Source of the DNA: a virus
Direction: 5' to 3' (one strand)
DNA length: 64,000 nucleotides
Virus record (IMG/VR): IMGVR_UViG_3300028840_001395
Span: 248,001-312,000 of that record
The notes beneath the pieces are model-generated. The model did not search any database, was not told the DNA's origin, and saw only the letters and a list, made by a program, of their open reading frames with translations. Shown one piece after another: positions 1 to 64,000 of the stretch. Made by a program: the position numbers and the translations under genes. Position 1 is the stretch's first letter, and each line of letters begins with the position of its first letter.

Positions 1-334
1 TCTGTCCGTTCATGCAGCCCTCGATCTCTTCCAGCGCCTTTGCCCGCTTGGCTTCCTGGCGCTCGACGCCTTCGGCCACATACTCCAGTAGCGTCTTGCC
101 CCGTAGACGGGCGACGATGAACATGACCACGAACAAGGGCCAGCGAATGAACGCTCCGAGAGCCTTCATCAAGGGGATACCCCCCTCGGACTCGCCCAAG
201 ACCTTACGGAGCCAGTCACGGAAGCTCGCGCCCCTCGATTGGACGAGGGCGACCTCGAACAAGATCACTGTGGGCAGCGCGAAGGTGCCCACGAAGAGAT
301 ACCCGAGTGAGATATTGAGGAAGGTGTCCATCAT
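1..334 (-). CDS. Partial membrane-associated protein, runs off the left edge
   Basis: The reading frame opens at ATG 334 (a second ATG follows directly, either could be used) and is still open at base 1, so the C-terminus is missing. A GGAGGA sequence lies immediately before the start. The visible 111 residues have an N-terminal hydrophobic stretch (about residues 5-28) and a second one (about 66-80) followed by a basic, then acidic helical segment. This suggests an integral membrane protein with a cytoplasmic tail. It overlaps the stop of the upstream receiver-like gene by 4 nt, so the two are probably co-translated. I do not recognise a family; a holin or inner-membrane accessory protein is possible but unproven. 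Confidence 0.6.
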   Translation of the reverse strand, partial: MMDTFLNISLGYLFVGTFALPTVILFEVALVQSRGASFRDWLRKVLGESEGGIPLMKALGAFIRWPLFVVMFIVARLRGKTLLEYVAEGVERQEAKRAKALEEIEGCMNGQ

Positions 335-762
335 TCCTCCGCACTTTGGCGGCGGCGCATCACCAGGAGGGCGTCACGCTTCTTGTTGATGCTCTCGATG
401 GCCTGTTGCATCTTCGTCCAGACCGAGGCGTTGTCCGAGTGAATCCGGATCTCGTCCGGTATCACGTCCAGGTTCTCGTGGACGGCGATCTGCTCCTCCA
501 ACCACGTCAACACGTCGTAGCCCGTGCGGCCTTCGGGGTCTGGTGTCCCGAACCCGTAGCAGCCACCCAGGTCGTGATCGAGCGAGAGGATGCCGACCTC
601 GCCGGTCTCCAGCATGGCGATGGTGTCGGCCACAGACCGAACCACGAGCCAGGTCGTCGGTGAATCCTTGATGTACTCGGGCGGATGCTCGACCCACACG
701 CCCTTGTCGTCCGGCACACCCCGGATGTCGTCCAGGTAGACGTTGACCTTGTTGTCACCCAT
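331..762 (-). CDS. Cyclic-phosphate-processing receiver-like domain protein
   Basis: The 143-residue product reads as one receiver-like domain. An N-terminal beta strand ends in YLDDIR, and a second acidic site, SLDHDLGG, follows around residue 62. This LDD-R plus LDHDLG pattern is the signature of the cpREC (cyclic-phosphate processing receiver) family, receiver-fold proteins predicted to act on cyclic phosphates or RNA ends rather than as two-component receivers. ATG 762 is preferred over the TTG three codons upstream because GGGAGGG then sits 9 nt away. It overlaps the downstream membrane protein by 4 nt. A -10-like TAGAAT lies at 786-791. Family assignment is fairly sure from the motifs; substrate and role in infection are unknown. 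Confidence 0.75.
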   Translation of the reverse strand: MGDNKVNVYLDDIRGVPDDKGVWVEHPPEYIKDSPTTWLVVRSVADTIAMLETGEVGILSLDHDLGGCYGFGTPDPEGRTGYDVLTWLEEQIAVHENLDVIPDEIRIHSDNASVWTKMQQAIESINKKRDALLVMRRRQSAEE

Positions 763-788
763 AACGCTCAACCCTCCCTGGCTCTATT

Positions 789-1250
789 CTACACGGCAAC
801 CTTGCGACGTTCCAGTTCCGCCAAGATCGCCTCCAGGGGCACCTCCCGCAGCCCGTAGGGGTCGAGAGGCTCGTCGGGGTCGGTGAGGCACGCCTGGAAG
901 CTCTCGGCCTCCTTCACGGCGGTCTTCGGTCCCTTGGAGGGCATCAGGACGAGCTTGTCCGCGTGAACCTCGGTGATGACCCCCCACATCCGGTCGCGGC
1001 TGCGTCGGCCCCCGCCCGAGATGTAGTCCCCGGCGAACTCGACCGGGACTCCGGGTTTGGCCCACTCGGGAATCAGGTAGTAGAAGTCGTCCCCCCGCGC
1101 CTTGTCTGCGAAGTGGCGCTTGAGGCCACCGGGGGCGGTCGGGTCGATGGCGATCTTGGCCCACCAGTTCTTGCCCCGCTTGTGGTTCTCCCACTTGGGA
1201 ACCTCGGTCAGTGCGCCGTGCTCGATGGCCAGGGTGATGGTGTCGCTCAT
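789..1250 (-). CDS. Phage protein of unknown function
   Basis: The product is 153 residues from ATG 1250, which overlaps the TGA of the upstream zinc-ribbon gene by 4 nt, so coupling fixes the start. The sequence is soluble and mixed alpha/beta, with a Trp-rich N-terminal third (KWENHKRGKNWWAKIAI) and a Gly/Arg loop (GGGRRSRDR) around residues 78-86. No signal peptide, membrane segment or catalytic motif is visible and I do not recognise a family. Its place among small coupled genes downstream of early-type promoters suggests an accessory early function. Confidence 0.65.
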   Translation of the reverse strand: MSDTITLAIEHGALTEVPKWENHKRGKNWWAKIAIDPTAPGGLKRHFADKARGDDFYYLIPEWAKPGVPVEFAGDYISGGGRRSRDRMWGVITEVHADKLVLMPSKGPKTAVKEAESFQACLTDPDEPLDPYGLREVPLEAILAELERRKVAV

Positions 1251-1429
1251 CGCCCGATCCCCTTGAAGTTGTAGTTGCCCGCCCGGATTGCCGCCTCGTC
1301 GGCCCTCCGTGCCTCCTCGAAGCGCGGATCCTCCCGCTCCTTGTCGGAGCAGTCGAGGCAGATCTCCTGGGTGTTGAACATCGACATGATGTGGCAGCTT
1401 GTCTCTTTCCCGCATCGCTGGCAGCGCAT
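1247..1429 (-). CDS. Small zinc-ribbon protein
   Basis: A 60-residue protein that starts MRCQRCGKE and carries a second CLDC pair about 20 residues later, giving a C-x2-C...C-x2-C zinc-ribbon arrangement in its first half. The rest is an acidic, charged helix. Such tiny zinc ribbons are common in phage early regions. They usually bind nucleic acid or a host protein, but nothing here fixes the partner. The stop overlaps the start of the following gene (ATGA). Confidence 0.7.
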   Translation of the reverse strand: MRCQRCGKETSCHIMSMFNTQEICLDCSDKEREDPRFEEARRADEAAIRAGNYNFKGIGR

Positions 1430-1442
1430 CGTGACCTCCCGG

Positions 1443-2216
1443 CTAGCTCGCGTTGGCCTTGCGGAAGCGGTCGTAGCACTCGGACTCGGTGACCTCGCGG
1501 CCCAGCTCCTTGAACAGCGCCCGGAGCGCCCGGTTGTAGGCGGTGGACCGGCGCTGGACCTCGGAGCGGCTGCACTCGCCGTCGCAGGTCAGGTTCTCGG
1601 GCGACAGGTTCCCGTACACCCGGTCGATGTCATCGAGGATGTCATCCTCGTCGCGCTTGCCGGTGAGCGGGGTCACGTCGCTGCGCTTGGGGGTCCGGGT
1701 CTCGCCCGTGGTGAGCAGGAGCCGGACGCGCCCGTCGCCCAGGAAGCCCTCGACCGTGCCGGTCTCGGTGCCGTTGAAGGGGTTGGTGTAGGTCACCCGG
1801 TCGCCCACCTTGAAGTCGTGGTTCGCGCCGCCGTCCGCGTCGGGCAGGTTCGGAACCACCTGGGAGACCATCATCTTGTAGCGGCCCCCGCGAGCCCCCT
1901 CCACCAGGATGGGGTACTTGCGGTTGCGGGGCTTGAGCCCCGTGATGGTGAACTCGCGCCCCTCGCACTGGAACTTCGCGCCGAAGTGCTCGGGCTTGAG
2001 GCCGAAGCGTCCGCAGTGCTTCTCGAAGTCGGCCCGCTGGTTGTCCTTCGGCACCGTCAGGGCGACCTTGGTGTGGGTCGCCGTGTCGGAGAACTTGAAC
2101 CGCTCGGGCGTGTACTCCAGCCCGAACCGCTCGGCCACCTCGCGCATCGCCTTGCGGATGGCCTCGTTGACCTCGCCCACGTTTCTCCGGTCGAACTTGG
2201 TGATCTTGGTCGTCAT
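1443..2216 (-). CDS. Phage protein of unknown function with central GLKPRNRKYPI motif
   Basis: 257 residues from ATG 2216. The N-terminal half is basic and helical; around residues 95-110 is FTITGLKPRNRKYPILVEG, a motif that recurs in uncharacterised phage proteins. A beta-rich SH3/KOW-like segment follows (FKVGDRVTYTNPFNGTETG), then an acidic linker and a helical C-terminus with three Cys. The KOW-like part hints at nucleic-acid or ribosome contact, but that is inference. It is the first gene behind the conserved early-type promoter at 2235-2263. Confidence 0.65.
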   Translation of the reverse strand: MTTKITKFDRRNVGEVNEAIRKAMREVAERFGLEYTPERFKFSDTATHTKVALTVPKDNQRADFEKHCGRFGLKPEHFGAKFQCEGREFTITGLKPRNRKYPILVEGARGGRYKMMVSQVVPNLPDADGGANHDFKVGDRVTYTNPFNGTETGTVEGFLGDGRVRLLLTTGETRTPKRSDVTPLTGKRDEDDILDDIDRVYGNLSPENLTCDGECSRSEVQRRSTAYNRALRALFKELGREVTESECYDRFRKANAS

Positions 2217-2234
2217 CGCGTGTTCCTCCTGTCC

Positions 2235-2263
2235 AGACTACTCTGTGGTCGAGTCGAGTAAGA
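2235..2263 (-). promoter_or_regulatory. Early-type promoter, copy 1
   Basis: On the minus strand TCTTAC (2263-2258), a 17-nt spacer and TAGTCT (2240-2235), flanked by the shared extension AGAG before TAGTCT. The same layout occurs seven times in the window. It lies 19 nt upstream of the ATG at 2216. Confidence 0.7.
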
Positions 2264-2275
2264 CCCCGCCTCCGG

Positions 2276-3067
2276 TCAGGCGCAGCGCTTGATGGTGTCG
2301 AGCAGGTCGTCGGTGGCGACGAAGCCCTGCTTGACCGCCTCGGCAGCCGCCGTGCCACCGGCCCGCAGGATGAAGTCCGTGCCCGGCTCCAGCCTGTAGG
2401 ACACGTAGCGCCGCACCGGCAGCTTGCTGCGGAGCAGGCCCTTGGCGACCGTCTTGGCCTTCGACTTGGCCTTCGGCACCGGGCCGTTCGGGGCCGGGGT
2501 GATGACCGTCTCGTGGATCTTCAGCCCCTGGAGGTAGATGGTGCCCGGCAGCGGGGCCTTGGCCTCGCCGGGGTTGCACTCGCGGCACTGGCAGTTGGCC
2601 TTGCCGCTGCACTTGTAGACCCGCGCTCCCCGGACGGGCTCGCCGTCGAGGGTCAGGCCGTCGAACACGTCCTGGGTGGTGGAGGTGGACTCGGCGTTGG
2701 GGTCGAGCGTCCGCTCGAAGCTGGCGACCAGCTCGTCCCGCGCCGCCGTGAAGTCGGCCAGCGTCAGGGCGTTGCCCTTGCCGTCCACGATGCCCTTGGC
2801 GGTCGCGTCGGCCAGGGCGGCGTCGAGGTCGGCGTCCCGCACCTGCTCCAAGGAGCGGCGCACCAGGTTCTCGTAGCGGAAGCCGGTCAGGATGACGACG
2901 TGAACCTCGTCGTCACCGTAGGTCTTCCGGGCCGCGCCCCGCCCGCGCTCCGTGCCGCGCTTGCGGGTGATGAGGCCGGTGAAGGTGCCCTTGCGGGCGT
3001 CCTTGAGCAGCAGGCCGAGCAGGTCGGAGTTGCTGTTGCTGCGGGCCGTGCGAGTCGTCGTTGCCAT
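2276..3067 (-). CDS. Phage protein of unknown function with Cys-rich loop
   Basis: 263 residues. An N-terminal Ser/Asn/Arg-rich tail leads into a region with TYGDDEVHVVILTGFRYENL (about residues 49-68) and an acidic helical segment, then a compact cysteine cluster (YKCSGKANCQCRECNPG, about residues 150-166) that could bind one zinc, and a basic Lys/Pro stretch. The C-terminus carries a strand-rich segment. I do not recognise the family. It has its own copy of the early-type promoter (3093-3121) with GGAG a few bases before the ATG, so strong early expression is expected. Confidence 0.65.
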   Translation of the reverse strand: MATTTRTARSNSNSDLLGLLLKDARKGTFTGLITRKRGTERGRGAARKTYGDDEVHVVILTGFRYENLVRRSLEQVRDADLDAALADATAKGIVDGKGNALTLADFTAARDELVASFERTLDPNAESTSTTQDVFDGLTLDGEPVRGARVYKCSGKANCQCRECNPGEAKAPLPGTIYLQGLKIHETVITPAPNGPVPKAKSKAKTVAKGLLRSKLPVRRYVSYRLEPGTDFILRAGGTAAAEAVKQGFVATDDLLDTIKRCA

Positions 3068-3092
3068 CTTCGTTCTCCTTTCGTCCTCACCT

Positions 3093-3121
3093 AGACTACT
3101 CTGGCCCAGACCGAAATAAGA
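3093..3121 (-). promoter_or_regulatory. Early-type promoter, copy 2
   Basis: Minus strand: TCTTAT (3121-3116), 17-nt spacer, TAGTCT (3098-3093), followed by AGGTGAGGA. It is divergent to copy 3 and drives the gene starting at 3067. Confidence 0.75.
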
Positions 3122-3141
3122 CCGTCCTAAGACGGTTTTTT
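3120..3141 (+). terminator. Hairpin with T-run between divergent promoters
   Basis: ACCGTC-CTAA-GACGGT followed by six T residues is a textbook intrinsic terminator on the plus strand. Read on the minus strand the same stem is followed by CTTATTT, so it might also stop minus-strand read-through from the virion genes. It overlaps the -35 region of promoter copy 2. Confidence 0.6.
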
Positions 3142-3178
3142 CTTTCTAAGGAACGCGCGTCCCGCGTAGAGAAAAGGG

Positions 3179-3207
3179 TCTTATCTCGGCCCACCACAGA
3201 GTAGTCT
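3179..3207 (+). promoter_or_regulatory. Early-type promoter, copy 3, in front of the structured RNA
   Basis: TCTTAT (3179-3184), 17-nt spacer, TAGTCT (3202-3207). Transcription would start near 3213-3214, exactly at the 5' edge of the structured region. No reading frame with a ribosome site follows for about 600 nt. Confidence 0.75.
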
Positions 3208-3800
3208 AGGTGAACGGGGAGCGAAGCATAGAGGCAAGCTCCCAAGCTCTGTGAGAAGTCAAGACTATGGGCGGCTTGGAGGGCTCGGTAGGCGGCTCCG
3301 AAAGGGGTAACCTCCGCCGGTTGCAACCTGGACGGGGTACCGAGTCGAGGGTTCAATTCCACTCCCGCTCACACACGAAGAAGTCGGTGCCCCGAGGGGG
3401 TGCCGATAGGATAGACTGCCAGAGGCTTCAACCAAGGAGGGTTCAGCCGATGGGCTAGAGTCAGCCCTACGATGTCCCTGAACTGGTCCTGGGGCATCGT
3501 GGAAAGACGCTCACCACCCTTGAGGAGAGCGTCCTGGGCAACGAGGTTCAGGGGCCTCCCGGAACCCCCCGAGGCCAGCTTGCAATGGGCGAGCTGGGGC
3601 TGGTACTCGGGCCGGGGGGATGGTATAGACCAGGCAAGGTTGACAGCTCCGGCCCCAACCCTCGGCGGAGGGATTCGAGCACGGACGACGCTAGGCCCGC
3701 TCTGCGTGGATGTCGCGTGACAGTCGGCTCGATACCCGGTGATGTGCGAGGCCCAAGTCGAGTGAACGGTGCCGAGACTAGCGGCACCCTCACTTGCACC
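3208..3800 (+). ncRNA. Candidate large structured noncoding RNA
   Basis: About 590 nt without a credible gene but dense in perfect or near-perfect helices. These include GGGAGC/GCTCCC (3217-3222/3238-3243), CCAAGC/GCTTGG (3242-3247/3274-3279), CTCGGTA/TACCGAG (3284-3290/3338-3344) and GGCGG/CCGCC enclosing CTCC-GAAA-GGGG (3291-3318). A 9-bp hairpin spans 3385-3405. Others are ACGATG/CATCGT (3469-3474/3495-3500), GACGCTC/GAGCGTC (3506-3512/3527-3533), CCCGAG/CTCGGG (3568-3573/3606-3611) enclosing a 7-bp hairpin (3577-3595), and AGTGA...GGTGCCG/CGGCACC...TCACT (3761-3794). A T-loop-like GGTTCAATTCC lies at 3350-3360. The 5' end (3212-3218) can pair with 3364-3370 at six of seven positions. Size, phage location and T-loop recall the GOLLD and ROOL classes, but identity with either is not shown. 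Confidence 0.65.
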
Positions 3801-3857
3801 CCCGAAGCGGACTGGAGTAGAGTGACCCCATGATCTTCGCACTCATCGGAGCCGACT

Positions 3858-3899
3858 TCCAACGGACGTTCGCGCGGGTTACGCCCGCGCCCGTTGGAG
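3858..3899 (+). promoter_or_regulatory. Hairpin leader ending at the ribosome site
   Basis: CCAACG (3859-3864) can pair with CGTTGG (3892-3897), enclosing GCGCGGG/CCCGCGC with a TTACG loop. The outer stem covers part of the GGAGG ribosome site for the ATG at 3906, so the structure could limit translation. A -10-like TAGAGT lies upstream at 3818-3823. Confidence 0.5.
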
Positions 3900-3905
3900 G
3901 TCAAC

Positions 3906-4253
3906 ATGGCACGAGGAATCGCGTTTCGTAGGCACCACACCCATCGGGTCTGCCACAACCGCCGAACCCTTCACCTGGCCCTCATGTCGGATCTGACTGA
4001 GGCTGACATCGGACGGTGGGGTTACCCCACCTGGTACGACAAACGGTGTCTCTTCGGGTGCAACTGCTCGGCCAAGACTCCGGGCCGTCCCCGCCGGGGT
4101 CATGGGGTTTGTCGCACGGGTCAGCGGGATCGCATCTACAACTGGCGTCGTGAGGCCGTCCGCATCGGTCATCTGTCTCGGTTCTACTCGGGTGTGGACT
4201 GGGACTCGGATGAGGTGGTGCTGGCTACTTCGGGGACTGACTACAGCTACTGA
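3906..4253 (+). CDS. Small basic Cys/His protein, RRHH family
   Basis: 115 residues from ATG 3906, chosen because GGAGG lies 5 nt upstream. The N-terminus reads MARGIAFRRHHTHR and the middle has CLFGCNCSAKTPGRPRRGHG. This FRRHH...C-x-C...(N/T)PG-R layout resembles a widespread family of tiny uncharacterised basic proteins in bacteria and phages, probably zinc-binding and nucleic-acid-binding. It is the only plausible protein gene downstream of the structured RNA on the same strand, and its stop abuts the stop of the convergent gene at 4254. Function unknown; the RNA neighbourhood makes an RNA-binding role the most natural guess. Confidence 0.65.
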   Translation: MARGIAFRRHHTHRVCHNRRTLHLALMSDLTEADIGRWGYPTWYDKRCLFGCNCSAKTPGRPRRGHGVCRTGQRDRIYNWRREAVRIGHLSRFYSGVDWDSDEVVLATSGTDYSY

Positions 4254-5300
4254 TCACTTCAGGGTGATGTAGGTGTAGATGTTGCTCTTCTCGCCATCGT
4301 GGACATCGACGCTCTTGATCTTGTCCTTGAAAGGCCGCAGGGCCGGATCGAGCTTGGAGTGGTACCGCTTGAGTTCCTCCTCGACCATCTCCTGATACCG
4401 CTGCCACCCATACTCGGACTCACCCTCCTTGGGGAGCCAGTCGGAGCGATACCCACCCTCGATCCTGAGATTGTCCTTCGAGATGGTGGTCTCGTGACGA
4501 CTCCAGGACATTCCCATGTCATCGGTGATGCGCTTCAGGACGGCTGCGATGGCCTGTGCCGTTTCCGCCCGAGCAGCAGTGGCATCGGCTTCGCCCTTCA
4601 TTCCAGGCCAGCCCCGAAGCAACTCAAGGAAGTTCAGGGCGACAGCCTTGGCGTCCTTGACAGTGGCCGCACCCATGCGGCCCACGTTCATCTGGAGGCC
4701 TTCCTTCTGGCCCGTGTTCTCCCAGACGGTGAGCTGTGCCGGAATCCCGTGGGACTGGTGCTCGTCAATGCGGAAGGTGACCAGGAAGGTGTGACCCGGC
4801 CCGCCGTAGCGGTAGTGCCCCTCGGGCTTCTGCCAGGCTTCGATCTGGAGCTTCTTCGGGTCAACGAGCTTTGCCTTGATCATGCGAGCCGCTGCAGCGG
4901 TGACCTTCTTCAGCGCCGGAGGCATCTGCTTCTTGGAGAGCCTCTGGATCATCTTGGTCGCGTCGGTGACGTGCTTCTGGAATCGCTTCACCATCGTCTG
5001 AGCGTCACGGAGAGCCCTCGCAGCCGTCTTGTCCTCGGGATAGGCTGCGATGACCTCTTCGACGCTTTGGAGAACGCCCTGCGCCGCCTTGAGGCCCGCC
5101 CTGGCCTTCTTGAGCGCATCCAACTGGGAACGCACGTCGGCATCCCCGGCAGCCATCTTGTAGTGCAGGCCGAAGGTGTCGGTCACCTCCTCGATGTTCT
5201 GGGACAGCTCATCGAGGGTGTCGAGCGTATCGAGCAGCTTCCCCATGTTGGGGAGCGCCGCCTGCTTGGCGACCCATCGAGCGGCGACGCGCTTCTTCAT
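4254..5300 (-). CDS. Probable virion protein with N-terminal RVAARW tag
   Basis: 348 residues from ATG 5300 (a longer upstream frame has no ribosome site). It begins MKKRVAARWVAKQA, one of several proteins here with an R-V-A-A-R-aromatic tag. Residues about 20-185 are almost entirely helical, with heptad-like Leu/Val/Ala spacing consistent with a coiled coil. The C-terminal 160 residues are alpha/beta with Tyr/Gly/His-rich turns (GHYRYGGPGHTFLVTFRID) and I cannot assign them. It follows the Dps-like gene by 2 nt, so it belongs to the same operon. A structural or DNA-associated virion protein is inferred from context only. Confidence 0.65.
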   Translation of the reverse strand: MKKRVAARWVAKQAALPNMGKLLDTLDTLDELSQNIEEVTDTFGLHYKMAAGDADVRSQLDALKKARAGLKAAQGVLQSVEEVIAAYPEDKTAARALRDAQTMVKRFQKHVTDATKMIQRLSKKQMPPALKKVTAAAARMIKAKLVDPKKLQIEAWQKPEGHYRYGGPGHTFLVTFRIDEHQSHGIPAQLTVWENTGQKEGLQMNVGRMGAATVKDAKAVALNFLELLRGWPGMKGEADATAARAETAQAIAAVLKRITDDMGMSWSRHETTISKDNLRIEGGYRSDWLPKEGESEYGWQRYQEMVEEELKRYHSKLDPALRPFKDKIKSVDVHDGEKSNIYTYITLK

Positions 5301-5302
5301 GT

Positions 5303-5848
5303 CTACTTCCCCTTGGCCAGATACCAGGCCGCAACCCGACCGGCATGACCGCCCCGGAGCCGCTGCTTGAGCAGGTACACGTTGGTCTCGTGGGCGTTCG
5401 CCAGAGCAGCCAGGTAGTCGTTCATCCCGAGCGGCAGGTTGCCCTGGTCTTCCAGGCTCTCGAACATGACCTTGAGAAGCACCTGGAGGGTCTCTTCGGC
5501 AGCCAGCGCCCGGCGGATGGGGTCTTCGTAGCCCATCCACATCTTGACGACCTCGGCCTCCCACAGAATCTGGGCGTGTGGGTCGATGGCTTCGGAGCCG
5601 TAGTAGGCGATGATCTTCTCACCCAGCGTGTCGATCTCCTCGATGGGCGGACTCTCCTCCTCGTCGTCCCCGATGTAGAGGCGCTCGAACAGAAGGTGGT
5701 CGCCGTAGAAGCTGCTCCCCTTGACCTTCCAGTGGGTCGTCCAGTGAAGCCACTGCATCGCCCGCAAGACTCCCAGCAGTTGGGTGTAGAGGCCCTGAGC
5801 ATCGGCCTGCTTCCATTGGGCGGCGAGCTTGGCCAGTTGCTTCTTCAT
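5303..5848 (-). CDS. Dps-like ferritin-fold protein
   Basis: 181 residues with the Dps/ferritin-like signature: LHWTTHWKVKG (H39), FYGDHLLFERLY (H51) and IEEIDTLGEKI (D73, E77). The 12-residue H-H spacing and 4-residue D-E spacing match the inter-subunit ferroxidase site of Dps. An acidic insert (DDEEESPP) lengthens the loop between them. Family Dps proteins form 12-mers that oxidise and store iron and protect or bind DNA. The C-terminus carries the tag GRVAAWYLAKGK, shared with neighbouring probable virion proteins, so it may be packaged or made late. Enzyme activity is inferred from conserved residues. Start is ATG 5848. Confidence 0.8.
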   Translation of the reverse strand: MKKQLAKLAAQWKQADAQGLYTQLLGVLRAMQWLHWTTHWKVKGSSFYGDHLLFERLYIGDDEEESPPIEEIDTLGEKIIAYYGSEAIDPHAQILWEAEVVKMWMGYEDPIRRALAAEETLQVLLKVMFESLEDQGNLPLGMNDYLAALANAHETNVYLLKQRLRGGHAGRVAAWYLAKGK

Positions 5849-5860
5849 CGCATCCTCACT

Positions 5861-7414
5861 TCAGTTCGATGTCATGGAAGCCACGTAGCGAGCGGCTACA
5901 CGGGCGGCAAACTTGTGGACTTCGAGGCGCAGGTTACGATCCCCGAGCGCTTCCTGCGCCTGGCTCAAGAGTTCCTCGGGAACTCCCATGAGAGAGGCGA
6001 CATCCTCGGCATCGACGTGAGACATCGTTTCAGAGCCATCCTCGAACTTGACGATCCCGAGGGTGTCAGGGGCCACGTCGAAGGACACGTCCTCGACCTT
6101 GACCCCCGGTGAGGGGAAGTTCTTGGCGTCGCTGATGATGGCAGCCCGCCGAAGGTAGCGGGCTGCCACGCGAGCAGCCCATCTACCACTGCCCAGGCCC
6201 TCGATCTGTTCCAACAGGGTCTTCTGCTGACTAGGTTTCATCGCCCGCCACTGCCGCCGGTAGTAGGCGTAGGCCTGGCGCTCGGTCATGTCCAGTTCGC
6301 CGTCCTGCCAGAAGTTCTCAGGCCCCTGCTCCTTCCACTCACCGATCACTGAATTCAGTTCCGAGTCGCTCATGCGGTTGAACGGCCCTTCCTCCTCCCT
6401 GGCCTTCCCCAGTGCCACGAAGACCTTGGCGATCTTGTCCGCGATGGCGGCGACCTGCCGGGTTGTCCTGTCCACGTTGGACTTCGGAGCCACCTTGAAT
6501 GGCCGCAGGAGCTTGGCCATCTTGTCCCACTCGGCCCGGTCATTGAACCCAGTCGGGTTTACGATCAGCCGGTAGCGACCATCGGGCTGGATGGGCTGGG
6601 GTGGATTGCTCATCCGTTCGGCTGTGAAGGCCGTGTACGCATCGTGTAGGGCGAACTCCAGCCGGGCCTTGTTCCCGGCCATCTGCGGGAGCATCAGGTC
6701 AGCATGGAGCTTGACGAACCGACCCTCAAGCTCGGGCGGCAGGGTGCCGGGCTTGTACCGCAGCACGGGCATGGGCTGACGGGTGAACTTGGAGCCAGGG
6801 AAGGCCCTCTGTGCATCCCCCAGCATCCCACCGACTGCGTTGAGCATCTTCTGAACATCCGGCGCGACCTTGACCGCTGCAGTCTTCTTGTCCGCCGCTT
6901 CCATCTGGCCCACCACCTTCTCGGCCCACGCCTGCCCGGCGTCACCACCCCAGAGGAGCCAGGACACGTAGCCCTTGTCATTCCAGGGTTCGTTCTTGTG
7001 CTCCGCAGCGACGGACTTGTTCTTCTGATGCCGGGCGAAGAACGCCTTCATCTGCTTGACGACTTTCGGACTCACCGTGTCCCGGTTCTTCAGGTTGGTC
7101 GCCCGCTGCACCCCGGAGCCGATGCCCTCCTTGGACGCCTCGGAGGGAGTCAACCCGCCCCTGTTCGACGGGCTGGCCTTCTGGCGATACTCCAGACCCT
7201 TCTTCGCTGCACTGGCGACACCCGCAGGGGGCTTGAAGTTGATGTGGTCGTAGCTGGCCTTGGCGGTCTTGCGCCAGCCTCCACCCTGGTCGTTGTACCA
7301 CTTCACAGCCCACTGGCTCGCGTAGGCACTCGGATACACGTCGAAGCGACTCCGGGCCTCGTTCAGCGCCTCTTGCCAGAGAGCCTCGTCGGTCGGTTGG
7401 TTCTCGCGGGCCAT
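5861..7414 (-). CDS. DUF5872/DUF5824-type phage protein with two RVAARY tags
   Basis: 517 residues from ATG 7414, which overlaps the previous stop (TGATG). Residues 1-50 (ALNEARSRFDVYPSAYAS, then a Gly/Trp turn) match the DUF5872 pattern. Residues about 60-160, with SNRGGLTPSEASKEGIGSG and GYVSWLLWGGDAGQAWAEK, match DUF5824, both recurrent in virion-associated phage proteins. A middle region of unknown fold follows. The C-terminal third has the tag RVAARYLRRA, a small domain, and the tag again (FAARVAARYVA) seven residues from the end. The duplicated tag flanking a small domain looks like a targeting or cleavage signal. Biochemical function unknown. Confidence 0.75.
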   Translation of the reverse strand: MARENQPTDEALWQEALNEARSRFDVYPSAYASQWAVKWYNDQGGGWRKTAKASYDHINFKPPAGVASAAKKGLEYRQKASPSNRGGLTPSEASKEGIGSGVQRATNLKNRDTVSPKVVKQMKAFFARHQKNKSVAAEHKNEPWNDKGYVSWLLWGGDAGQAWAEKVVGQMEAADKKTAAVKVAPDVQKMLNAVGGMLGDAQRAFPGSKFTRQPMPVLRYKPGTLPPELEGRFVKLHADLMLPQMAGNKARLEFALHDAYTAFTAERMSNPPQPIQPDGRYRLIVNPTGFNDRAEWDKMAKLLRPFKVAPKSNVDRTTRQVAAIADKIAKVFVALGKAREEEGPFNRMSDSELNSVIGEWKEQGPENFWQDGELDMTERQAYAYYRRQWRAMKPSQQKTLLEQIEGLGSGRWAARVAARYLRRAAIISDAKNFPSPGVKVEDVSFDVAPDTLGIVKFEDGSETMSHVDAEDVASLMGVPEELLSQAQEALGDRNLRLEVHKFAARVAARYVASMTSN

Positions 7415-7581
7415 CAGGGGGTGTCTCCAGGCTTCAGAGGGTCGAAGTCCTTGCCACCGCAAGGCGGGATCGGCAGGTCTTCGAGCGGCGGGCTGGGAAC
7501 GATGCCGACCCCGTAGGGACAGGTGTTGTAGTGAGACTTCCCACAGCGGACACAGGCCGGGGGCTTCTGCTCGTCTGCCAT
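7414..7581 (-). CDS. Tiny Cys-rich protein paired with a tail spike
   Basis: 55 residues from ATG 7581, overlapping the spike stop upstream and the next start downstream. It has CVRCGKSHYNTCPYG, then PPCGGKDFDPLKPG. The layout C-x2-C-x-K...CP...PPC-x-G-x-DF-x-P-x-x-P is shared with the 52-residue gene at 9105, which also directly follows a spike gene. Four Cys could bind one zinc. It could be a spike chaperone or a small decoration subunit, but only the pairing is seen. Confidence 0.7.
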   Translation of the reverse strand: MADEQKPPACVRCGKSHYNTCPYGVGIVPSPPLEDLPIPPCGGKDFDPLKPGDTP

Positions 7582-9095
7582 CAGATCACCTTCCCCCACG
7601 TCACCGGGTCCTGGTAGGGGACAGAGGCCCAGGGCTGCCAGGTGCCTCCCCAGTCGGTCGAGAAGTCGCCCAGTGCGCCCGTGGGTGCGAAATTGGTCGA
7701 GGGGCGGTTGACCGTCCGGCCCTTCTGAATCCGGAGGCCACCCCCGGCATTCCCGGCCCCGGTCACGGCCCCGGTCCGCTCGAAATACATGTCCGAGGCA
7801 CAGCGGATGGCGTCCCGCCCACAGTTCTTGATCTCAAACGGCCCGTAGAAGCGGGCGATGCCTGCCACGTCGTAGTAGAGGCCGTCTCTTGCCGCTCCAT
7901 CGATGGTGATTGGTCCCCGGAAGTGCGAGTAGGTGGCGTCGGCCACGCTGCCCTCGTGGCTCACACCGATCCCCTGGATGTAGCTCGATTGGATGAAGGT
8001 GTTTCCTGTCAGCCAGATGTCCCAGATGGTCGGGACAGTGACCTCTATCAGACAACCTGTAATCCCGGCACCCAGGGATTCGTTGGAAAGCGCCAGAACA
8101 GTCGAGGGGGTGTCCTTGGCATAGCAGCCGTTCATCTGAGCGCCGGGAGCGGTAACGCCTCCGGAAGCGTTCTCGAAACGACAGCCGACGAGATACATGA
8201 AGTTGTCGCCCGTTGCCGGACGCCAGGTGGCCGGAGGAGTGACGGGGGCGAACTCCACGTCGGAGATGGTCATGCTGCTCTCGGCACGCGAGTTGTACAC
8301 GCCCCAGTTGGAAGCCAGGAACAGCTTGGTGGCCGGACGGTAGAACGTGATCTCACTGGTCGCGTCTGGGCGGTCGCCCCAGATGAAGTAGGGGCCTCCC
8401 AACACGTCCACCCAGTCAGAGCCGTTGTTGATCACGACCCCGACGTAGTAGGCGTTCGGGTCAGACCCCTGGCCCGCCGTGACCCGCCACTGGAGTCCTC
8501 GGAGGGAATCCACGGCCCAGCCGGGGTCAGGGGCGAACGTGATTCTGCGAGGCGTATCCGTAGCCGACACTACGGTGCCGGGAGGCATCACCTGGATGAT
8601 CTCTCGGGTTCCCTCGATGTTGAGGTCAACGAAGGTGTTGAACCGGACATCATCCGCACTCTCGTCCCACTGGCCTGCCCCGACATGGATGGTTATGGAC
8701 TGGCTGATAGTCGGATCGGGGATGTTCGGGATCAGTTCCATCAGCCGCTTGAAGGTCAACACGGGGTTTCCCACGGAGCCGTCGTTGCCATCGTCGCCCG
8801 TCTTGTCCACGTAGAGGTCGGTCATCGTCTGGGTGACAGGAGCGGAGAGCAAGACCGCCGTCAGGTAGCCATTCTGGATAAATGTGGCGATGACCCCCGA
8901 CTGGTAGCTCATGGCCACGTCATCGGTGAACACCAGGTCAATGAACCCGCTGACCGGCACGTACACGGGGCCGGGCTTCCGAACACCGGAGCCTCTGGGG
9001 CCATCCAGCCCGTCCACCAGGTCGGTGATCAAGATCGAAGTCTGGGACAACCCCGTGTGGGTCAGTCGGAGCGTCTGCTGGTTCAACGTGGCCAC
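7581..9095 (-). CDS. Tail spike, beta-helix type, anchor family A
   Basis: 504 residues from GTG 9095. Residues about 1-75 form an N-terminal module (LRLTHTGLS...DLVDGLDG...DDVA) shared with spikes at 9263, 19399 and 31362. A short linker leads to DLYVDKTGDDGNDGS, a typical entry into a pectin-lyase-like right-handed beta helix, and the remaining 400 residues show short repetitive Asn/Gly-rich strands expected of that fold. Such proteins bind or depolymerise surface polysaccharide. No catalytic residues can be assigned by eye. The N-terminal module is the presumed attachment to the tail or to another spike. Confidence 0.8.
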   Translation of the reverse strand: MATLNQQTLRLTHTGLSQTSILITDLVDGLDGPRGSGVRKPGPVYVPVSGFIDLVFTDDVAMSYQSGVIATFIQNGYLTAVLLSAPVTQTMTDLYVDKTGDDGNDGSVGNPVLTFKRLMELIPNIPDPTISQSITIHVGAGQWDESADDVRFNTFVDLNIEGTREIIQVMPPGTVVSATDTPRRITFAPDPGWAVDSLRGLQWRVTAGQGSDPNAYYVGVVINNGSDWVDVLGGPYFIWGDRPDATSEITFYRPATKLFLASNWGVYNSRAESSMTISDVEFAPVTPPATWRPATGDNFMYLVGCRFENASGGVTAPGAQMNGCYAKDTPSTVLALSNESLGAGITGCLIEVTVPTIWDIWLTGNTFIQSSYIQGIGVSHEGSVADATYSHFRGPITIDGAARDGLYYDVAGIARFYGPFEIKNCGRDAIRCASDMYFERTGAVTGAGNAGGGLRIQKGRTVNRPSTNFAPTGALGDFSTDWGGTWQPWASVPYQDPVTWGKVI

Positions 9096-9104
9096 AGGGT
9101 ATTC

Positions 9105-9263
9105 CTACGGGTCAATGGGCACGAAGTCGTTGCCCTTGCATGGCGGGGGAACTCCGATGCCGATCTGGAAGGGATCGTTGAGCAGGTCAATGTTGGCGGG
9201 ACACCCTACCTCCTCGCGGATGGCCTTCTTGCACCAATGACAGCGCTTCTTCTTCTCATTCAT
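9105..9263 (-). CDS. Tiny Cys-rich protein paired with a tail spike, second copy
   Basis: 52 residues from ATG 9263, overlapping the stop of the spike at 9263-10798. It has CHWCKKAIREEVGCP and ends PPPCKGNDFVPIDP, matching the layout of the protein encoded at 7414-7581. Start chosen by overlap and by the absence of a ribosome site for the longer frame. The paired order spike then Cys-rich peptide, found twice in tandem, argues for duplication of a two-gene unit. Confidence 0.7.
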   Translation of the reverse strand: MNEKKKRCHWCKKAIREEVGCPANIDLLNDPFQIGIGVPPPCKGNDFVPIDP

Positions 9264-10798
9264 CAAAGCACCCCCGCGAGTGTGGCCGGGTTGACCAAGG
9301 GCACCGCAGCCCAGGCATTCCATACGGCTCCGCCGTCAATGGAGAAGTCACCCGACCCTCCTGTGACCACGAAGTTGGCGTTGGGCCGCTTGAATGTTAC
9401 ACCAGAGAAGATTTTGAGCCCACCCTGATTGCCCGTTCCGGACACACGCGCTCCCCCAGCAATAGCCATAGACACCGAGACATGAAAGGCAGCACCAGAG
9501 CAGTTCTCGATGACGTGTCCGTGGTGGCCCTCCAGATACATGCTGAACGCTCGGGTCGTCGTGCAATGGATGCCGTTTTGAGCACCATCGATGCGATTGG
9601 ATCCGGTGCTCGACTGGTACATCACGTAGCATTCCTTGCGATGAGGCACCAGTCGCACCTTGTTGAACACGCAGTTGCCGATGGTCATGTTCCCGGCCAT
9701 GTAGAACGCTGTCGGGGATGCAGCATCGAACAAGCATCCTTGAAAGCTGCTTGTGCCCGTAGGGGCACTTCCCTGCCAGTGCGGGACCTTGGCGTTCGGA
9801 TAATAACAGCCGATAGACGATACAGCATCATCTGCAAAGAGCGTGGCCCAAGGGCCTGGCTCTACACGACACCCGTATAGATCAAGGGGACTGTTGGTTG
9901 ACGTAACCGTATAACCGAAGCCTCCCAAGGTGCAGTTGAATACCCGTATCTTGCCAGCGAGACGCTCGATGGGCAGCGCAACCCAGTTCCCGAGGTGCAA
10001 CTGAGTGGCTGGCTCCTGTATGGTCACCTCACTCGTGTTGTCGAGTGGCGACCACTGCCAGCTCCAACCTCCCAGAACCTCGATCCAGTCGGCCCCGTTG
10101 GCTTCAATGACTCCGATGGAGTATTCACTGAAGGAACCTGACCCCGCTGTCACCATCCACTGCTTGCCGACGAGGGCACCCGGCGTCCACCCCGGATTCG
10201 GAGCGAACGTGATCCGACGAGGAGACACGTCTGGGGCCGACACGACTGAGCCGGGAGGCATCACAGCGATAGTGCTCGCCGTGCCCCTGATATCCACGGC
10301 GTAGGGCGTCCTGATGGGAGGGCCGTATTCTTCCCACACTCCAGGTCCGAAGTGAACCCGAACCACATGGTCCCATGCTTCTTCACCGAGAGGGTTGAGC
10401 GGGCTTCTGATGAGGGGGATGAGTTCCAGAGCACGTCCGAATGTCAGAACAGGCGCGGTCTGGGAACCGTCGTTGGCGTCGTTTCCGGTCTTGTCCACGT
10501 AGATGTCCACGTAGCCCGTGTCCGGCCCGACAAGAGGGCTTTCGCCCGAACTGATCAGGAATTCATGGGTCAGGTGTCCTGCCGAGATGAAACCCGCGAT
10601 GGAGCCGGACTTGAACGAGAGGGCCACGTCGTCCGTGTAGCTCAACTCGATGGTCTGCCCCACGGCGATGTAGAGCGGCCCCGACTTCCGAGGGGTACCA
10701 TAGCGCCCGTCGATGCCGTCCACCAGGTCATCCAGGAAGATGGACGACGCCGAGAGGCCCGTGTGGGTCAGACGCAGAATGATGGGTTCCGTGGGCAT
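9263..10798 (-). CDS. Tail spike, beta-helix type, anchor family A
   Basis: 511 residues. Residues about 5-75 match the anchor module of the spike at 7581 closely (LRLTHTGLS, DDLVDGIDG, TDDVALSF). The following segment has YVDIYVDKTGNDANDGS, then a long strand-turn repeat region typical of single-stranded right-handed beta helices. The two neighbouring spikes are clear paralogues through the anchor and the first part of the helix (both keep MPPGSVVSA or a close variant and PRRITFAP) and diverge later, as expected for receptor-specificity evolution. It probably recognises or cuts a host glycan; no active site is assignable. Confidence 0.8.
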   Translation of the reverse strand: MPTEPIILRLTHTGLSASSIFLDDLVDGIDGRYGTPRKSGPLYIAVGQTIELSYTDDVALSFKSGSIAGFISAGHLTHEFLISSGESPLVGPDTGYVDIYVDKTGNDANDGSQTAPVLTFGRALELIPLIRSPLNPLGEEAWDHVVRVHFGPGVWEEYGPPIRTPYAVDIRGTASTIAVMPPGSVVSAPDVSPRRITFAPNPGWTPGALVGKQWMVTAGSGSFSEYSIGVIEANGADWIEVLGGWSWQWSPLDNTSEVTIQEPATQLHLGNWVALPIERLAGKIRVFNCTLGGFGYTVTSTNSPLDLYGCRVEPGPWATLFADDAVSSIGCYYPNAKVPHWQGSAPTGTSSFQGCLFDAASPTAFYMAGNMTIGNCVFNKVRLVPHRKECYVMYQSSTGSNRIDGAQNGIHCTTTRAFSMYLEGHHGHVIENCSGAAFHVSVSMAIAGGARVSGTGNQGGLKIFSGVTFKRPNANFVVTGGSGDFSIDGGAVWNAWAAVPLVNPATLAGVL

Positions 10799-10850
10799 AC
10801 CCGTGCCTCCAGGCTCTTACCCATGCGTCCCTATGAAGGAATTACCGAGA

Positions 10851-11387
10851 TCAGGCGGCGAGGTCGTCCTCGACATAGTGACGATGGAACTTGTCCTCGG
10901 TGGCACAAAGCTCCAGAAGATCCTCGGGGTCGGTTGTCTCGCGGTCGAGTTGCCGAACACGCGGAATCTGTATTGCTTCCGTGGCCTTGAGTCCCATGAT
11001 AACAGCCTCGGAGCAGAATAGACGCTTGGAGTCGCGGAAGGGATTCTTGCGCTTGATGTTGAACCAGCGCAAGAAAAGCACCCAGAGAAAGCCCAGGATT
11101 CCCTCGAAATCGTAGCGGGTTCCGAGCCAGTCGGCCACGAACTGGAGGCCCGGTTGGAGGTCATAGTCGCAGGCGTACATGGCGACGAGCTTGTTGTGGC
11201 TGGTGAACTGCTTCCAGGTCTCCACGTTGTAGCCGATTCTGGTCGCGTGCATCACCAGCGTCTTGTCCAGCGTCTCATCCCGGAAGCTGAACCAGGTGTG
11301 GCTCACTTTCGACCGGGTGAAGAACCGGATGAGCCGGGAAGAGATGGCGTTGGTCGTGCTGAAACCTACTCGGACTTCAGGTTCCAT
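10851..11387 (-). CDS. Permuted NlpC/P60 (YiiX-like) amidase or peptidase
   Basis: 178 residues from ATG 11387, overlapping the previous stop. The order is characteristic of circularly permuted papain-fold enzymes of the YiiX/YycO group. A start strand (VRVGFS) leads to a helix and SHTWFSF with His30. Strand segments ending in a Tyr-containing loop (GTRYDFEGILGF) come next, and then FCSEAV with Cys125 at the head of a helix. His30 and Cys125 are the predicted catalytic pair. Known members cleave amide or thioester bonds, some in peptidoglycan or lipids. Its position inside the spike and fibre cluster suggests a virion-borne or late lytic role. There is no signal peptide. Confidence 0.7.
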   Translation of the reverse strand: MEPEVRVGFSTTNAISSRLIRFFTRSKVSHTWFSFRDETLDKTLVMHATRIGYNVETWKQFTSHNKLVAMYACDYDLQPGLQFVADWLGTRYDFEGILGFLWVLFLRWFNIKRKNPFRDSKRLFCSEAVIMGLKATEAIQIPRVRQLDRETTDPEDLLELCATEDKFHRHYVEDDLAA

Positions 11388-12289
11388 CAGTCGCCCTTGT
11401 CCTTGCCCGTGATGAGCACGAACACGGCCTTGATGGTGTTGCCCGACCTGTTGTGGAGGGTCACCCGGAGGGTCCACTGGCGGAGCAGGCTGGAGGGCTT
11501 GATGTTCGGGTCGTGGATCTTCTGGGCACCCGAATCCCAGATAGGGAACTCATCGATGTGCTCGGCCAGCCGGATGTCCACATCGAACAGGTTGTATTCC
11601 CCTGTCTGGCTGTAGTTCGGGGTCACGTCCCCGCCGGAGTCAATGTCCCACCAGCCGTCGTTGTCGCTGGCGGGCACGGGAACCGCCGTGGTGTAGTCCA
11701 CGTACTTGTCCCCTGCCGGGTTCGGGATAACGATGTTGAACCCCTGGCCGGTCGGATAGAGGACACAGTTGGCAGGCTGACCGACCGACCCCGGATTCTC
11801 GACCTCGGTGGCCAAGGCCCAGACCTCGAAGTCCACGGAGTCCTCGAAGCCTCCGCCGTCCCACTTGATCATGCCGCCCGCGAGCATCAGGTCGCAGTTG
11901 AAGTGGGCGTCCAGAACCTTGTCCTCGATGTCGCTACTCTCGATGCGGAAATGTGTGTCCTCGTCATCGACACCCGTGATGTAGAGCAGCTTGCCCGGCC
12001 CGTAGCTGTTGATCTGGATGATGGGCCGACCATCGGAGGTCTCGGCAGTTACGGGGTCAGGGAGGGGTTCGCCACTGTGGGCCTCTACGATGTCATCAAG
12101 CTCACCCTCCCCGACCGACGAGGGGATGGCGTCCTTGAACCAGATGTTGCAGTCGTCACCCTCGGTCTCGATGTAGTCCAGGGCTACCGTGATGGGACTC
12201 GCCAGAATCTCCATCGTGAGGCGATTGATGTCAACCTTGTGGTTGGGGAAGTCGTTGTTGATGCTGTAGGTGTAGTCGGTGGCAGCCAT
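11387..12289 (-). CDS. Tail fibre or baseplate protein, anchor family B
   Basis: 300 residues. The first 80 residues (TYSINNDFPNHKVDINRL, IWFKDAI, then AHSGEPLPDP) are shared with the next gene upstream at 12289-13050, so these are paralogous anchors. The rest is strand-rich with many Asp, Gly and Trp residues and no coiled coil, which fits a beta-sandwich virion or carbohydrate-binding protein. Each gene of this run overlaps its neighbour by one base (TGATG). A specific function cannot be read from the sequence. Confidence 0.65.
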   Translation of the reverse strand: MAATDYTYSINNDFPNHKVDINRLTMEILASPITVALDYIETEGDDCNIWFKDAIPSSVGEGELDDIVEAHSGEPLPDPVTAETSDGRPIIQINSYGPGKLLYITGVDDEDTHFRIESSDIEDKVLDAHFNCDLMLAGGMIKWDGGGFEDSVDFEVWALATEVENPGSVGQPANCVLYPTGQGFNIVIPNPAGDKYVDYTTAVPVPASDNDGWWDIDSGGDVTPNYSQTGEYNLFDVDIRLAEHIDEFPIWDSGAQKIHDPNIKPSSLLRQWTLRVTLHNRSGNTIKAVFVLITGKDKGD

Positions 12290-13050
12290 CAGGAATTCCT
12301 CCGAATCTCAATCCGGGCACGACGGATGGTGACCGTATCTCCATAGAGGGAGGCATAGCGGATCTTGACCGTCTGCGTTCCCGAAGTCATGTTGATGTCC
12401 ACATAGGCTGTCACTGGCTGATACTTCGTGGTCATACCCTCCAAGCTGTTGACCTCCACCCCGTTGACCTCAAAGACCACCTTGACCCCAGGCTCGATGG
12501 TGACATTCCTGATCTTTTTCTTCTTTTTCAGCGTCGTCGCCATCTCACAGGAGAACTCAATGCGGTAGTTGCCAGTGGGCTGGTGACCCGCCCAGACTGC
12601 CTTGTCCTGAAGTGTCGTGCTGTTGGTGGACGACGACTCCTCCACGTCGGCCCGCTCGACGTTCTCGGCAGCGATGCGCCAGATGGCGGCACCCACCGTG
12701 CCGTCGAGACACGTCCAAGTGTTCAAGTCCACCGTGTTGAACCAGCACGAGCCGACCCCGAAGCCCCAGGAGTTGTCGTCGTTGACCGTGGGGTCGCGGT
12801 CGGTGCGGTTGCACTGGGGGTCGGGCATCGGCTCGCCCGAGTGGACGGCCACAAGACCGTCGAGGGTGGTCTTGTCTCCGGCGGAGAGGGCGTCCACGAA
12901 CCAGATATCACAGTCGTCATCCACAGTGTTGATGTGGCTCAGGGCAGTCGAGATGCTGCTGTAGTCGATCTCACGGGACAGCCGGGTCGAATCAACCTTG
13001 TGGTTGGGAAAGTCGCCCGAGATGCTGTAGGTGTATTTGGTCGCAGCCAT
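12289..13050 (-). CDS. Tail fibre or baseplate protein, anchor family B
   Basis: 253 residues. The N-terminal 75 residues (TYSISGDFPNHKVDSTRL, DIWFVDAL, VHSGEPMPDP) match the anchor of the downstream paralogue. The C-terminal half after a Lys-rich loop (TLKKKKKIRNV) is a run of alternating hydrophobic strands resembling a jelly-roll, as in carbohydrate-binding or TNF-like fibre tips. The overlap arrangement makes it part of one translation unit with 11387 and 13050. Confidence 0.65.
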   Translation of the reverse strand: MAATKYTYSISGDFPNHKVDSTRLSREIDYSSISTALSHINTVDDDCDIWFVDALSAGDKTTLDGLVAVHSGEPMPDPQCNRTDRDPTVNDDNSWGFGVGSCWFNTVDLNTWTCLDGTVGAAIWRIAAENVERADVEESSSTNSTTLQDKAVWAGHQPTGNYRIEFSCEMATTLKKKKKIRNVTIEPGVKVVFEVNGVEVNSLEGMTTKYQPVTAYVDINMTSGTQTVKIRYASLYGDTVTIRRARIEIRRNS

Positions 13051-13850
13051 CAGAGCACCTGCACAATGGTCATGTGACGATTCTGGAAGCGCATCGTCGG
13101 GGGCGGGTTGCCCGTGTCACGACGCCAGCGCATGTCAATGGCCTCGCCGTCGCCCACTGTGACCAGGACACCCGTGAGGGCGAAGGGGGTATAGGCATCG
13201 GCCTCACCAGGCTGGAACTCGACCTCGGTAAAGGCGACCTGTGTCCCCCCCGTGTAGACGCTGACCCACATGTTCCGGTTCTTCACGCTCAGGTTGATGG
13301 AACCACCTGCGAAGACCATGTAGGTCCCCGCGCCCGGCGTGTAGGTCAGCCCCGAGATGAGGGTATCTGTGGTCGCGGTCGAAGTGGTGACACCCGTGAA
13401 GGAAAGCTGCGTCGAGAACTGGGTCACTTCCTCCAAGAAGTTGACCCGCTTGGCCTTCTTCTTGTTGTTCGAGTCCTCACTGTCCTCGATGAGCATCCAG
13501 TCATCATCGACTACATCGGTCTTCTCGGTGATAGCTGCGATCTCGCCATCCACGTTGTCGTGGATGGCATGTCCAGCCAGAACCTTCTCCGCACCAGTGA
13601 ACTGGGTCGTCATGAAGACGCCAGGGGCCAAGACCTGGAGGACACCCGTCTGAGCACTTGAAAGCTCTACCGTGAACTTGTTTTTAGGATCAGCCTCATC
13701 AGATACAATGTCTGTGATCAGGTCAGCCCGAACCACATCATCGACAATGACCTGCACACCCAGGTTTTCGCGGTCAAGGTTGTGCGTGACCTCAATCGAG
13801 GACGAGCTGCTAAATGACTGCTTGTGGAGAAGATTGAGTACATTAGCCAT
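13050..13850 (-). CDS. Fibre protein with C-terminal beta-sandwich tip
   Basis: 266 residues. An N-terminal strand pair (SSSIEVTHNLDRENLGVQVI) is followed by a polar linker with an Asp/Glu/Lys-rich patch (EDSEDSNNKKKAKR). The C-terminal 120 residues alternate strands and turns (GAGTYMVFAGGSINLSVKNR) in a way typical of C1q/TNF-like jelly-roll tips. Its start overlaps the end of the 1339-residue fibre gene by 8 nt, so the two are coupled and may assemble together. Role inferred from context and strand pattern. Confidence 0.65.
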   Translation of the reverse strand: MANVLNLLHKQSFSSSSSIEVTHNLDRENLGVQVIVDDVVRADLITDIVSDEADPKNKFTVELSSAQTGVLQVLAPGVFMTTQFTGAEKVLAGHAIHDNVDGEIAAITEKTDVVDDDWMLIEDSEDSNNKKKAKRVNFLEEVTQFSTQLSFTGVTTSTATTDTLISGLTYTPGAGTYMVFAGGSINLSVKNRNMWVSVYTGGTQVAFTEVEFQPGEADAYTPFALTGVLVTVGDGEAIDMRWRRDTGNPPPTMRFQNRHMTIVQVL

Positions 13851-16800
13851 TTGGCAGCCGCTCCCCGAGAGTCCACTTCACGCCCTCGATATCAGCCGTC
13901 CAGACCAACATGTCCTTGTTTCCAGTGCCGTCGTCATCCAGCTCGACCCGGATCAACAGCATGTCGCCTTCGTAGTAGTCGCTGATGTCAATATCGTCAC
14001 TGGTGATGGAGATGATCTTGTTACTGGTGTCGAACTGAGCCGACACGGTAGTAGTTTGCGCCGCCTTGGCGGTCAAGGTCTCAGTGTTGGCCACCGTGCG
14101 CGCTACTGGAGTGAGTCCTCCTGTAGGATCTGCTTCCAGCACTCCCGCGATCTCAACAGGCAACACACTCATGATGACACTGCCGTCAGTACTCGCGCCA
14201 GAGGTAGTCACCGAGAAAGTGACGCTTACCTGAAGGGAGCAACTCGTACACGCCCCCTTGGGAATCCGACTCTGGAAATAGATCGCATCCCCATTACCGT
14301 TGAAGATGCTGTTCTTGACAGCATGATTCCAGCCCGTAGGAAGCCCACCACTACCGACCGCCAAGGACCCGCTTGTGACACCGCCGGACTCACCAAAGAT
14401 GTTTCCACCTGACAGCAGAGAATCCTTGTAGCGGGCCAAGCCATACATCGCCAGAAGACCACGCCCCGTGGTCCGCAGACGACTCGTGCCAAGCTGAAGT
14501 TGTTCAAATACTGGAGCCGTAGTCAGTGCATTTGTGACACGCACCCGAAGCCAGTAAAGATTCTTGCTGCTGATGGTCTTCTTCGTCCAGTCATCCTGCA
14601 ATGGGTAGAAGATGTCTTCATTACTGTTGGCCCGGATGAACAGTTCGTTGGCGTAACGGTAAAGATCCTCGACGGACGTTGCCATCACCGGCAGTTCAGC
14701 CCAGGCAGCCCCGTCCCAGTATTCCAGAGCGAAGCTCTTGGTCGTTGCCTCTACGGCTGCTGTGGTCTGGAAGAATCGGAGAGATGCCGTCTTGAGAACA
14801 TCGCTGGCATCGGCCCTTTCGGTCCCGATGAGGATGGTGTGGTTCGCCCCGGTTCCCTGGAAGGTGAACGTGCTTCCGCTGGGGCTGGCTGCGTCCTCCG
14901 AAACATCGGTGAGGTTTCCGCCGTCTGTGGTGCTGGTCGCCGTGCTGTCAGTGGTGATGACCACCATGTCTCTGGTGTAAGGTGCCCCCTCACCAGCATT
15001 CATGTCATTTGCACTCTCTGGGAGGCCAATGGAAAGCGCACCCGCGATGGTTTGCCCATCTTCTACAGTGCTCTCAGGGTCGAAATAGGTGGCGTTGAAA
15101 GTCGCCCCAGGCTCTACACTGATATACTCGTCCCTGAAAATTCCAGTCACGGACAAGACTGCGGAAGCGCTTTCGACCAACAGATCGTAGGCTGTGCTCC
15201 CACGACAGGTTACCGCATTTCCCTCAATGGTGGAGCCGCTTCCGGTGCTTCCGATGCGAACGGCGTTGGTGCAGTTTTCCTGTGTGACGTTGTGGGGGTA
15301 GATGATGCCCCCATCGTCGGCGTAGAGGCCGTTGGTGTTGTTCTGGCCCCCGCTGTTGTGAACCCAGATAGTGCCACCATCAGCGTAGAATGCGTTGGTG
15401 GCGTGCTGGAGTACATTGGAGCAGTCGATGCGACCACTGTTCTCGGCCAGAAGGCCGTTCGTCACACCAGGGAATGTCTTGCATTCCTCGGCCAGCAATC
15501 CACTGCCGCTGCCTGTGCAGTGGATTGCAGTCTGCCCGCTGACGAAGTTGCAGGCATTGAGTTGGACGTTGTTCACACCGCCCGCGACATAGACCGCAGC
15601 GTCGTTGGTCGGCCCGATGAAAGCAAAGCCGTCAAGGCCCGTGTTCGCCACGGGGGTGACCAGCGGGTTGTTGTTGTCTGTCGCCGCAATGAAAGCGGCA
15701 CCCGACGAATGGGATTGCAGGATGACGTACTGCTTCAGCGTCAGGGGGGCTTCGGCATAGACCCCTGCATAGACCACGATCTCGTAGGGCTTGTTCACAG
15801 AGGCGTCGGTGATCGAAGCTATGGCAGCCGCGATGGTGGTGAAGTCTCCGCCACTCTTGGCGACCGTGACCACCTGTGCAGGCTGAAGCTGGAGGCGCTC
15901 CCAGGTCGTGCCTACCGGGTAGTCCGCGTTGAGATACCAGTCGTTGTTGGTCGTGTCCCGGCACTTCTGACCGAACACGCCGTTCACCGCCCCGTCCGGG
16001 CTTCCGGCGTTGACGATGGACGCCGCACCGTACCGGGTGCTGGTGTCCGCATCCGTGATCCAGGTTGTCAGCCCGCTCTGGAAGATGTTGGGGCTGATCT
16101 CGTTCTCGTCACAGCCGCTGGCGTTGGCGATGCCCACCGTGGCGTTGTTGAGGATGTTGTTCTTGACGATATTCTGGTCGGCGTCAGCCAGGAGGGTGAT
16201 GCAACTATTGAAGCCCTGGGTGCCACCGTCCACGGTGTTGTTCGTGATGGTGTTACCCGTCGTGTCTCGGATGTACAACCCCTCGTTGTTGTTCGGGGTC
16301 GGAGACTGACACTCCACCACGCTGTTTGCGACGATGCTGTTGCCAGTCCCGCCGATCAGGGCGAGGCCGATGCCACCGTTGTTGTAGCCCACGTCACGGG
16401 CGCGGTTGTTGAAGATGGAGGAGGCGGAGCAGTCCACGAAGACGTAGCTCGTCTCCAGGTTGTACCTGATGACGTTGCCGAAGACGATGCTGTCGAAGAT
16501 CCCGTTGCCGTAGCCGTAGGTGCCCAGGGTGTTGTTACCGTCGAGGTGGACACCATCGACCCAGGCGTCGGTGCCATCGGTCGAGGACACGAGGTTGTTC
16601 AGACACAGGAAACGGCTGCTCTCTGCCGTGGTGGAGTCCGTGAACAGAATGCCGACCCGGAGGCTGGACTTGAGGGCCGTAGAGATGGCCTCGCAGCGTT
16701 CGACGTGGTTGTCGTCTCCGCCATTGACCTTGATGCCGTGGATGTTCGGCTCGACCGACACGTTGACGGCGTTCACATTGCAGTTATTGACCGGAGAGGT

Positions 16801-17862
16801 TCCGTCAGCCGCCCCGAGCTGCACAACGGCGTCGGCAGTGGTCGTCCCACCTACCCAGGTCGAGTTGAGCGCCCGGATGGTTGCCCCGTCGAGGCTCGAC
16901 AGGTGCGTGTCATCGTAGTTGATGAACACGTCGGTCGTGACATCGTGGGTGCCAGGCAGCAGCATGACCGTGCCACCACCGGCCTGTCCAACAGAATCCA
17001 GGGCAACCTGGATGCTCTCGCCCGGCGCGACGTAGAGGACGCCCTCGGGGATACCTGTCAGGGTGCCAGAGGTGCAGTCCACCCGAGCGGAGTCGTCCAT
17101 GTAGGGACTCTCCTGGGCGAACTGGAGGACGCCTGCGAAGTTCGTCCCGACGCAGATCCAGAACGGACTGGTGAAGGACGAGGCCGCATCGACCATCGTG
17201 CCGTTCTGGTCGGACTGGCCGCAGTAACGGAAGAACGTCGAGACGAATGCAGCCGGAGCCGTACAACCGAAGATGCTCTTACCCGTGTCGGGGGCGAAGT
17301 CGCACCCGATCAGGTCATTCCCACCCTCTACGACATCGAGCAACCAGTTCGGGGTGACCCCAGACGAAACGAGAAACTTGGTCCCCTCGAACTTGGTGCC
17401 GCCGATCTGGAGCTTGCCGCCGTTCTGGCATCTGACGACCGGGCGACCTTCTCCAACCGCGATGAATGCGGTTCCTCGGATGTCGATTGTGGTCGATACG
17501 TCGTGGTTGACGCCACCCTTGAGACAGAACACGGCCCCGCGTGAGCGCACCGCATCGGACAGGGCCTCTGCGATGGTCAGGTAGTCGCCGTTCCCGCCGG
17601 GATCGATCAGCGGGTGGAACCCTCGCTGTGGGTCATAGGCGGTGGTGAGGGGTTCCCACCCCCCGCCTCCGATAGACCCCTGGTCGTTGAACACTCGAAG
17701 GTGGAACTCGGTGGTGTTGAAGTAGAGCATCCCGTTCTGAGGGAAGCCCGTCCCGTCACCACTGGTGTCCCACTTGTCCGTCTGGATCTGGGTGTTGACA
17801 GCGGAGTCGCTGGCGAATTCACCGAGATAGTGAAGCTGCTCGTATGGAGTGGTCTGGCTCAT
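13843..17862 (-). CDS. Large beta-helix tail fibre or spike, anchor family C
   Basis: 1339 residues, the largest gene here. Residues 1-60 (TPYEQLHYLGEF, then WDTSGDGTGFPQNGMLYFNT) form an anchor shared with the neighbour at 17888. Long Asn/Gly/Asp-rich repeats follow, with two parallel beta-helix domains (about 75-620 and 660-930; the first has NosD-like runs such as NTITNNTVDGGTQGF). The C-terminal 400 residues are beta-rich with a YWDGAAWAELP segment. Pectin-lyase-fold spikes often trimerise and act on polysaccharides. A -10-like TAGAGT lies at 17878-17883 just before the ATG. Confidence 0.8.
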   Translation of the reverse strand: MSQTTPYEQLHYLGEFASDSAVNTQIQTDKWDTSGDGTGFPQNGMLYFNTTEFHLRVFNDQGSIGGGGWEPLTTAYDPQRGFHPLIDPGGNGDYLTIAEALSDAVRSRGAVFCLKGGVNHDVSTTIDIRGTAFIAVGEGRPVVRCQNGGKLQIGGTKFEGTKFLVSSGVTPNWLLDVVEGGNDLIGCDFAPDTGKSIFGCTAPAAFVSTFFRYCGQSDQNGTMVDAASSFTSPFWICVGTNFAGVLQFAQESPYMDDSARVDCTSGTLTGIPEGVLYVAPGESIQVALDSVGQAGGGTVMLLPGTHDVTTDVFINYDDTHLSSLDGATIRALNSTWVGGTTTADAVVQLGAADGTSPVNNCNVNAVNVSVEPNIHGIKVNGGDDNHVERCEAISTALKSSLRVGILFTDSTTAESSRFLCLNNLVSSTDGTDAWVDGVHLDGNNTLGTYGYGNGIFDSIVFGNVIRYNLETSYVFVDCSASSIFNNRARDVGYNNGGIGLALIGGTGNSIVANSVVECQSPTPNNNEGLYIRDTTGNTITNNTVDGGTQGFNSCITLLADADQNIVKNNILNNATVGIANASGCDENEISPNIFQSGLTTWITDADTSTRYGAASIVNAGSPDGAVNGVFGQKCRDTTNNDWYLNADYPVGTTWERLQLQPAQVVTVAKSGGDFTTIAAAIASITDASVNKPYEIVVYAGVYAEAPLTLKQYVILQSHSSGAAFIAATDNNNPLVTPVANTGLDGFAFIGPTNDAAVYVAGGVNNVQLNACNFVSGQTAIHCTGSGSGLLAEECKTFPGVTNGLLAENSGRIDCSNVLQHATNAFYADGGTIWVHNSGGQNNTNGLYADDGGIIYPHNVTQENCTNAVRIGSTGSGSTIEGNAVTCRGSTAYDLLVESASAVLSVTGIFRDEYISVEPGATFNATYFDPESTVEDGQTIAGALSIGLPESANDMNAGEGAPYTRDMVVITTDSTATSTTDGGNLTDVSEDAASPSGSTFTFQGTGANHTILIGTERADASDVLKTASLRFFQTTAAVEATTKSFALEYWDGAAWAELPVMATSVEDLYRYANELFIRANSNEDIFYPLQDDWTKKTISSKNLYWLRVRVTNALTTAPVFEQLQLGTSRLRTTGRGLLAMYGLARYKDSLLSGGNIFGESGGVTSGSLAVGSGGLPTGWNHAVKNSIFNGNGDAIYFQSRIPKGACTSCSLQVSVTFSVTTSGASTDGSVIMSVLPVEIAGVLEADPTGGLTPVARTVANTETLTAKAAQTTTVSAQFDTSNKIISITSDDIDISDYYEGDMLLIRVELDDDGTGNKDMLVWTADIEGVKWTLGERLPNG

Positions 17863-17887
17863 GTACCCTCTCGGGGCACTCTACCCG

Positions 17888-19333
17888 CTAGATGACGCGC
17901 CAGTCAGCGTTCGTGAGGCCCACCGCGATGTAGCGCCGGAATGGTGACGTGGTGCTGATGTAGATATCCCCGATCAGCGTCGGGGTCGTGACCCCGTTCG
18001 GGTTGACCGCTGCTCCGGACAGAATCTTCGGGAAGTTGGCGTCGATCTCGGTGAGTGCCGTCTCCACGTCGGTCGCGTTGTTGAGCCGGGTCTTGGTGTC
18101 TGTTCCGACGAGGGACGCACCCTCAGAACCACCCGTGGTCGAGCCGATCTCGGTCTCGGTGTAGTAGCGGTCGTCGTGGATGTGCTCGCCGCTCGCGTTG
18201 ACCACCCCACCGTTGCTCGTCAGGGTGTTGTACTCGGCAGAGGTCATGTGGTAGTACTCGCCGCCACCCGCAGGGGTGCCACCCTGCAGACCCGAGAGAG
18301 CGTTGTGACTGACGATGCTGCCGAAGCTCACCCAGGAGCCCGCCGGATAGGCGTCGTTGTACACGTAGGCCTTGTTCTCATCCTCGACCCACGTTGCGGT
18401 GCCCTCATCCGGAACCGTGAACTCCCAGCCGCTCCCACCGATGCTCGCGGGAATCCACTCCGCGATCTGCTCATCCTTGCCGTTCCAGGCTCCCGAGCCA
18501 CCCGCTGCGACGATGTAGCGGGCGTTGTCCACCGGAGCGAGAGGCGGCGTGTTCAGGCTCTGGGTGATGACCGACTCCTGCCAGTCGAGGCCCTGGATCT
18601 TCTGATCGACATACGCCTTGGTCGCCGCGTCTTGCGGGTTGAACGGGTCAACCACGTTGACGATCTTGTTGGTGTTCATGTCCAACTCGTCCATGATATC
18701 GACCTGGCCCGCCGTGGCGTTCGAGGTCGAGATCAGAACGAGGTTGTCACCCGCATCCGTGCCACCGTAGAGTGTCTGACCGCCGGATCGGCCCGCCAGA
18801 AGGGCGTACTGGGTGTGGTCGTCATCCAGGAGGGAGGCGGCGTTCAGTTGGCCGTGGTCGATGTCGCCCACGTCGATGAAGGAGTTGTCGAGCTGTCCAT
18901 TGGCGTCGAGAACGATGGGCTTCCCGGCGTCCCCCGCTCCCGCCGACGAGTTGATGAACTCGGTCTCACGGAAGTAGAGGCTGTCGTGGTGGTGCTGGCT
19001 GGACGCATCCCCGATTCCACCGTTGTCCGTCAGGTCATCATACTGGGTCTGACTCAGGTGGTAGTACTCGTCGCCACCGACCGAGGCCAAACCACCCTGC
19101 AGCCCGGCAAGGCTGTTATGGTTGCTCGTGCCAGCGATGGAGGCCCACTGGGTTCCGTCCCAGAGCAGGAAGATCTTGGATGTCGTGTTGTAGTAGAACA
19201 TTCCCGCCTGGGGATTGCCGGTGCCATCCCCATTGGTGTCCCAGTCGTTGGCCTGGACTTCTGCAGTCGCTGCCGCATCGTTGGCGTGCTCGCCCATGTA
19301 GTTCTGCTGCTCGTAAGGTGCGGTGAATCCCAT
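17888..19333 (-). CDS. Tail fibre with anchor family C and DUF2793-like segment
   Basis: 481 residues. The start (APYEQQNYMGEHANDAA, NDWDTNGDGTGNPQAGM) matches the anchor of the 1339-residue fibre. Two repeats of the form H-N-x-L-(A/S)-G-L-Q-G-G...EYYH occur near residues 73-100 and 345-375. Between them a segment with DDDHTQYALLAGRSGG and a DUF2793-like part (GLDWQESVI to GGSGWEFTVPDEGTA) appear, both common in phage fibres. These repeats usually form collagen-like or beta-prism shafts. Confidence 0.75.
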   Translation of the reverse strand: MGFTAPYEQQNYMGEHANDAAATAEVQANDWDTNGDGTGNPQAGMFYYNTTSKIFLLWDGTQWASIAGTSNHNSLAGLQGGLASVGGDEYYHLSQTQYDDLTDNGGIGDASSQHHHDSLYFRETEFINSSAGAGDAGKPIVLDANGQLDNSFIDVGDIDHGQLNAASLLDDDHTQYALLAGRSGGQTLYGGTDAGDNLVLISTSNATAGQVDIMDELDMNTNKIVNVVDPFNPQDAATKAYVDQKIQGLDWQESVITQSLNTPPLAPVDNARYIVAAGGSGAWNGKDEQIAEWIPASIGGSGWEFTVPDEGTATWVEDENKAYVYNDAYPAGSWVSFGSIVSHNALSGLQGGTPAGGGEYYHMTSAEYNTLTSNGGVVNASGEHIHDDRYYTETEIGSTTGGSEGASLVGTDTKTRLNNATDVETALTEIDANFPKILSGAAVNPNGVTTPTLIGDIYISTTSPFRRYIAVGLTNADWRVI

Positions 19334-19398
19334 CTTCGTTCCCCTTCCAGCCGTCCCTGCCTAGCGGCAGCTATTAGCAATCTACCGAACTTCGGGGT

Positions 19399-20886
19399 CT
19401 AAACGACTCTCCAAGTCGTCCCTGGCCCCGGATCATCGATGTTCATGTACCAGCGCGTGTTGATGGTGTCCCAGTATCGCTGCCCGATCTCTCCATTCGT
19501 GACACCGTTCGGGTTCCCAGGCCCAGTCAGAATCAAGACCTGGCTCACCACCTGGAGAGCTGTAGCCGTATTCCCCGCCCCATCATCCACGCTCTCGGCA
19601 GCATCCACGATGCCGTCATTGTCGATGTCATAGACCGACTTGAGCATCACGTCCGGGTCTTGGACTCCGGCGATGGTGAGGAACAAAGTCCCGTTATCAG
19701 TCTGGTTTCCGGTCAGATGGGTCACGAACATCCGAAGTTCGGCCCCGGCATCCACGATGTAGGCATCGTTGGTGACCAGGTGCCCGACTTCGAGGTCAGC
19801 GTGTCCGCTCCGCGACCAGATGCCGAGAGCGTTCCCGACCGCAGGCCCAACCTCCTCGATGGTGTGGATATGACCCACGGTGGTTCCAGCTCCGACCCGC
19901 GACACGCCGGTCAGGAAGCCCGGCCCGGCTCCCGAAATGGTGATGGTGCCGATGTCAAGCTGCATCGTGCCCTGGTTGCTGGAATCATCCCCAACCGCGA
20001 AGCCGTTTTCTACCTCGATGCGACCGGCCTTGTAGAAAAGTGTCCCGTTCAAAGCCGTGTTCAGCGCACCAATGCCCGTTCCGTAGAGCTTGACGTGCCG
20101 GATGTCCGCCCATGAAGTCCCAGTTCCCATGAACTTGAAAACGCCAATATCATTCGAGACAATCTGACGCCCAAGCTCGATTCCGGCCTCATCTGCAAGG
20201 GTGATCGTCCCCGACAGAGTGGCGTCCGGGGCCAGGACTTCAATCCACTGGGATATATTGAGGTTCTCGATATATCTCCCGCCGTCGAGACAGACGATGG
20301 AGAAACGATTGCTCGTGGTGGGGCCTTGTGCAACAGCGGCGGTGATGGCTGCACTGAGGGTGAGCTTCGCATCGGCCCAGGAGCGACCGCTCTTGGCATC
20401 GTTGCCGTGCTTGCCGACGAAGATACTGTTCTGGGAGACCCATCCCGCCGTGGACGCGGTGCCGAGGATCTGGTTGCCCGACCGGATGAGGTAGTCGCCG
20501 TCCGCGATGTCCCCGATGTCGAGTTGAGTCGGCCCGCTGGTCTCGGTGACGCCGACGACGATGGGGTCAGGATAGGTTCCGTCAAGCTGCCCACCCGCCG
20601 GGCCAGTAGGGGTCGTGCTGATCGCGGCCAGAAACTCGGCGCTGAGGACGAACTCGTAGATGAGGTAGCCCAGGTCAATGAAGCCCTTGATCTTGCCTTT
20701 CTCGAAGGACAGGGCCACCTGGGTGGTGAAGTTGAGGTCGATGGTCTCGTAGGGCTTGATGTAGATTGGGCCGGATGTGAGTTGCCCGAACGCAGGGCCG
20801 TCCGTCGCCTCGTAGAGGTCGTCCAGATAGAGGAGATCTTCCTTGATCCCCGTGTGAGTCAGCCGCAGTGTGATGGCGGCAGGCAT
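19399..20886 (-). CDS. Tail spike, anchor family A
   Basis: 495 residues. The anchor (LRLTHTGIKE, LDDLYEATDGPAFG, VALSFEKGKIKGF) belongs to the same family as the spikes at 7581, 9263 and 31362. Next comes TGPAGGQLDGTYPDPIVVG, a fibre shaft motif, then SIFVGKHGNDAKSG, an entry into a right-handed beta helix extending to about residue 400. The C-terminal segment (NPNGVTNGEIGQRYWDTI) resembles fibre-end peptides. Start fixed at ATG 20886, 10 nt after the previous stop. Confidence 0.8.
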   Translation of the reverse strand: MPAAITLRLTHTGIKEDLLYLDDLYEATDGPAFGQLTSGPIYIKPYETIDLNFTTQVALSFEKGKIKGFIDLGYLIYEFVLSAEFLAAISTTPTGPAGGQLDGTYPDPIVVGVTETSGPTQLDIGDIADGDYLIRSGNQILGTASTAGWVSQNSIFVGKHGNDAKSGRSWADAKLTLSAAITAAVAQGPTTSNRFSIVCLDGGRYIENLNISQWIEVLAPDATLSGTITLADEAGIELGRQIVSNDIGVFKFMGTGTSWADIRHVKLYGTGIGALNTALNGTLFYKAGRIEVENGFAVGDDSSNQGTMQLDIGTITISGAGPGFLTGVSRVGAGTTVGHIHTIEEVGPAVGNALGIWSRSGHADLEVGHLVTNDAYIVDAGAELRMFVTHLTGNQTDNGTLFLTIAGVQDPDVMLKSVYDIDNDGIVDAAESVDDGAGNTATALQVVSQVLILTGPGNPNGVTNGEIGQRYWDTINTRWYMNIDDPGPGTTWRVV

Positions 20887-20896
20887 TCAGGCCACC

Positions 20897-21250
20897 CTAT
20901 TCCGCACGTCGTCCAATGATACCCGTCTTCAACAGGATGGTGTTGGCAGCCTCCCCGAGGTATTCTTTCAGTTCATCGTAAGCATCGGGGTCACCCTCCG
21001 ACATCCCGATGTACTTCTGGGCCGACCGAGGAATCCGGAAGGCCTCCTCGAACTTGCGGGCAGGTATCCATCCCCGACTACCCTGCCGGGACAGTTCCCA
21101 GAAATACCGGGTGTAACGCCGGGCTTCCACCGGAATATCGGCGTCTTGAATCAGCTTGGTGAGGAGAGCCGCGACTTCATTCGCCGCCTGCTCAAGGAGG
21201 CCAGCCTGGATGAAGCGAGCAGCGACACGGCGAGCAGAGGGCGCGGGCAT
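20897..21250 (-). CDS. Small helical protein with N-terminal RVAARF tag
   Basis: 117 residues starting MPAPSARRVAARFIQAGLL, so the R-V-A-A-R-aromatic tag is at the very N-terminus. The rest is predicted helical, basic in the middle (RRYTRYFWELSRQG) and without Cys or membrane segments. GGAGG lies 9 nt before the ATG. Family not recognised. The tag groups it with the Dps-like and DUF5824-like proteins as a likely virion component. Confidence 0.6.
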   Translation of the reverse strand: MPAPSARRVAARFIQAGLLEQAANEVAALLTKLIQDADIPVEARRYTRYFWELSRQGSRGWIPARKFEEAFRIPRSAQKYIGMSEGDPDAYDELKEYLGEAANTILLKTGIIGRRAE

Positions 21251-21286
21251 ACCTGTACCTCCTGCAAAGGAGGCGGTATAGAGAAG

Positions 21287-21601
21287 CTATCGGATAGGGA
21301 AGCGCCCCCGAGACATATCCCGAATGATCCTCCGGGGGTTGCGGGGGTCATTTTGATGGGCAAGCCCCTCCAGATGGAGGGTCATCTGGTTCCAGAGCCG
21401 GAACTTGGCGGGCGGGGGAATCTCTCTGGCATCGGCCATCCGGCGTAGTTCGGCGGGGTCGGGCACCGCTCGACGGTCGCGGCCACCAGGAAGCAGGTTG
21501 GCGAACTCCAGGTCGTCAGCCGGGTGCCACCTGTGACGTGACATGCGCTGAAGGCGCTCGATGCGGACAGCCAGCCGTTGCAGGTCAAGAGGACTGATCA
21601 T
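21287..21601 (-). CDS. Small basic helical protein of unknown function
   Basis: 104 residues from ATG 21601, overlapping the end of the ADP-ribosylglycohydrolase gene by 17 nt. It is rich in Arg (RIERLQRMSRHRWHP near the N-terminus, RNPRRIIRDMSRGR near the end) and has one Trp-containing core (PAKFRLWNQMTLHLEGL). It might bind nucleic acid, but no known motif is visible. It is last in the unit that starts at promoter copy 4. Confidence 0.55.
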   Translation of the reverse strand: MISPLDLQRLAVRIERLQRMSRHRWHPADDLEFANLLPGGRDRRAVPDPAELRRMADAREIPPPAKFRLWNQMTLHLEGLAHQNDPRNPRRIIRDMSRGRFPIR

Positions 21602-22604
21602 CGGGCTCCTCCGTGGTGTCGTTGAAGAAGGAGAGGATGTCCTCATCCAGGCCATCATCGTCCGGGTCATCCCCCTCCGGAGGCTCGGAGTCCTCCTCCG
21701 GGGCCACGTCGGACTCCAGCGGGAACGCCGCCTCAAGCTGGGCGTCGATCTTGGCGAGGTAGTCGCGTCCGTAAGGCCCGTTCTCCAGGCCTTCGATGAG
21801 ATGGTCGGGGATGTCCTGCTCGATATCCGGGTGCTGCGAGGCTGCGGCCATCCCGATTGCCGCTACCGTGTCCACGTCACCACTCCAGCCCACGAACGTC
21901 CGGAGCAGCCCGCTCATGGTTCTCTTGTCTCCCCTGCGTGTGTTGAACGGCATCACCACCGCGTGCATCACGTTCATCGCGTCCGTGGTCACGGGGTTTT
22001 GAACGGCACACCCGAAGCTGGAGAAATCGTGGGCTCCGCACTTGCTGTCCATGTACTTGACCAGGTTGTCGTGTTGGGTCAGGTCGAATCCCCGGCGGCA
22101 GAGATGGGTCAGGAACGCCGCCCCACTGGCAGCGACCATCGCTGTCGGAGTCGCGTGGGTCAGAGAAGCCTGCCATGCGGCTCGGTCGATCACGAGCCTC
22201 TCGTCCGGCAGCAGGCCCAGGACGGGTGCCCGCATCGCGCCCCCGCACTTGGCACTGTGCGGACGCAGGCGGCGAAGTAGCTCGGTGCCGTCCTTGATCT
22301 CCATCAGGAGCTTGTAGAAGCCCCCCGAGTAGCCCGTCCGGGGGTCGCGCTTGAACGCTTCCACGAAGGCGTCGGCCAGGTTGAGCGTGGTCAAGGGCTG
22401 GCCCGACAGCATGAACTCCGCGAGGGCGAGCGACATCTGAGTGTCGTCGGTGTACATGCCGGGCTTGTGGTCGCCCTTGGAGAGCTGGTGGGGGTAGTAC
22501 TTCTCCAGGGTGTTGTGCTTGTCCACGAACTCCCTCGGGCGGAACTCGAAGCCCGCCCCGTAACTATCAGCGACAGCCATAGAGACCAGGAGTCCGTGCT
22601 TCAC
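21585..22604 (-). CDS. ADP-ribosylglycohydrolase
   Basis: 339 residues from GTG 22604 with GGAGG four bases upstream; GTGA overlap with the preceding gene. It has the two metal-site signatures of the DraG/ARH fold: YTDDTQMSLA (residues 51-60) and GWSGDVDTVAAIG (239-251), with GDVDT in place of the usual GDTDT. The C-terminal 45 residues are a low-complexity acidic tail (EEDSEPPEGDDPDDD). The enzymes remove ADP-ribose from proteins or nucleic acids, or act on related ADP-ribosyl compounds. In a phage early island the likely role is to undo ADP-ribosylation by a host defence or by the phage itself. Substrate is unknown. Confidence 0.85.
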   Translation of the reverse strand: MKHGLLVSMAVADSYGAGFEFRPREFVDKHNTLEKYYPHQLSKGDHKPGMYTDDTQMSLALAEFMLSGQPLTTLNLADAFVEAFKRDPRTGYSGGFYKLLMEIKDGTELLRRLRPHSAKCGGAMRAPVLGLLPDERLVIDRAAWQASLTHATPTAMVAASGAAFLTHLCRRGFDLTQHDNLVKYMDSKCGAHDFSSFGCAVQNPVTTDAMNVMHAVVMPFNTRRGDKRTMSGLLRTFVGWSGDVDTVAAIGMAAASQHPDIEQDIPDHLIEGLENGPYGRDYLAKIDAQLEAAFPLESDVAPEEDSEPPEGDDPDDDGLDEDILSFFNDTTEEPDDQSS

Positions 22605-22783
22605 GATACCTCCGCCGGGGTGCAGACACCGGCCTCGATGAGACCCTGGGCCGTGCGACCGAACCAGCCCTGCAACTGCCAGCAGACGCCCGTGTCGATC
22701 AGGGTCTGCCACGCCTCGCGCTGCTTCTCCTCGTCGGCCTCGTCCACGCCCTCTGCGATCATAGTCGCGGTGAGCACGTCCAT
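22601..22783 (-). CDS. Small DUF7417-like early protein
   Basis: 60 residues from ATG 22783, first gene behind promoter copy 4. The core reads WQTLIDTGVCWQLQGWFGRT followed by AQGLIEAG, a motif recurrent in short phage proteins of the DUF7417 type. The N-terminal half is acidic and helical. No catalytic residues are evident. The overlap with the ADP-ribosylglycohydrolase suggests coordinated synthesis. Confidence 0.65.
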   Translation of the reverse strand: MDVLTATMIAEGVDEADEEKQREAWQTLIDTGVCWQLQGWFGRTAQGLIEAGVCTPAEVS

Positions 22784-22803
22784 CTCTCACCTCCGTCCTA
22801 CAT

Positions 22804-22832
22804 AGACTACTCTGTCGCGCCCCGAAATAAGA
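22804..22832 (-). promoter_or_regulatory. Early-type promoter, copy 4
   Basis: Minus strand TCTTAT (22832-22827), 17-nt spacer, TAGTCT (22809-22804). It is back to back with copy 5; the two -35 elements form a 19-nt palindrome (22825-22843). Confidence 0.75.
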
Positions 22833-22835
22833 CAG

Positions 22836-22864
22836 TCTTATTTTACCGCCCCCCGGAGTAGTCT
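22836..22864 (+). promoter_or_regulatory. Early-type promoter, copy 5
   Basis: TCTTAT (22836-22841), 17-nt spacer, TAGTCT (22859-22864). Expected start at about 22870, only one or two bases before the ATG at 22872, so the message would be leaderless. Confidence 0.75.
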
Positions 22865-22871
22865 AGGTGTG

Positions 22872-23972
22872 ATGGAAGCGCCGAAGATACATTACGACCA
22901 CTTCCTCGGGGTGCGACCCGAGGTGAGACGGGTCATCGCCCAAGCCCTGAATGGGGACATCTCCTCGCTGCAGCGGTCGGTGATGATCCAGGGCAGCTAC
23001 CGGCCCTCCCTGGCGATTTCCCTTCAGGCGTCCTACCAGTATGCCCACTGCGGGCAGCAGGTGTACGTGGTCGGCCCGAAGTATCAGCGCATGTTCGCGG
23101 ACACGCCCTGCGACCACATCCCCGACGTGTTCTTCAAGCTCCCGCACGACTGCTTCTACATCGCACTCCCGAACAGTGACCTGATGACCTGGGAACCCGA
23201 GTTCGGCTACCACCAGGTCGCGGGCCTCTACGTCTATCGGGCCACACCCAACGACATCCTGTTCATCATCTGGGGCAAGGAGAACGAGAAGGCCAAGGAG
23301 GTCGGAGACGACACCCTGTTCTGGCTGCGGTTGGAGCCGGACAAGACTCCGGCGACTGTGCTGGATGACGGGGTTCGCATCCTCGACCTCGACCAGCACG
23401 TCGAGGACATCATCTCCGACCGGGAGAACGAGGTCTCCGATCCCGGCCTGTCAACCCCCGATGAGAAGCGGCCCGAGCAGATCGAGTTGGCCCGCACCAT
23501 CTTGCGAATCGCCATCAATACCATCCTGCACCTGAACGGTGACAGCGCCGACACAGAGCGGGACACGAGCCGCCCAGCCCGGAAGAAGGCCAAGACGAAG
23601 GCTCTCCGAAAGAAGCTCGCCCGGAAGAAGAACCTCCGGGCGCGGGACAAGAGGAAGGCCCAGGTCAAGCTCGACTCGATGAGCGAGGCCATCGTCATCT
23701 GGCTTGGCCGGAAGATCGAGAACAATCCGAAGATCCGCGTGCCCCGTCGAGGGAACGGCAGTGGCGGAACCTGGCTGGCTCGCAAGGGCCACCGGCACCA
23801 CTACTGGGTCGGGAAGAGACACGTCAACGAGGAGGGCAAGCGGGTCGGAGAGCGCCTCATCATGAAGTGGGTCGCCCCCGTTTACAGGATGCCCGGCGAC
23901 CCGGACGCACCGACTAGAGAGCACCGATTCATCGGGGAAAAGGAGGACTACACCGACGCTCCAAAGGGGTAG
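22872..23972 (+). CDS. AcrVA2-like protein (putative anti-CRISPR family)
   Basis: 366 residues from ATG 22872. Several blocks match the AcrVA2 family in order. VFFKLPHDCFYIALP (about 86-100) corresponds to the family's F-x-N-L-P-x-W-C-V-Y-V-D. HQVAGLYVYRA follows, and near the C-terminus ARKGHRHHYWVGKR then IMKWVAPVYRMP corresponds to RRGHWHGYW...RWQPAVFVN. A long basic insert (KKAKTKALRKKLARKKNLR) separates the halves. AcrVA2 blocks Cas12a production by acting on its nascent chain and message; many homologues in phages lack a tested target. First gene of a strong early unit. The family call rests on remembered motifs; activity is inference. Confidence 0.7.
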   Translation: MEAPKIHYDHFLGVRPEVRRVIAQALNGDISSLQRSVMIQGSYRPSLAISLQASYQYAHCGQQVYVVGPKYQRMFADTPCDHIPDVFFKLPHDCFYIALPNSDLMTWEPEFGYHQVAGLYVYRATPNDILFIIWGKENEKAKEVGDDTLFWLRLEPDKTPATVLDDGVRILDLDQHVEDIISDRENEVSDPGLSTPDEKRPEQIELARTILRIAINTILHLNGDSADTERDTSRPARKKAKTKALRKKLARKKNLRARDKRKAQVKLDSMSEAIVIWLGRKIENNPKIRVPRRGNGSGGTWLARKGHRHHYWVGKRHVNEEGKRVGERLIMKWVAPVYRMPGDPDAPTREHRFIGEKEDYTDAPKG

Positions 23973-23991
23973 TATCCCTGTGGAGGTCACC

Positions 23992-25170
23992 ATGCAGGTC
24001 GTGTATGCCCCCGAACGTCCGCCCGCGTCGTTCCCATCGTCCATCTTCCTGGCCGGGCCGTCACCCCGTCAGCCGGAGCACCCCAACTGGCGCATCGAAG
24101 CCCTCAAGCTCCTCAAGGAGATGGACTACGATGGGGTGGTGTTCGTCCCGCTGACCAGGGACAACCAGTGGGAGCACTCCTACACGAACCAGCTTGACTG
24201 GGAGACCGAGTGCCTCAACATGGCCGACATCGTGCTTTTCTGGGTGCCTCGTGACCTGGAGACCCTCCCGGCCTTCACGACCAACATCGAGTTCGGCACC
24301 TGGATGCACTCGGGCAAGGTCGTCCTGGGCTACCCCATCGGTGCCCCCAAGATGGGAGCCATCACCTACCACTCGATCAGGCTGGGCATCCCGACCGCCC
24401 ACAACCTGTCGGACACCTGCTACGAGGCGCTGGAACAGATCGGTGACCAGGGCCACCTCGTAGAGCGCACGGGTGGTGAGAGGGAGGTTCCCCTCCACAT
24501 CTGGCGCACGGCGAGCTTCCAGGCGTGGCTCACAGCCCAAAAGAACGCAGGGAACCGGCTCGACGCCGCCCGTGTCGAGTGGGTGTTCCGCGTCGGCCCC
24601 AAGGGGAACATCGTGTTCTTCTGGTGCCTCCATGTGGACGTATGGATCGCCGCCGAGAACCGGAACAAGACCAACGAGGTCGTGCTGTCCCGGCCCGACA
24701 TCTCGACCATCGTGGCCTACTGCAACCCGGACTCCTACCTGAACCTCGACAACTTCCTCAACATCGAGATAGCCATCGTCAAGGAGTTCCGCTCCCCCGC
24801 CGTGACCCCGGACGGCTACATCCGCGAGATTCCGGGTGGCTCATCCTGGAAGGACAAGGAGAACGCCGAGGACATCGCCGCTGACGAACTGAACGAGGAG
24901 ACTGGCCTGTCTGTCACGGGCGACCGCTTCAAGTTCATCGGCTCCCGCCAGGTCGCCGGGACGCTCTCGGCCCACCTCGCCCACACCTTCGCCGTCGAAC
25001 TGACCCCCGAAGAGATGCAACAGCTCAAGGATGACACGAGCGTCCACGGGGTCGAGGAGGACACGGAGCGGACTTACGTGGATGTGGCGACCATTCGGGA
25101 TCTGATTGGCCCCGGCGTGGACTGGGCCAACCTGGGCATGGTTTTCGCGGCTCTGATGAAGGACATGTGA
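23992..25170 (+). CDS. Nucleoside 2-deoxyribosyltransferase-like / Nudix fusion
   Basis: 392 residues from ATG 23992 (GGAGG five bases upstream). Residues 1-150 look like a deoxyribosyltransferase-like Rossmann domain: SIFLAGPSPR, then WETECLNMADIVLFWVPRD with the D-x-x-x-F-W pattern and NIEFGTWMHSGKVVLGYP. Residues about 160-390 are a Nudix domain; the box at 283-306 (GGSSW...ADELNEETGL) has a one-residue longer first gap and Asp where Arg is usual. Both families act on nucleosides or nucleotides, including NAD-related compounds. Fusion suggests sequential base removal and pyrophosphate cleavage. A -10-like TAGTAT is at 23970-23975. The next gene overlaps (TGATG). Confidence 0.8.
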   Translation: MQVVYAPERPPASFPSSIFLAGPSPRQPEHPNWRIEALKLLKEMDYDGVVFVPLTRDNQWEHSYTNQLDWETECLNMADIVLFWVPRDLETLPAFTTNIEFGTWMHSGKVVLGYPIGAPKMGAITYHSIRLGIPTAHNLSDTCYEALEQIGDQGHLVERTGGEREVPLHIWRTASFQAWLTAQKNAGNRLDAARVEWVFRVGPKGNIVFFWCLHVDVWIAAENRNKTNEVVLSRPDISTIVAYCNPDSYLNLDNFLNIEIAIVKEFRSPAVTPDGYIREIPGGSSWKDKENAEDIAADELNEETGLSVTGDRFKFIGSRQVAGTLSAHLAHTFAVELTPEEMQQLKDDTSVHGVEEDTERTYVDVATIRDLIGPGVDWANLGMVFAALMKDM

Positions 25171-26207
25171 TGGGCAACCTGCGGGTCATCGAAGGCGGGG
25201 GTGCCAGGCCGACCGACATGGGGTTGGCCACCTACATCTGGGTCACCCGGACGGGCAACATCGACTCTCGCACCAAGGTCGTCTCCATCGCCCAGACTCC
25301 CGAGGGCGACAAGGTGCCTATCATCGACCGCTGGAAGATGCGTGATCAGGTGCAGGCGACGGAGAAGTCGCGGAAGATGGGGGTCGAGGGCTGGGAGGAG
25401 ACCGAGGAGTACAAGGATGCCCTCGCCTACCAGGAGTTCGTCCTGAGTCCCTGCTACTACATCCCCGACCCCATGCGTCCACAGCCCAGCTTCATCGTGC
25501 TGTGCGAGGTCAGGACGCTGGAGGACAACCCGGACGGGTGGAACACCAGGGCGATCCTCCGCAAGTTCAAGGAGGGTGAGGCCCTTCTCCCCCACTGGGG
25601 CGTTCAGCAGCCCTTCCCCTATCTGGGGAAGGATGTCGTGGATGCGGACATGAAGGAGGAGTTCACCCTGGCCTGCTTCGACGCAGGCATCCGACTCCAC
25701 AGCGCCAACGACTTGTTCTACTGGATTGGCCCCCGGAACGTCTCCCAGGAGATCGATGCAGAGGAGCCTTGCTCCCTGGTCATCGCAGACCATGTGATTC
25801 TGGCCCGCTTCATCTACCAGCGTGTCCTGAAACGGCGAGGCCACAAGGTCGGAAAGGACGACTGGGGACACAGCGCCGTCTGCCTGTCCACTGAGAAGTC
25901 GAGGAGCAACCCCGAGAAGGTCAAAGACCTGGAGGTCGAACTCCACAACCTCCAATTCGCCAAACCTGGGGTCACTGTTGGAGGGTCGGAACAATACCGG
26001 ACGCTGCTCACCCAGTCCCGTGACCTGCGGGAGTGGGGGCATCAGATCACCAAGGAGATCTCGGTCAAGAACCAGGCCCTCAACTACATCCGCGTGACCA
26101 ACCTGCCGGGGAATGTGGACATCTATGAGGCCATGCACCGCATCCTTCGGGTGATAGTCGCCAGCCAGCCCAAACCCTCCGAGAACCCTGACTCCACAGA
26201 GGGTTAA
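25170..26207 (+). CDS. Glutamine-synthetase-like protein with degenerate active site
   Basis: 345 residues from ATG 25170. The order of segments follows eukaryote-type glutamine synthetase. ATYIWVTRTGNIDSRTKVV (about 20-38) mirrors the N-terminal beta-grasp. IPDPMRPQPSFIVLCEVRT (98-116) mirrors DPFR...LVLCE, with WNTRA following. HWGVQQPF (142-149) mirrors W-F-G-I-E-Q-E-Y, and FDAGIRLHSAN...WIGPRN (170-190) mirrors AG-x-x-x-G-x-N-x-E...QIGP. The metal-binding Glu residues of the family are missing at these positions (QQPF, HSAND). It is therefore either a pseudo-enzyme or an altered ligase. It is translationally coupled to the deoxyribosyltransferase-Nudix gene. Confidence 0.6.
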   Translation: MGNLRVIEGGGARPTDMGLATYIWVTRTGNIDSRTKVVSIAQTPEGDKVPIIDRWKMRDQVQATEKSRKMGVEGWEETEEYKDALAYQEFVLSPCYYIPDPMRPQPSFIVLCEVRTLEDNPDGWNTRAILRKFKEGEALLPHWGVQQPFPYLGKDVVDADMKEEFTLACFDAGIRLHSANDLFYWIGPRNVSQEIDAEEPCSLVIADHVILARFIYQRVLKRRGHKVGKDDWGHSAVCLSTEKSRSNPEKVKDLEVELHNLQFAKPGVTVGGSEQYRTLLTQSRDLREWGHQITKEISVKNQALNYIRVTNLPGNVDIYEAMHRILRVIVASQPKPSENPDSTEG

Positions 26208-26510
26208 GGGGTCAACCCTAGAAAGCAAATGATCTTGGGCCTCTACGGGCCTGCTTCCGAACATTTCTCCTACTTCGCGGCCCGATAGGGCGAGAAACGG
26301 TCATCGAACCTCGATTTATCTAACTTCAGTACAAGGCGCTCATCTAAAGATGCGAAGTTCCAGCCCCCAGAAACTTGAAAGTTTCGGAAGGGGCCGATTA
26401 TTCGGGGTTTCAGAAGAGAGTGTCTGGTAGATGATAGGTGTCTTGGAGGGGTATCTAATCGAGGTGGAAGGGCCTGAAAGATGCCCTGGCAGCCCACGAG
26501 GGGCCGACAA
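26208..26510. other. Intergenic region between convergent genes, AT-richer with hairpins
   Basis: No credible gene. It begins with AGGGTT-AAGGGGTC-AACCCT (26201-26220), a weak terminator-like stem without a T-run. Further on are CATCT/AGATG (26341-26352) and GAAACTT followed by GAAAGTTTC (26370-26385), which echoes the inverted repeat at 36929-36951. The base composition is visibly lower in GC than the neighbouring genes. It could hold terminators, a small RNA or a protein-binding site. Confidence 0.4.
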
Positions 26511-27986
26511 TTAACCCCCCTGTTCGCCCTTCCGACGAAGAGAAATCGGGTCTATTGATACTGTGATTCCGGTTACTTCGGAACTATCCAAAACCCTATC
26601 GAGAAATGCCTGGCCGTCCACCTGGCCTCCGCCCGGATGGGCGTCGAGCTTCTTCTCGATGGCTTCCAGTCGGGCGGCGATGGGGGAGAGCAGTTCCTGG
26701 AGCTTCTGGGTGACGGCATCTTCCACGATGGAAGCGAGGGTGAGCATGTCCTCCTCGGAGGTCGAGGGAACCTGGATGATGCCGTCCGGCATGTCGGGGA
26801 TCTCGACCGGCTCGGGCACCTCCAAAGACTCCACTTCAATCTCGGAAGCTGGCTCCGGTTCCGGCTCCTGGGGAGCCGGAGCCAGGATCTTGTCAGCCCG
26901 CTCGGCCAACTCGTCCACGGCCAGCGTCGAGGTCATTGGCATCTTGCCCGTGGGAACGGACTGGAGCAGGCCACTCTTGATGAGCCCCCGGATGTCGAGG
27001 TCGAGACTGGGATAGGTCGTGTTCGCGTACTCCTGGGCCTTCTTGGCGTAGATCAGGTGGCGAGCCCACTCACCCAGCGCCTGCGCCCTGGCCTCACGGA
27101 CCGCCTCCCGAGATGGACGGACACCGAAGATCTGTTTGCAGCGGTTGTCCACCGTCCGGCTGTCCGGATAGTCCTGGCCCGACTGACTCCACCGCTTGAA
27201 CCAACGACGGAGCCAGCCCGTGATGAGCCGCTCACGGAAGGCCTTGTCCTCGGGCGACTTCCGTGTCCACCGGAGAATGGTCTCCTGGGCGATATCCTCG
27301 ATCAACGTCTGCGCCTTCCCGTAGCGGGCGTCGGTGCGCTGGGCCACGAGCTTGGCCAGGTTCCGAGCATCATGGACTCGGGAGGGATCCTCCTCGATCA
27401 AGGAAATCGTCCAGTCGCGGATCTCCTTGGCAGCGTCCGCCGGAGGAGGAACAAGGTCGCGGGGCTTGACGATGGGAGTCTCCTGGGCAGCCATGCGCTT
27501 TGCCCGTGAGTACTCGTCCTTGTAGAGCTTCGTCTTTGGCCCATGCGCCCGCTTCACCGCAGCCTCGACCTCGGCCTTCTTCGGATTGCGCCCTGTCTTG
27601 CGCTCCTCGATGATGTAGGCGAGGGCGGTCTTCTTGATCGTGGGGCGACTGACCGACTTCGGTACGTCTCCGTTCACAGCAGGGTTCAAGACCCCCTGTG
27701 CCCGGAGTAGCCCCTCGGCTATGCTCCACTTGCGGGGGACACGTCCGATGGGTATCTCGGCCTTCTTCGCGGCTGCTGCGACCTTGTTGTTCAGCGGGTG
27801 GCTCACCATGTCTATGAGGACGATCACCCCATCACATCCGGCAGGGATGCCGGTGAACGGTGACCCCTCCCCGTTGAAGTCCGAGGCGTGCCCGATGATC
27901 TCGATATCATGGCTGGCTAGCTTCCTCGATAGGTTCCCGAACACGAAGTCATCCGGCCCCCCAACCACTAAGACGTTCTTCCCCAT
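26511..27986 (-). CDS. DUF2325-like N-terminal domain with long helical extension
   Basis: 491 residues. Residues 1-90 read KNVLVVGGPDDFVFGNL, then CDGVIVLIDMVSHPLNNK and AKKAEIPIGRVPRKW. This is the Rossmann-like layout of DUF2325: VVGG start, a D-x-V-I-V-L-x-D-x-x-S-H centre and an A-K-K...I-P end. Residues about 110-380 are charged helices with Arg/Lys patches suggesting nucleic-acid contact. Residues about 385-430 form a Pro/Glu-rich linker, followed by a coiled coil (KLQELLSPIAARLEAIEKKL). It has its own early-type promoter (28015-28043). Function unknown; a sequence-specific DNA-binding or partition-like role is speculative. Confidence 0.6.
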   Translation of the reverse strand: MGKNVLVVGGPDDFVFGNLSRKLASHDIEIIGHASDFNGEGSPFTGIPAGCDGVIVLIDMVSHPLNNKVAAAAKKAEIPIGRVPRKWSIAEGLLRAQGVLNPAVNGDVPKSVSRPTIKKTALAYIIEERKTGRNPKKAEVEAAVKRAHGPKTKLYKDEYSRAKRMAAQETPIVKPRDLVPPPADAAKEIRDWTISLIEEDPSRVHDARNLAKLVAQRTDARYGKAQTLIEDIAQETILRWTRKSPEDKAFRERLITGWLRRWFKRWSQSGQDYPDSRTVDNRCKQIFGVRPSREAVREARAQALGEWARHLIYAKKAQEYANTTYPSLDLDIRGLIKSGLLQSVPTGKMPMTSTLAVDELAERADKILAPAPQEPEPEPASEIEVESLEVPEPVEIPDMPDGIIQVPSTSEEDMLTLASIVEDAVTQKLQELLSPIAARLEAIEKKLDAHPGGGQVDGQAFLDRVLDSSEVTGITVSIDPISLRRKGEQGG

Positions 27987-28014
27987 GCTGTCCTCCTGGG
28001 CAGTCAGTCCATAG

Positions 28015-28043
28015 AGACTACTCTATTGGAACAGGAAATAAGC
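28015..28043 (-). promoter_or_regulatory. Early-type promoter, copy 6
   Basis: Minus strand GCTTAT (28043-28038), 17-nt spacer, TAGTCT (28020-28015), 29 nt before the ATG at 27986. Confidence 0.7.
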
Positions 28044-28049
28044 CCCCTG

Positions 28050-29318
28050 CTAGAACAGGGAAAGGACAGATTCCTCTGTATCTTCGTCAGCTTCAGGGGC
28101 CGGACGGCCCGTCAGCCGGGCTCTGGCAAGCTCCAGATACTCGGGATTGAGGTCGATGCCGATGTAATCTCTTCCGTGCCGAAGGGCGACCATCCCCGTG
28201 GTGGCCGACCCACTGAAGGGGTCGAGGACGATGCAGCGTGCGGTGGGGTGGCTCCCGCACTCGCAGGTCGGCTCCCAGTGGTAGGTCTTCTTCCGCAGGC
28301 CGTCGAGGATGCGCCGCTTCACGTCGCTGGGGTTCTCGGCCCCGGTGCCCTCGTAGTCCTTCACGGCCTGTCCGGCGTAGCCGCCGGACTTGTCGGCCCC
28401 GCACGCCTTCTTGTGGGCCTCGTCGGGGTCGCCCTTGGTCACGATGCGCTGCCAGGGCGCTCCACAGGCTGCACACGCGCCAACCTCGCTGGTCCCGGCC
28501 AGAATCATCGGTTCGACTAGCTCGGGAGGCCAGACGGCGAAGTGAGCGCCCTTGTAGGGTCGGGGGTTGACGTTCCAGACGGTTCTCTTGTTGCGACCCT
28601 GGCTCGTGTTCCACTGGGAGAACCCGCCGTCCTTGGCGTTGCGGTTCCCGCACCCCTTCTGCTCGTTGCGGGCGGCTCGCTGGCGCTGCCAGTCGGGGTT
28701 GTTCTCCCTGCCCCACGAGGAGGACTCCCTGATGGCCTCCTGGTCGTAGAAGTAATGCTGATTCTTGGTCAAGAGGAACACGTACTCGTGGGCCTTAGTT
28801 GGGCGATCCCGCACCGCCTCTGGCATCACGACATTTTTCGCCCAGATCACGTCACTCCTCAAGTACCAGCCATCCTCTTGGAGGGCGAAGGCGACACGCC
28901 AGGGGATGCCCACCAAGTCCTTCGGCTTGAGGCCCGGTGCCTTTCCCCCACTGCGGTTCTGATAACGGTCGTCCACCTGCTGGAACCCACTCGACTTGCC
29001 GCCGGGGTGGCCTCCGTCCCGCCCGGCGTTGTACGAGTCACCCAGGTTCAACCAGACGGTGCCATCGTCGCGGAGGACCCGCCTGACTTCGCGGAACACA
29101 CTGACCAGGTTCTCCACGTACTCCTTGGGCGTCTCCTCCAACCCAAGCTGGCCCTCGACGTTGTAGCTCCTCAACCCCCAGTAGGGTGGAGAAGTGCAGA
29201 CCGTGTGGACATGCTTGTCGGGGAGGTACTTGAGACCCTCGATGACATCGAGCCCGTAGAGCAAGTCGGCGCTGGGCGGGTTATCCCCGAGAGGGTATTC
29301 GACAGTCTCGGGCTTCAT
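28050..29318 (-). CDS. DNA methyltransferase, N4-cytosine/N6-adenine beta class
   Basis: 422 residues. Catalytic motif IV is TSPPYWGLRSY (near residue 42), followed by VLRDDGTVWLNLGDSY. The central third contains WRVAFALQEDGWYLRSDVIW and a zinc-like pair (CAACGAPW). The C-terminus has the SAM-binding DPFSGSATTGMVAL and the motif X-like end. SPPY is typical of N4-cytosine enzymes, so m4C is the best guess. It is the second of two adjacent paralogues that overlap by 4 nt. No restriction endonuclease is adjacent, which suggests an orphan modifying enzyme that protects phage DNA. Confidence 0.85.
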   Translation of the reverse strand: MKPETVEYPLGDNPPSADLLYGLDVIEGLKYLPDKHVHTVCTSPPYWGLRSYNVEGQLGLEETPKEYVENLVSVFREVRRVLRDDGTVWLNLGDSYNAGRDGGHPGGKSSGFQQVDDRYQNRSGGKAPGLKPKDLVGIPWRVAFALQEDGWYLRSDVIWAKNVVMPEAVRDRPTKAHEYVFLLTKNQHYFYDQEAIRESSSWGRENNPDWQRQRAARNEQKGCGNRNAKDGGFSQWNTSQGRNKRTVWNVNPRPYKGAHFAVWPPELVEPMILAGTSEVGACAACGAPWQRIVTKGDPDEAHKKACGADKSGGYAGQAVKDYEGTGAENPSDVKRRILDGLRKKTYHWEPTCECGSHPTARCIVLDPFSGSATTGMVALRHGRDYIGIDLNPEYLELARARLTGRPAPEADEDTEESVLSLF

Positions 29319-30598
29319 GTCAGGAACTCCAGCACGTTGGGTTCATCGTCCTCTTCCTTGACCTTCTCGGGAGCAGCCCGTTCCTGCAGCCTGGCTGTCG
29401 CCAGAGCGAGATACTCGGCGTTGATGTCGATGCCGATGTAGTTGCGACCTTGCTTCATGGCCACAAGCCCCGTCGTGGCCGACCCGCTGAAAGGGTCGAG
29501 CACGGTGCAGGGGATCGTGTGGGCGTCGCACTTGCAGGAGGGCTTCCAACCCACCGTTCGGGCATCATAGCCAACCATGCTCTGACCACCCGGGATTGCC
29601 GACTTGTGACGTGAATAGGTCGGCCCATGTAGCTCCTTGCGGTCGTCGGTGACCACCGGGTTGTGACCCTTGATCCTCTTCTTCTCGATGACCCTCACCC
29701 TCGGAGCACCACAGGATGAGCAGCAACCCTCCTCGCTCGACCCAGCCAGAATCATCGGTTCCACGAGCTTCTCGGGCCAGGTGGCGAAGTGCGACCCCTT
29801 GTAGGGCTTCGGGTTCACTGTCCAGACCGTCCTCTTGTTGCGCCCGCCGGGAGGATGGAATCCCGTGGCTCCCCCCCGCAGCAGACTGGTCTTGCCCGCC
29901 TGCCCTTCATACTGGGAATCGAGTACGGCAGCATCTTCGATCTTGCGGTCACTCCAGCGGTTGAACTTGTGTGGTTCCTTGATGGCATCCTGGTCGTAGA
30001 AGTATCGCTCGTTCTTCGTGAGGAGGAACACGTACTCGTGAGATTTGGTTGGGCGATCCCGAACGGACTCTGGCATCACGGCGTTCTTCGCCCAGATGAC
30101 ATCCGACCGGAGGTACCAGCCGTCCGCCCGAAGGGCGAAGGCGACCATCCAAGGGATGCCCACCAGGTCTTTCATCTTCATCCCAGCCGGGACAGGTGGG
30201 CGCTGGGTTTTGGTGTACTGGGTCTTGACTGTCTCGGCGTACCGGGTCGAACCGGACTTCACCCCGTCGAGCCCGCACTTCGTCCCCATGTTGCCGGTCG
30301 GAGTGGAGACATAGGAGTCGCCCAGGTTCAACCAGACGACCCCATCGTCACGGAGGACTCGCCGGACTTCCCTGAACACCGAGACCAGATTCTCGACATA
30401 CTCCTGGGGTGTCTCCTCTAGCCCAAGCTGACCCTCGACGTTGTAGCTGCGAAGGCCCCAGTAGGGCGGAGAGGTCGCTACCATCTGAACAGACTGGTCA
30501 GGAAGGAGCCGGAGGGCCTCACGGACATCGATGCCGTAGTAGAGCTTCGACTGGGGCGCGTCATCGCCAAGTGGATATTCTACGATGACAGGTTTCAT
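29315..30598 (-). CDS. DNA methyltransferase, paralogue of the next gene
   Basis: 427 residues. Motif IV TSPPYWGLRSYNVEGQLGLE is identical in wording to the downstream paralogue, as are GLRSYNVEGQLGLEETP and much of the catalytic core. The middle, expected to recognise the target, differs (RWSDRKIEDAAVLDSQYEG and a second zinc-like pair CSSCGAPR). SAM motif: DPFSGSATTGLVAM. The pattern of conserved catalytic flanks with a divergent middle fits duplication followed by change of specificity. A -10-like TAGAGT (30628-30633) and repeated GTCGGGAT sites precede it. Confidence 0.85.
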   Translation of the reverse strand: MKPVIVEYPLGDDAPQSKLYYGIDVREALRLLPDQSVQMVATSPPYWGLRSYNVEGQLGLEETPQEYVENLVSVFREVRRVLRDDGVVWLNLGDSYVSTPTGNMGTKCGLDGVKSGSTRYAETVKTQYTKTQRPPVPAGMKMKDLVGIPWMVAFALRADGWYLRSDVIWAKNAVMPESVRDRPTKSHEYVFLLTKNERYFYDQDAIKEPHKFNRWSDRKIEDAAVLDSQYEGQAGKTSLLRGGATGFHPPGGRNKRTVWTVNPKPYKGSHFATWPEKLVEPMILAGSSEEGCCSSCGAPRVRVIEKKRIKGHNPVVTDDRKELHGPTYSRHKSAIPGGQSMVGYDARTVGWKPSCKCDAHTIPCTVLDPFSGSATTGLVAMKQGRNYIGIDINAEYLALATARLQERAAPEKVKEEDDEPNVLEFLT

Positions 30599-30616
30599 AC
30601 CCCTCCTACTCCATGC

Positions 30617-30687
30617 TGTCGGGATCTACTCTACCAGGATGCCCGAAACTCGGCATCCCGACACTGTGACGGGATATCTGTCGGGAT
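30617..30687 (-). repeat. Cluster of GTCGGGAT sites upstream of the methyltransferases
   Basis: TGTCGGGAT occurs directly at 30617-30625 and 30679-30687 and inverted (ATCCCGACA) at 30655-30663, with a near copy TGTGACGGGAT at 30665-30675. All lie in an 88-nt gap upstream of the methyltransferase pair, around a -10-like TAGAGT. An operator is plausible. Confidence 0.4.
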
Positions 30688-31142
30688 CACTGTCGGTGAG
30701 TGCAGCCCACGGCCCGGTGAATCACGATGGAGGCGATACGCTCCCGTGACCCCCTCGGGTCGAAGCACAGAGCCACCAGCGCCTTCCGAATTCCTCGGAT
30801 CTGGCTGGCGACATCCAGCAACTTGCTCCCATCGGTGAGAGCTTCAAGCCACTGCCTCGCCTGCTCCGCCAACGCCTCGGCCATGCCCTGGTAGACCCCG
30901 AGCTTGTCGAGGGTGACCGCCTCCTCGGAGAGCGCCTCGATGGTCATCAGGTGCTTGCGGATGCAGTCCGGGCAGACCTTGTAGGCGTGGAAGAGATGAT
31001 CTTCCAACAGGATCATCTGCTTGGCGACTTCACGGAGGTTGAACTGGGGATCCATCACCGTCATGCGCCCGCCCGCTTCGTGTTGGGAGGCGACACGGAC
31101 GGCCAGAGCGGCTTCACGGCGACGCTGGATTCTGGGGTCCAT
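30687..31142 (-). CDS. Phage helical protein with Cys/His pair, unknown function
   Basis: 151 residues from ATG 31142, which overlaps the stop of the upstream gene. The core LLEDHLFHAYKVCPDCIRKH then MTIEALSEEAVTLD is a motif common to uncharacterised phage proteins in virion operons, probably a helical bundle with a CPDC pair. The N-terminus has ALAVRVASQH, a weaker version of the RVAARY tag. No enzymatic residues are recognised. Confidence 0.65.
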   Translation of the reverse strand: MDPRIQRRREAALAVRVASQHEAGGRMTVMDPQFNLREVAKQMILLEDHLFHAYKVCPDCIRKHLMTIEALSEEAVTLDKLGVYQGMAEALAEQARQWLEALTDGSKLLDVASQIRGIRKALVALCFDPRGSRERIASIVIHRAVGCTHRQ

Positions 31143-31351
31143 CAGTCTTTCCTGGTCGCACCGGGAAAGGTGTTGACGGTGGTGTAGCCTTGGCCGGTAC
31201 GGAAGATCTTGACCAGAGGTCGAGGGCCACGCTTGTCGAGGAACACCGAACCGTCAGGGGGGTTCTCCGGCAGGTCGCCGGAGGTGACCTCGGTTGCGTT
31301 GGCCTGCCGTGCCAGTTGGCGAGTGAGATCGAGGCCAGGATTCAAGAACAT
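31142..31351 (-). CDS. Small protein of unknown function
   Basis: 69 residues from ATG 31351, chosen because GGAG sits five bases upstream, and because longer frames would overlap the spike gene by more than 100 nt. The start MFLNPGLDLTRQLARQANAT is followed by a strand-rich end (SVFLDKRGPRPLVKIFRTG). Tail accessory protein by context only. Confidence 0.55.
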   Translation of the reverse strand: MFLNPGLDLTRQLARQANATEVTSGDLPENPPDGSVFLDKRGPRPLVKIFRTGQGYTTVNTFPGATRKD

Positions 31352-31361
31352 AACCTCTCCG

Positions 31362-32774
31362 TCAGGGGATGATATTCCCCAAGCCATCCGTCCATTGGCC
31401 AAAGCCCATAGGGGGCGACCCACTCCATGTGAGCAGCATTCCGACACCCCCCGCACCCAGATCCATCGCATAGTACTGGAAACCGATGGGGACATTGGAG
31501 CCTGACGCTGTAGGCCGCTGATCAGGGCCTCCCGCTCCCGTAGTCCCGTAGCTCCTCAACCCCCGCCAGAGGGGCAGGATGAAGCCCTGGATGTTCCAGT
31601 TGGCCCAGGAGGCACCCATGAAACCGTCGAGTTGCACATCCCCGAGAAGAACGAACGAGGTGTTGTCAGAAAACAGAGGGACATCCGGCACTCCACCCAG
31701 AGCAGCGAGCTTCGGGGCGAACATCACCGAACCATTGACGAGCCTGATGCCATTATCCCCATTGAGCATCATATCTACCGCGATGACCGCACTGGAGTCC
31801 GCCTGGACAGCCCAGGAACCAGAACCTCCGCCGGGCGCGGAGTATCCATTGATGGAAGTGCTGCACCCGACCATGATCGAGGAGCTATTCTGGAGGATGA
31901 ACCCGTTGGCTCCGGGGTCTAGCACATCACAACCCCCGATGAACCAGGACAACCCGGCACCATCCAGGAATCCGCAGAGGCCCCCTGCTCCCCTTGTCGT
32001 GAGTCCAGCATAGGCCACTATGACGTTCCGGATGTTGCCGCCGGGATCGAGACCGAAGTTGTCCCCGAAGATAGCACGGCCATTGTTGGAGGTGTACTGG
32101 ACAGCAATGGTGAACGTCTGAGCATCTGTGAGCAGGTTCGGGGTACTTGCATCCACGATATGGATTGCCGAATCGGTCACTGTGGCAGAGGTTGACTCGG
32201 CCTCGATGCCATAGACGAGCGAGTTCTTGTCGGGGATGGTCAAGGTGTGACCCGATGCCGAAACGATGGACACCTGTTTCGTGGGGCCGAAGTTCGAGTC
32301 CCCAACGAGGCCGATGTACTCCGGCAGAACGACGTTCTCCGTGTACACGCCAGGAGCCACCTTGACCACGTATCTCTTCGTGGGAGCTTCGTCTGTGATG
32401 CTGTCCACGGCTGCCTGGATGGTCAGATAACCCCCAGCCCCCGCTGGATCGGTATCATCCCCGCCCTTGTGGACACGCACGACATTCTCCGGCGGATTCG
32501 CCCCGCCGATACCTGCGATGAACACCGGGTCGAACACGAATTCGTCGGTGACCTCACCGTTGTCGAGGAACGCCCGGATGACACCCTTGGAATAGGACAG
32601 AGCCACGTCAGAGGTGAACTGCAACTCGATGGTGCCGCCGACCGGAACGTACACGGCCCCGGCCCGCTGCTGGCCGTAGATCGGCCCATCGGTGGCTTCC
32701 CGCAGGTCAGTGATGAGGATGGAGGAGTTTCGCAACCCCCCGTGGTGCAAACGCAATACGATGCCGTAAGCCAT
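31362..32774 (-). CDS. Tail spike, beta-helix type, anchor family A
   Basis: 470 residues. The N-terminal 75 residues (LRLHHGGLRNSSILITDL, EATDGPIYGQQRAG, TSDVALSYSKGVI) belong to the anchor family of the spikes at 7581, 9263 and 19399, although the gene lies 10 kb from them. The next part (GGYLTIQAAVDSI, VVKVAPGVYTENVVLPEYIG) is pectin-esterase-like and enters a right-handed beta helix. Host-surface glycan binding or cleavage is likely; catalytic residues cannot be picked by eye. Confidence 0.8.
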   Translation of the reverse strand: MAYGIVLRLHHGGLRNSSILITDLREATDGPIYGQQRAGAVYVPVGGTIELQFTSDVALSYSKGVIRAFLDNGEVTDEFVFDPVFIAGIGGANPPENVVRVHKGGDDTDPAGAGGYLTIQAAVDSITDEAPTKRYVVKVAPGVYTENVVLPEYIGLVGDSNFGPTKQVSIVSASGHTLTIPDKNSLVYGIEAESTSATVTDSAIHIVDASTPNLLTDAQTFTIAVQYTSNNGRAIFGDNFGLDPGGNIRNVIVAYAGLTTRGAGGLCGFLDGAGLSWFIGGCDVLDPGANGFILQNSSSIMVGCSTSINGYSAPGGGSGSWAVQADSSAVIAVDMMLNGDNGIRLVNGSVMFAPKLAALGGVPDVPLFSDNTSFVLLGDVQLDGFMGASWANWNIQGFILPLWRGLRSYGTTGAGGPDQRPTASGSNVPIGFQYYAMDLGAGGVGMLLTWSGSPPMGFGQWTDGLGNIIP

Positions 32775-32809
32775 GACACCTCTCCTACCAGAGAGGCAAG
32801 ATAGGAAAG

Positions 32810-33400
32810 CTACCGGCCCGCACCATCCTCGTCGGCCTTGTCCTCGGCATCCGCGAGCTTCGCAGCCTCCTCCGCCCGAACTTCCTTGGCCTGGCTGTCC
32901 ACGATCTTGAGCAACCGCTTCTTCTCGGTGTCGAGGTGCATCGTCCCGGTATCACTACGCTCTCCGGTGTCCTTGTCGATGCGTCGGGAGGTCAGGCCGT
33001 GGGCTCCGGGCTTGATGGACTTCACGAAGGCGGGATCCATGTGGTCGATGGCGATATCCCACTGGAAGTCGAGGAACACCCCGGCCATGACCTGCACAGG
33101 CGGGTTGATCGGCATCTTCTGGCGGAAGATGCTCTGGCCGTTGGCCCGCCGTAGTTCCAGGTCGAGGAAATGGAGAGGGACGGGGGCGGACGGGCGGTTG
33201 AAGTCGAGCCGGAACTTGATGCCGACCCGAAGGTCACCCGCAAGGAGGTTCGGGTTCTCCAGGATGGCCCAGCCGTGGATGACCAGGACGAGATCCTTGG
33301 TCTCGATCAGTCGCTGGATGACCTCCTGCTCATCCTCGGACATGGGGACATAGAGGCCGTGGGGGTTCTTGCCGCCGAAGGGGTTCTGATCCTGGCTCAT
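32810..33400 (-). CDS. Probable structural protein
   Basis: 196 residues from ATG 33400 (overlapping the upstream stop). The middle is strand-rich (GVFLDFQWDIAIDHMD), resembling a small virion assembly protein, and the C-terminal 45 residues form a charged helix (KRLLKIVDSQAKEVRAEEA). No known family recognised. Its place between a spike and a cold-shock-like gene gives no firm hint. Confidence 0.55.
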   Translation of the reverse strand: MSQDQNPFGGKNPHGLYVPMSEDEQEVIQRLIETKDLVLVIHGWAILENPNLLAGDLRVGIKFRLDFNRPSAPVPLHFLDLELRRANGQSIFRQKMPINPPVQVMAGVFLDFQWDIAIDHMDPAFVKSIKPGAHGLTSRRIDKDTGERSDTGTMHLDTEKKRLLKIVDSQAKEVRAEEAAKLADAEDKADEDGAGR

Positions 33401-33885
33401 GTTGGACACACCTTTACGTGACAGGCTCGGGGTCGTCCTTGCCGGGTGCCAGCGTAGAACATGACCCTCCCACCTACGATAGGGATTCGGTCTTCGAGTA
33501 GCTCGCTCTTGTGGAGATGATAGGATATCCCATCATCACCCATAGCGAACCCAAAGGCCCTGGAGATATCGAACGCCTCAACCTTGCCCTCGACAGCAAT
33601 GGGAGCCGTGATCCGAACAACCTGGGAGGCCCTTGGTGCCCTCCCAGGCTGGGCCAGGGTGAAGTCCACATCCACGTCAACAAGCTCACCCAGAATCGGC
33701 GGTGGCGGCTTGGCCCAGGAACAGCCCGAACGGGGACAGACCTGGCACCGACGGTGCTCCATCCATCCTACGCCCGGCTGGAAGGCCCCAAGATGAAAGA
33801 AGGCCTGTTGGCCCGTCTCAGGGTCCGTAGTGAAGCCGTAGAGCCGAGCGGGGACATACTTGCTCACCCGCATCGATACGGGCAC
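33397..33885 (-). CDS. Tandem cold-shock-domain-like protein
   Basis: 162 residues from GTG 33885 (AGGGGG six bases upstream). The C-terminal half reads GKVEAFDISRAFGFAMGDDG, then YHLHKSELL and GRVMFYAGTRQGRPRACHV. This follows the cold-shock pattern (G-K-V-x-x-F-D...G-F-G-F-I...F-V-H...G-x-x-V-x-F...G-x-x-A-x-x-V) with weaker RNP2 residues. The N-terminal half (RLYGFTTDPETGQQAFFHLG) looks like a second, shorter copy, separated by a CQVC...C Cys-rich loop. Cold-shock domains bind single-stranded nucleic acid. A phage RNA chaperone is plausible. Confidence 0.6.
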   Translation of the reverse strand: MPVSMRVSKYVPARLYGFTTDPETGQQAFFHLGAFQPGVGWMEHRRCQVCPRSGCSWAKPPPPILGELVDVDVDFTLAQPGRAPRASQVVRITAPIAVEGKVEAFDISRAFGFAMGDDGISYHLHKSELLEDRIPIVGGRVMFYAGTRQGRPRACHVKVCPT

Positions 33886-33897
33886 TTGAGCCCCCTG

Positions 33898-34368
33898 CTA
33901 CTTCCAGCTCTTGGCTGCCTTCTTGAGCGCCTTGAGGATGTCCACCTTGGTGTTCCGCATGGTGAGGCCCTTGGCTTTCATCCTCTTGGCCACCTTCAGA
34001 AGCTGCTCCTTGGTCATGTCCTTGTCGAACTTCGGGACAGGACGCGCCTTGGGCTTCGGGGCAGGCTTCTTGGCCGGAGCAGGCTTGGCCTTTACCGGGG
34101 CGGGCTTGGGCTTCGGCGGAGCAGGCTTCGGCTTCGCCGGGGCGGGCTTCGAGGGCTTGATCTTCACCTCGTCGTCCGCCGTGCCCAGCTTGCCGTCCGG
34201 CCCCGCTGTGACGGTCGCGGTCATCGCACCGACCTTGACCTCCACCTTGGGCTCCTTGGCGGCCTCGACAGCCTCTTGCTCGGCCTGGCGGGCTTCAGCT
34301 TCGACCTGCTGTGTCCGCTGCTGCTTGATCTGGCGCATCCGCGCCGAAGGGGGTCTGTAGCCTGGCAT
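33898..34368 (-). CDS. Lys/Pro/Ala-rich histone-like protein with SAP/Rho-N-like C-terminus
   Basis: 156 residues. The middle (about 70-110) is a low-complexity run of PKPAP and PAPAK repeats similar to histone H1-like tails. A short calcium-binding-like turn (GPDGKLGTADDE) precedes it. The C-terminal 40 residues (TKEQLLKVAKRMKAKGLTMR then TKVDILKALKKA) form a helix-loop-helix typical of SAP or Rho N-terminal domains, which bind nucleic acid. It is likely DNA-associated in the virion or in infected cells. Confidence 0.6.
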   Translation of the reverse strand: MPGYRPPSARMRQIKQQRTQQVEAEARQAEQEAVEAAKEPKVEVKVGAMTATVTAGPDGKLGTADDEVKIKPSKPAPAKPKPAPPKPKPAPVKAKPAPAKKPAPKPKARPVPKFDKDMTKEQLLKVAKRMKAKGLTMRNTKVDILKALKKAAKSWK

Positions 34369-34381
34369 GGCTCCTCCCTTG

Positions 34382-34768
34382 CTAGGCGCTGAGAAGGCCC
34401 TTGATCAGTCCGGCAAGGATCTGGCCCAGAATCTTCGAGGTCTTGGCCAGGAAGTCGTTCACTGCGGACTTCTGGTCGGCCTCGGCGTTCTGGAGCTGTG
34501 CCACGATGTCACTCGCAGTCCGCAGATCCGCCCAGTCGATCTCGGGCAACTCATCGCCGTCCATGAGCTTGTTCACGTAGTCGAGGGCGAGCTGGATGCC
34601 GTCTACGCCGTGGCTCTCGATGGCGTTGATGAGCAGGTTCATCACCGTCTTCTTCCACGCCTCGTCCATGCCCTCGGTCAGGCCCTTCAACTCGTCAGCC
34701 AGGGCATCCACCCCAGCCTGTCCGAGAATCGGCACCAGTTCGTTCAGCATCTTCATCAGGGCGTCCAT
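34382..34768 (-). CDS. Small helical protein with amphipathic C-terminus
   Basis: 128 residues from ATG 34768 (GGAGG six bases upstream, TGATG overlap). It is almost all helix, acidic in the middle, and ends in KILGQILAGLIKGLLSA, an amphipathic helix that could associate with membranes. It precedes nothing recognisable but follows a lipoprotein and a holin-like gene, so involvement in lysis is possible. Confidence 0.55.
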   Translation of the reverse strand: MDALMKMLNELVPILGQAGVDALADELKGLTEGMDEAWKKTVMNLLINAIESHGVDGIQLALDYVNKLMDGDELPEIDWADLRTASDIVAQLQNAEADQKSAVNDFLAKTSKILGQILAGLIKGLLSA

Positions 34769-35214
34769 CACTCACCTCCCTCGGTGGCCGGTGCTTCGGG
34801 GGCCGCTTCCGGTGCGGGTGTAGGCTCCGGCGCTGCCGGGGGCGGCGGCTCGGGAGCCGCCGGGCAGAGGGTCTCGATGGCCGGGATCTCCGGAGGATCC
34901 TTCGGCGGACGCTCCTCGGTCAGACCCGCATTGTAGAGGGACATCGCCTTGTGCCACGGTAGCCGGGTCTCGATGACCAGCACCAGGTCGGCAGCCTTCT
35001 CGCAGTCCTTCGTGGTGAACTTGCCATCCGCACAGGCGCACTCCAGAGTGATGAGCTTCTTCAGCGATGCAGCGCTCTGCATCGACATCTGACCCATCAA
35101 CTCCAGTTCGGCCTTGTAGGCGTTCGCGTCACGCACCACGGTCTTGTTGCAGCTCGACCCCAGCAGCATCGGCACCAGAGTCAGAACTGCGAGCAACAGA
35201 ATCCAACGTCTCAT
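34768..35214 (-). CDS. Proline-rich lipoprotein, possible outer-membrane spanin
   Basis: 148 residues. The N-terminus is a lipoprotein signal: basic MRR, hydrophobic WILLLAVLTLVPMLL, lipobox LGSSC with Cys22. The mature part is helical, then strongly Pro/Ala/Glu-rich (PAAPEPPPPAAPEPTPAPEA). Pro-rich lipoproteins next to holins recall o-spanins, which join with an inner-membrane partner to disrupt the outer membrane of Gram-negative hosts, but this one is longer than usual. A -10-like TAGAGT lies at 35253-35258. Confidence 0.6.
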   Translation of the reverse strand: MRRWILLLAVLTLVPMLLGSSCNKTVVRDANAYKAELELMGQMSMQSAASLKKLITLECACADGKFTTKDCEKAADLVLVIETRLPWHKAMSLYNAGLTEERPPKDPPEIPAIETLCPAAPEPPPPAAPEPTPAPEAAPEAPATEGGE

Positions 35215-35255
35215 CTCATCTCCCTGTTTGCCCTCTCCACGGGGCTGTTGACACT

Positions 35256-35591
35256 CTACCCAGGCTTTTCGGTATCGTTCTCACTCTCGGGCTTCTTCCC
35301 ACCCTTGAGAGACACACCCTTCATCACCACATCCTGGCCCGCGTTGGCCGCGATCTGAGCCACCTGGATGTAGCGGTCAAGAGCCGCCTGGCCCCCGATG
35401 TACAACGCCTCCACGAACCCAGCCACCAGGATAACGGCAATCATGATTGCCCAGACCTGGTGCGGGATGGCGTCCTTGCCCCAGAACAGAACGAGGAGCA
35501 GGACAACCTTCCATAGCACTTCCGAGATCAGGAAGGCGATGAACTTCTTCGACTGCAAGGGCGACTTGGAGTGCCCGTTTCCCTCATCCAT
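35256..35591 (-). CDS. Holin-like membrane protein
   Basis: 111 residues from ATG 35591, with GAGGAGG upstream. Two hydrophobic segments (about 18-38, FLISEVLWKVVLLLVLFWG; and about 46-66, VWAIMIAVILVAGFVEALYI) are joined by a short polar loop. The N-terminus is short and charged and the C-terminus is long and polar. This fits a two-TM phage holin or a small membrane protein of the tail region. It is followed by the lipoprotein gene, consistent with a lysis cassette. Confidence 0.6.
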   Translation of the reverse strand: MDEGNGHSKSPLQSKKFIAFLISEVLWKVVLLLVLFWGKDAIPHQVWAIMIAVILVAGFVEALYIGGQAALDRYIQVAQIAANAGQDVVMKGVSLKGGKKPESENDTEKPG

Positions 35592-36154
35592 CACGAACCT
35601 CCTCTTCCACCACGAGGCGGAGGACGCGCTCCGGCACGTCCATTTGCCCCACCACCCAATCCACCAACCCCGCCCTTCGGCCCCTTCGTCTGGATGCCCA
35701 CGGTGTTCTGGCTCGCCTGAAAATTGTCCTCGATGAACTTGGGGTCATCCACCACGTAGGTCACGATTCCTTGGAGGATCTCATCCAGGCGGGCTCTTTC
35801 TTCGGGAAGCAGCTTGGGGTAGAGACGGTTGAAAGACTCTCGGGCCTCGGGGATTTCCCGCAGGATGTCGTAGATCATCGCAGCTTCAAGGCGGGGTGGA
35901 TTACAGTCGTCGCCCTCGACGCCCTTCAGCGTGTTGTCTCCGATGTTGTTGATCCACCACTCATTGCCCCAGTCGATGAGATCGACCGCACAAGAGCCAA
36001 TGGAACCGCCCCCGACACTGCCACCCCCGACACTGCCACCCCAACCCGCTCCTGGATCTGGGCACGGAGGAAGGGGCGGAGCGCCGCCGCCACCCCCACT
36101 GCCGCCGCCGGGACTACCCGGATTTCCGGCTTTGAGATTGGAGCAATCGGCCAT
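35591..36154 (-). CDS. Gly/Pro-rich protein of unknown function
   Basis: 187 residues. The first 55 residues are low-complexity Gly, Ser and Pro (GGSVGGGSVGGGSIG repeats) and the last 30 are Gly/Arg-rich. Between them is a compact helical core (YDILREIPEARESFNRLYPK) with conserved-looking Trp/Asn residues (WGNEWWINNIGDN). It might be a virion linker or a small tail protein. No family recognised. Confidence 0.5.
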   Translation of the reverse strand: MADCSNLKAGNPGSPGGGSGGGGGAPPLPPCPDPGAGWGGSVGGGSVGGGSIGSCAVDLIDWGNEWWINNIGDNTLKGVEGDDCNPPRLEAAMIYDILREIPEARESFNRLYPKLLPEERARLDEILQGIVTYVVDDPKFIEDNFQASQNTVGIQTKGPKGGVGGLGGGANGRAGARPPPRGGRGGS

Positions 36155-36208
36155 GCCTGTCGCACCCCCGTCCTACTTTCGGGGGTGTTATAGGCGAGCA
36201 ACCGAGAA

Positions 36209-36865
36209 TCAGTCCTTGGATTCGTCCAGAATGGCGTCCAGATCGAGGCCATCACTCTCGTTCATCGCGGCCTGCATGTCGGGCTGCTGGGGAGGGTCAT
36301 CGAGCAGGTCAGCAGGGAGGTCGGAGGACTCATCGAAGGGGAGTTCGGAAGGGTCTACCACCCGAGGAGGCGTGATGGCATCGCCGGTCTTCATCCGCTT
36401 CTTCTTGGCCTTTCGCTTCGTGGGAGGCTTCGACGCTTTGGCGTCCTGCAAGGCAGCGAAGATCTTGCGCTTGGATCGACCCAGGCCCGAGATGTCCACC
36501 CCGAGCCTCTCGGCCTCGGCCCGGAGTTCCTTGATGGAAGGGAGGTTGGACATCCAGGTGCGCTTCTCCCCAGCCTTCTTCGGCGTGACTTCGAGGAGGA
36601 TGGTGCCATTCGAGTTGACCGTGATGGTGCAGGAACCACCCCGGCCAGCCTCCCGAGCCGCCGCCTCGGCTACGACCCCGGTGAGCGGATTCTCTTCCAG
36701 GTGCTTCTGGCAGCGCCGGATGGAGTCCGCAAGCTCATCCTTCTTGGCCTGGAGATAGGCGTAGAGGGAGCCCCCGCTGTGCGGGTCACGTTCTGCGAGG
36801 AGCGACTGAGCCCATTCCTCTCGGAGGGGCTCCTGGTGAACTTTCTTCGAGTACTTTTTGCCCAT
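36209..36865 (-). CDS. Protein with SAP-like segment and acidic tail
   Basis: 218 residues. An N-terminal charged helix precedes the strand pair CTITVNSNGTILLEV. A helix-loop-helix (SIKELRAEAERLGVDISGLG then KRKIFAALQDA, about 117-150) resembles SAP domains. The end is Lys-rich and then acidic (SSDLPADLLDDPP). Nucleic-acid binding is likely but not proven. It is divergent to the DnaQ-like gene. Confidence 0.5.
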   Translation of the reverse strand: MGKKYSKKVHQEPLREEWAQSLLAERDPHSGGSLYAYLQAKKDELADSIRRCQKHLEENPLTGVVAEAAAREAGRGGSCTITVNSNGTILLEVTPKKAGEKRTWMSNLPSIKELRAEAERLGVDISGLGRSKRKIFAALQDAKASKPPTKRKAKKKRMKTGDAITPPRVVDPSELPFDESSDLPADLLDDPPQQPDMQAAMNESDGLDLDAILDESKD

Positions 36866-36928
36866 CGGACTCTCCCGAGGCAGTTTGTCCCGAGATGTTT
36901 ACCCTACCACCCACCCCGACGTACCCCC

Positions 36929-36951
36929 GAAAGTTTCCGGGCGAAACTTTC
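36929..36951. repeat. Perfect 9-bp inverted repeat between divergent genes
   Basis: GAAAGTTTC (36929-36937), a 5-nt spacer, GAAACTTTC (36943-36951). It lies between the divergent starts at 36865 and 37003 and could be an operator or a hairpin. A related pair occurs at 26370-26385. Confidence 0.55.
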
Positions 36952-37002
36952 ATAGCCCCCCATGTCGCCTCGTGGGTGTATTATGACCCAGGAGGTCAAC
37001 GC

Positions 37003-37608
37003 ATGAGCCAGTCGAAGAAGGTGCCCCTACAGGACAAGCCCCTGGTGTTCGTGGACGTGGAGACTTCGGGCCTTGACCCGCAAGTACAGGAGATACTTGA
37101 GTTCGCAGCGGTGAGGGATACGGGGGAGAGCATGGTCACCAAGATCAAGCCCAAGCGCATCGAGACCGCCTCGGAGTATGCCCTCAAGCTCAACGGCTAC
37201 AACGAGGATGACTGGGCAGACGCCCCGGAGATGGCGGACATCCTGCCCGAGATCGTGGAATTCCTCAAGGATTCCGTGATTGCGGGACAGAATCCTCGCT
37301 TCGACGCGAGCTTCATCAACGCTGCCAGCAAGGAGCATGGCATCGACCTGAAAGTGGACTACCACGTCATCGACGTGGCCACGTTGACCTACGAGCATCT
37401 CTTCCCGTGTGGAATCGAGAGTCTGTCTCTGAAGAACGTCTGCGAGTTCCTGGGCATCCCGCCGGAGCCCAACGTCCATCGGGCCTTGAACGGCGCTCTG
37501 ACGGCCCGGAGGGTGTATCACATCCTGTTGCGGGCGAACTGCCTGCAGAGGCTACAATGGCGTGTGAGGGGGGCGCTCAGGAAGAGACAGCGAGGAACGA
37601 ACCCCTAG
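37003..37608 (+). CDS. DnaQ-like DEDDh exonuclease with altered motif III
   Basis: 201 residues from ATG 37003, with AGGAGG seven bases upstream; a longer upstream frame is not supported. It has exo I LVFVDVETSGLDP (D18, E20), exo II VIAGQNPRFDASFI (D101) and a motif III with His159 in VHRALNGALTARRV. In DEDDh enzymes the residue five after this His is a catalytic Asp (HRAL-x-D); here it is Gly164 (GGC instead of GAC). The family removes 3' nucleotides from DNA or RNA. Activity may be reduced or lost. The gene ends 4 nt inside the convergent gene at 37605. Confidence 0.75.
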   Translation: MSQSKKVPLQDKPLVFVDVETSGLDPQVQEILEFAAVRDTGESMVTKIKPKRIETASEYALKLNGYNEDDWADAPEMADILPEIVEFLKDSVIAGQNPRFDASFINAASKEHGIDLKVDYHVIDVATLTYEHLFPCGIESLSLKNVCEFLGIPPEPNVHRALNGALTARRVYHILLRANCLQRLQWRVRGALRKRQRGTNP

Positions 37609-38525
37609 ACGGGACCGACTTCCTTGTCCAGTTCGTCCATCATCTTCTCGATAGCACCCATCCCCTTGAGGGCCTTGTCCTTGCTGTTCTTGGCGATACG
37701 GGTGCGCTCCACGAACCCCTTGAGCCACTTCTTCAGGTCACCCGTGAACCCCAGGATGCGCTGCATGATGGAGTTGGTGCCGCCGACAATCCACTCCTTG
37801 ATGGAGACCACGGTGTCCACGAGGCCCGCGTTCTTCATGATGCCCGGCGGGACACTGGCGGTCTTCGCCACGATGTCGATGGCCTGGCCAGCCTTGGAGT
37901 AGTGGGTGCCGTCCTCGATGGCAGCCTCGATCACGGTGAGGATCTGATCGGCCACCTCCTTCTCGAAGGTGTTGAGGATGCGGTTCCGCAGGTCGCCAGC
38001 CTTGCCCGACTTGATCTCATCGGGAGCCGCCATGAGCTGCTTGGAGCCAGGGCGCTTGCGCTGGAGGACGACCCGGAACTTCAGGAGATACTTCTCCAGT
38101 TCCATCATGTAGTTGGTCTTCTCCGCCAGATTCCCACCGGCTTCCTTGATCTTGGCGAGGCCTGCCTTCTCCTCCTTCTCAAGCTGCTTGATCCGCTTGT
38201 AGTCGTCTCCGACACGGGCGAGGATGGTCTCGGACTCCTGCCGGATCGCTGTGAGGCTATCCAGGAGGGCCACCAACTGGCTGTTGCTCATCGGTGGCAG
38301 AGCCTTGATCTCCACGGTCGGGTTCTTCTTCGCCGCCGTCTTGGAGGTCTCGGTCGCCATCACCTCACGGTGGGTGGCGATGGCCTCAGCCAGACCCGCC
38401 CGCTGCTCGGAGGACAGCTTGTGGGCCTTCTTCTTGAGGACGGGAAGCAGCTTCTTCCGCAAGCCCGGATTCTCGTAGGCCTTGCGGACGAGCTTGCTCC
38501 GTAGGGACTTTGCGGAAGCGCTCAT
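37605..38525 (-). CDS. Coiled-coil protein with head-type N-terminus
   Basis: 306 residues. The start (SLRSKLVRKAYENPGLRKKLLPVLKK) has the L-x-x-K-L-(I/V)-R-x-A-Y-E-N-P-x-L-R pattern found at the N-terminus of many phage virion proteins. Residues about 80-150 form a long coiled coil (ESETILARVGDDYKRIKQL). The C-terminal part is helical and basic. A scaffold, injected or internal head protein is likely by sequence style; no enzyme motif. Confidence 0.6.
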   Translation of the reverse strand: MSASAKSLRSKLVRKAYENPGLRKKLLPVLKKKAHKLSSEQRAGLAEAIATHREVMATETSKTAAKKNPTVEIKALPPMSNSQLVALLDSLTAIRQESETILARVGDDYKRIKQLEKEEKAGLAKIKEAGGNLAEKTNYMMELEKYLLKFRVVLQRKRPGSKQLMAAPDEIKSGKAGDLRNRILNTFEKEVADQILTVIEAAIEDGTHYSKAGQAIDIVAKTASVPPGIMKNAGLVDTVVSIKEWIVGGTNSIMQRILGFTGDLKKWLKGFVERTRIAKNSKDKALKGMGAIEKMMDELDKEVGPV

Positions 38526-38590
38526 TTTCTTCTCCTCGGGTTAAGGGCGACTCACCCTACCTATTCGTAAATGGCAGCACTATAGAAGGG

Positions 38591-38881
38591 CTATTGAGAA
38601 TCAGGCCGTCCCTGCAATGCAGCCTTCTCCCTACGCATTTCTTCGGTCATCTCTTCAGTGAGCAGCCTGACCTGGACTCCAAGGTCGGTCAGACCCTTGA
38701 AATATGCCTGTGCGATGGCCTCCGAAGCGACGATCTTCCAGAACAACTGACCGTGACCGGGATAGTCGAGGGAGGGGTTGTCCGGCAGACCAACCGATAT
38801 CTGCGGCCCGGACGTGATGTGAAACGTCCAGACCTGCTTCAGGCCGAGATCTTGAACGTCTTGTCTGCCGCTTCCTGCCAC
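38591..38881 (-). CDS. Small protein, start uncertain
   Basis: About 96 residues if it starts at GTG 38881 (GGAGG is 10 bases upstream, overlap of 43 nt with the previous gene). An alternative is a CTG overlapping the previous TGA. The body (LFWKIVASEAIAQAYFKGL) is helical and the end is charged (EEMTEEMRREKAAL). Function unknown. Confidence 0.45.
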   Translation of the reverse strand: MAGSGRQDVQDLGLKQVWTFHITSGPQISVGLPDNPSLDYPGHGQLFWKIVASEAIAQAYFKGLTDLGVQVRLLTEEMTEEMRREKAALQGRPDSQ

Positions 38882-39189
38882 TTGAGCATTGCCTCCACCC
38901 GCTTCTCCCCCTCCCATCCCACGAAGCTCGTCGTGAAATGGGTGTTATCAGGGAGGAACACGGGTTCTGTGGCGGCACAGACAGACATCCGCCCACCGCC
39001 AGAAAAGATTGCCGTGCGGCCCGAGAACTTCGCCTTGTCAGGGAGTGCCGCCGCGATGTAGCGGGAACACTCCGCCGAGACCTTCGTTGAAGGACAGACG
39101 ATGACCACCCACTCGCTGGACGCCTGGACATACTTGAGGATCTTCTGGAGCACGAAGGAGCGATTCAGGAACTTGAGGTCGATCACCAT
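38839..39189 (-). CDS. Small alpha/beta phage protein
   Basis: 116 residues from ATG 39189. The N-terminus (EWVVIVCPSTKVSAECSRYI) looks like a strand-loop-helix of a P-loop-like or Rossmann-type fold without a complete motif, with two Cys. A strand pair (GRTAIFSGGGRMSVCAATE) follows. Its end overlaps the next gene. Unknown function. Confidence 0.5.
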   Translation of the reverse strand: MVIDLKFLNRSFVLQKILKYVQASSEWVVIVCPSTKVSAECSRYIAAALPDKAKFSGRTAIFSGGGRMSVCAATEPVFLPDNTHFTTSFVGWEGEKRVEAMLKWQEAADKTFKISA

Positions 39190-39207
39190 CGAGCACCTCC
39201 CCTACTA

Positions 39208-40347
39208 CTACCCTATCTCGGGAAGAAGTCGAGCCGCCCACCCCACCCGGCGGTCAGGCAATCGATCCACGGTGTTCACTTCCAGAATAATCCCGCTAGG
39301 ATAACCTGTGGGAAGCTCCTTAGCCAGATGGATAGCCAGAGCCTTTGCCGCCATGTCGATCAAGGAGAAGGACACCTGGGTCGAACCAGGCCCAGAAAGC
39401 TGGACTGTCCACTCATGGTGGGCCAGGATGTCCGGGGCAGCCCGCTTCTTGTCGTAGTCCCGCTCGGTGACGGAAATGCCCTTCTTCTCTAGCTCCTGGA
39501 CGACGATCTCCCGAACTGTCACCACCGCTGTCCGGCGTCCATGCGAGGTGGAGAGGAACTTCCAGGCATTCTCCCGCTTCTCCTTGTCCATCATCTTGAG
39601 CAGGGTGGCCCCTCGGACTCGGCTGACCTTGACGGGCTTCGGAAGCTCACGCCGTCTGTAGCTGGGATGGTCGGTCTCGGGCGACCCATGAAGGAGTGCT
39701 CCAATCGGAGCCCCCTCTGCGGCCTTGGCGACAGTTGTGGCGTGCTTCTTCACCAGGGACAAGTCCTCATCGCTGGCATTGATGGGTTCGAGAGCCGGAC
39801 GGCGTTCCTGACCTTCCTCGTCCCCTCCGGCTACGTCGGAGATGACCTTCCGGCGCTCGTCCTCATGGGCATCGATTTCCTCCCGCACCCTCTTGGAAGC
39901 GGTTTCCATCTGCTTGCCGATGAGGGCCGGGTTCCGGGCCTTGGTGTCCACAGGGACAGAGGGAGCCACACCCTCAGCCAGTGGCCCTGTCCGTAGCTCG
40001 GGCATGTCGCCGTCGAACTGGGCTCGCTCGATGAGGTAGGACTCGAAGAACGGGTTGAGCTGTGGGAGGCCGTTCGGCTTGAGTTGAACGAGCCACTCCG
40101 CACGGGGATCCTCGGCCAGATTCACGGCACACTCACCCGCAGCGGGGACCATCGTGGTGTGAGCCGCTTGGAGAAGCCGTTGCTCCAGTTCGGGGTCGTT
40201 CTTGATCACCTCGGCCATCTTGGTCAGCGCATCAAGTTCGGTGAGTTCACCAGCCTTGGCCCTGTCCAGAATCTCGCCTATCTTGGGGGACTCATTGACC
40301 ACCTTCCCCAGCAGAACCGAGAGTGCCTGATACGTCTGGTCGTCCAT
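39208..40347 (-). CDS. Protein of unknown function in replication-proximal operon
   Basis: 379 residues from ATG 40347 (TGATG overlap). The N-terminal 70 residues are helical with repeated Glu/Lys. The middle is charged. The C-terminal 130 residues are strand-helix-strand with RTAVVTVREIVVQELEKKG and YPSGIILEVNTVDRL. No motif recognised. Its place between Cys-rich proteins and the scaffold-like gene suggests a late or structural role. Confidence 0.5.
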   Translation of the reverse strand: MDDQTYQALSVLLGKVVNESPKIGEILDRAKAGELTELDALTKMAEVIKNDPELEQRLLQAAHTTMVPAAGECAVNLAEDPRAEWLVQLKPNGLPQLNPFFESYLIERAQFDGDMPELRTGPLAEGVAPSVPVDTKARNPALIGKQMETASKRVREEIDAHEDERRKVISDVAGGDEEGQERRPALEPINASDEDLSLVKKHATTVAKAAEGAPIGALLHGSPETDHPSYRRRELPKPVKVSRVRGATLLKMMDKEKRENAWKFLSTSHGRRTAVVTVREIVVQELEKKGISVTERDYDKKRAAPDILAHHEWTVQLSGPGSTQVSFSLIDMAAKALAIHLAKELPTGYPSGIILEVNTVDRLPDRRVGWAARLLPEIG

Positions 40348-41096
40348 CACTTCTTCCCCTTCGTAGGGGCCTCGCTCATCCTGATGGTTGCCCCAGGCTG
40401 CACCTTGCGCTCACGGGGCTTTGGCGTCCAGTCATCCTCGGATGGAGCCGGAGTCGAGGATGCCGGAGGCGGAGGCCCCCCGCCGACCATGAGGCCCTCT
40501 GCCGGGGCCGGGGTATTTCCCATCGGGTAGAGCTGAGGGGGTTCCGCTGGAGCGGGCGCTGGCTCGGGTTCGGGCTCCTCACAGTGAGCGTTCTCATCCC
40601 CCATGATCTTCTCGGTTTCCTCGATGAACTCCTGGGTGTCGGCCTCACGGGCGTCCGGCAGGGTGGGTTCCTTCTTGCCTTTGCTCCGGGCCAACTGGCG
40701 CACCGCATCGTCCACCCCGTCTGTGATGGACACCGCACTGCTCTCGACCTTGCCGTCCACGATGGGGACTTCGGGGACTTCCCAGTCTCCGCGCTTGTTG
40801 GCTATCTCCAGCTTCATCGCCTCGCGGAATCTGTCCGCGAAGTCCACCACATCGGCGTACTTGGGGAGCCGTCCATCAGCGAACTGGGGGTTGAAGAATC
40901 GTTCGGGCTGGGTCGCTACACGGGCACCGAACTTGTCCTCGACCCACTTGGCGTGGATGCAGTTGGAGTTGCGACACCGGAGACAGAACGTGTCCTGGAA
41001 CGCCTTGTAATCCCGATCAGCACCTGGAGCTGACAGGTCAGAGATGCACTCTTCAAGGAGATCAGTGCCGCCCACTGGGGGTTCCTCTCTTGACAT
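40347..41096 (-). CDS. Cys-cluster protein with Pro-rich tail
   Basis: 249 residues from ATG 41096. A compact Cys motif (FCLRCRNSNCIHAKW, about 37-51) likely holds a metal. The core continues with ERFFNPQFADGRLPKYADVV. From residue about 160 the sequence is acidic and then Pro/Gly-rich (EPEPEPAPAPAEPP and GGGPPPPASSTPAP). This Cys motif with an adjacent FFNPQFAD-like element recurs in uncharacterised phage proteins. Confidence 0.55.
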   Translation of the reverse strand: MSREEPPVGGTDLLEECISDLSAPGADRDYKAFQDTFCLRCRNSNCIHAKWVEDKFGARVATQPERFFNPQFADGRLPKYADVVDFADRFREAMKLEIANKRGDWEVPEVPIVDGKVESSAVSITDGVDDAVRQLARSKGKKEPTLPDAREADTQEFIEETEKIMGDENAHCEEPEPEPAPAPAEPPQLYPMGNTPAPAEGLMVGGGPPPPASSTPAPSEDDWTPKPRERKVQPGATIRMSEAPTKGKK

Positions 41097-41472
41097 CACC
41101 CTGGTGGATGGAACGATGCCCCGACCGGCCTCGGTGAGATATCATGTCCAGCGTCGGGATGTCGGTCGTGGGGATGACCCTCTTGTCGTCCAGCGAGATC
41201 ATGCTGGGGACTCCCTCCCTCGTCTCCAGCTTCCCGGCGTGCTCGCACTGGAGACACACCTCGGGGGTCATCTCCATCTGGCCGCAGACCCGCTTCCAGA
41301 CCTCATACTGCTGGAAGCCGGTCTGGCCCAGCACCTGACGCATCTGAACGTCATCGGGGTCGAGATTCTGGGCCTTCGCCTTCTCCGCCAGGGCTGCCGG
41401 GAAATCGCGCCAGTGGAAGCAGACGAGAACGATGCCCTCGCCCCTGTGTTCAGCTTTGATCGGTCTGAGCAT
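41062..41472 (-). CDS. Small phage protein with Cys pair
   Basis: 136 residues from ATG 41472. It reads LVCFHWRDFPAALAEKAKAQ then VWKRVCGQMEMTPEVCLQCE. The CLQCE pair could bind zinc with Cys upstream. It overlaps the next gene by 35 nt and the previous one by 23 nt. Function unknown. Confidence 0.5.
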   Translation of the reverse strand: MLRPIKAEHRGEGIVLVCFHWRDFPAALAEKAKAQNLDPDDVQMRQVLGQTGFQQYEVWKRVCGQMEMTPEVCLQCEHAGKLETREGVPSMISLDDKRVIPTTDIPTLDMISHRGRSGHRSIHQGDVKRGTPSGRH

Positions 41473-41908
41473 CGTCTATCTCCTTGATTCTGGCGCTCAC
41501 GTCATGCAGCCGCTGCACCAGCCGCTCCTTCTTGGCATTCAAGACCTTGACGACTTCCTTCTGGCCCTCGGCTTCCTTGAGCGCCATGTCGATCTCATAC
41601 ATCTCTGGAATGATACCGTCCAACTCGACCCGGAGCTTGGCCCGTCGAAGCATCTTGTCGGTGACCACCCCAGCATCGCACAGCTCCTCCACCACCATCT
41701 CGGTGATGAGCACCTTCCTCTCCAGACGATTATAGTCCCTCACCAACCGTTGCACCAGGTTGTTCCGCATGGGGCAGCGTTCGGCGTTACAGGGGTCTGC
41801 AGGGCAGTCAAGGGGATCCCCGGAGCAGTTTCCTGCCGTGTCGAGGTCTATTCCAACCGCACCTTCGAGGATGCGGAGGCGGCGCTCGATGTCCTCGTCA
41901 GAGTCCAC
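41450..41908 (-). CDS. Coiled-coil protein with N-terminal Cys cluster
   Basis: 152 residues. A Cys-rich stretch (CSGDPLDCPADPCNAERC, about 28-45) is followed by long helices with heptad-like Leu/Val (LVQRLVRDYNRLERKVLI and LVQRLHDVSARIKEI). It overlaps the polymerase gene by 11 nt. It might be a small accessory to replication proteins, but this is position-based inference only. Confidence 0.5.
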   Translation of the reverse strand: MDSDEDIERRLRILEGAVGIDLDTAGNCSGDPLDCPADPCNAERCPMRNNLVQRLVRDYNRLERKVLITEMVVEELCDAGVVTDKMLRRAKLRVELDGIIPEMYEIDMALKEAEGQKEVVKVLNAKKERLVQRLHDVSARIKEIDDAQTDQS

Positions 41909-44726
41909 GTTCCTGCGCCAGATAGTAGAACTGCTGGTGACTCACCAGAACCTCGTCCACCTTGGCTTCCCGCATCCACCCATCGAGAGAGACCCCATCC
42001 CGAGACTTGAGCCGGAGCTTCCGGGTGCCACCATTCCGACAGAGATGGATGACCTCTGCGAGCTTGATCACGGTGTCCATCACGAGCGGGGCCGAGAGCT
42101 TGTAAGTGAACTCATCACCGACCGGAACTTCGGGAGCCTGGGCTCCAATGGCCTGGGGCGTGGGAGGCGGCTCACTCCCCTCTGAGGGAGGGGAAGATGG
42201 AGGCGCGGGGGTCGGACCAGAGGGGGGGGAGCCCTGGCCCGAAACAACACCCCGCGCCTCCGGGAACAACTTGATCAACTCCTCGGGCCAGGAGGGAAGA
42301 GCGTCCCAGTCCTCGCCTTCGGGCAGGTCGTCGGGCTTGTAGTACTTCTTGTTGCCGACGAAGCGCACTTCCTTGAAGCGCATCGCGTTGAGATCCCACG
42401 GCACCGTCCAGTTGCGGCCCATCTCCACGTCGCAGGTGAACGGGATGGGCCAGTTCATCTTCATGATGAAGCTGTTGCTGGTCATCAGGGGCAGGATGAC
42501 CTCGATGGCCTCCGCGAGGATGTCGCCGTCGATCTCGAAGACCAGCTCGTCGTGCATGGTGGCTATCAACATGCACTTGTCCAACCAGCCCCGCTCCTTC
42601 ATCGCCTTGTACACCAGCACCATAGCGATCTTCATCATGTCAGCGCCCGTCCCCTGAATGGGGCCGTTGACGCTGTTCCGCTCGGCCTTCGACCGGAACC
42701 CGCCGTCCGCATGAGTGATGTCCGGCACCGGATACTTGCGGTTGAAGGCCGTCCGCACGAAGCCGTGCTGCCGACCGAAGTTGTGCTGGTATGCCCACCA
42801 GTTTCGCAGACCCCCGTAGGTACGGTCGAACTGCCGCTTGATGCGCCAGCCCTCCTGCTTGTCCACGCCCGTCGAGCGCGACACCGCCGACCCGCCACCA
42901 CCGTAGGACAGCGCGAAGTTGGTGCCCTTGGCGTTGCCTCGCAGCGCCTTCCAATCGACCTTCTCCTGGGCCTCGGCCCCGTACAGCTCGATGCCCGTCA
43001 ACGTGTGCAGGTCACCGATCTTGTCAGACCCGCAGTTGGGGCACCGGGGCGGGGGCGGCTCGGGCGTCGTCTTGCCGTCGCCCTTCGGGAACGTCCGGTC
43101 GCAGGAGGCACAGTGGAAGAACTCTGCCATCCACTTCGGCTCGCGGGACAGGTTGGTGATGAGTCGAAGCTCCTCACCCGCGTAGTCGATGGCGACAATG
43201 TAGGCGTTCTCCCGGCGAGGCGTGATGCACTCCCGCAGGCGGTTCATGCAGGCCGGGCGCTTGGGGTTATACGTCGAAGGGATGGACTGGAGGTTGACCT
43301 GCGGGAAGCCGATGAGCTTGCCACGGGCGGCGTCCTTGGCCGGAGTCGAGAAGCGCCCCGTGTCCGTCCCGTCCTGCCGGAAGTTGATTCGCATGGTGCT
43401 GTCACTGGGGTCAACGTCGAGAAGCATCGGGAACAGGTAGGACGACAGGGCCTTGTTCACCTCGCGGAATCGCTTGATCTTGCCCATGAAGGGGAACTTC
43501 TGTCCGGCCACCTCCACGATACGGTCAAGCTCGGCCTTCGAGGTCTGTACCTGCCCGGACTTCTCCGTCCGCTTGAGCCCAGGCACGCCCATCTCATCGA
43601 ACATCTTGCCAAGCTGCTGAGGCGCGTTCACGTCGTAGATTGCAGGCCACTTCTTCCCGTCCGTCTCGACCTGGGAGAGTGGGTCAGGATGGGTGGACTT
43701 CGCCTTGGCCTTGGCATCATCGATCTGTTGGGGCAAGAGGTAGTCGAAGTTGTCGCCCTCGAAAGCAGCCCTGAGCACCTTGTAGGCTCCGGGCATGATA
43801 TCTCGGCCCAGGATCTTCGATGCCTCGTCGTACACCTCCATGATGGACTCGAACCACTCGTCCTGGCCCAGCCGGACAAGCTCCTTCACCTTGTCCATGT
43901 CCACATGCAGGCGACACCGCTCCATCCAGCGAATCGCGGCGACAGCGGACTTCTCGATGACGTAGATTCCCTTCTGGGTCTTGCCGTCCGAGGCCGCGTC
44001 CAGCACCGAACCGAGGAAGTGGCCGTAGAGCAGGAAGGTGAAGATGCCGTCACCCCCGCCGTACCAGAGCACGGCCTGGTCGGTCGGGTCGAGCACAGAG
44101 AAGTCCCACGGCCCCTTGTGGTCTTCAGGGAACAGCTCCTTCAGTTCCACCTGGTCGAAACCAAGCTCCTTCTCGGTCAGGAACTTGAGTTGCTTGTTCC
44201 GGCGGCGCGAGTCCGCGAGATAGGCCAGGAGCATCGTGTCCTCCCAGCAACTCGCCCTGTCCCACTCAAGGAACGGCTCGCCACCGGGGAACTGGAGGAA
44301 CTCCTGGTCGAACTTGCCGTGGTGGAAGATGGCTCGGGTCTTGCCGTCGTCGGTGGCCTTCATCAGACGACGGAACTCGGCCTCGAAGACCGTCCACGGG
44401 ACGTTGCACTCCCGGAGCACCCGACTGCCGTCCGCCTTGATCTCGACGTGCCGGACAGGGACGTAGTAGCCCCTCACACCGTCCGGGGACAGGCAGACTC
44501 CAGCGATCTTGTCCTTGGTGTGGCCGTTGGGCTCGACCCGGTTGTCGAGGCCCGAGGTCTCCAGGTCGAGCGCATAGAGACCGGACTCGATACAGGCGTC
44601 GATACACTCTGCGATGTTCTCTTCTGTGACAAGGATGAACTCCTTGTCGTCCATCCATTCCCGCTTGCGGACTGTGGGGCTTTGAGCCTCATCGAGGAAG
44701 TCGAACAGATCAGCGCCATCACCCAT
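41898..44726 (-). CDS. Family A DNA polymerase
   Basis: 942 residues from ATG 44726, preferred over GTG 44735 because AGGAGG then lies 8 nt upstream. The 3'-5' exonuclease domain starts with YALDLETSGLD (D54, E56), with FHHGKFDQEFL and a Y-x-x-D-like third site (AYLADSRRR). Polymerase motif A is IDYAGEELRLI (D514). The O-helix has NAKGTNFALSYGGG (K600, Phe at the ddNTP-discriminating position), and motif C is IATMHDELVFEI. A zinc-ribbon-like insert (CASC...CPNC, about 539-565) sits between motif A and the DLHTLTG element. A Pro-rich linker and a 90-residue C-terminal extension follow. It is the phage replicative polymerase. Confidence 0.92.
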   Translation of the reverse strand: MGDGADLFDFLDEAQSPTVRKREWMDDKEFILVTEENIAECIDACIESGLYALDLETSGLDNRVEPNGHTKDKIAGVCLSPDGVRGYYVPVRHVEIKADGSRVLRECNVPWTVFEAEFRRLMKATDDGKTRAIFHHGKFDQEFLQFPGGEPFLEWDRASCWEDTMLLAYLADSRRRNKQLKFLTEKELGFDQVELKELFPEDHKGPWDFSVLDPTDQAVLWYGGGDGIFTFLLYGHFLGSVLDAASDGKTQKGIYVIEKSAVAAIRWMERCRLHVDMDKVKELVRLGQDEWFESIMEVYDEASKILGRDIMPGAYKVLRAAFEGDNFDYLLPQQIDDAKAKAKSTHPDPLSQVETDGKKWPAIYDVNAPQQLGKMFDEMGVPGLKRTEKSGQVQTSKAELDRIVEVAGQKFPFMGKIKRFREVNKALSSYLFPMLLDVDPSDSTMRINFRQDGTDTGRFSTPAKDAARGKLIGFPQVNLQSIPSTYNPKRPACMNRLRECITPRRENAYIVAIDYAGEELRLITNLSREPKWMAEFFHCASCDRTFPKGDGKTTPEPPPPRCPNCGSDKIGDLHTLTGIELYGAEAQEKVDWKALRGNAKGTNFALSYGGGGSAVSRSTGVDKQEGWRIKRQFDRTYGGLRNWWAYQHNFGRQHGFVRTAFNRKYPVPDITHADGGFRSKAERNSVNGPIQGTGADMMKIAMVLVYKAMKERGWLDKCMLIATMHDELVFEIDGDILAEAIEVILPLMTSNSFIMKMNWPIPFTCDVEMGRNWTVPWDLNAMRFKEVRFVGNKKYYKPDDLPEGEDWDALPSWPEELIKLFPEARGVVSGQGSPPSGPTPAPPSSPPSEGSEPPPTPQAIGAQAPEVPVGDEFTYKLSAPLVMDTVIKLAEVIHLCRNGGTRKLRLKSRDGVSLDGWMREAKVDEVLVSHQQFYYLAQERGL

Positions 44727-44755
44727 GCCATGCACCTCCTCTTATCTATACCCCC

Positions 44756-45199
44756 TCAGAGGGAGAACTCGGCCCCCTTTGAGATGACCACATAGCGGTC
44801 ATCTCGCCAGGCCAAAGCGACCAGGGCGGCAGCGGCCTGGGCTTCCTTGGAGGGCAGGTTGGGAGGCACGTAGCAGTCCGGCATTTTCTTGCAGGGGTGG
44901 CAGTCCTTCTCCACGAACATGATGCAGTCCTTGTGCTCTGCACACTTCCGGTAGGGGTCAGGCACCATCTTGAGCAGAGCATCCGGAGGAGGGCCAATGA
45001 CCCGGATGAGAGGGTCCGCATGACCGTGGGCCGCATGAGACAGAACCAGGCCGGACACGACCGGGAGGAGGTCACCCCAGACGGTGTCCCGAAGAGGGGC
45101 GAGGTGACCCCAGTATTCGTCGCCCAGTGGTAGCGGTCGAGCCAACAGCACCTCTCCCCAATGCTGGGTTGAGAGGGTGAAGCGAACCAGATCAATCAT
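44756..45199 (-). CDS. Phage protein with Cys cluster
   Basis: 147 residues from ATG 45199. The N-terminal half is neutral and Trp-containing (STQHWGEVLLARPLPLG). Residues 85-110 carry five Cys (KCAEHKDCIMFVEKDCHPCK) which may bind zinc. It overlaps the end of the primase-type gene by 8 nt. Unknown, probably replication-associated by position. Confidence 0.5.
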   Translation of the reverse strand: MIDLVRFTLSTQHWGEVLLARPLPLGDEYWGHLAPLRDTVWGDLLPVVSGLVLSHAAHGHADPLIRVIGPPPDALLKMVPDPYRKCAEHKDCIMFVEKDCHPCKKMPDCYVPPNLPSKEAQAAAALVALAWRDDRYVVISKGAEFSL

Positions 45200-45800
45200 G
45201 GTCGCCTCTCAGAGCTTCCATAATCCTGGTTTTGATACCCAGAATAGCGGCCCTGGCTCGTACCTCGGGGATAAGTTCCTGGCCCACCAGATACACCAGC
45301 TTGTCCAATCCCTCCCAGAAAGCCGTGACTTCCTCCATAGATAGGTCTCGATCTCCGGTCACCGCCTCCAAAAGTGTCGCCAGGATGATCTTGTCGTCCT
45401 CGAAGGTCTTGTCGGGGTCGAGATGCTCCCGAATCTGCTCCCCCTGTGACTTCTCACGAGGAGTGTAATCCCCGGCTTCCCAGGGCAGCGGAGCAAGGTT
45501 GTATTTCTCTTCCAACCACTGGATGGCCTCGATGAATCCGAGGCCCTTGATCTCGCGGACAGTCTCGATGGTGTCCCGCATCTTGTCGCAACCGAAGCAG
45601 TACCAGGTGTTGTCGGGATAGACACGGGCGGAGGGCTTGTTGTCCTGACCGTCGCCGTGAAGGTTGCAGGGGAACTGCTGCTCCCGGTCTCCGGCCTCTG
45701 GTCGAACAAGGTAGCCGAAGTCGAACAGGAGTTGGGTGACGCTCACGTCGGCCTTCACTCGGTCGGCTCGGCGTCGTGTGCGGGAGGGCGGAGCAGCCAT
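45192..45800 (-). CDS. CHC2 zinc-finger primase-like protein
   Basis: 202 residues. The zinc finger is classical for bacterial-type primases: FPCNLHGDGQDNKPSARVY then TWYCFGCDKMRD, giving C-x2-H...C-x2-C with a strand in between. The following helix (FIEAIQWLEEKYNL) is the usual end of that domain. No TOPRIM catalytic residues are present in this ORF, so it is only the DNA-binding zinc module, possibly a separate subunit that finds priming sites. A -10-like TAGGAT lies at 45806-45811. Confidence 0.75.
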   Translation of the reverse strand: MAAPPSRTRRRADRVKADVSVTQLLFDFGYLVRPEAGDREQQFPCNLHGDGQDNKPSARVYPDNTWYCFGCDKMRDTIETVREIKGLGFIEAIQWLEEKYNLAPLPWEAGDYTPREKSQGEQIREHLDPDKTFEDDKIILATLLEAVTGDRDLSMEEVTAFWEGLDKLVYLVGQELIPEVRARAAILGIKTRIMEALRGDHD

Positions 45801-45824
45801 GCCTCATCCTACCCCATTGTGGGG

Positions 45825-45853
45825 GCTTATTTACCCCCGCCGGGGAGTAGTCT
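45825..45853 (+). promoter_or_regulatory. Early-type promoter, copy 7
   Basis: GCTTAT (45825-45830), 17-nt spacer, TAGTCT (45848-45853). A GGAGGG ribosome site (45860-45865) follows closely, before ATG 45869. Confidence 0.75.
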
Positions 45854-45868
45854 GGGTGAGGAGGGTCA

Positions 45869-46228
45869 ATGGCTACGTTCAAGGTCCGGGTCACCCAGCC
45901 GAAGGAAACCGACTGGGTTGAGGTCGAAGGCGAAGACCTGGTGGCTGCAATCCAGCAGTATCACTTCGACCAGATCGGATTCAACTACCGGCACATCCCG
46001 ACCGTCACCCTCTGGGTCGAGGGCAAAGAGAGGCAGCACTTCACCGAGTTCGAGACCGAGGACGGTCAGAAGCTCATCAGCCGCATCTGCCAGACCGGCA
46101 TCTGGCGCAAGGGTGGTGTCCACGCACCCGGAAGGCCCCGGTCGCTGGCGGACGTGGAGCGCATCTTCGGGGTCGAGGAAGGCCACTTGCAAGGAGAATG
46201 GATCGGAGAAGAGGAGTATCAGAGATGA
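45869..46228 (+). CDS. Early-type protein of unknown function
   Basis: 119 residues, first gene of a three-gene plus-strand operon. It starts with an alternating strand-rich part (ATFKVRVTQPKETDWVEVEG) and continues with a mixed alpha/beta region. It is acidic overall (many Glu). No motif recognised. Strong promoter and ribosome site suggest early host-takeover function. Confidence 0.6.
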   Translation: MATFKVRVTQPKETDWVEVEGEDLVAAIQQYHFDQIGFNYRHIPTVTLWVEGKERQHFTEFETEDGQKLISRICQTGIWRKGGVHAPGRPRSLADVERIFGVEEGHLQGEWIGEEEYQR

Positions 46229-46506
46229 CCCAACTCATCGACCGTGACTCGGCCTACGACCGCGTGGAAGCCGATATCGCCAAGCTCGAACCGTCAAGCT
46301 GCCCGGACACCCGCATCACACGCACCCAGATGGACAACACCCTGGCGCTCAAGGAGGGCCTGGATATCAACCCCGACCGGGAGTTCACCTGGGGCTGGTG
46401 CGTGACCGTGGGCCGCTCCTACGAGGTCAAGCGGTTCTTCTACGGCAACACCATCCGGCAGGCCGTCGCACGGGCGCTCAAGGCCGTCGAGGAGGATGCA
46501 GCATGA
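46225..46506 (+). CDS. Small early-type protein
   Basis: 93 residues from ATG 46225, overlapping the previous stop (ATGA). The middle reads FTWGWCVTVGRSYEVKRFFY, then a helix. No known family. Co-transcribed with the neighbours at 45869 and 46503. Confidence 0.6.
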   Translation: MTQLIDRDSAYDRVEADIAKLEPSSCPDTRITRTQMDNTLALKEGLDINPDREFTWGWCVTVGRSYEVKRFFYGNTIRQAVARALKAVEEDAA

Positions 46507-47090
46507 GTCTGCTCAAGATGAACGCCGAAGAAGCCATCGCCACCCTGGTCGAGACAGCCCTGGAACGCGGCTCGGGCAAGGATGGGCGTGGGCTGCACAT
46601 CCGACTCGACTGCCGGATGTCCAACTACAACTGCTACCGCGAGGTCGGCACCGGCAAGCTGGTCGAGTGCGACTCCGGCGACGGCCCCTCGGAGGAAGTC
46701 CGCGAGCAGGTCGATGAGTGGCCCATCGAGGCGTCCCTCAACCTCCACATGCTGTTCTTCCGGCCCACCAACTACACCCAGGTGTACTCGTGCATCACCG
46801 ACTCCTGGGACATCCCCGACCCCGACGAGTGGGTACTCCAGAGCGACCACGACTCCTGCTGGCGCACGGACGGGATGCACGACATGCCCATCGTTGCCAT
46901 GAAGCTCCACAAGGCCGTGGCCCGCGAGGGCATCGACAATTTCCGCGACCTCAGTGAGCACTGCTGGCCCCACCCCACCCGCGTTACCATCGAGGTCAAG
47001 AAGGGGCCGGAACAGTTCGGGCCGAAGCGGTGGGAGGTCGTGAAGGTCGAGCGGGGCTGGCCGGACGGCACCGAGGCCCGCCCGATGTAG
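46503..47090 (+). CDS. Early-type protein of unknown function
   Basis: 195 residues from ATG 46503 (ATGA overlap). It has five Cys spread through the sequence, among them RLDCRMSNYNCYREVG and HDSCWRTDGMHD, and a helical/strand core rich in Asp, Trp and His. The C-terminus is basic (KKGPEQFGPKRWEVVK). No domain recognised; a metal-binding host inhibitor is imaginable but unsupported. Convergent with the lipoprotein gene, stops abutting. Confidence 0.6.
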   Translation: MSLLKMNAEEAIATLVETALERGSGKDGRGLHIRLDCRMSNYNCYREVGTGKLVECDSGDGPSEEVREQVDEWPIEASLNLHMLFFRPTNYTQVYSCITDSWDIPDPDEWVLQSDHDSCWRTDGMHDMPIVAMKLHKAVAREGIDNFRDLSEHCWPHPTRVTIEVKKGPEQFGPKRWEVVKVERGWPDGTEARPM

Positions 47091-47405
47091 TCACGGGTCT
47101 TGGTGATACCGGGGCTTGGCGCACTTCTTCTCTAGCTCCTCGCACTTCTCGATGGTCACGACACAGGAGGGGGCCAGGGCGAAGCCGTCCTTCTGCGTCT
47201 GGATGCAGAACTCCTCGCAGGTCGTCCCGTCCATCAAGGGCATCCCCTCCGGGCAGCCCAGCGCCCGAAGGTGGTCACAGGCAGCCCCGCACTGGTCAGT
47301 GTCATCCGGCTCGATGACGATGGGCGGAGGCTTGACCTGGCAGTGACTCCCCAAGAGGAGAGGCGACATCACCAGCAGGGCCAGCAGAATCTTGAATGCG
47401 CGCAT
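47091..47405 (-). CDS. Cys-rich lipoprotein
   Basis: 104 residues from ATG 47405. N-terminal signal: MRAFKILLALLVMSPLL then lipobox LGSHC. The mature part has eight further Cys (such as CGAACDHLRALGCPEG and TTCEEFCIQ), suggesting disulphides in an oxidising compartment. It overlaps the papain-like gene, which encodes a cysteine protease; a link (for example a superinfection-exclusion or lysis lipoprotein) is conjecture. Confidence 0.65.
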   Translation of the reverse strand: MRAFKILLALLVMSPLLLGSHCQVKPPPIVIEPDDTDQCGAACDHLRALGCPEGMPLMDGTTCEEFCIQTQKDGFALAPSCVVTIEKCEELEKKCAKPRYHQDP

Positions 47406-48238
47406 CACTCGGCTCCCTTGCTTCGCACGAACGGCTCCCAGCCGCCGACCATCACCCAGAAGTCGTGAACGTGGTCGTCACTGGCGATGTAGTCGGGGTC
47501 CATGAAGTAGAAGCCGTCATGGCCCCAGGACGACCCCCAGGAGTTCTCCCCGATGAACTGCCCGTCCTTCCAGCCCAGAATCACGGTGGCGTGCCAGCCC
47601 GTGATGTCCTTGGGGGGCCGGAGCGGCTCCTCGTGGCCCTTGATGAAGCCCCGGTAGGTGTTCCAGTTGCGGCCCACCGCTGCGCCGAACACCACCGGGC
47701 ACCCTGCAGCCAGAGCGAGGATGACGCTCTCCACCCGGTCGGCCCCGCGCGCCCGGATGGTATAGAAGGAGTCGATCTTGTGGACGAACGCCTTCCGCAT
47801 CGCCATCCACGATGGGGGCGTGTACACCTTGGCCAGGTCGAAGGGCCAGTCCTCCTCGGTGCAGACCCCGTAGCGCCGAAGGACATCACACGCCAGTCGG
47901 ATGAAGGTGCCGCCGTCGTCGTTGGTCTGGGGCGGGAACATCAGGTTGCGGGCCAGGTAGTAGACCGCCAGGCGCGACAGATCCACATGGGCGTTCGGGC
48001 CGTGCTTGAGAATGCGCTGGATCTCCAACGCCTTGACCGTAGCTTGGGCGACACAGGAGGACGAGTGCCGCTGGTTGTGCCGGGGCGACGTGAACGGTCG
48101 GAGGTCGATGTCCACATCCGTCACGATGCTCGCAGCCTTCATCTTGGGCCGGAGCTTGTCCTCGAAACCCCAGAAATCAGGGGAGTCTTCTTCGGGCAAG
48201 AAGCCGCTGCCACTGATCGGATAGTCGTTGTCAGCCAT
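47405..48238 (-). CDS. Papain-like (C1) cysteine peptidase
   Basis: 277 residues from ATG 48238; GGAGGG is 6 nt upstream, which favours it over the ATG two codons earlier. It shows the four papain landmarks in order: oxyanion Gln56 in RHNQRHSSSCVAQA, nucleophile Cys62, His216 in GWHATVILGWKDG and Asn232 in GENSWGSSWG. There is no signal peptide or propeptide. Phage C1 peptidases may cut head or tail proteins or host targets. Its neighbours (a lipoprotein and an arginine decarboxylase) do not define a pathway. Confidence 0.85.
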   Translation of the reverse strand: MADNDYPISGSGFLPEEDSPDFWGFEDKLRPKMKAASIVTDVDIDLRPFTSPRHNQRHSSSCVAQATVKALEIQRILKHGPNAHVDLSRLAVYYLARNLMFPPQTNDDGGTFIRLACDVLRRYGVCTEEDWPFDLAKVYTPPSWMAMRKAFVHKIDSFYTIRARGADRVESVILALAAGCPVVFGAAVGRNWNTYRGFIKGHEEPLRPPKDITGWHATVILGWKDGQFIGENSWGSSWGHDGFYFMDPDYIASDDHVHDFWVMVGGWEPFVRSKGAE

Positions 48239-48280
48239 CTTCATCCCTCCTCACAAGAACAGGAGGGAAAGGCTAACTAT

Positions 48281-48859
48281 TCAAGGCATGGGGGCCTCGG
48301 GATACTCGAAGGTCACGAAACACAGGGCAACGAAGCAGGTGCCGAAGTCCTCGTCCACGACCATCTCACGGACGGAGGTCTTGAAGCTCGGCTCCAGGCG
48401 ATACTCGGGCTGGTGTCCGTAGCGGCGCTCGAAGATGCCCCGAAGGTCGGCTTCGAGAATCTTGCTGGCCTTCTCAATGGAAGCGTGACCCTCGTACTCG
48501 GCAGCAAAGCCGCCGATGGTCTTCCAGGAGCCGTCCCCCTGCTTCTTCTTGACCCAGCAGCGGCCTACCCCGGCGCAGAGGTGGTCGCCCTGGACGCCAT
48601 CGATCTGGGCCTTGATCGTCTCCAGCACAGCCCCATGATGGAACAGGGCTTCGCGCTTGGCCTCCTCGATGCTGATCTCTTCCGACTCGGGCGGCAGGAC
48701 GCTGGTGTACATCATCACGTTGAAGTTCTCGATGCCCGCGTCGAGCAGCGCGATGTCGTAGCACGAAGTCTCGTAGTGGTCAGAACCAGTGTCCGCCGAG
48801 GACTGGCCCACACCCGAGGTCACGAAGTACTTGCAAGGAATCCGACAACCTGTAGCCAT
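48281..48859 (-). CDS. Pyruvoyl-dependent arginine decarboxylase
   Basis: 192 residues, the usual size of the precursor. The start FVTSGVGQSSADTG and then IALLDAGIENFNVM match the family pattern (TSG-x-G-(E/Q)-S...A-L-x-x-A-G-I-x-N-x-N). The self-cleavage point should be Thr52-Ser53 in YTSVLPPES, corresponding to Ser-Ser or Thr-Ser at the conserved (T/S)-S-(I/V)-L-P-P. Cleavage makes a pyruvoyl cofactor on the alpha chain. The family converts arginine to agmatine and CO2, feeding polyamines or consuming acid. Phage role inferred: supply agmatine or polyamine for DNA packaging or acid tolerance. No other polyamine gene is in the window. Confidence 0.8.
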   Translation of the reverse strand: MATGCRIPCKYFVTSGVGQSSADTGSDHYETSCYDIALLDAGIENFNVMMYTSVLPPESEEISIEEAKREALFHHGAVLETIKAQIDGVQGDHLCAGVGRCWVKKKQGDGSWKTIGGFAAEYEGHASIEKASKILEADLRGIFERRYGHQPEYRLEPSFKTSVREMVVDEDFGTCFVALCFVTFEYPEAPMP

Positions 48860-48903
48860 CTTGGCCTCCCTTCAGTTCAGCCTGACCAATGATATCCGTG
48901 GCA

Positions 48904-50757
48904 TCAGATTTCTGGTTTCCGACCCACCACGAAAGGCTCCCACGCGGGCTTCAGGGCCGTTCCATAGCCCTCGTAGCGTTGAGCCTCCTCGCTGACAGGC
49001 ACCTCGCCGTCCTTCTCATGAAAGCCCTTCTCTTCAGCCTCTCTCATCCAGGGACGATCCCCCCCTTCTATGCCATGCCCACTGTTGATGCTCTTGGGGT
49101 TGCGAACATCCTTCGCCGGAATACGAATCTTTTCCCGCACAGCTCCGGCCTTCTTGTCCAAAGCCTTGGAGATGTTCAAGGACTTCGGGAATCCCGAGTT
49201 TCCCGTGATGAAAATCTGATCCTTGCGTCGGGCCAGGAAGGCTCCCGTGGGAACACGGACACACCAGACAGGCCCCTCGTAGTGCTCTGTCACAGCGGCC
49301 TTGAGATGTCGGGCCTGAAGCTGGGTCATCGGGTTCATGTGCAGCCCAACAACGGCCTTCCTGAAGTTGATGCGACCCTGCCGATTCATCAGGTGCGCCA
49401 ACGTCTGGAACCACACGAGGTCTTCAGGATCCTTCTGATAGAATGCCCACCGACCCCGATCACAAGCTCCGTCACCTTTGAGAACGGCATCCACGAAAGC
49501 GTGCTTCTCTTCACGGGTCATCTGCCACAAGAGGTGCCAGGAAGGACGCTTCCCAGGGAGCATCTCTCGGACGTGAAGTGCCATAGGCCCCGTGAAGAAC
49601 CAGGTGTGCTCGATGTAGTCCCTGTCCTTGTAGGTACGCTCCCGCTCGTAGTGTCGATACTCGGGAATAAGCTCCTCGACCAAGGAGTAGATTTCCTGAA
49701 CGTGCTCCATGTTCACAGACGACTGGTAGATGCGAACGCCCGTGCCGTTCTGGTCGAATCCACCCTCTGTCCAGACCCAGCCCAAGAGTGCCGCCAGCTT
49801 GGTGCCTCCGATGCCAGAGCCGTCATGAACTCCAGCGAGAGGAAGTCTCAGGTTGTTCCAGCGGTCGATCTGACCAGCTTCCTCGACGTTCCACTCCGGC
49901 TCATCCCACGCCTGCCGGACACCATCGATCATCTTCCGAATGCGGTGCTTCTTGTACACCCGATGGTTGGGGGTGAGAAGCTGGTCGGTGTTGTCATTCC
50001 TGAAACAGATGAGGTCACCCTCGAAAGGAGCCTGGATGACTTCCTCGACCGGCTCCAGACGGATATCATCCGTCTTGCTGTCCCAGCAGGCGACCTTCTC
50101 GCCCACCTGGACTTCCAACCCCGACTTCCATCCTGTCTCGGTCAGGATCTCGGAATCGTCGGGGAGACAGCCGTACATCCAGGCTTCAAGGTCGAGGTCA
50201 ACGAATCCGACCTGCTCCATTGCCGCAGCCATCCGGTGGAACGTCCGGGTCGCCCCGAACACCTTGATGACACCTCCCGGTTTGAGAACGCGGAACACCT
50301 CCTCCAGCCACTGCCGATGCCACTCCTGCATCGCCCTCGTCTGCTCCAGGCGCGTGTTGGGGAAGGAGGGATTGTCACAGCGACACCGCTTGAAGCCCTT
50401 ACGGTCGTTGCCCCGCTTGCTGCCCCCACAGTTCTCGCAGATGGGATTCTGATCGCCTGTAAAGGACGGGAGGGGGCTGTCACTGAATCGCTCCGACCCA
50501 CCCGTCGTGAAGGACGCCCCGCCTGTGGCGACCTTCTTCCCTCGACGTTTGCCGACCGGCTTCCAGTGGTCATGAGGCTGCTCGCAGGTACACTTCTTGG
50601 CCCCCCGCAGACGGCCACCGCACTCGGCACAGGTGGGGTTCATCCCACCGTGCGGCAAGCTGCCCCCATGCGAAGGCCACGGGATGTTCCGGTCACCGAT
50701 GCCCACCTTGGACATCCCCGCCCCGGTCGCCCAGAGTCGATCCCAGTCCTTGCCCAT
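48904..50757 (-). CDS. Beta-class DNA methyltransferase, N-terminal half, with intein
   Basis: 617 residues as read from ATG 50757, continuing after a -1 frameshift from the short frame 50778-50909 that supplies motif IV DPPYG. The N-extein contains two zinc-like Cys clusters and RVLKPGGVIKVFGATRTFH (motif V-VI). The intein (residues 197-520) interrupts YG/SGFPKSLNIS. The C-extein ends GTALKPAWEPFVVGRKPEI and then stops. In canonical relatives the sequence continues ARKPLIGTVAANVL into the target-recognition region and the SAM-binding DPF-x-GSGT motif. Here those parts are missing and appear as separate genes at 52885-55847. It is therefore probably one subunit of a split methyltransferase. 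Confidence 0.75.
   Translation of the reverse strand: MGKDWDRLWATGAGMSKVGIGDRNIPWPSHGGSLPHGGMNPTCAECGGRLRGAKKCTCEQPHDHWKPVGKRRGKKVATGGASFTTGGSERFSDSPLPSFTGDQNPICENCGGSKRGNDRKGFKRCRCDNPSFPNTRLEQTRAMQEWHRQWLEEVFRVLKPGGVIKVFGATRTFHRMAAAMEQVGFVDLDLEAWMYGCLPDDSEILTETGWKSGLEVQVGEKVACWDSKTDDIRLEPVEEVIQAPFEGDLICFRNDNTDQLLTPNHRVYKKHRIRKMIDGVRQAWDEPEWNVEEAGQIDRWNNLRLPLAGVHDGSGIGGTKLAALLGWVWTEGGFDQNGTGVRIYQSSVNMEHVQEIYSLVEELIPEYRHYERERTYKDRDYIEHTWFFTGPMALHVREMLPGKRPSWHLLWQMTREEKHAFVDAVLKGDGACDRGRWAFYQKDPEDLVWFQTLAHLMNRQGRINFRKAVVGLHMNPMTQLQARHLKAAVTEHYEGPVWCVRVPTGAFLARRKDQIFITGNSGFPKSLNISKALDKKAGAVREKIRIPAKDVRNPKSINSGHGIEGGDRPWMREAEEKGFHEKDGEVPVSEEAQRYEGYGTALKPAWEPFVVGRKPEI
49198..50169 (-). other. Intein in the methyltransferase gene, LAGLIDADG type
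   Basis: 324 codons. Starts with Cys (CLPDDSEILTETGWKSGLEV), as block A of Hint domains should, and ends FITGN before Ser+1 of SGFPKS. The penultimate His is replaced by Gly, seen in some active inteins. Two dodecapeptide-like motifs (LAALLGWVWTEGGF and HAFVDAVLKGDGAC) indicate a LAGLIDADG-type homing domain. The insertion point is in a conserved methyltransferase motif, as usual for inteins. Confidence 0.8.
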
Positions 50758-50777
50758 GAATTCAAGTCCGTGGTATG

Positions 50778-50909
50778 CTAACCGTAGGGCGGGTCACAGA
50801 CGACTGCCCCGATGGACTCTTCATCCATCACCTGGAGAAGCTCGAAGCTGTCTCCAAGTCGGAGGGTGATCGTCTGGCCTGCCCTACGGCAGCCAGTCTC
50901 CTTTGTCAT
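50778..50909 (-). pseudogene. Frame-shifted N-terminus of the methyltransferase (motif IV)
   Basis: 43 codons from ATG 50909 (AAGGAG eight bases upstream) encode GDSFELLQVMDEESIGAVV then CDPPYG and stop at TAG 50780. If the frame slips back one base at the GGT codon (50783-50781), the next residues are LAYHGLEFMGKDWDR, exactly what follows DPPYG in relatives, and the reading continues into 48904-50757. No canonical slippery heptamer is present. One missing T in GGTTAG, by mutation or sequencing, would explain it. Confidence 0.7.
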
Positions 50910-50921
50910 GTGAGTTACTCC

Positions 50922-52025
50922 TTACCACAAGTCCAGCACATCGACTTCTGGCTCGGGCTCGGGGATGACGAGATCATCCAAGGGACTCTCCAATCTCCTC
51001 ATGATGACGCAGTTATTCTCCATCGTGGTGGTCTTCTCGCCATCCTTCATCGCCCTGGAAATCTTCGACACCAACTCATCCTCGAAGGAGTTGGTGACCA
51101 TTCGCTCGACATGCAAGATACCTTGGGCGGCCTCTACGACCATATCACTGAGCTTCTTGTCACGTTGAACAGGGCCAACCTCGAAGATGATGCGGCCTGT
51201 GGGTTTCACCACGCGGGCTAGCTCCGTCAGACAGTCCTTCAAGAACTGCAGGTATTTCTTGGCATCCCGGATGAACGTGCTGGGCTCCTCGGCCTTCAAG
51301 AACCACAAGCGCAGCCAGTTCTGGTCCGCGTAGTCTATCACGTCGAGAAATGGCGGCGATGTCACCACCATGTCCACAGAGTCATCGGGGAGGGGCAGTC
51401 TACGGGCATCCCCCTCCTGGATTTTTCCATCGCCCTTATGTCCCTCAACCGGAATGAACTTCACGGCTGCCTGCCGCAGGATGTATTTCACGTTACGGAA
51501 CTCGGGCTCCGTCTTGTGCTTGGCCATCGCGGTCAGCAGACTTTTCGCCCGTACCGAGAACACGTTGTAAGTTTCGGTGGAGAAAAATCCCGCAGAATGT
51601 CCATGTAGACGCCCCATCGCCAGAGCCGTCAAGGTCGGAGAACGATCCGCCTCCCGTAGATGATAGACCTGGGGCCAGGTATCAGGATGGTAAAAGGGCT
51701 CGACCTCCGGAGGAGGGGGTGGAGCCTCCCCCTCCAGGTTCAGAGCCTCTATCTCTTCCATGACCTTGGGTTGGGTGTCACAGTTGAGCTTGACGCGGGA
51801 CAGGGCGAGCGCCACAGGGTTCACGTCCGTCCCGTAGAAGGTCTTCCCCCGTATAGTCGCCTCCAGTGCAACCGTTCCCCGGCCCACGAAGGGGTCGAGT
51901 ACGGTCTGAGCCTCGGGCACTAAGTCGAGGAAAAATCCAGGAAGTTGAGGAGGGAAGCACCCCTGATAGGAGCACACTTGGTGGAGTTTGTGCCCTCGTT
52001 TCGGCTTGGTAGGCCAGAGAGTCAT
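50922..52025 (-). CDS. DNA methyltransferase with SAM motif first
   Basis: 367 residues. The SAM-binding site is near the N-terminus (VLDPFVGRGTVALEA, about 43-57) and motif IV later (VVTSPPFLDVIDYADQ, about 220), so the order I then IV differs from the beta-class enzymes nearby. SPPF fits N4-cytosine or N6-adenine amino methyltransferases. The central part has conserved FFSTETYNVFSVRAKSLLTA. No partner endonuclease is adjacent. It lies between the two halves of the split methyltransferase. Confidence 0.8.
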   Translation of the reverse strand: MTLWPTKPKRGHKLHQVCSYQGCFPPQLPGFFLDLVPEAQTVLDPFVGRGTVALEATIRGKTFYGTDVNPVALALSRVKLNCDTQPKVMEEIEALNLEGEAPPPPPEVEPFYHPDTWPQVYHLREADRSPTLTALAMGRLHGHSAGFFSTETYNVFSVRAKSLLTAMAKHKTEPEFRNVKYILRQAAVKFIPVEGHKGDGKIQEGDARRLPLPDDSVDMVVTSPPFLDVIDYADQNWLRLWFLKAEEPSTFIRDAKKYLQFLKDCLTELARVVKPTGRIIFEVGPVQRDKKLSDMVVEAAQGILHVERMVTNSFEDELVSKISRAMKDGEKTTTMENNCVIMRRLESPLDDLVIPEPEPEVDVLDLW

Positions 52026-52027
52026 GG

Positions 52028-52240
52028 CTATCTGGTAACTGGGAGGTCAACGGTCTTGACATCTCCCGTCAGGGACACCTGAAGATCTCCTTCGTGGTTC
52101 TCAATGAGGACGGACGATTCCTCGTCCCCCACCTTTCCCAGAGAGATATGGTCATGACCCACATGCACGATTACCTGGAGCTTCTCTTCGGACTCCCCTT
52201 CGATATCAGGAAGCCCCGCGACTACGGTGACATCAGACAT
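52028..52240 (-). CDS. Small strand-rich protein
   Basis: 70 residues from ATG 52240 (GGAGG eight bases upstream; a GTG two codons earlier is too close). It is mostly beta strands (VTVVAGLPDIEG and LQVIVHVGHDHISLGKV) with acidic residues, possibly a small sandwich. Unknown. Confidence 0.5.
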   Translation of the reverse strand: MSDVTVVAGLPDIEGESEEKLQVIVHVGHDHISLGKVGDEESSVLIENHEGDLQVSLTGDVKTVDLPVTR

Positions 52241-52261
52241 ATTCACTGCCTCCTTCTCCCT

Positions 52262-52852
52262 CTAACCAAGCAATTCGTCCAAGAAATTCTCCAACGAGTC
52301 CTCATTATCCCGCGAGCGGGATGGGCGATAGGGGTTCCCGTCCCTGTCATGGCCCCTGTCCACCCGAGGCTGGAGATACATGTGCTTGCACTGACCCTTT
52401 TTTGGTCCTTTGTAGAACTTCACCATCCGGATCCCGGCCTTGTGCTGAGCGACCTTGCGCCATTTCGTCCTGCCCTTGGTAGGCAGGCTCCAGAACCCGA
52501 TGAGGTTCCCCGACGCATCGCGGAGCTTCCGGATTTTCAACGCCAACCGCTTCATCTGGTAGTACGGGATAGGCGAAGGCTCCGGGAAATGACGATAACA
52601 CTTCCCCGCATCGGGACCAGTCTCGATACCCTCCAAGTAAGAAACCCCCGTGGCCTCGACATGAACATGCCGGATCAGAAACTCGAAGGGATTGCACAAC
52701 CGCCCGCACTCAACACATCGGCGGTACAATTCCTTCACGTCGCCGCCCTTGGGGCCTATCACATTTTTTCGGGAGGCCACAAGGTCCAGAAAGATGACCT
52801 TGCCATCTTCCACCTCTACGGGGAAACTACGCCAAAAGCCAGAACGTCCCAT
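52262..52852 (-). CDS. Basic Cys/His protein of unknown function
   Basis: 196 residues from ATG 52852 (GGAGG six bases upstream). It has RCVECGRLCNPFEFLIRHVH near residue 47, a compact Cys/His cluster that could be a zinc finger, and a basic C-terminal half (TKGRTKWRKVAQHKAG) with a short acidic end. It may bind nucleic acid. A -10-like TAGTAT is at 52868-52873, so it may start a transcript. Confidence 0.55.
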   Translation of the reverse strand: MGRSGFWRSFPVEVEDGKVIFLDLVASRKNVIGPKGGDVKELYRRCVECGRLCNPFEFLIRHVHVEATGVSYLEGIETGPDAGKCYRHFPEPSPIPYYQMKRLALKIRKLRDASGNLIGFWSLPTKGRTKWRKVAQHKAGIRMVKFYKGPKKGQCKHMYLQPRVDRGHDRDGNPYRPSRSRDNEDSLENFLDELLG

Positions 52853-52884
52853 ATCCAACCTCCGGCTATACTACCCCATCTGCC

Positions 52885-54327
52885 TCAATCATCATCCCCC
52901 CAGCCGAACATCGAGTCGAGAGACTCCATCTCGGGCTTCTCCACCGTCCGGTCCGAGACGATCTCCGGGCTGTCGCCCACGATGCCACCTCGGGCCTCGC
53001 GCTCCCAGTGCCGGACCCTGGAATCTGCGATCTCCAGATACTCCTCCTCGCGCTCGATGCCGATGAAGTCGTGGCCAGTGAACACGCACGCCAGGGCCGT
53101 CGTCCCGCTGCCCATGAACGGGTCGAGCACTGGCCCCTCGTTGGTCGGGACATCTTCCAAGAGCCGCCGCATCAGGCCGAGAGCTTTCACGGTCGGATGG
53201 AAGTTCTTGACGCGCTCCGCTGTCCGCCCGGCCCCCGCCGCAGGGCATTCCAGTCCATCTGAGCCCTCTTGCCGGTCAAAGCACGCCTCGGCCCCCGTCT
53301 TCCCGGCCAGGTGGTCACAGCCCGCTTCGCGCTCGCTGCGGGCTGCCTTGGCGACATAGTGGAAGCCGTCCGGCTCATCTACCCACAGGATGGAGTCTCG
53401 GATCTCGAAACCGGCGTCCTCGATCATGCAGGCTCCGGTGTGGCCTGTGGGCTCGTCATCGGGAGCGACGAGCATCAGGTGTCCGCCGGGCCGGAGGACA
53501 CGGAGGAACTCCTCGATCTGCTTCTCGGTCGGCTCGCCTTTGACCAGCAGCCCCGTGACGGACTCCTTGGCCCACTCGCCCGTATCGTAGTCGGTGCTGT
53601 CCAGGTCGAGGAACATCGCTCTGGGAGCAGGCTCTGGTGGGGAGATCATCGTCAGCAGGTAGTCGATCATCTCCTGTGGCATCTTACTCATCTCTGCTCC
53701 TTGGACTTGCCGGTAGAACCGGCTCGCGCCGCCCTCATCATCATACCCGACCATCCCACCATGCCGGGTCGTGATGCTCCCCCAGCCGTCGTATCCCTTG
53801 AAGTTGCTCTTGATGTGATGAGGCTTGCAGCCTTCGCGAGGCCCACTCTGATCATCCAGCACGACAATGAGGCACTCGGGATGACACTCCCAGGCGGGGA
53901 CTTCTTCGAGGCCGTTCTCGTCCGAGTATCCTCGACGGGTCGCCTCGGTTGGACGGAATCGCCATTGGCTCTTATCCGCCCGTCCGGCATCCCCTTCGGG
54001 TCGGGTGTCTACCCGGATGCCCTTGACCTTCTTCGTCCCGACCTGACGACACTCGGGCCGGTGTTGCAGAATCACATTCGGGGGCCAGCGGCCCTTCGAC
54101 CCACACCGCTCCTGGACTTCCTCGGCACTCATCGCGTGGATGCGGAAGGTGCTCTCCCCCTGGTAGCCCTTGGTGCCGTCAGCCCCCGACTTGTACCAGC
54201 CGGGGATGTCATCGGGGTCACGGCCAACCCGGCTGGCATCGATGTTCAGCCCCCCAGCTTCGTGGCGCAGCACGTTGTCTGCGACCGACCCGATCAAGGG
54301 CTTGCGGGCCAGGGCGATGGTCCTCAC
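52885..54327 (-). CDS. Methyltransferase with N-terminal recognition-like module (copy 1) and SAM domain
   Basis: 480 residues from GTG 54327. Residues 1-210 are the recognition-like module: LARKPLIGSVADNVL, GGLNIDASRVGRD, GRWPPNVILQHRPEC, VLDDQSG and GGASRFYRQVQ. Residues about 215-400 give a methyltransferase core in which LDLDSTDYDTGEWAKES replaces DPPY, followed by FLRVLRPGGHLMLVAP and IEDAGFEIRDSILWV. The end has HPTVKALGLMRRLLED and DPFMGSGTTALACV (SAM site) and IGIEREEEYLEIADSRV. It can thus supply the SAM-binding half missing from 48904. Whether it acts alone is unclear because motif IV is non-canonical. GTGA-coupled to copy 2. Confidence 0.8.
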   Translation of the reverse strand: MRTIALARKPLIGSVADNVLRHEAGGLNIDASRVGRDPDDIPGWYKSGADGTKGYQGESTFRIHAMSAEEVQERCGSKGRWPPNVILQHRPECRQVGTKKVKGIRVDTRPEGDAGRADKSQWRFRPTEATRRGYSDENGLEEVPAWECHPECLIVVLDDQSGPREGCKPHHIKSNFKGYDGWGSITTRHGGMVGYDDEGGASRFYRQVQGAEMSKMPQEMIDYLLTMISPPEPAPRAMFLDLDSTDYDTGEWAKESVTGLLVKGEPTEKQIEEFLRVLRPGGHLMLVAPDDEPTGHTGACMIEDAGFEIRDSILWVDEPDGFHYVAKAARSEREAGCDHLAGKTGAEACFDRQEGSDGLECPAAGAGRTAERVKNFHPTVKALGLMRRLLEDVPTNEGPVLDPFMGSGTTALACVFTGHDFIGIEREEEYLEIADSRVRHWEREARGGIVGDSPEIVSDRTVEKPEMESLDSMFGWGDDD

Positions 54328-54842
54328 GACTCGTCCTGCGTCTGCTTGTAGAAGCGAGATGTGTCGTCCTGGTCATCCAGCGCAGCTACGGGACAACACT
54401 CATCGCACTCCCATGCTTCGACCACCTCAAGTCCATCTGCGTCGGCGTAGTCAGTGCCCTCCCGCTCGACACCGCCCCCATAGGCCCCCGTCCCTCCCAG
54501 GCTGGTCTTGCTGTGATGATGGTTCACGCTGGTCGGGACCCGCTTCTCACCGACGCACACGCACTCGGGACGGTGGTGCAGAATCACGTTCGTCGGCCAG
54601 CGCCCACCTTCATGTTGCTGGCTCCGGTAGTCGTCGCCCTCTGGAGAGGCGTTGAACACCCGGCGCTCTGTGTGCAGGCCGGGGTTGGTCTGACACGTCT
54701 GGTTGCTCGACCCCCACACCCCTGCGCCCTTGGCACCACGGACTCGGCTGGCATCGATGTTCAGTCCGCCCGTCGAATGTCGAAGGACGTTCTCCGCGAC
54801 AGAACCGACGAGGGGCTTCCGGGCCAGGGTAATGACCCTCAT
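54324..54842 (-). CDS. Stand-alone recognition-like module, copy 2
   Basis: 172 residues from ATG 54842. It has the whole recognition-like module and nothing else: ITLARKPLVGSVAENVL, TGGLNIDASRVRG, GRWPTNVILHHRPEC, AWECDECCPVAALDDQ and SRFYKQTQ. No SAM-binding or catalytic motif. The region between RV and GRWP is quite different from copies 1 and 3, as expected of the part that reads DNA. It is coupled by 4-nt overlaps to copies 1 and 3. Confidence 0.75.
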   Translation of the reverse strand: MRVITLARKPLVGSVAENVLRHSTGGLNIDASRVRGAKGAGVWGSSNQTCQTNPGLHTERRVFNASPEGDDYRSQQHEGGRWPTNVILHHRPECVCVGEKRVPTSVNHHHSKTSLGGTGAYGGGVEREGTDYADADGLEVVEAWECDECCPVAALDDQDDTSRFYKQTQDES

Positions 54843-55363
54843 GATCTCTTGACCTGCTTGAAGAAGCGGGAGGCTCCTCCTTCATCAGCAAACCCTCGGA
54901 CGCTCGTATCCCTGACCTCATTTGGATTCCAGGTCATCGAGACACCGGATGTTGGATAGATCGCTCGTCCTGTAGGTTGCCGGACAGTCCCTTTGATCTC
55001 CCCACTCTGGTCATCCAGGGCATCAACGGGGCATCCATCCTCGCACTCCCAGTCGGGAACCTCCTCAAGCTCCGAGTCGCCCAGTTGCGTGACCTTCTTC
55101 GTCCCGACGACCTGGCACGCGGGCTTGTGCTCCAAGATGACGTTCGCCGGGAAGCGACCCACTCGCTGCTCGTTGATTCTGTCGATGGGATAGAAGGAGT
55201 TCTTCGGGCCGTAGTATCGCTCCCCACCACCCTTGATCAGCACGTCCTTGACTCCGATGCGGCAGGCCCCGATGTTCAGCCCACCCGTGCCGTAATTCAA
55301 CACATTCTCGGCTACGCTCCCCCCCTTGGGGAGAGGCTTGCGGGCCAGGGTGATCACTCTCAT
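54839..55363 (-). CDS. Stand-alone recognition-like module, copy 3
   Basis: 174 residues from ATG 55363 (ATGA with the end of copy 4). Motifs in order: ITLARKPLPKGGSVAENVL, TGGLNIGACRIG, GRFPANVILEHKPAC, VPDWECEDGCPVDALDDQSG and GGASRFFKQVK. The variable middle (DVLIKGGGERYYGPKNSFYP) is unrelated to copy 2. There is no catalytic domain. Confidence 0.75.
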   Translation of the reverse strand: MRVITLARKPLPKGGSVAENVLNYGTGGLNIGACRIGVKDVLIKGGGERYYGPKNSFYPIDRINEQRVGRFPANVILEHKPACQVVGTKKVTQLGDSELEEVPDWECEDGCPVDALDDQSGEIKGTVRQPTGRAIYPTSGVSMTWNPNEVRDTSVRGFADEGGASRFFKQVKRS

Positions 55364-55847
55364 TCCTTGACCTGCTTGAAGAAGACAGAGGTGACATCCC
55401 CGCTCTGGTCGTCCAGAGCCAGGACGGGACAATCCGGATGGCACTCCCAGGCTTCGACTTCCTCCTCTACTTGATCGATGATTTCCGTCTTGGGAGGCTC
55501 ACCGCCATAGTCAATCTTGACAACCTTCTCGGTTAACTTGACGGTCTTGGTTCCGACACAGATACAGTCAGGATGGTGTTCCAATAGAGCATTCGGAGGC
55601 CAACGCCCCATGACACTCTCGGGCCAACCAGGAGGGGGTCTCCGTGGGAGGTTTCCCCACTTTGGCACTTTCCTTTGTCTCCATGTCCTCGACACGTCTC
55701 GGGCCAGTAGGAGCACTGAGTACCCCCACCTTTTTTCCCTACCCGGCAACCATCGATATTCAAGGCCCCCACGTCTCTCTTGAGCACGTTATCGGTGATC
55801 GAGGAATCCTTCGGGAGAGGCTTCCTAGCCAGGGTGATTACTCTCAC
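55360..55847 (-). pseudogene. Recognition-like module, copy 4, frameshifted
   Basis: It starts at GTG 55847 (overlapping the helicase stop) with ITLARKPLPKDSSITDNVL and VGALNIDGCRVGKKGGG. From about 55680 the matching sequence continues only in the -1 frame: GRWPPNALLEHHPDCICVG, AWECHPDCPVLALDDQSG and FFKQVKE, ending at 55360. One extra base near the AAAGGAAAG run restores a single frame. Either a decayed copy, or an indel in the sequence. Confidence 0.7.
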
Positions 55848-58765
55848 CTCGCTTCCAGTTCCTTCATGTCATCTTCGTCCAGGGCATCGCCCACGGATTC
55901 CTTCTGCTCCGTGGTCATCGGCACCTCGTAGCACGTCAGGATGCGCCGACAAGGCCACTCTACCCGTGAGAGGAACATCTCAAAGGGCTTCTGGTCACGC
56001 GATTTCAGGCACTGGAACTGAACACGGTTCTGGTCACGGAGGTCATCATCGACCCAGGAGGAAGTCACAATGTCAGCCGAGTTGTGCGACAACAACGGCC
56101 CCGTCTGATACTCGTGATCCCCCTCCACCTCCAAGTCCATGACCGGAGCATCAATCCCGGTGTCCCGAACCGACTCAACCTGCATTACCTGAAGCTCCAA
56201 GAGCTTTTCCAGGAACCGCGTATCCTCGTTGTCGATGCCATCCTCGGTGGCTGCCTGGAGAAGCGTCTCAATAGCCCCGCGAGGCACAAGACCCGTCCGC
56301 TTGACCTTCCGGGGGTTGTTGTAGAACGCCCGCTTGAAGCGCGTCTGCGGACTCCCAGGGGGGTGGATGAGCTTGTAGACCCGCAGGAACGTCTCGGGAA
56401 CCGGGTAGACCTGCTTGTCACAGGGGGTCTGCTTGAGCGAGTCCCACACCAGACCCATCTTGGCATCTTCAGTGAAACCGATCTTCTCCAAGAATCTCCG
56501 ACGACCCTCACGGGAGACCACCCGCAACGTGTAACCGCCGTAGGTCTTCCCGGTCTTCTTCAAGGAGGTCTCGTTGTAAGACAGGTGGGAGTCGATACCA
56601 AGACCCGTCAGGAGCATCTGAATCTGACGGAGGAAGGACTCACTCGCCTCCTTCATCTTGAGGCCAATGATGTTGTTCTTGTTGACCCACCCGTCCGTGT
56701 CGAAAAGACCCCGCAGGTAGGCGCATACCGTGCTCTCTGTCCCTTGCAGGATGCACTCCGGGACATCTCCTGCCCGCTGACCAGCGACCTGCTCGAACCA
56801 TCGCTTCAAGGGCTTCGACCACTTCACCAGATCGAAAGACCCAGGGCGAGAGGGGCTTTCCAGGAGAGGAAGCTCGTGACCGAACGTGGCCTGGAAGGCG
56901 TACCGGATGGCTTCCCGAACCTGCATCTCCAGCCGGTTCCCAGTCCACGCGAGACCGCCCGAATGAACCTTCCCATCACCATCCCACGCGCCGAGGAGGT
57001 AGGCTAAGGTGGGGGTGGTGGAGAATGGGGCGTCCAGTTCACCCTCCCCCTTCCGACCCACCAGGGTCTCATACCTCCCAGCTTCAAGATCCGGGAGCCG
57101 GGTATCCTCTTGCGCCCATCGAGAGCCCCCCTGGGACGATGCAAGATAATCCTCAGAGGTCAAATCCCGAACAGCCTTCCATCCCAACAACCCGTCCTGA
57201 ACCACCCGGACGCGATGGGGGGCAGTAGCCTCCAGGATGGAACCCCGACTGGTCTTGACCTCCCAGATACGCCGAACGCCGTTATCGAACTTGTTCAGCA
57301 CCTTCTTCCACCCACCGGAAGACCACACCGAATCCCCGATACTTATGTCCCCGATGTTAATGTAACCCCTCAAAGAAGTGACGTAAGTGCTTGAAATCCT
57401 TACACAACGCTCTGCCTCGTTAGCGTAGCTCAAATGGGTCAGGTCGTAGCTCGCCGTGCCGGTCTTCTCCTTGCGCTTGGTCGCGGCCTTGTAGCCCTCA
57501 CGGTTGATCTGGAACAAGGCGATGACGGCCATGCCCATTCCCCGCTGGAAGCTCATCGCCAGGCGCTTGCAGTCACGGATGATCTCATTGAGGCGTTCCG
57601 TCGTGCTCGACACCCACTTGCGAGGGGCCATCAGCCCAACGTGGTCGATGTAGATGGACGAGAACGGAGACTTCGAGTAGACCAACTCGGCCCGGTGCCG
57701 GAGGTCAGCCATCGTGAAGTCGGCCTTGTCCGGGTCAGCGACCTCGATGTGGATCTTGCCGAAGTTCCGGGGGTCGGGCCACGGGGTGTTGTTCTCGGAG
57801 TCGAGGGTGTGAACCATCTGCTTGCCCATGAAGTCTGGCTTTACGAAATCCGCCAGGAACTTCTTGGCGTTCGGATGGAACTCATCCAGCGTGCCGTCTC
57901 GGACGTTCGTGTAGGGCAAGCCCACGCTGTCGTTGGGGTGCTTCTGCAAGCCCAGCTTGTAGCGGATCTCCTTGAACTTGGGATGCTGGCTGTGCATGGC
58001 GAACAAGATGCGACGGCATTGCTGGTAGGGCATCTCCAGGGAGAAGATCAGGCTGCTGTGGTTGTAGAGGATGGCCTGGTTGTAGGCCCAGTTGAGCATG
58101 AACGTGGACTTCAACCCACCCGTGAACCCCGCGTGTATCCACAGCTCGTTCCGCTTGGCTCCGTTGAGGGCGGAGTCCATCTGGGTCAGGCCCGTGTGCT
58201 GGCCAATGCCCGCCAGGGGATCAGCCTCGACCCGCTCATACTCCGCCATGAAATCCTCGCCGTCCTGGGTGACTTCGCCCGAGAGGCGACCACCAAGCGT
58301 CGGGGCCACGATGTCGTGGCTCTCATCGAGGATGTGGTGAATGGCGGCATACGGCCCCTGAATGACCTTCTCTTCCTTGCCGTCCGTGACCTTGATGCCC
58401 TTGCCCAGGATGTCCGCTGCCTTCTTGAGAAGCTCGCTCACGGCCCGGACGCGGCGCTCCTCGGCTTTGGCTTCGAGGCGGGTCTTGAAGTTGCCGTCGA
58501 TCAGGACGGGAAGAACCTCAAGGGCCTTGACCCGGTTGACGACCGTTTCTTCCTTCTTGATGGTGAAGTGGGTGACTATGGCGTTGATCTCGGGCACATG
58601 GTTGTGCGTCTGGACGAACTCCTGGATGAACGTCCAGATGATCACGTCGTCGGGAACATCGAACTCCAGCCGGGACTCATGCAGAATCCTGAAGTTCCGC
58701 AGGAGGTGGGTGGCGTCGTCGTCCTTGGCGTTGACGATGAACGTGGAACGCAGGAGGGACTTCAC
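55844..58765 (-). CDS. DnaB-type replicative helicase with intein
   Basis: 973 residues from GTG 58765 (GGAGG six bases upstream, GTGA overlap). The extein is about 531 residues. It has an N-terminal helical domain, a P-loop region HAGFTGGLKSTFMLN (213-221, GGLKST instead of GxGKS/T), the Walker-B-like SSIYIDHVGLM and the DnaB H4-like motif LTHLSYANEAER/SADIVTSSWVDDD. The intein at residues 454-895 splits that H4 motif. The C-terminus is acidic. It is the ring helicase that unwinds DNA ahead of the family A polymerase. The loader-like gene directly upstream supports this. Confidence 0.9.
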   Translation of the reverse strand: MKSLLRSTFIVNAKDDDATHLLRNFRILHESRLEFDVPDDVIIWTFIQEFVQTHNHVPEINAIVTHFTIKKEETVVNRVKALEVLPVLIDGNFKTRLEAKAEERRVRAVSELLKKAADILGKGIKVTDGKEEKVIQGPYAAIHHILDESHDIVAPTLGGRLSGEVTQDGEDFMAEYERVEADPLAGIGQHTGLTQMDSALNGAKRNELWIHAGFTGGLKSTFMLNWAYNQAILYNHSSLIFSLEMPYQQCRRILFAMHSQHPKFKEIRYKLGLQKHPNDSVGLPYTNVRDGTLDEFHPNAKKFLADFVKPDFMGKQMVHTLDSENNTPWPDPRNFGKIHIEVADPDKADFTMADLRHRAELVYSKSPFSSIYIDHVGLMAPRKWVSSTTERLNEIIRDCKRLAMSFQRGMGMAVIALFQINREGYKAATKRKEKTGTASYDLTHLSYANEAERCVRISSTYVTSLRGYINIGDISIGDSVWSSGGWKKVLNKFDNGVRRIWEVKTSRGSILEATAPHRVRVVQDGLLGWKAVRDLTSEDYLASSQGGSRWAQEDTRLPDLEAGRYETLVGRKGEGELDAPFSTTPTLAYLLGAWDGDGKVHSGGLAWTGNRLEMQVREAIRYAFQATFGHELPLLESPSRPGSFDLVKWSKPLKRWFEQVAGQRAGDVPECILQGTESTVCAYLRGLFDTDGWVNKNNIIGLKMKEASESFLRQIQMLLTGLGIDSHLSYNETSLKKTGKTYGGYTLRVVSREGRRRFLEKIGFTEDAKMGLVWDSLKQTPCDKQVYPVPETFLRVYKLIHPPGSPQTRFKRAFYNNPRKVKRTGLVPRGAIETLLQAATEDGIDNEDTRFLEKLLELQVMQVESVRDTGIDAPVMDLEVEGDHEYQTGPLLSHNSADIVTSSWVDDDLRDQNRVQFQCLKSRDQKPFEMFLSRVEWPCRRILTCYEVPMTTEQKESVGDALDEDDMKELEAR
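56081..57406 (-). other. Intein in the DnaB-type helicase gene
   Basis: 442 codons, starting with Cys454 (CVRISSTYVTSLRGYINIGD) and ending GPLLSHN before Ser+1. It has a canonical C-terminal His-Asn. Two LAGLIDADG-type motifs are present (LAYLLGAWDGDGKV and CAYLRGLFDTDGWV), so the homing endonuclease may be functional. The insertion site, between NEAER and SADIV in motif H4, is a known hot spot for helicase inteins. Confidence 0.88.
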
Positions 58766-59646
58766 TTCCCACCTCCATTCTTCGGCTTCCAGCCACGACT
58801 CTTGGACTCTTTTCGTGGCAGTCGATGTTCCTCGTAGGCCTTGAACCCGTCGTCATCCACTTCCGTCTCGGGGGTGTCGGCTTCGCCTTCACCTTCGGGG
58901 GCATCATCGCTGATGGTCATCATCTGAACGCCTGTCGCCTGGTTGGACACGGGCTTGGGCTTGGCCCGTTCCAAGGTGATGTGCTCCCAGTCTTCCAGGA
59001 AGTCCTCGACCTGGCCGCTATACGACCGATGACCATCTTCGAGCACGTTGGTCGGTTGATCCGTGATCCAGGTCGGCTTGCTCTCCTGCTCCCGCAGGAG
59101 GAGAGCCTCCATGAAGACCTCGGGCATCGCCGCGTTCCGGGCAGCCTTGACCCCCAGCCGGATGATGAGCAACTCCGGCGGCACTGCGATGTCCGACAGC
59201 GCCATGAACTTGCCCGACACCTGAGCCTTCCGCATCTGGTCAATGTCCGGGTCCAGCACCTCGATGCCCCGAGACAACCACGCATCCATCAAGTCCGCGT
59301 CCGACACGACCACGAAGTTCCATCGCGGCCCCATCCGACTGGCGACCTTCTTCAGATGAGACTTGAACTTCGGCGTTGAGCCGGTTATCCACAGGTTACC
59401 CCCCTCTTTTCCACAGAGGGGCGACTTCTTGAGGGGTTCGGCACGGGAGAGGCTTTTCCATCCTCTCTCCATGTTGAACACGAGGTCGCGGACGAGGACA
59501 CAGCTACAGGGCTGGGTGATCTCTCCCACCGCGAATGGCGGGAGCTGGTCACGCGGGACGGGTACTACTCCTCGACCTCGGCACTCGGGGCAGTCGGGCT
59601 TGCCATCACCTTCGGGATAGCTGCTCTCCAGTTCCTTCTCGGCCAT
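58762..59646 (-). CDS. DnaC-like helicase loader with degenerate P-loop
   Basis: 294 residues from ATG 59646. An N-terminal zinc-like site (CPECRGRG...PCSC, about 18-47) precedes an AAA+-like core. The P-loop is altered (LWITGSTPKFKSHLKK, with FKS for GKS), followed by NFVVVSDADLMDAW, a Walker-B-like strand (PPELLIIRLGVKA) and a sensor-like TWITDQP. The C-terminus is an acidic low-complexity tail. The layout and the position directly upstream of the helicase suggest helicase loading. ATPase activity may be lost or unusual. Confidence 0.7.
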   Translation of the reverse strand: MAEKELESSYPEGDGKPDCPECRGRGVVPVPRDQLPPFAVGEITQPCSCVLVRDLVFNMERGWKSLSRAEPLKKSPLCGKEGGNLWITGSTPKFKSHLKKVASRMGPRWNFVVVSDADLMDAWLSRGIEVLDPDIDQMRKAQVSGKFMALSDIAVPPELLIIRLGVKAARNAAMPEVFMEALLLREQESKPTWITDQPTNVLEDGHRSYSGQVEDFLEDWEHITLERAKPKPVSNQATGVQMMTISDDAPEGEGEADTPETEVDDDGFKAYEEHRLPRKESKSRGWKPKNGGGK

Positions 59647-59647
59647 G

Positions 59648-61273
59648 CTAGTTCCCCGCCGCCTCACGGGCATCGTCCCGGAGGGCATTGAACAGATCAG
59701 AGATGTCGTTCTCGACCTCGATCACCAGGTCGTCACCCTCGCCCTTGATGCGCTTCCCCAGCACCGCCTCCACGAGCGTCATCTTCCGGCTCAAGACCTC
59801 CATGACCCGGTGGTCAACTGTCCGGCGACGCTTCCCTCTGGAGATCAGGTGGATGACGTAGCACTTGTCATGGACGGAACCAATGCGAATCATGCGCCCT
59901 ATCAACTGAAGGAAGTCACCCGCCGACCAGGGCGTATCGTAGCACACCAGGGCCTTGGCCGCTTGCAGATTGATGGACTCGCTGCCCGCCGTGGTGATGC
60001 AGCAGACCCGCACGTCCGAATCAGGGTTCTGGAACTTCTTCATCGCCTTGTCGCGCTGATCTTCGTTCTCGGTGCCGGTGATGCGGACAGCTTCGATCTT
60101 GCTCTTTTTCAGGATGGGCATCAGGATGTCCACCATCTTCCGGAACCGGGTGAAGATGATGACCTTCTCTTCCGCGAAGTCGCCCTCGGTCAGCAACTCA
60201 AGGAGGGCCTCGACCTTCGATGACTTGCCATCACAGTCGATCAGCCCCAGGTCGTCCACGATCTCCTGACAGTAGGCGATGGCCGTGAGCTTCGTGACCT
60301 CCTTGACCAGTGCCTCGCCGGTCTCATCGTCCATGCCCATCTCCAGCAAGCCGGAGAGGGCCTCGGCGTACTTGTCCTCCTGTGCGGGCGACATCGTGAC
60401 GGTGATGGTCTTGCTGGTGAGGGAAGGAAGCTCGGAGGCGACCTGGTGCTTCGGGCGACCGATGAAGTAGGGGTCGATGACCTCCTTGAACTCACGAATC
60501 TTCTGCGGGGCGTAACCGACGATGACGGGAACCTGACGATTGCTGCGGGGGAGCCTCTGCATCCGGGTCAGGCAGTAGTAGAGCATGAACTGGTTGGCTG
60601 TCATGCCGAAGAGACCAGGCATCACCACCTGGTAGATGCCGTAGCCCTCCATCAGATGATTCTTGATCAGCGTCGCCGTGAGCCCCCACGTCCTGTCCGA
60701 CTGAGACGCCATGTGAGCGCAGACCTGGTGAACCTGGGTGCGGGGGTTCTTGAAGGCGGTGGCCTCGTCGCAGACGAAGATGTAGCCGCCCCACTTCTGC
60801 ATCTTGGTGAAGTCCTGCACTGCCGAGCGGTAGCCCATGATCATCACGGTCGGGCCGGTCGCGTCAGTCCAAAGCTGCCGGGCCTTCTCCCGCTGCTTCG
60901 GGGTGCCCTTGCAGAGAACGACCTTGACTCCCAAGGTGAACTTGGCGAACTCCCGCATCCACTGCTTGGTCGCACTCTTGGTGGTCAGGACGATGACCTT
61001 GCGGTTGGGGTCTTTCTCCCAGATATAGCAGAGGGCAGCGATGGTCTCCAGCGTCTTGCCCAGGCCCGTGTCGTCACCCAGGACGAACCGCTTCATCAGG
61101 ACTAGATGGAGGATGCCCTGAACCTGGTAGTAGCGCACCTTGAGGGGCTTCTCCTGGCCGTCGAAGTCGGTGAATGTCTCCTTGAGGTGCTTGGTCGGGC
61201 GGAGCTTGAGGTCGTCGCGTTCCCGAAGGCCCTTGAGCTTGGTGTGGACTGCTTGAAGCTGGGGGTCACTCAT
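59648..61273 (-). CDS. SF2 helicase, SNF2-like
   Basis: 541 residues from ATG 61273. N-lobe motifs: RYYQVQGI (Q-like), VLGDDTGLGKTLETIAAL (Walker A), VIVLTTKSATKQWMREF (Ia) and FVCDEATAFKNPRT (DEAT box for DEAH/DExx). C-lobe motifs: KVIIFTRFRKMVDIL, VRITGTENEDQRDKAM and VCCITTAGSESINLQAA then WSAGDFLQLIGRMIRIG. This is the full seven-motif SNF2-type helicase set. It probably remodels protein-DNA complexes or aids recombination and replication. It sits upstream of the loader-like gene with a 1-nt gap. Confidence 0.9.
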   Translation of the reverse strand: MSDPQLQAVHTKLKGLRERDDLKLRPTKHLKETFTDFDGQEKPLKVRYYQVQGILHLVLMKRFVLGDDTGLGKTLETIAALCYIWEKDPNRKVIVLTTKSATKQWMREFAKFTLGVKVVLCKGTPKQREKARQLWTDATGPTVMIMGYRSAVQDFTKMQKWGGYIFVCDEATAFKNPRTQVHQVCAHMASQSDRTWGLTATLIKNHLMEGYGIYQVVMPGLFGMTANQFMLYYCLTRMQRLPRSNRQVPVIVGYAPQKIREFKEVIDPYFIGRPKHQVASELPSLTSKTITVTMSPAQEDKYAEALSGLLEMGMDDETGEALVKEVTKLTAIAYCQEIVDDLGLIDCDGKSSKVEALLELLTEGDFAEEKVIIFTRFRKMVDILMPILKKSKIEAVRITGTENEDQRDKAMKKFQNPDSDVRVCCITTAGSESINLQAAKALVCYDTPWSAGDFLQLIGRMIRIGSVHDKCYVIHLISRGKRRRTVDHRVMEVLSRKMTLVEAVLGKRIKGEGDDLVIEVENDISDLFNALRDDAREAAGN

Positions 61274-61339
61274 CGTGGCTGTCTCCCATCCCGAGAGGGC
61301 TTTGTCCTTCTACACTATACGGGCAGGGAGAGTACCGGG

Positions 61340-61885
61340 TCAGGAGATGATTTTGTTGAAAACGAGATCCATGAGGTTGCTGTGGGTGTAGAGCAGCTTC
61401 GACCGCAGCGAGTCCTTGAAGATGTAGTCCAGCACCGAGAGCGCCTTGCCCTTCGGGGTAGCAGGCGAAGCCTTCGCCCAGGCCCGAGAGTACTTCTTGA
61501 GCAGCTTCATGTATTCTCGGAGCAGGATGGACGCGAACCGGGAACGCCCCCACAGAGCGAACTTCTGAATGGTCGTATTCACGGCGTTTTCGCTGCCCAG
61601 AGTGGAGGGAATCTGCAAGGCGCTCATGTAGCGAGGCACCTTGATAGCATCGATCATGACCTTGAGCATCGTGTAGACCGCACTGGTGTCCTGCTTCGAC
61701 ATCCGGGGCCAGTTGGGCTTCTGCTCGAAGAGAACGTAGTAGAGGTAGGGGAGATACTCCGACTCCAGGCCGTTCTTGTTGGCGATCTCGATCAAGGCCT
61801 GCTGGATGGTCGGAGCATGAGCGAGAATCGCGTTCGTGAAATCCTCGCCCAGTGCAGCCAGCACCTTCTCTTCTTCAGGTCTCAT
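61340..61885 (-). CDS. Helical phage protein of unknown function
   Basis: 181 residues from ATG 61885 (TGATG overlap). Almost entirely helical, with clusters of basic and aromatic residues (YLPYLYYVLFEQKPNWPRM and RFASILLREYMKLLKKYSR). No motif recognised. It lies between the SF2 helicase and a peptidoglycan-binding protein. Confidence 0.55.
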   Translation of the reverse strand: MRPEEEKVLAALGEDFTNAILAHAPTIQQALIEIANKNGLESEYLPYLYYVLFEQKPNWPRMSKQDTSAVYTMLKVMIDAIKVPRYMSALQIPSTLGSENAVNTTIQKFALWGRSRFASILLREYMKLLKKYSRAWAKASPATPKGKALSVLDYIFKDSLRSKLLYTHSNLMDLVFNKIIS

Positions 61886-62643
61886 CAGTCTCCCACGTCC
61901 AGAATGACCCGACCCGGACCTTCCACGGTCAATGTCGCTCCCTGGGTCGTCTTGGTCACCTTCACCCCACCGAAAGAAGAGACCGTCAGCTTCCGGCCAG
62001 GCAACGCGATGTGCCCGACCTGTCGGGGCTGTATCTCGACTCGGGGTACGTCCATCCCTTTGAGATGCTCCAGCACCTTCGGGAACGCAGCCCGTTTGAG
62101 TCCGAGCATGTCGATGCACTCGGTTGTCCGAGGGCCGATGACCCCATCCACGGGTCCGCAGTTCCGACCAACCCGATGAAGCTGGGCCTGCACGAATCTC
62201 TCTTCGGCCTTGTCGCCCTTCCAGACCCCGGCATCCACCTGGGCAGCACAGCACATCGAGGGCCACGCCAGATGGCCACGCCCCTCGGACATGAGGCGGT
62301 CATAGACGATGCGCCACAGCCCGCAGAAGTGGAACACGTCGTCTGCACCCGACCCGGCCAGGGGATAGCGGTTCCAGGGGGTGAACCCGAGCGGAACAGC
62401 ATGACCCCAGGCTGCATTGAGCGCCTGCTGGGGGCCAGCACCCTCCTGGTGGAGTCGGAGCACCACCTGACGGCCTGCCTGGCAGAGGGAGAGAGGGCCT
62501 TCCGGGGGCGGCACGGCTGGTGGAGCCGGGATGAGACTCACCCGCCATCCATTCTCGGTGGCGTTCTCCTCCAGGGTCTTGAGGGCTTCGATGGTGTCCG
62601 CAGCGAGGGCTACCCCTTTGTGGTTGTAGAGTTGCTCTCGCAT
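61885..62643 (-). CDS. Protein with peptidoglycan-binding-like domain
   Basis: 252 residues from ATG 62643 (GGAGG six bases upstream). The N-terminal part has a Cys/Trp/Gly-rich segment (SLCQAGRQVVLRLHQEGAG, then AWGHAVPLGFTPWNRYP). Residues about 148-190 (RFVQAQLHRVGRNCGPVDG then GPRTTECIDML) follow the peptidoglycan-binding domain 1 pattern (V-Q-x-x-L...G-x-x-x-G-P-V-D-G-x-x-G-P-x-T). The end is a strand-rich tail. A cell-wall-binding lysis or tail function is likely, but no catalytic wall-lytic motif is visible. Confidence 0.6.
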   Translation of the reverse strand: MREQLYNHKGVALAADTIEALKTLEENATENGWRVSLIPAPPAVPPPEGPLSLCQAGRQVVLRLHQEGAGPQQALNAAWGHAVPLGFTPWNRYPLAGSGADDVFHFCGLWRIVYDRLMSEGRGHLAWPSMCCAAQVDAGVWKGDKAEERFVQAQLHRVGRNCGPVDGVIGPRTTECIDMLGLKRAAFPKVLEHLKGMDVPRVEIQPRQVGHIALPGRKLTVSSFGGVKVTKTTQGATLTVEGPGRVILDVGD

Positions 62644-62685
62644 CACGGGCCTCCAATCAGGTGCGGCTGATAGGCTAGCTACCGC

Positions 62686-63414
62686 TCACACCTCGATGAC
62701 CTTCTTCCAGTCGAACCCAGCGTTCTCCTCCCGCCGGAGATAGCCGAACGGGTTGCAGATGAGCCGAGTCTTGCCGATGGTGAAGTCGTGGGAGTCGTGG
62801 GTGTGACCGTAGACCCAGACTTCGGGCTGGGCCTCCCGGATGACCCCCTCCATGTCACAGGTGAAGAAGTAGTTCAAAGGCTCACCCTTGAACCGAGGGT
62901 GACTCCCCTTGGGCGTCGGGACGTGATGCGTGACCACGATGTCGTCCGACTGGACAGTTTCCGCGAGAAACTGGCGCGAAGCCTGATTAAGTGCCGGGAA
63001 CCAGTCGGTGAACCCTCCGTTGATGATATGGAAATCATTGAGCCTTACGCGATAGGGGTGAGATTCTGGTTTGTCCTCGAACCAGAGAGTGCAGCCAACA
63101 AATCTCTGACCCTCGATGGTCACCGTGTCGTTCTCAAGGACGTGGAGGTTGGGGAGTTCCTCCTGTGCCCTTTGGAGGATACCAAGGATGCCCCGGCGGG
63201 TCGAGTGATAGAACTCGTGGTTCCCCATCACGTACACGACATGCGGCACCCGCTGACAGAGAAGGGTCAGGCAGTATCCGAGGTTGAAGTGGATACCCAA
63301 GTCCCCGGCAATGACCAGGACATCGGTGCCATCGAGAGGGATCTCATCGCAGAAGTACTTTCCCCGATCATGGTGGAATTCTGCGTGGATATCGCTCACG
63401 ATTTGGACTCTCAT
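62686..63414 (-). CDS. Calcineurin-like metallophosphoesterase
   Basis: 242 residues from ATG 63414 (AGGAGG five bases upstream). The five signature blocks are present: VSDIHAEF (D-x-H), VIAGDLG (GD), VYVMGNHEFYH (GNH), VVTHHVPT (H) and VYGHTHDSHD (GHTH). The family hydrolyses phosphate esters or cyclic nucleotides and includes phage enzymes that act on nucleic-acid ends or signalling nucleotides. The substrate is not evident. A -10-like TAGAAT (63431-63436) precedes it, suggesting its own start of transcription. Confidence 0.85.
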   Translation of the reverse strand: MRVQIVSDIHAEFHHDRGKYFCDEIPLDGTDVLVIAGDLGIHFNLGYCLTLLCQRVPHVVYVMGNHEFYHSTRRGILGILQRAQEELPNLHVLENDTVTIEGQRFVGCTLWFEDKPESHPYRVRLNDFHIINGGFTDWFPALNQASRQFLAETVQSDDIVVTHHVPTPKGSHPRFKGEPLNYFFTCDMEGVIREAQPEVWVYGHTHDSHDFTIGKTRLICNPFGYLRREENAGFDWKKVIEV

Positions 63415-63496
63415 GTCGGCCTCCTCGACCATTCTACCCTATCGAGAGCAATAAAGCGTCTATGCTCGGGTATCAGTGAGACTTGAGGAGAGGGCA

Positions 63497-64000
63497 ATGA
63501 ACAAGCCGAACGCCAAGCGGGTCAGCAAGCGATACCTCAAGGGCACCATGAAGCGGACGGCTGCCCCCAGAGGGGGAGGCGGTCGTGTCACCCCGAAGAT
63601 GATGGTGGACTTCATCAACTTCGAGGTAGCCCTCGCCACCTACATCCGGTGGCTCGTCAACCAGGACAAGAAAACTGACCCCCTGGCCGCCGAGGGAAAG
63701 GCCATCCTCCGCAAGATCTTTGGCAGGGCCGTCTCCGGCATGGAGAAATACCTGGAGAGCGTGGCCCTTGAAGCCAATCTCAAGCAGATCGGCATGGCGT
63801 ACCGGAAGGCCCGTCGAGGGAAGGACGTTCGTGCCGTCCGGCTGCACGCCGAGTTCTACTCCACCCTCCTGCCCTGGCTCAAGAAGAACCAGAAGCTCAA
63901 GACCACCCTGGATGACCAGCAAGCCGTCGATCTGGCCCGTCGCATCGCCCGTATCTGTCAGGAGGAGGGTCTCGAATCCAGACTGAACCAGGCGGCAGGC
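63497..64000 (+). CDS. Partial basic protein with N-terminal KRVSKRYL tag, runs off the right edge
   Basis: 168 codons visible from ATG 63497 (GAGGAGAGGG upstream), no stop before the end. It begins MNKPNAKRVSKRYLKGTMKR, a variant of the RVAARYL tag, then a Gly/Arg-rich stretch and long helices (FGRAVSGMEKYLESVALEAN) with many Lys/Arg. A virion or DNA-binding protein is plausible. Confidence 0.6.
   Translation, partial: MNKPNAKRVSKRYLKGTMKRTAAPRGGGGRVTPKMMVDFINFEVALATYIRWLVNQDKKTDPLAAEGKAILRKIFGRAVSGMEKYLESVALEANLKQIGMAYRKARRGKDVRAVRLHAEFYSTLLPWLKKNQKLKTTLDDQQAVDLARRIARICQEEGLESRLNQAAG

Follow-up and report, generated by a model that had tools for sequence, protein, structure and literature searches.

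A candidate promoter-driven structured noncoding RNA with a tRNA-like 5' domain in a jumbo phage genome

To our knowledge, few large noncoding RNAs (ncRNAs) of phages have been described, and two of them, GOLLD and ROOL, have no established function. Both are cage-forming phage RNAs often found near tRNA islands; ROOL assembles into an octameric cage, and some GOLLD linkers contain tRNAs (PMC12286853). Here we analyzed a window of 64,000 nucleotides (G000:C1:248001-312000) from a virus record of 435,804 bp, and coordinates refer to this window unless another sequence is named. Positions 3208-3790 seem to form a stand-alone, promoter-driven structured phage ncRNA of ~0.58 kb with a tRNA-like 5' domain, whose function we infer; we give this reading an even chance of being correct. 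The element resembles ROOL and GOLLD in its size class (~0.6-0.8 kb; the ROOL model has 574 positions), its noncoding and phage-encoded nature, its many helices with a possible pseudoknot, and its tRNA-rich genome. On the other hand, it matches neither model, has a tRNA-like head and no homologues that we could find, and does not adjoin a tRNA island.

The initial annotation had suggested that the region may be a member of GOLLD or ROOL, and covariance models did not bear this out. When the whole Rfam library, introns included, was run over 3050-4000 at E<=10, no meaningful match fell on the element, and the GOLLD, ROOL, tmRNA and tRNA models all failed to match it. Family searches of the phage and 18 relatives with the ROOL model (RF03087) and the model of the conserved 3' region of GOLLD (RF02032) were also empty; these are weak negatives, since control genomes (14 for ROOL) were silent too. 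A divergent cage-forming RNA of the GOLLD or ROOL type, lying below the sensitivity of the Rfam models, would agree with the size, the phage origin and the wealth of tRNAs, and also with the frequent location of both classes near tRNA islands and the tRNAs in some GOLLD linkers. However, the absence of any match at E<=10, the empty family searches and the distance of ~128 kb between the element and the tRNA island make such a relationship highly improbable, although the element does have a degenerate tRNA-like domain at its own 5' end. It could function in the manner of the large ornate phage RNAs, but membership in any known family was not detected.

Searches for homologues came back empty: blastn against GenBank phages, the 485-kb metagenomic phage LR745208.1 and the records of 43 relatives found none, nor did exact scans of the IMG/VR and GTDB genomes for a motif of the element or a search for this motif with a 3-mismatch pattern. 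An 18-nt match in LR745208.1 (L024) sits in a gene that reads as transposon-associated and TnpB-like. Relatives sought through neighbouring proteins were likewise not found, and the LR745208.1 gene related to 2276-3067 has no obvious comparable noncoding region alongside.

Judged from its sequence, the virus record is a jumbo phage. The major-head-type protein shares 87% identity with its counterpart in LR745208.1 and 38-49% with the major head proteins of Bacillus phage G and of Tunturi_5, and a second protein shows weak similarity to the Mu portal. ARAGORN finds ~70 tRNA genes, the majority at 85-123 kb, and the tmRNA is normal (tag ANDEAVLQAA); tRNA and tmRNA are the sole families that the Rfam library detects in the whole genome. 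The gene-free gap that holds the element measures 826 nt and is among the largest in this dense genome, in which several further large apparent gaps proved to bear genes.

The promoter that had been proposed upstream of the region (Table 1) was recovered as a phage-specific type with the consensus KCTTAY-N15-CAGAGTAGTCTAGG. Most of its ~52 copies lie 10-25 nt 5' of a start codon, and promoters of this type also precede the tmRNA, by 22 nt, and an ochre tRNA, by 10 nt. The copy at 3179-3208 has its next feature only after 686 nt, and transcription from it would start at about 3212-3216. At the other edge, no intrinsic terminator was found 3' of the element on the + strand; the hairpin at 3768-3788 is terminator-like by position alone and lacks a T-run. 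The sequence TAGAGTGAC occurs twice in the genome, both times in intergenic DNA, and the other occurrence belongs to TTGACA-N17-TAGAGT preceding a tRNA. Since the site at 3794-3823 resembles this tRNA promoter, the element probably ends near 3790 and ORF 3906-4253 would have its own promoter, although the site was absent from the output of a stricter promoter scan.

Table 1. Positions of the element, its predicted parts and associated features.
Feature	Position	Strand	Basis
Divergent copy of the phage-specific promoter, serving gene 2276-3067 (-)	3092-3121	-	Promoter scan
Phage-specific promoter TCTTATCTCGGCCCACCACAGAGTAGTCTA	3179-3208	+	~52 genome copies
Predicted tRNA-like 5' domain	3212-3371	+	Constrained and free folding
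Acceptor-like stem, one A-C mismatch	3212-3218/3364-3370	+	Folding
D-like stem	3220-3222/3238-3240	+	Folding
Arm in anticodon position, without anticodon loop	3242-3247/3274-3279	+	Folding
Giant variable arm	3284-3290/3338-3344	+	Folding
T-arm	3347-3363	+	Folding
Canonical T-loop GGTTCAATTCC, irregular stem	3350-3360	+	Pattern scan
Hairpin, 11 bp including G-U pairs	3383-3407	+	Pair probabilities 0.77-0.98
Hairpin, 12 bp	3467-3502	+	Helix searches, pair probabilities
Hairpin GACGCTC/GAGCGTC	3506-3533	+	Helix search, pair probabilities
Hairpin CCAGCTTGC/GCGAGCTGG	3575-3597	+	G-U helix search, pair probabilities
Helix GGGCCGGGG/CTCCGGCCC around small hairpin	3609-3655	+	Probability ~0.5
Shared hairpin, 23-nt loop UAGGCCCGCUCNGCGUGGAUGUC, stem ACGC/GCGU	3688-3718	+	Genome comparison, covariance model
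Hairpin GGTGCCG/CGGCACC at 3' edge of element	3768-3788	+	Helix search, pair probabilities
Candidate second promoter TTGCAC-N18-TAGAGT, 5' of downstream ORF	3794-3823	+	Likeness to a tRNA promoter
Orphan gene for small basic protein, Shine-Dalgarno GGAGG	3906-4253 (ORF 3894-4253)	+	Weakly positive codon score
Ochre (UUA) tRNA with giant variable region	G000 242044-242258 (L015 3044-3258)	-	ARAGORN, tRNA model

As the initial annotation had stated, the region holds no gene. All ORFs of at least 30 aa within 3096-3890 have negative codon scores, with the exception of the downstream gene 3894-4253, and the ORFs of 3096-3890 match nothing in Pfam or PHROGs; a protein-coding reading of the region was rejected on these scores and the lack of matches. 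The region appears real, structured and noncoding, and it is probably transcribed. ORF 3906-4253, for whose protein we found no relatives, is probably a separate gene. Beyond it, neighbouring genes on the - strand at 4254-7462 have translations in which an RVAA(R/W)(Y/W)(L/V)-type motif recurs close to the protein ends, possibly a common processing or targeting signal of virion proteins.

The same arrangement could be read without a separate ncRNA, the region being a structured 5' leader of great length through which the orphan ORF 3906-4253 is controlled. The ORF is the next feature downstream, on the same strand and with no intervening terminator, and a GC-rich hairpin (3820-3899, z -3.1) lies directly 5' of its Shine-Dalgarno sequence. 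However, the close spacing of most other promoter copies to their genes and the second promoter-like site at 3794-3823 argue against a leader. Nor would one expect a leader to have a tRNA-like head or to share a hairpin with a tRNA. We consider this reading unlikely.

For the region as a stand-alone RNA, the support from folding depends on the measure. At least ten helices of 5-10 bp, many of them perfect, had been described; perfect Watson-Crick helices are not in excess over shuffled sequences, either at >=6 bp (22 vs 16.1 +/- 4.5) or at >=7 bp (6 vs 5.0), whereas long helices that include G-U pairs are, on the + strand only. With G-U pairs allowed, eight helices of >=10 bp form on the + strand (2.5 expected; 0/100 shuffles reach this count) and three on the - strand (4.0 expected). 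By MFE, the + strand folds more stably than the - strand by 21.6 kcal/mol, a difference that comes partly from composition. The MFE of the whole region is weakly low (z -1.2 with 20 shuffles, -2.1 with 30), and local stability is greater at 3373-3690 (z -3.3). Since the phage's genuine tmRNA reaches only z -0.9 by the same measure, the weak global score cannot exclude an RNA. A GAAA tetraloop hairpin reported earlier, CUCC-GAAA-GGGG, is visible by eye but is not used in the MFE structure. Downstream of the 5' domain, the loop UGAAC (3479-3483) is complementary to GUUCA (3546-3550), suggesting a possible pseudoknot.

The T-loop-like sequence and the closure of the first 160 nt, both noted in the initial annotation, were upheld and can be placed in a tRNA-like arrangement. 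The T-loop is canonical; recognised tRNA genes aside, the genome has seven GGTTCRANYCC sites including this one. The 21-nt sequence GTCGAGGGTTCAATTCCACTC is identical at 19 of 21 positions to the T-arm of the phage tRNA-Ile(GAU). Directly 3' of the T-arm, CCCGCUC (3364-3370) faces GAACGGG (3212-3218), near the putative transcription start, and six of the seven pairs are predicted to form. Their probabilities are 0.65-0.97 in the isolated domain, and 8/400 shuffles match it in the number of end-closing pairs. Closure drops to a probability of 0.04 in the 583-nt fold; it would require the 5' domain to fold first. The full cloverleaf of the isolated domain lies 1.2-1.9 kcal/mol above the MFE, with probabilities of 0.10-0.18 for the T-arm stem pairs, and in the cloverleaf model the apical part of the arm in the anticodon position measures 26 nt, in place of a 7-nt anticodon loop. 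Neither ARAGORN nor Infernal with RF00005 detected a tRNA gene in the 5' domain. Since it has no 7-nt anticodon loop, an irregular T-stem and no match to the tRNA model, the 5' domain is not a functional decoding tRNA, and the tRNA-like reading itself was assembled post hoc, after inspection.

The tRNA-like domain of tmRNA (RF00023) offers another comparison. Both have an acceptor-type closure and a T-loop and lack an anticodon loop, and the element carries the promoter type of the phage's own tmRNA. On the other hand, the element has no recognised tag reading frame, neither the tmRNA model nor the ARAGORN tmRNA search matches it, and the phage already has a normal tmRNA. The A-C mismatch occupies the third acceptor pair, the position of a G-U pair in alanine tRNAs and tmRNA; a link of the mismatch to alanylation is speculation.

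The irregular T-stem, the acceptor mismatch and the absent anticodon loop would also be expected of a tRNA-gene remnant with spacer, left nonfunctional by the turnover of tRNAs in the phage. The lack of homologues and the weak global folding score fit such decay, as do further odd tRNA-like genes in the genome. Four of these (L021 2787-2863 and 2876-2950, L008 14406-14481 on the - strand and L020 19728-19801) have anticodon loops of odd size and could not be assigned by ARAGORN; two are in tandem, with the same anticodon arm and differing acceptors. Decayed sequence would, however, hardly account for a strong promoter kept intact within a dense genome, a G-U helix excess on one strand only, the stable hairpins at 3383-3597 beyond the tRNA-like part, and a near-identical 27-nt hairpin in a second RNA. 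This explanation is therefore also doubtful in our view.

The second RNA is the ochre tRNA of the same phage. A comparison of all intergenic sequences revealed that 26 of the 27 nt at 3690-3716 are identical to a stretch within this tRNA's insert (E 5.5e-6), on the transcribed strand at both sites; besides promoter and tRNA sequence, this match is the element's sole intergenic link in the genome. The copy in the insert has the stem CUGC/GCAG, and the 31-nt hairpins thus differ by two compensatory pair changes, which are suggestive and, with two sequences, not significant. A covariance model of the hairpin found two copies, both in this phage, and nothing convincing among 44 relatives. The 27-mer could also be read on the opposite strand as a coding remnant (DIHAERA-stop), and this was rejected, as such a reading would run antisense to the tRNA and belongs to no long frame.

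The ochre tRNA reads UAA with its UUA anticodon and has a perfect acceptor stem, a T-arm and its own promoter. Its insert of ~150 nt lies in the variable region (a 140-nt intron by the ARAGORN reading), and it scores 28.2 bits with the tRNA model, against a cut-off of 29. An amber (CUA) tRNA adjoins it at L015 2943-3033 (-), and the UUA tRNA of LR745208.1 has no insert. Among 354 well-scoring genes of the phage, TAA is the stop in 25 and TAG in 124, indicating that wholesale stop recoding is absent. The element and the ochre tRNA have in common an own promoter, a T-arm, a giant variable region, the 27-nt hairpin on the transcribed strand and the lack of an encoded CCA. Unlike the element, the ochre tRNA possesses a proper anticodon arm and is scored as a tRNA. 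A further difference is that the hairpin of the element lies ~315 nt past the tRNA-like domain and not within it.

From the promoter, the absence of coding signal, the strand-specific structure, the T-loop with its closure and the shared hairpin, which the sequence itself supports, we infer the transcription, ends, fold, partner and function of the element. Transcription from the phage-specific promoter would begin within a few bases of 3212, and the first 160 nt would fold while emerging into a tRNA-like domain consisting of an acceptor-like stem, a D-like arm, an elongated arm without a loop in the anticodon position, a giant variable arm and a T-arm. Behind this domain, the other ~420 nt would form a row of stable hairpins, possibly with a pseudoknot, and would end ahead of the second promoter, which would serve ORF 3906-4253. 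The tRNA-like domain may engage tRNA-binding factors such as processing or CCA enzymes, a synthetase or EF-Tu, in a decoy or stability role. The shared hairpin may be a docking site for one common partner, which would bring the element and the ochre tRNA into the same complex during infection. Against the reading as an ncRNA stand the missing homologue, the weak global z score, the missing + strand terminator and the low closure probability in the 583-nt fold. In a bolder version, which we hold to be rather improbable, the element would be the founder of a new class of phage RNAs with a tRNA-like head, a large ornate body and a docking hairpin shared with a stop-codon-reading tRNA, the two RNAs joining in a phage ribonucleoprotein to redirect translation or tRNA metabolism.

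Other structured stretches were seen in these genomes. At L009 2869-3970 (-), ~1.1 kb of strongly structured sequence (z -3.7) extends from a promoter to a tRNA-Asn and includes a short frame that reads like an HNH endonuclease. In LR745208.1, a tRNA-Ile(UAU) (L040 7806-8092) is interrupted by an intron of 210 nt, the 3' part of which (AAGATATAGTCC) resembles a small group I intron. A 796-nt gap at L006 657-1452 (G000 60.7-61.5 kb) has no coding signal and a - strand fold with z -4.1. In addition, two tandem noncoding stretches of ~280 and 310 nt (L012 12466-12185 and 12153-11844, - strand; G000 ~192.1-192.5 kb) each have their own copy of the same promoter and no Rfam match; the 810-nt gap in L012 folds very stably on the transcribed strand (z -5.3), and the two stretches are further candidate ncRNAs.

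Since two more candidates occur in the same genome, our analysis points to additional promoter-driven, unclassified RNAs in huge phages. An RNA that starts like a tRNA and has a motif in common with a suppressor-type tRNA would offer a concrete way into the role of such RNAs, through a common binding partner and the acceptor end.
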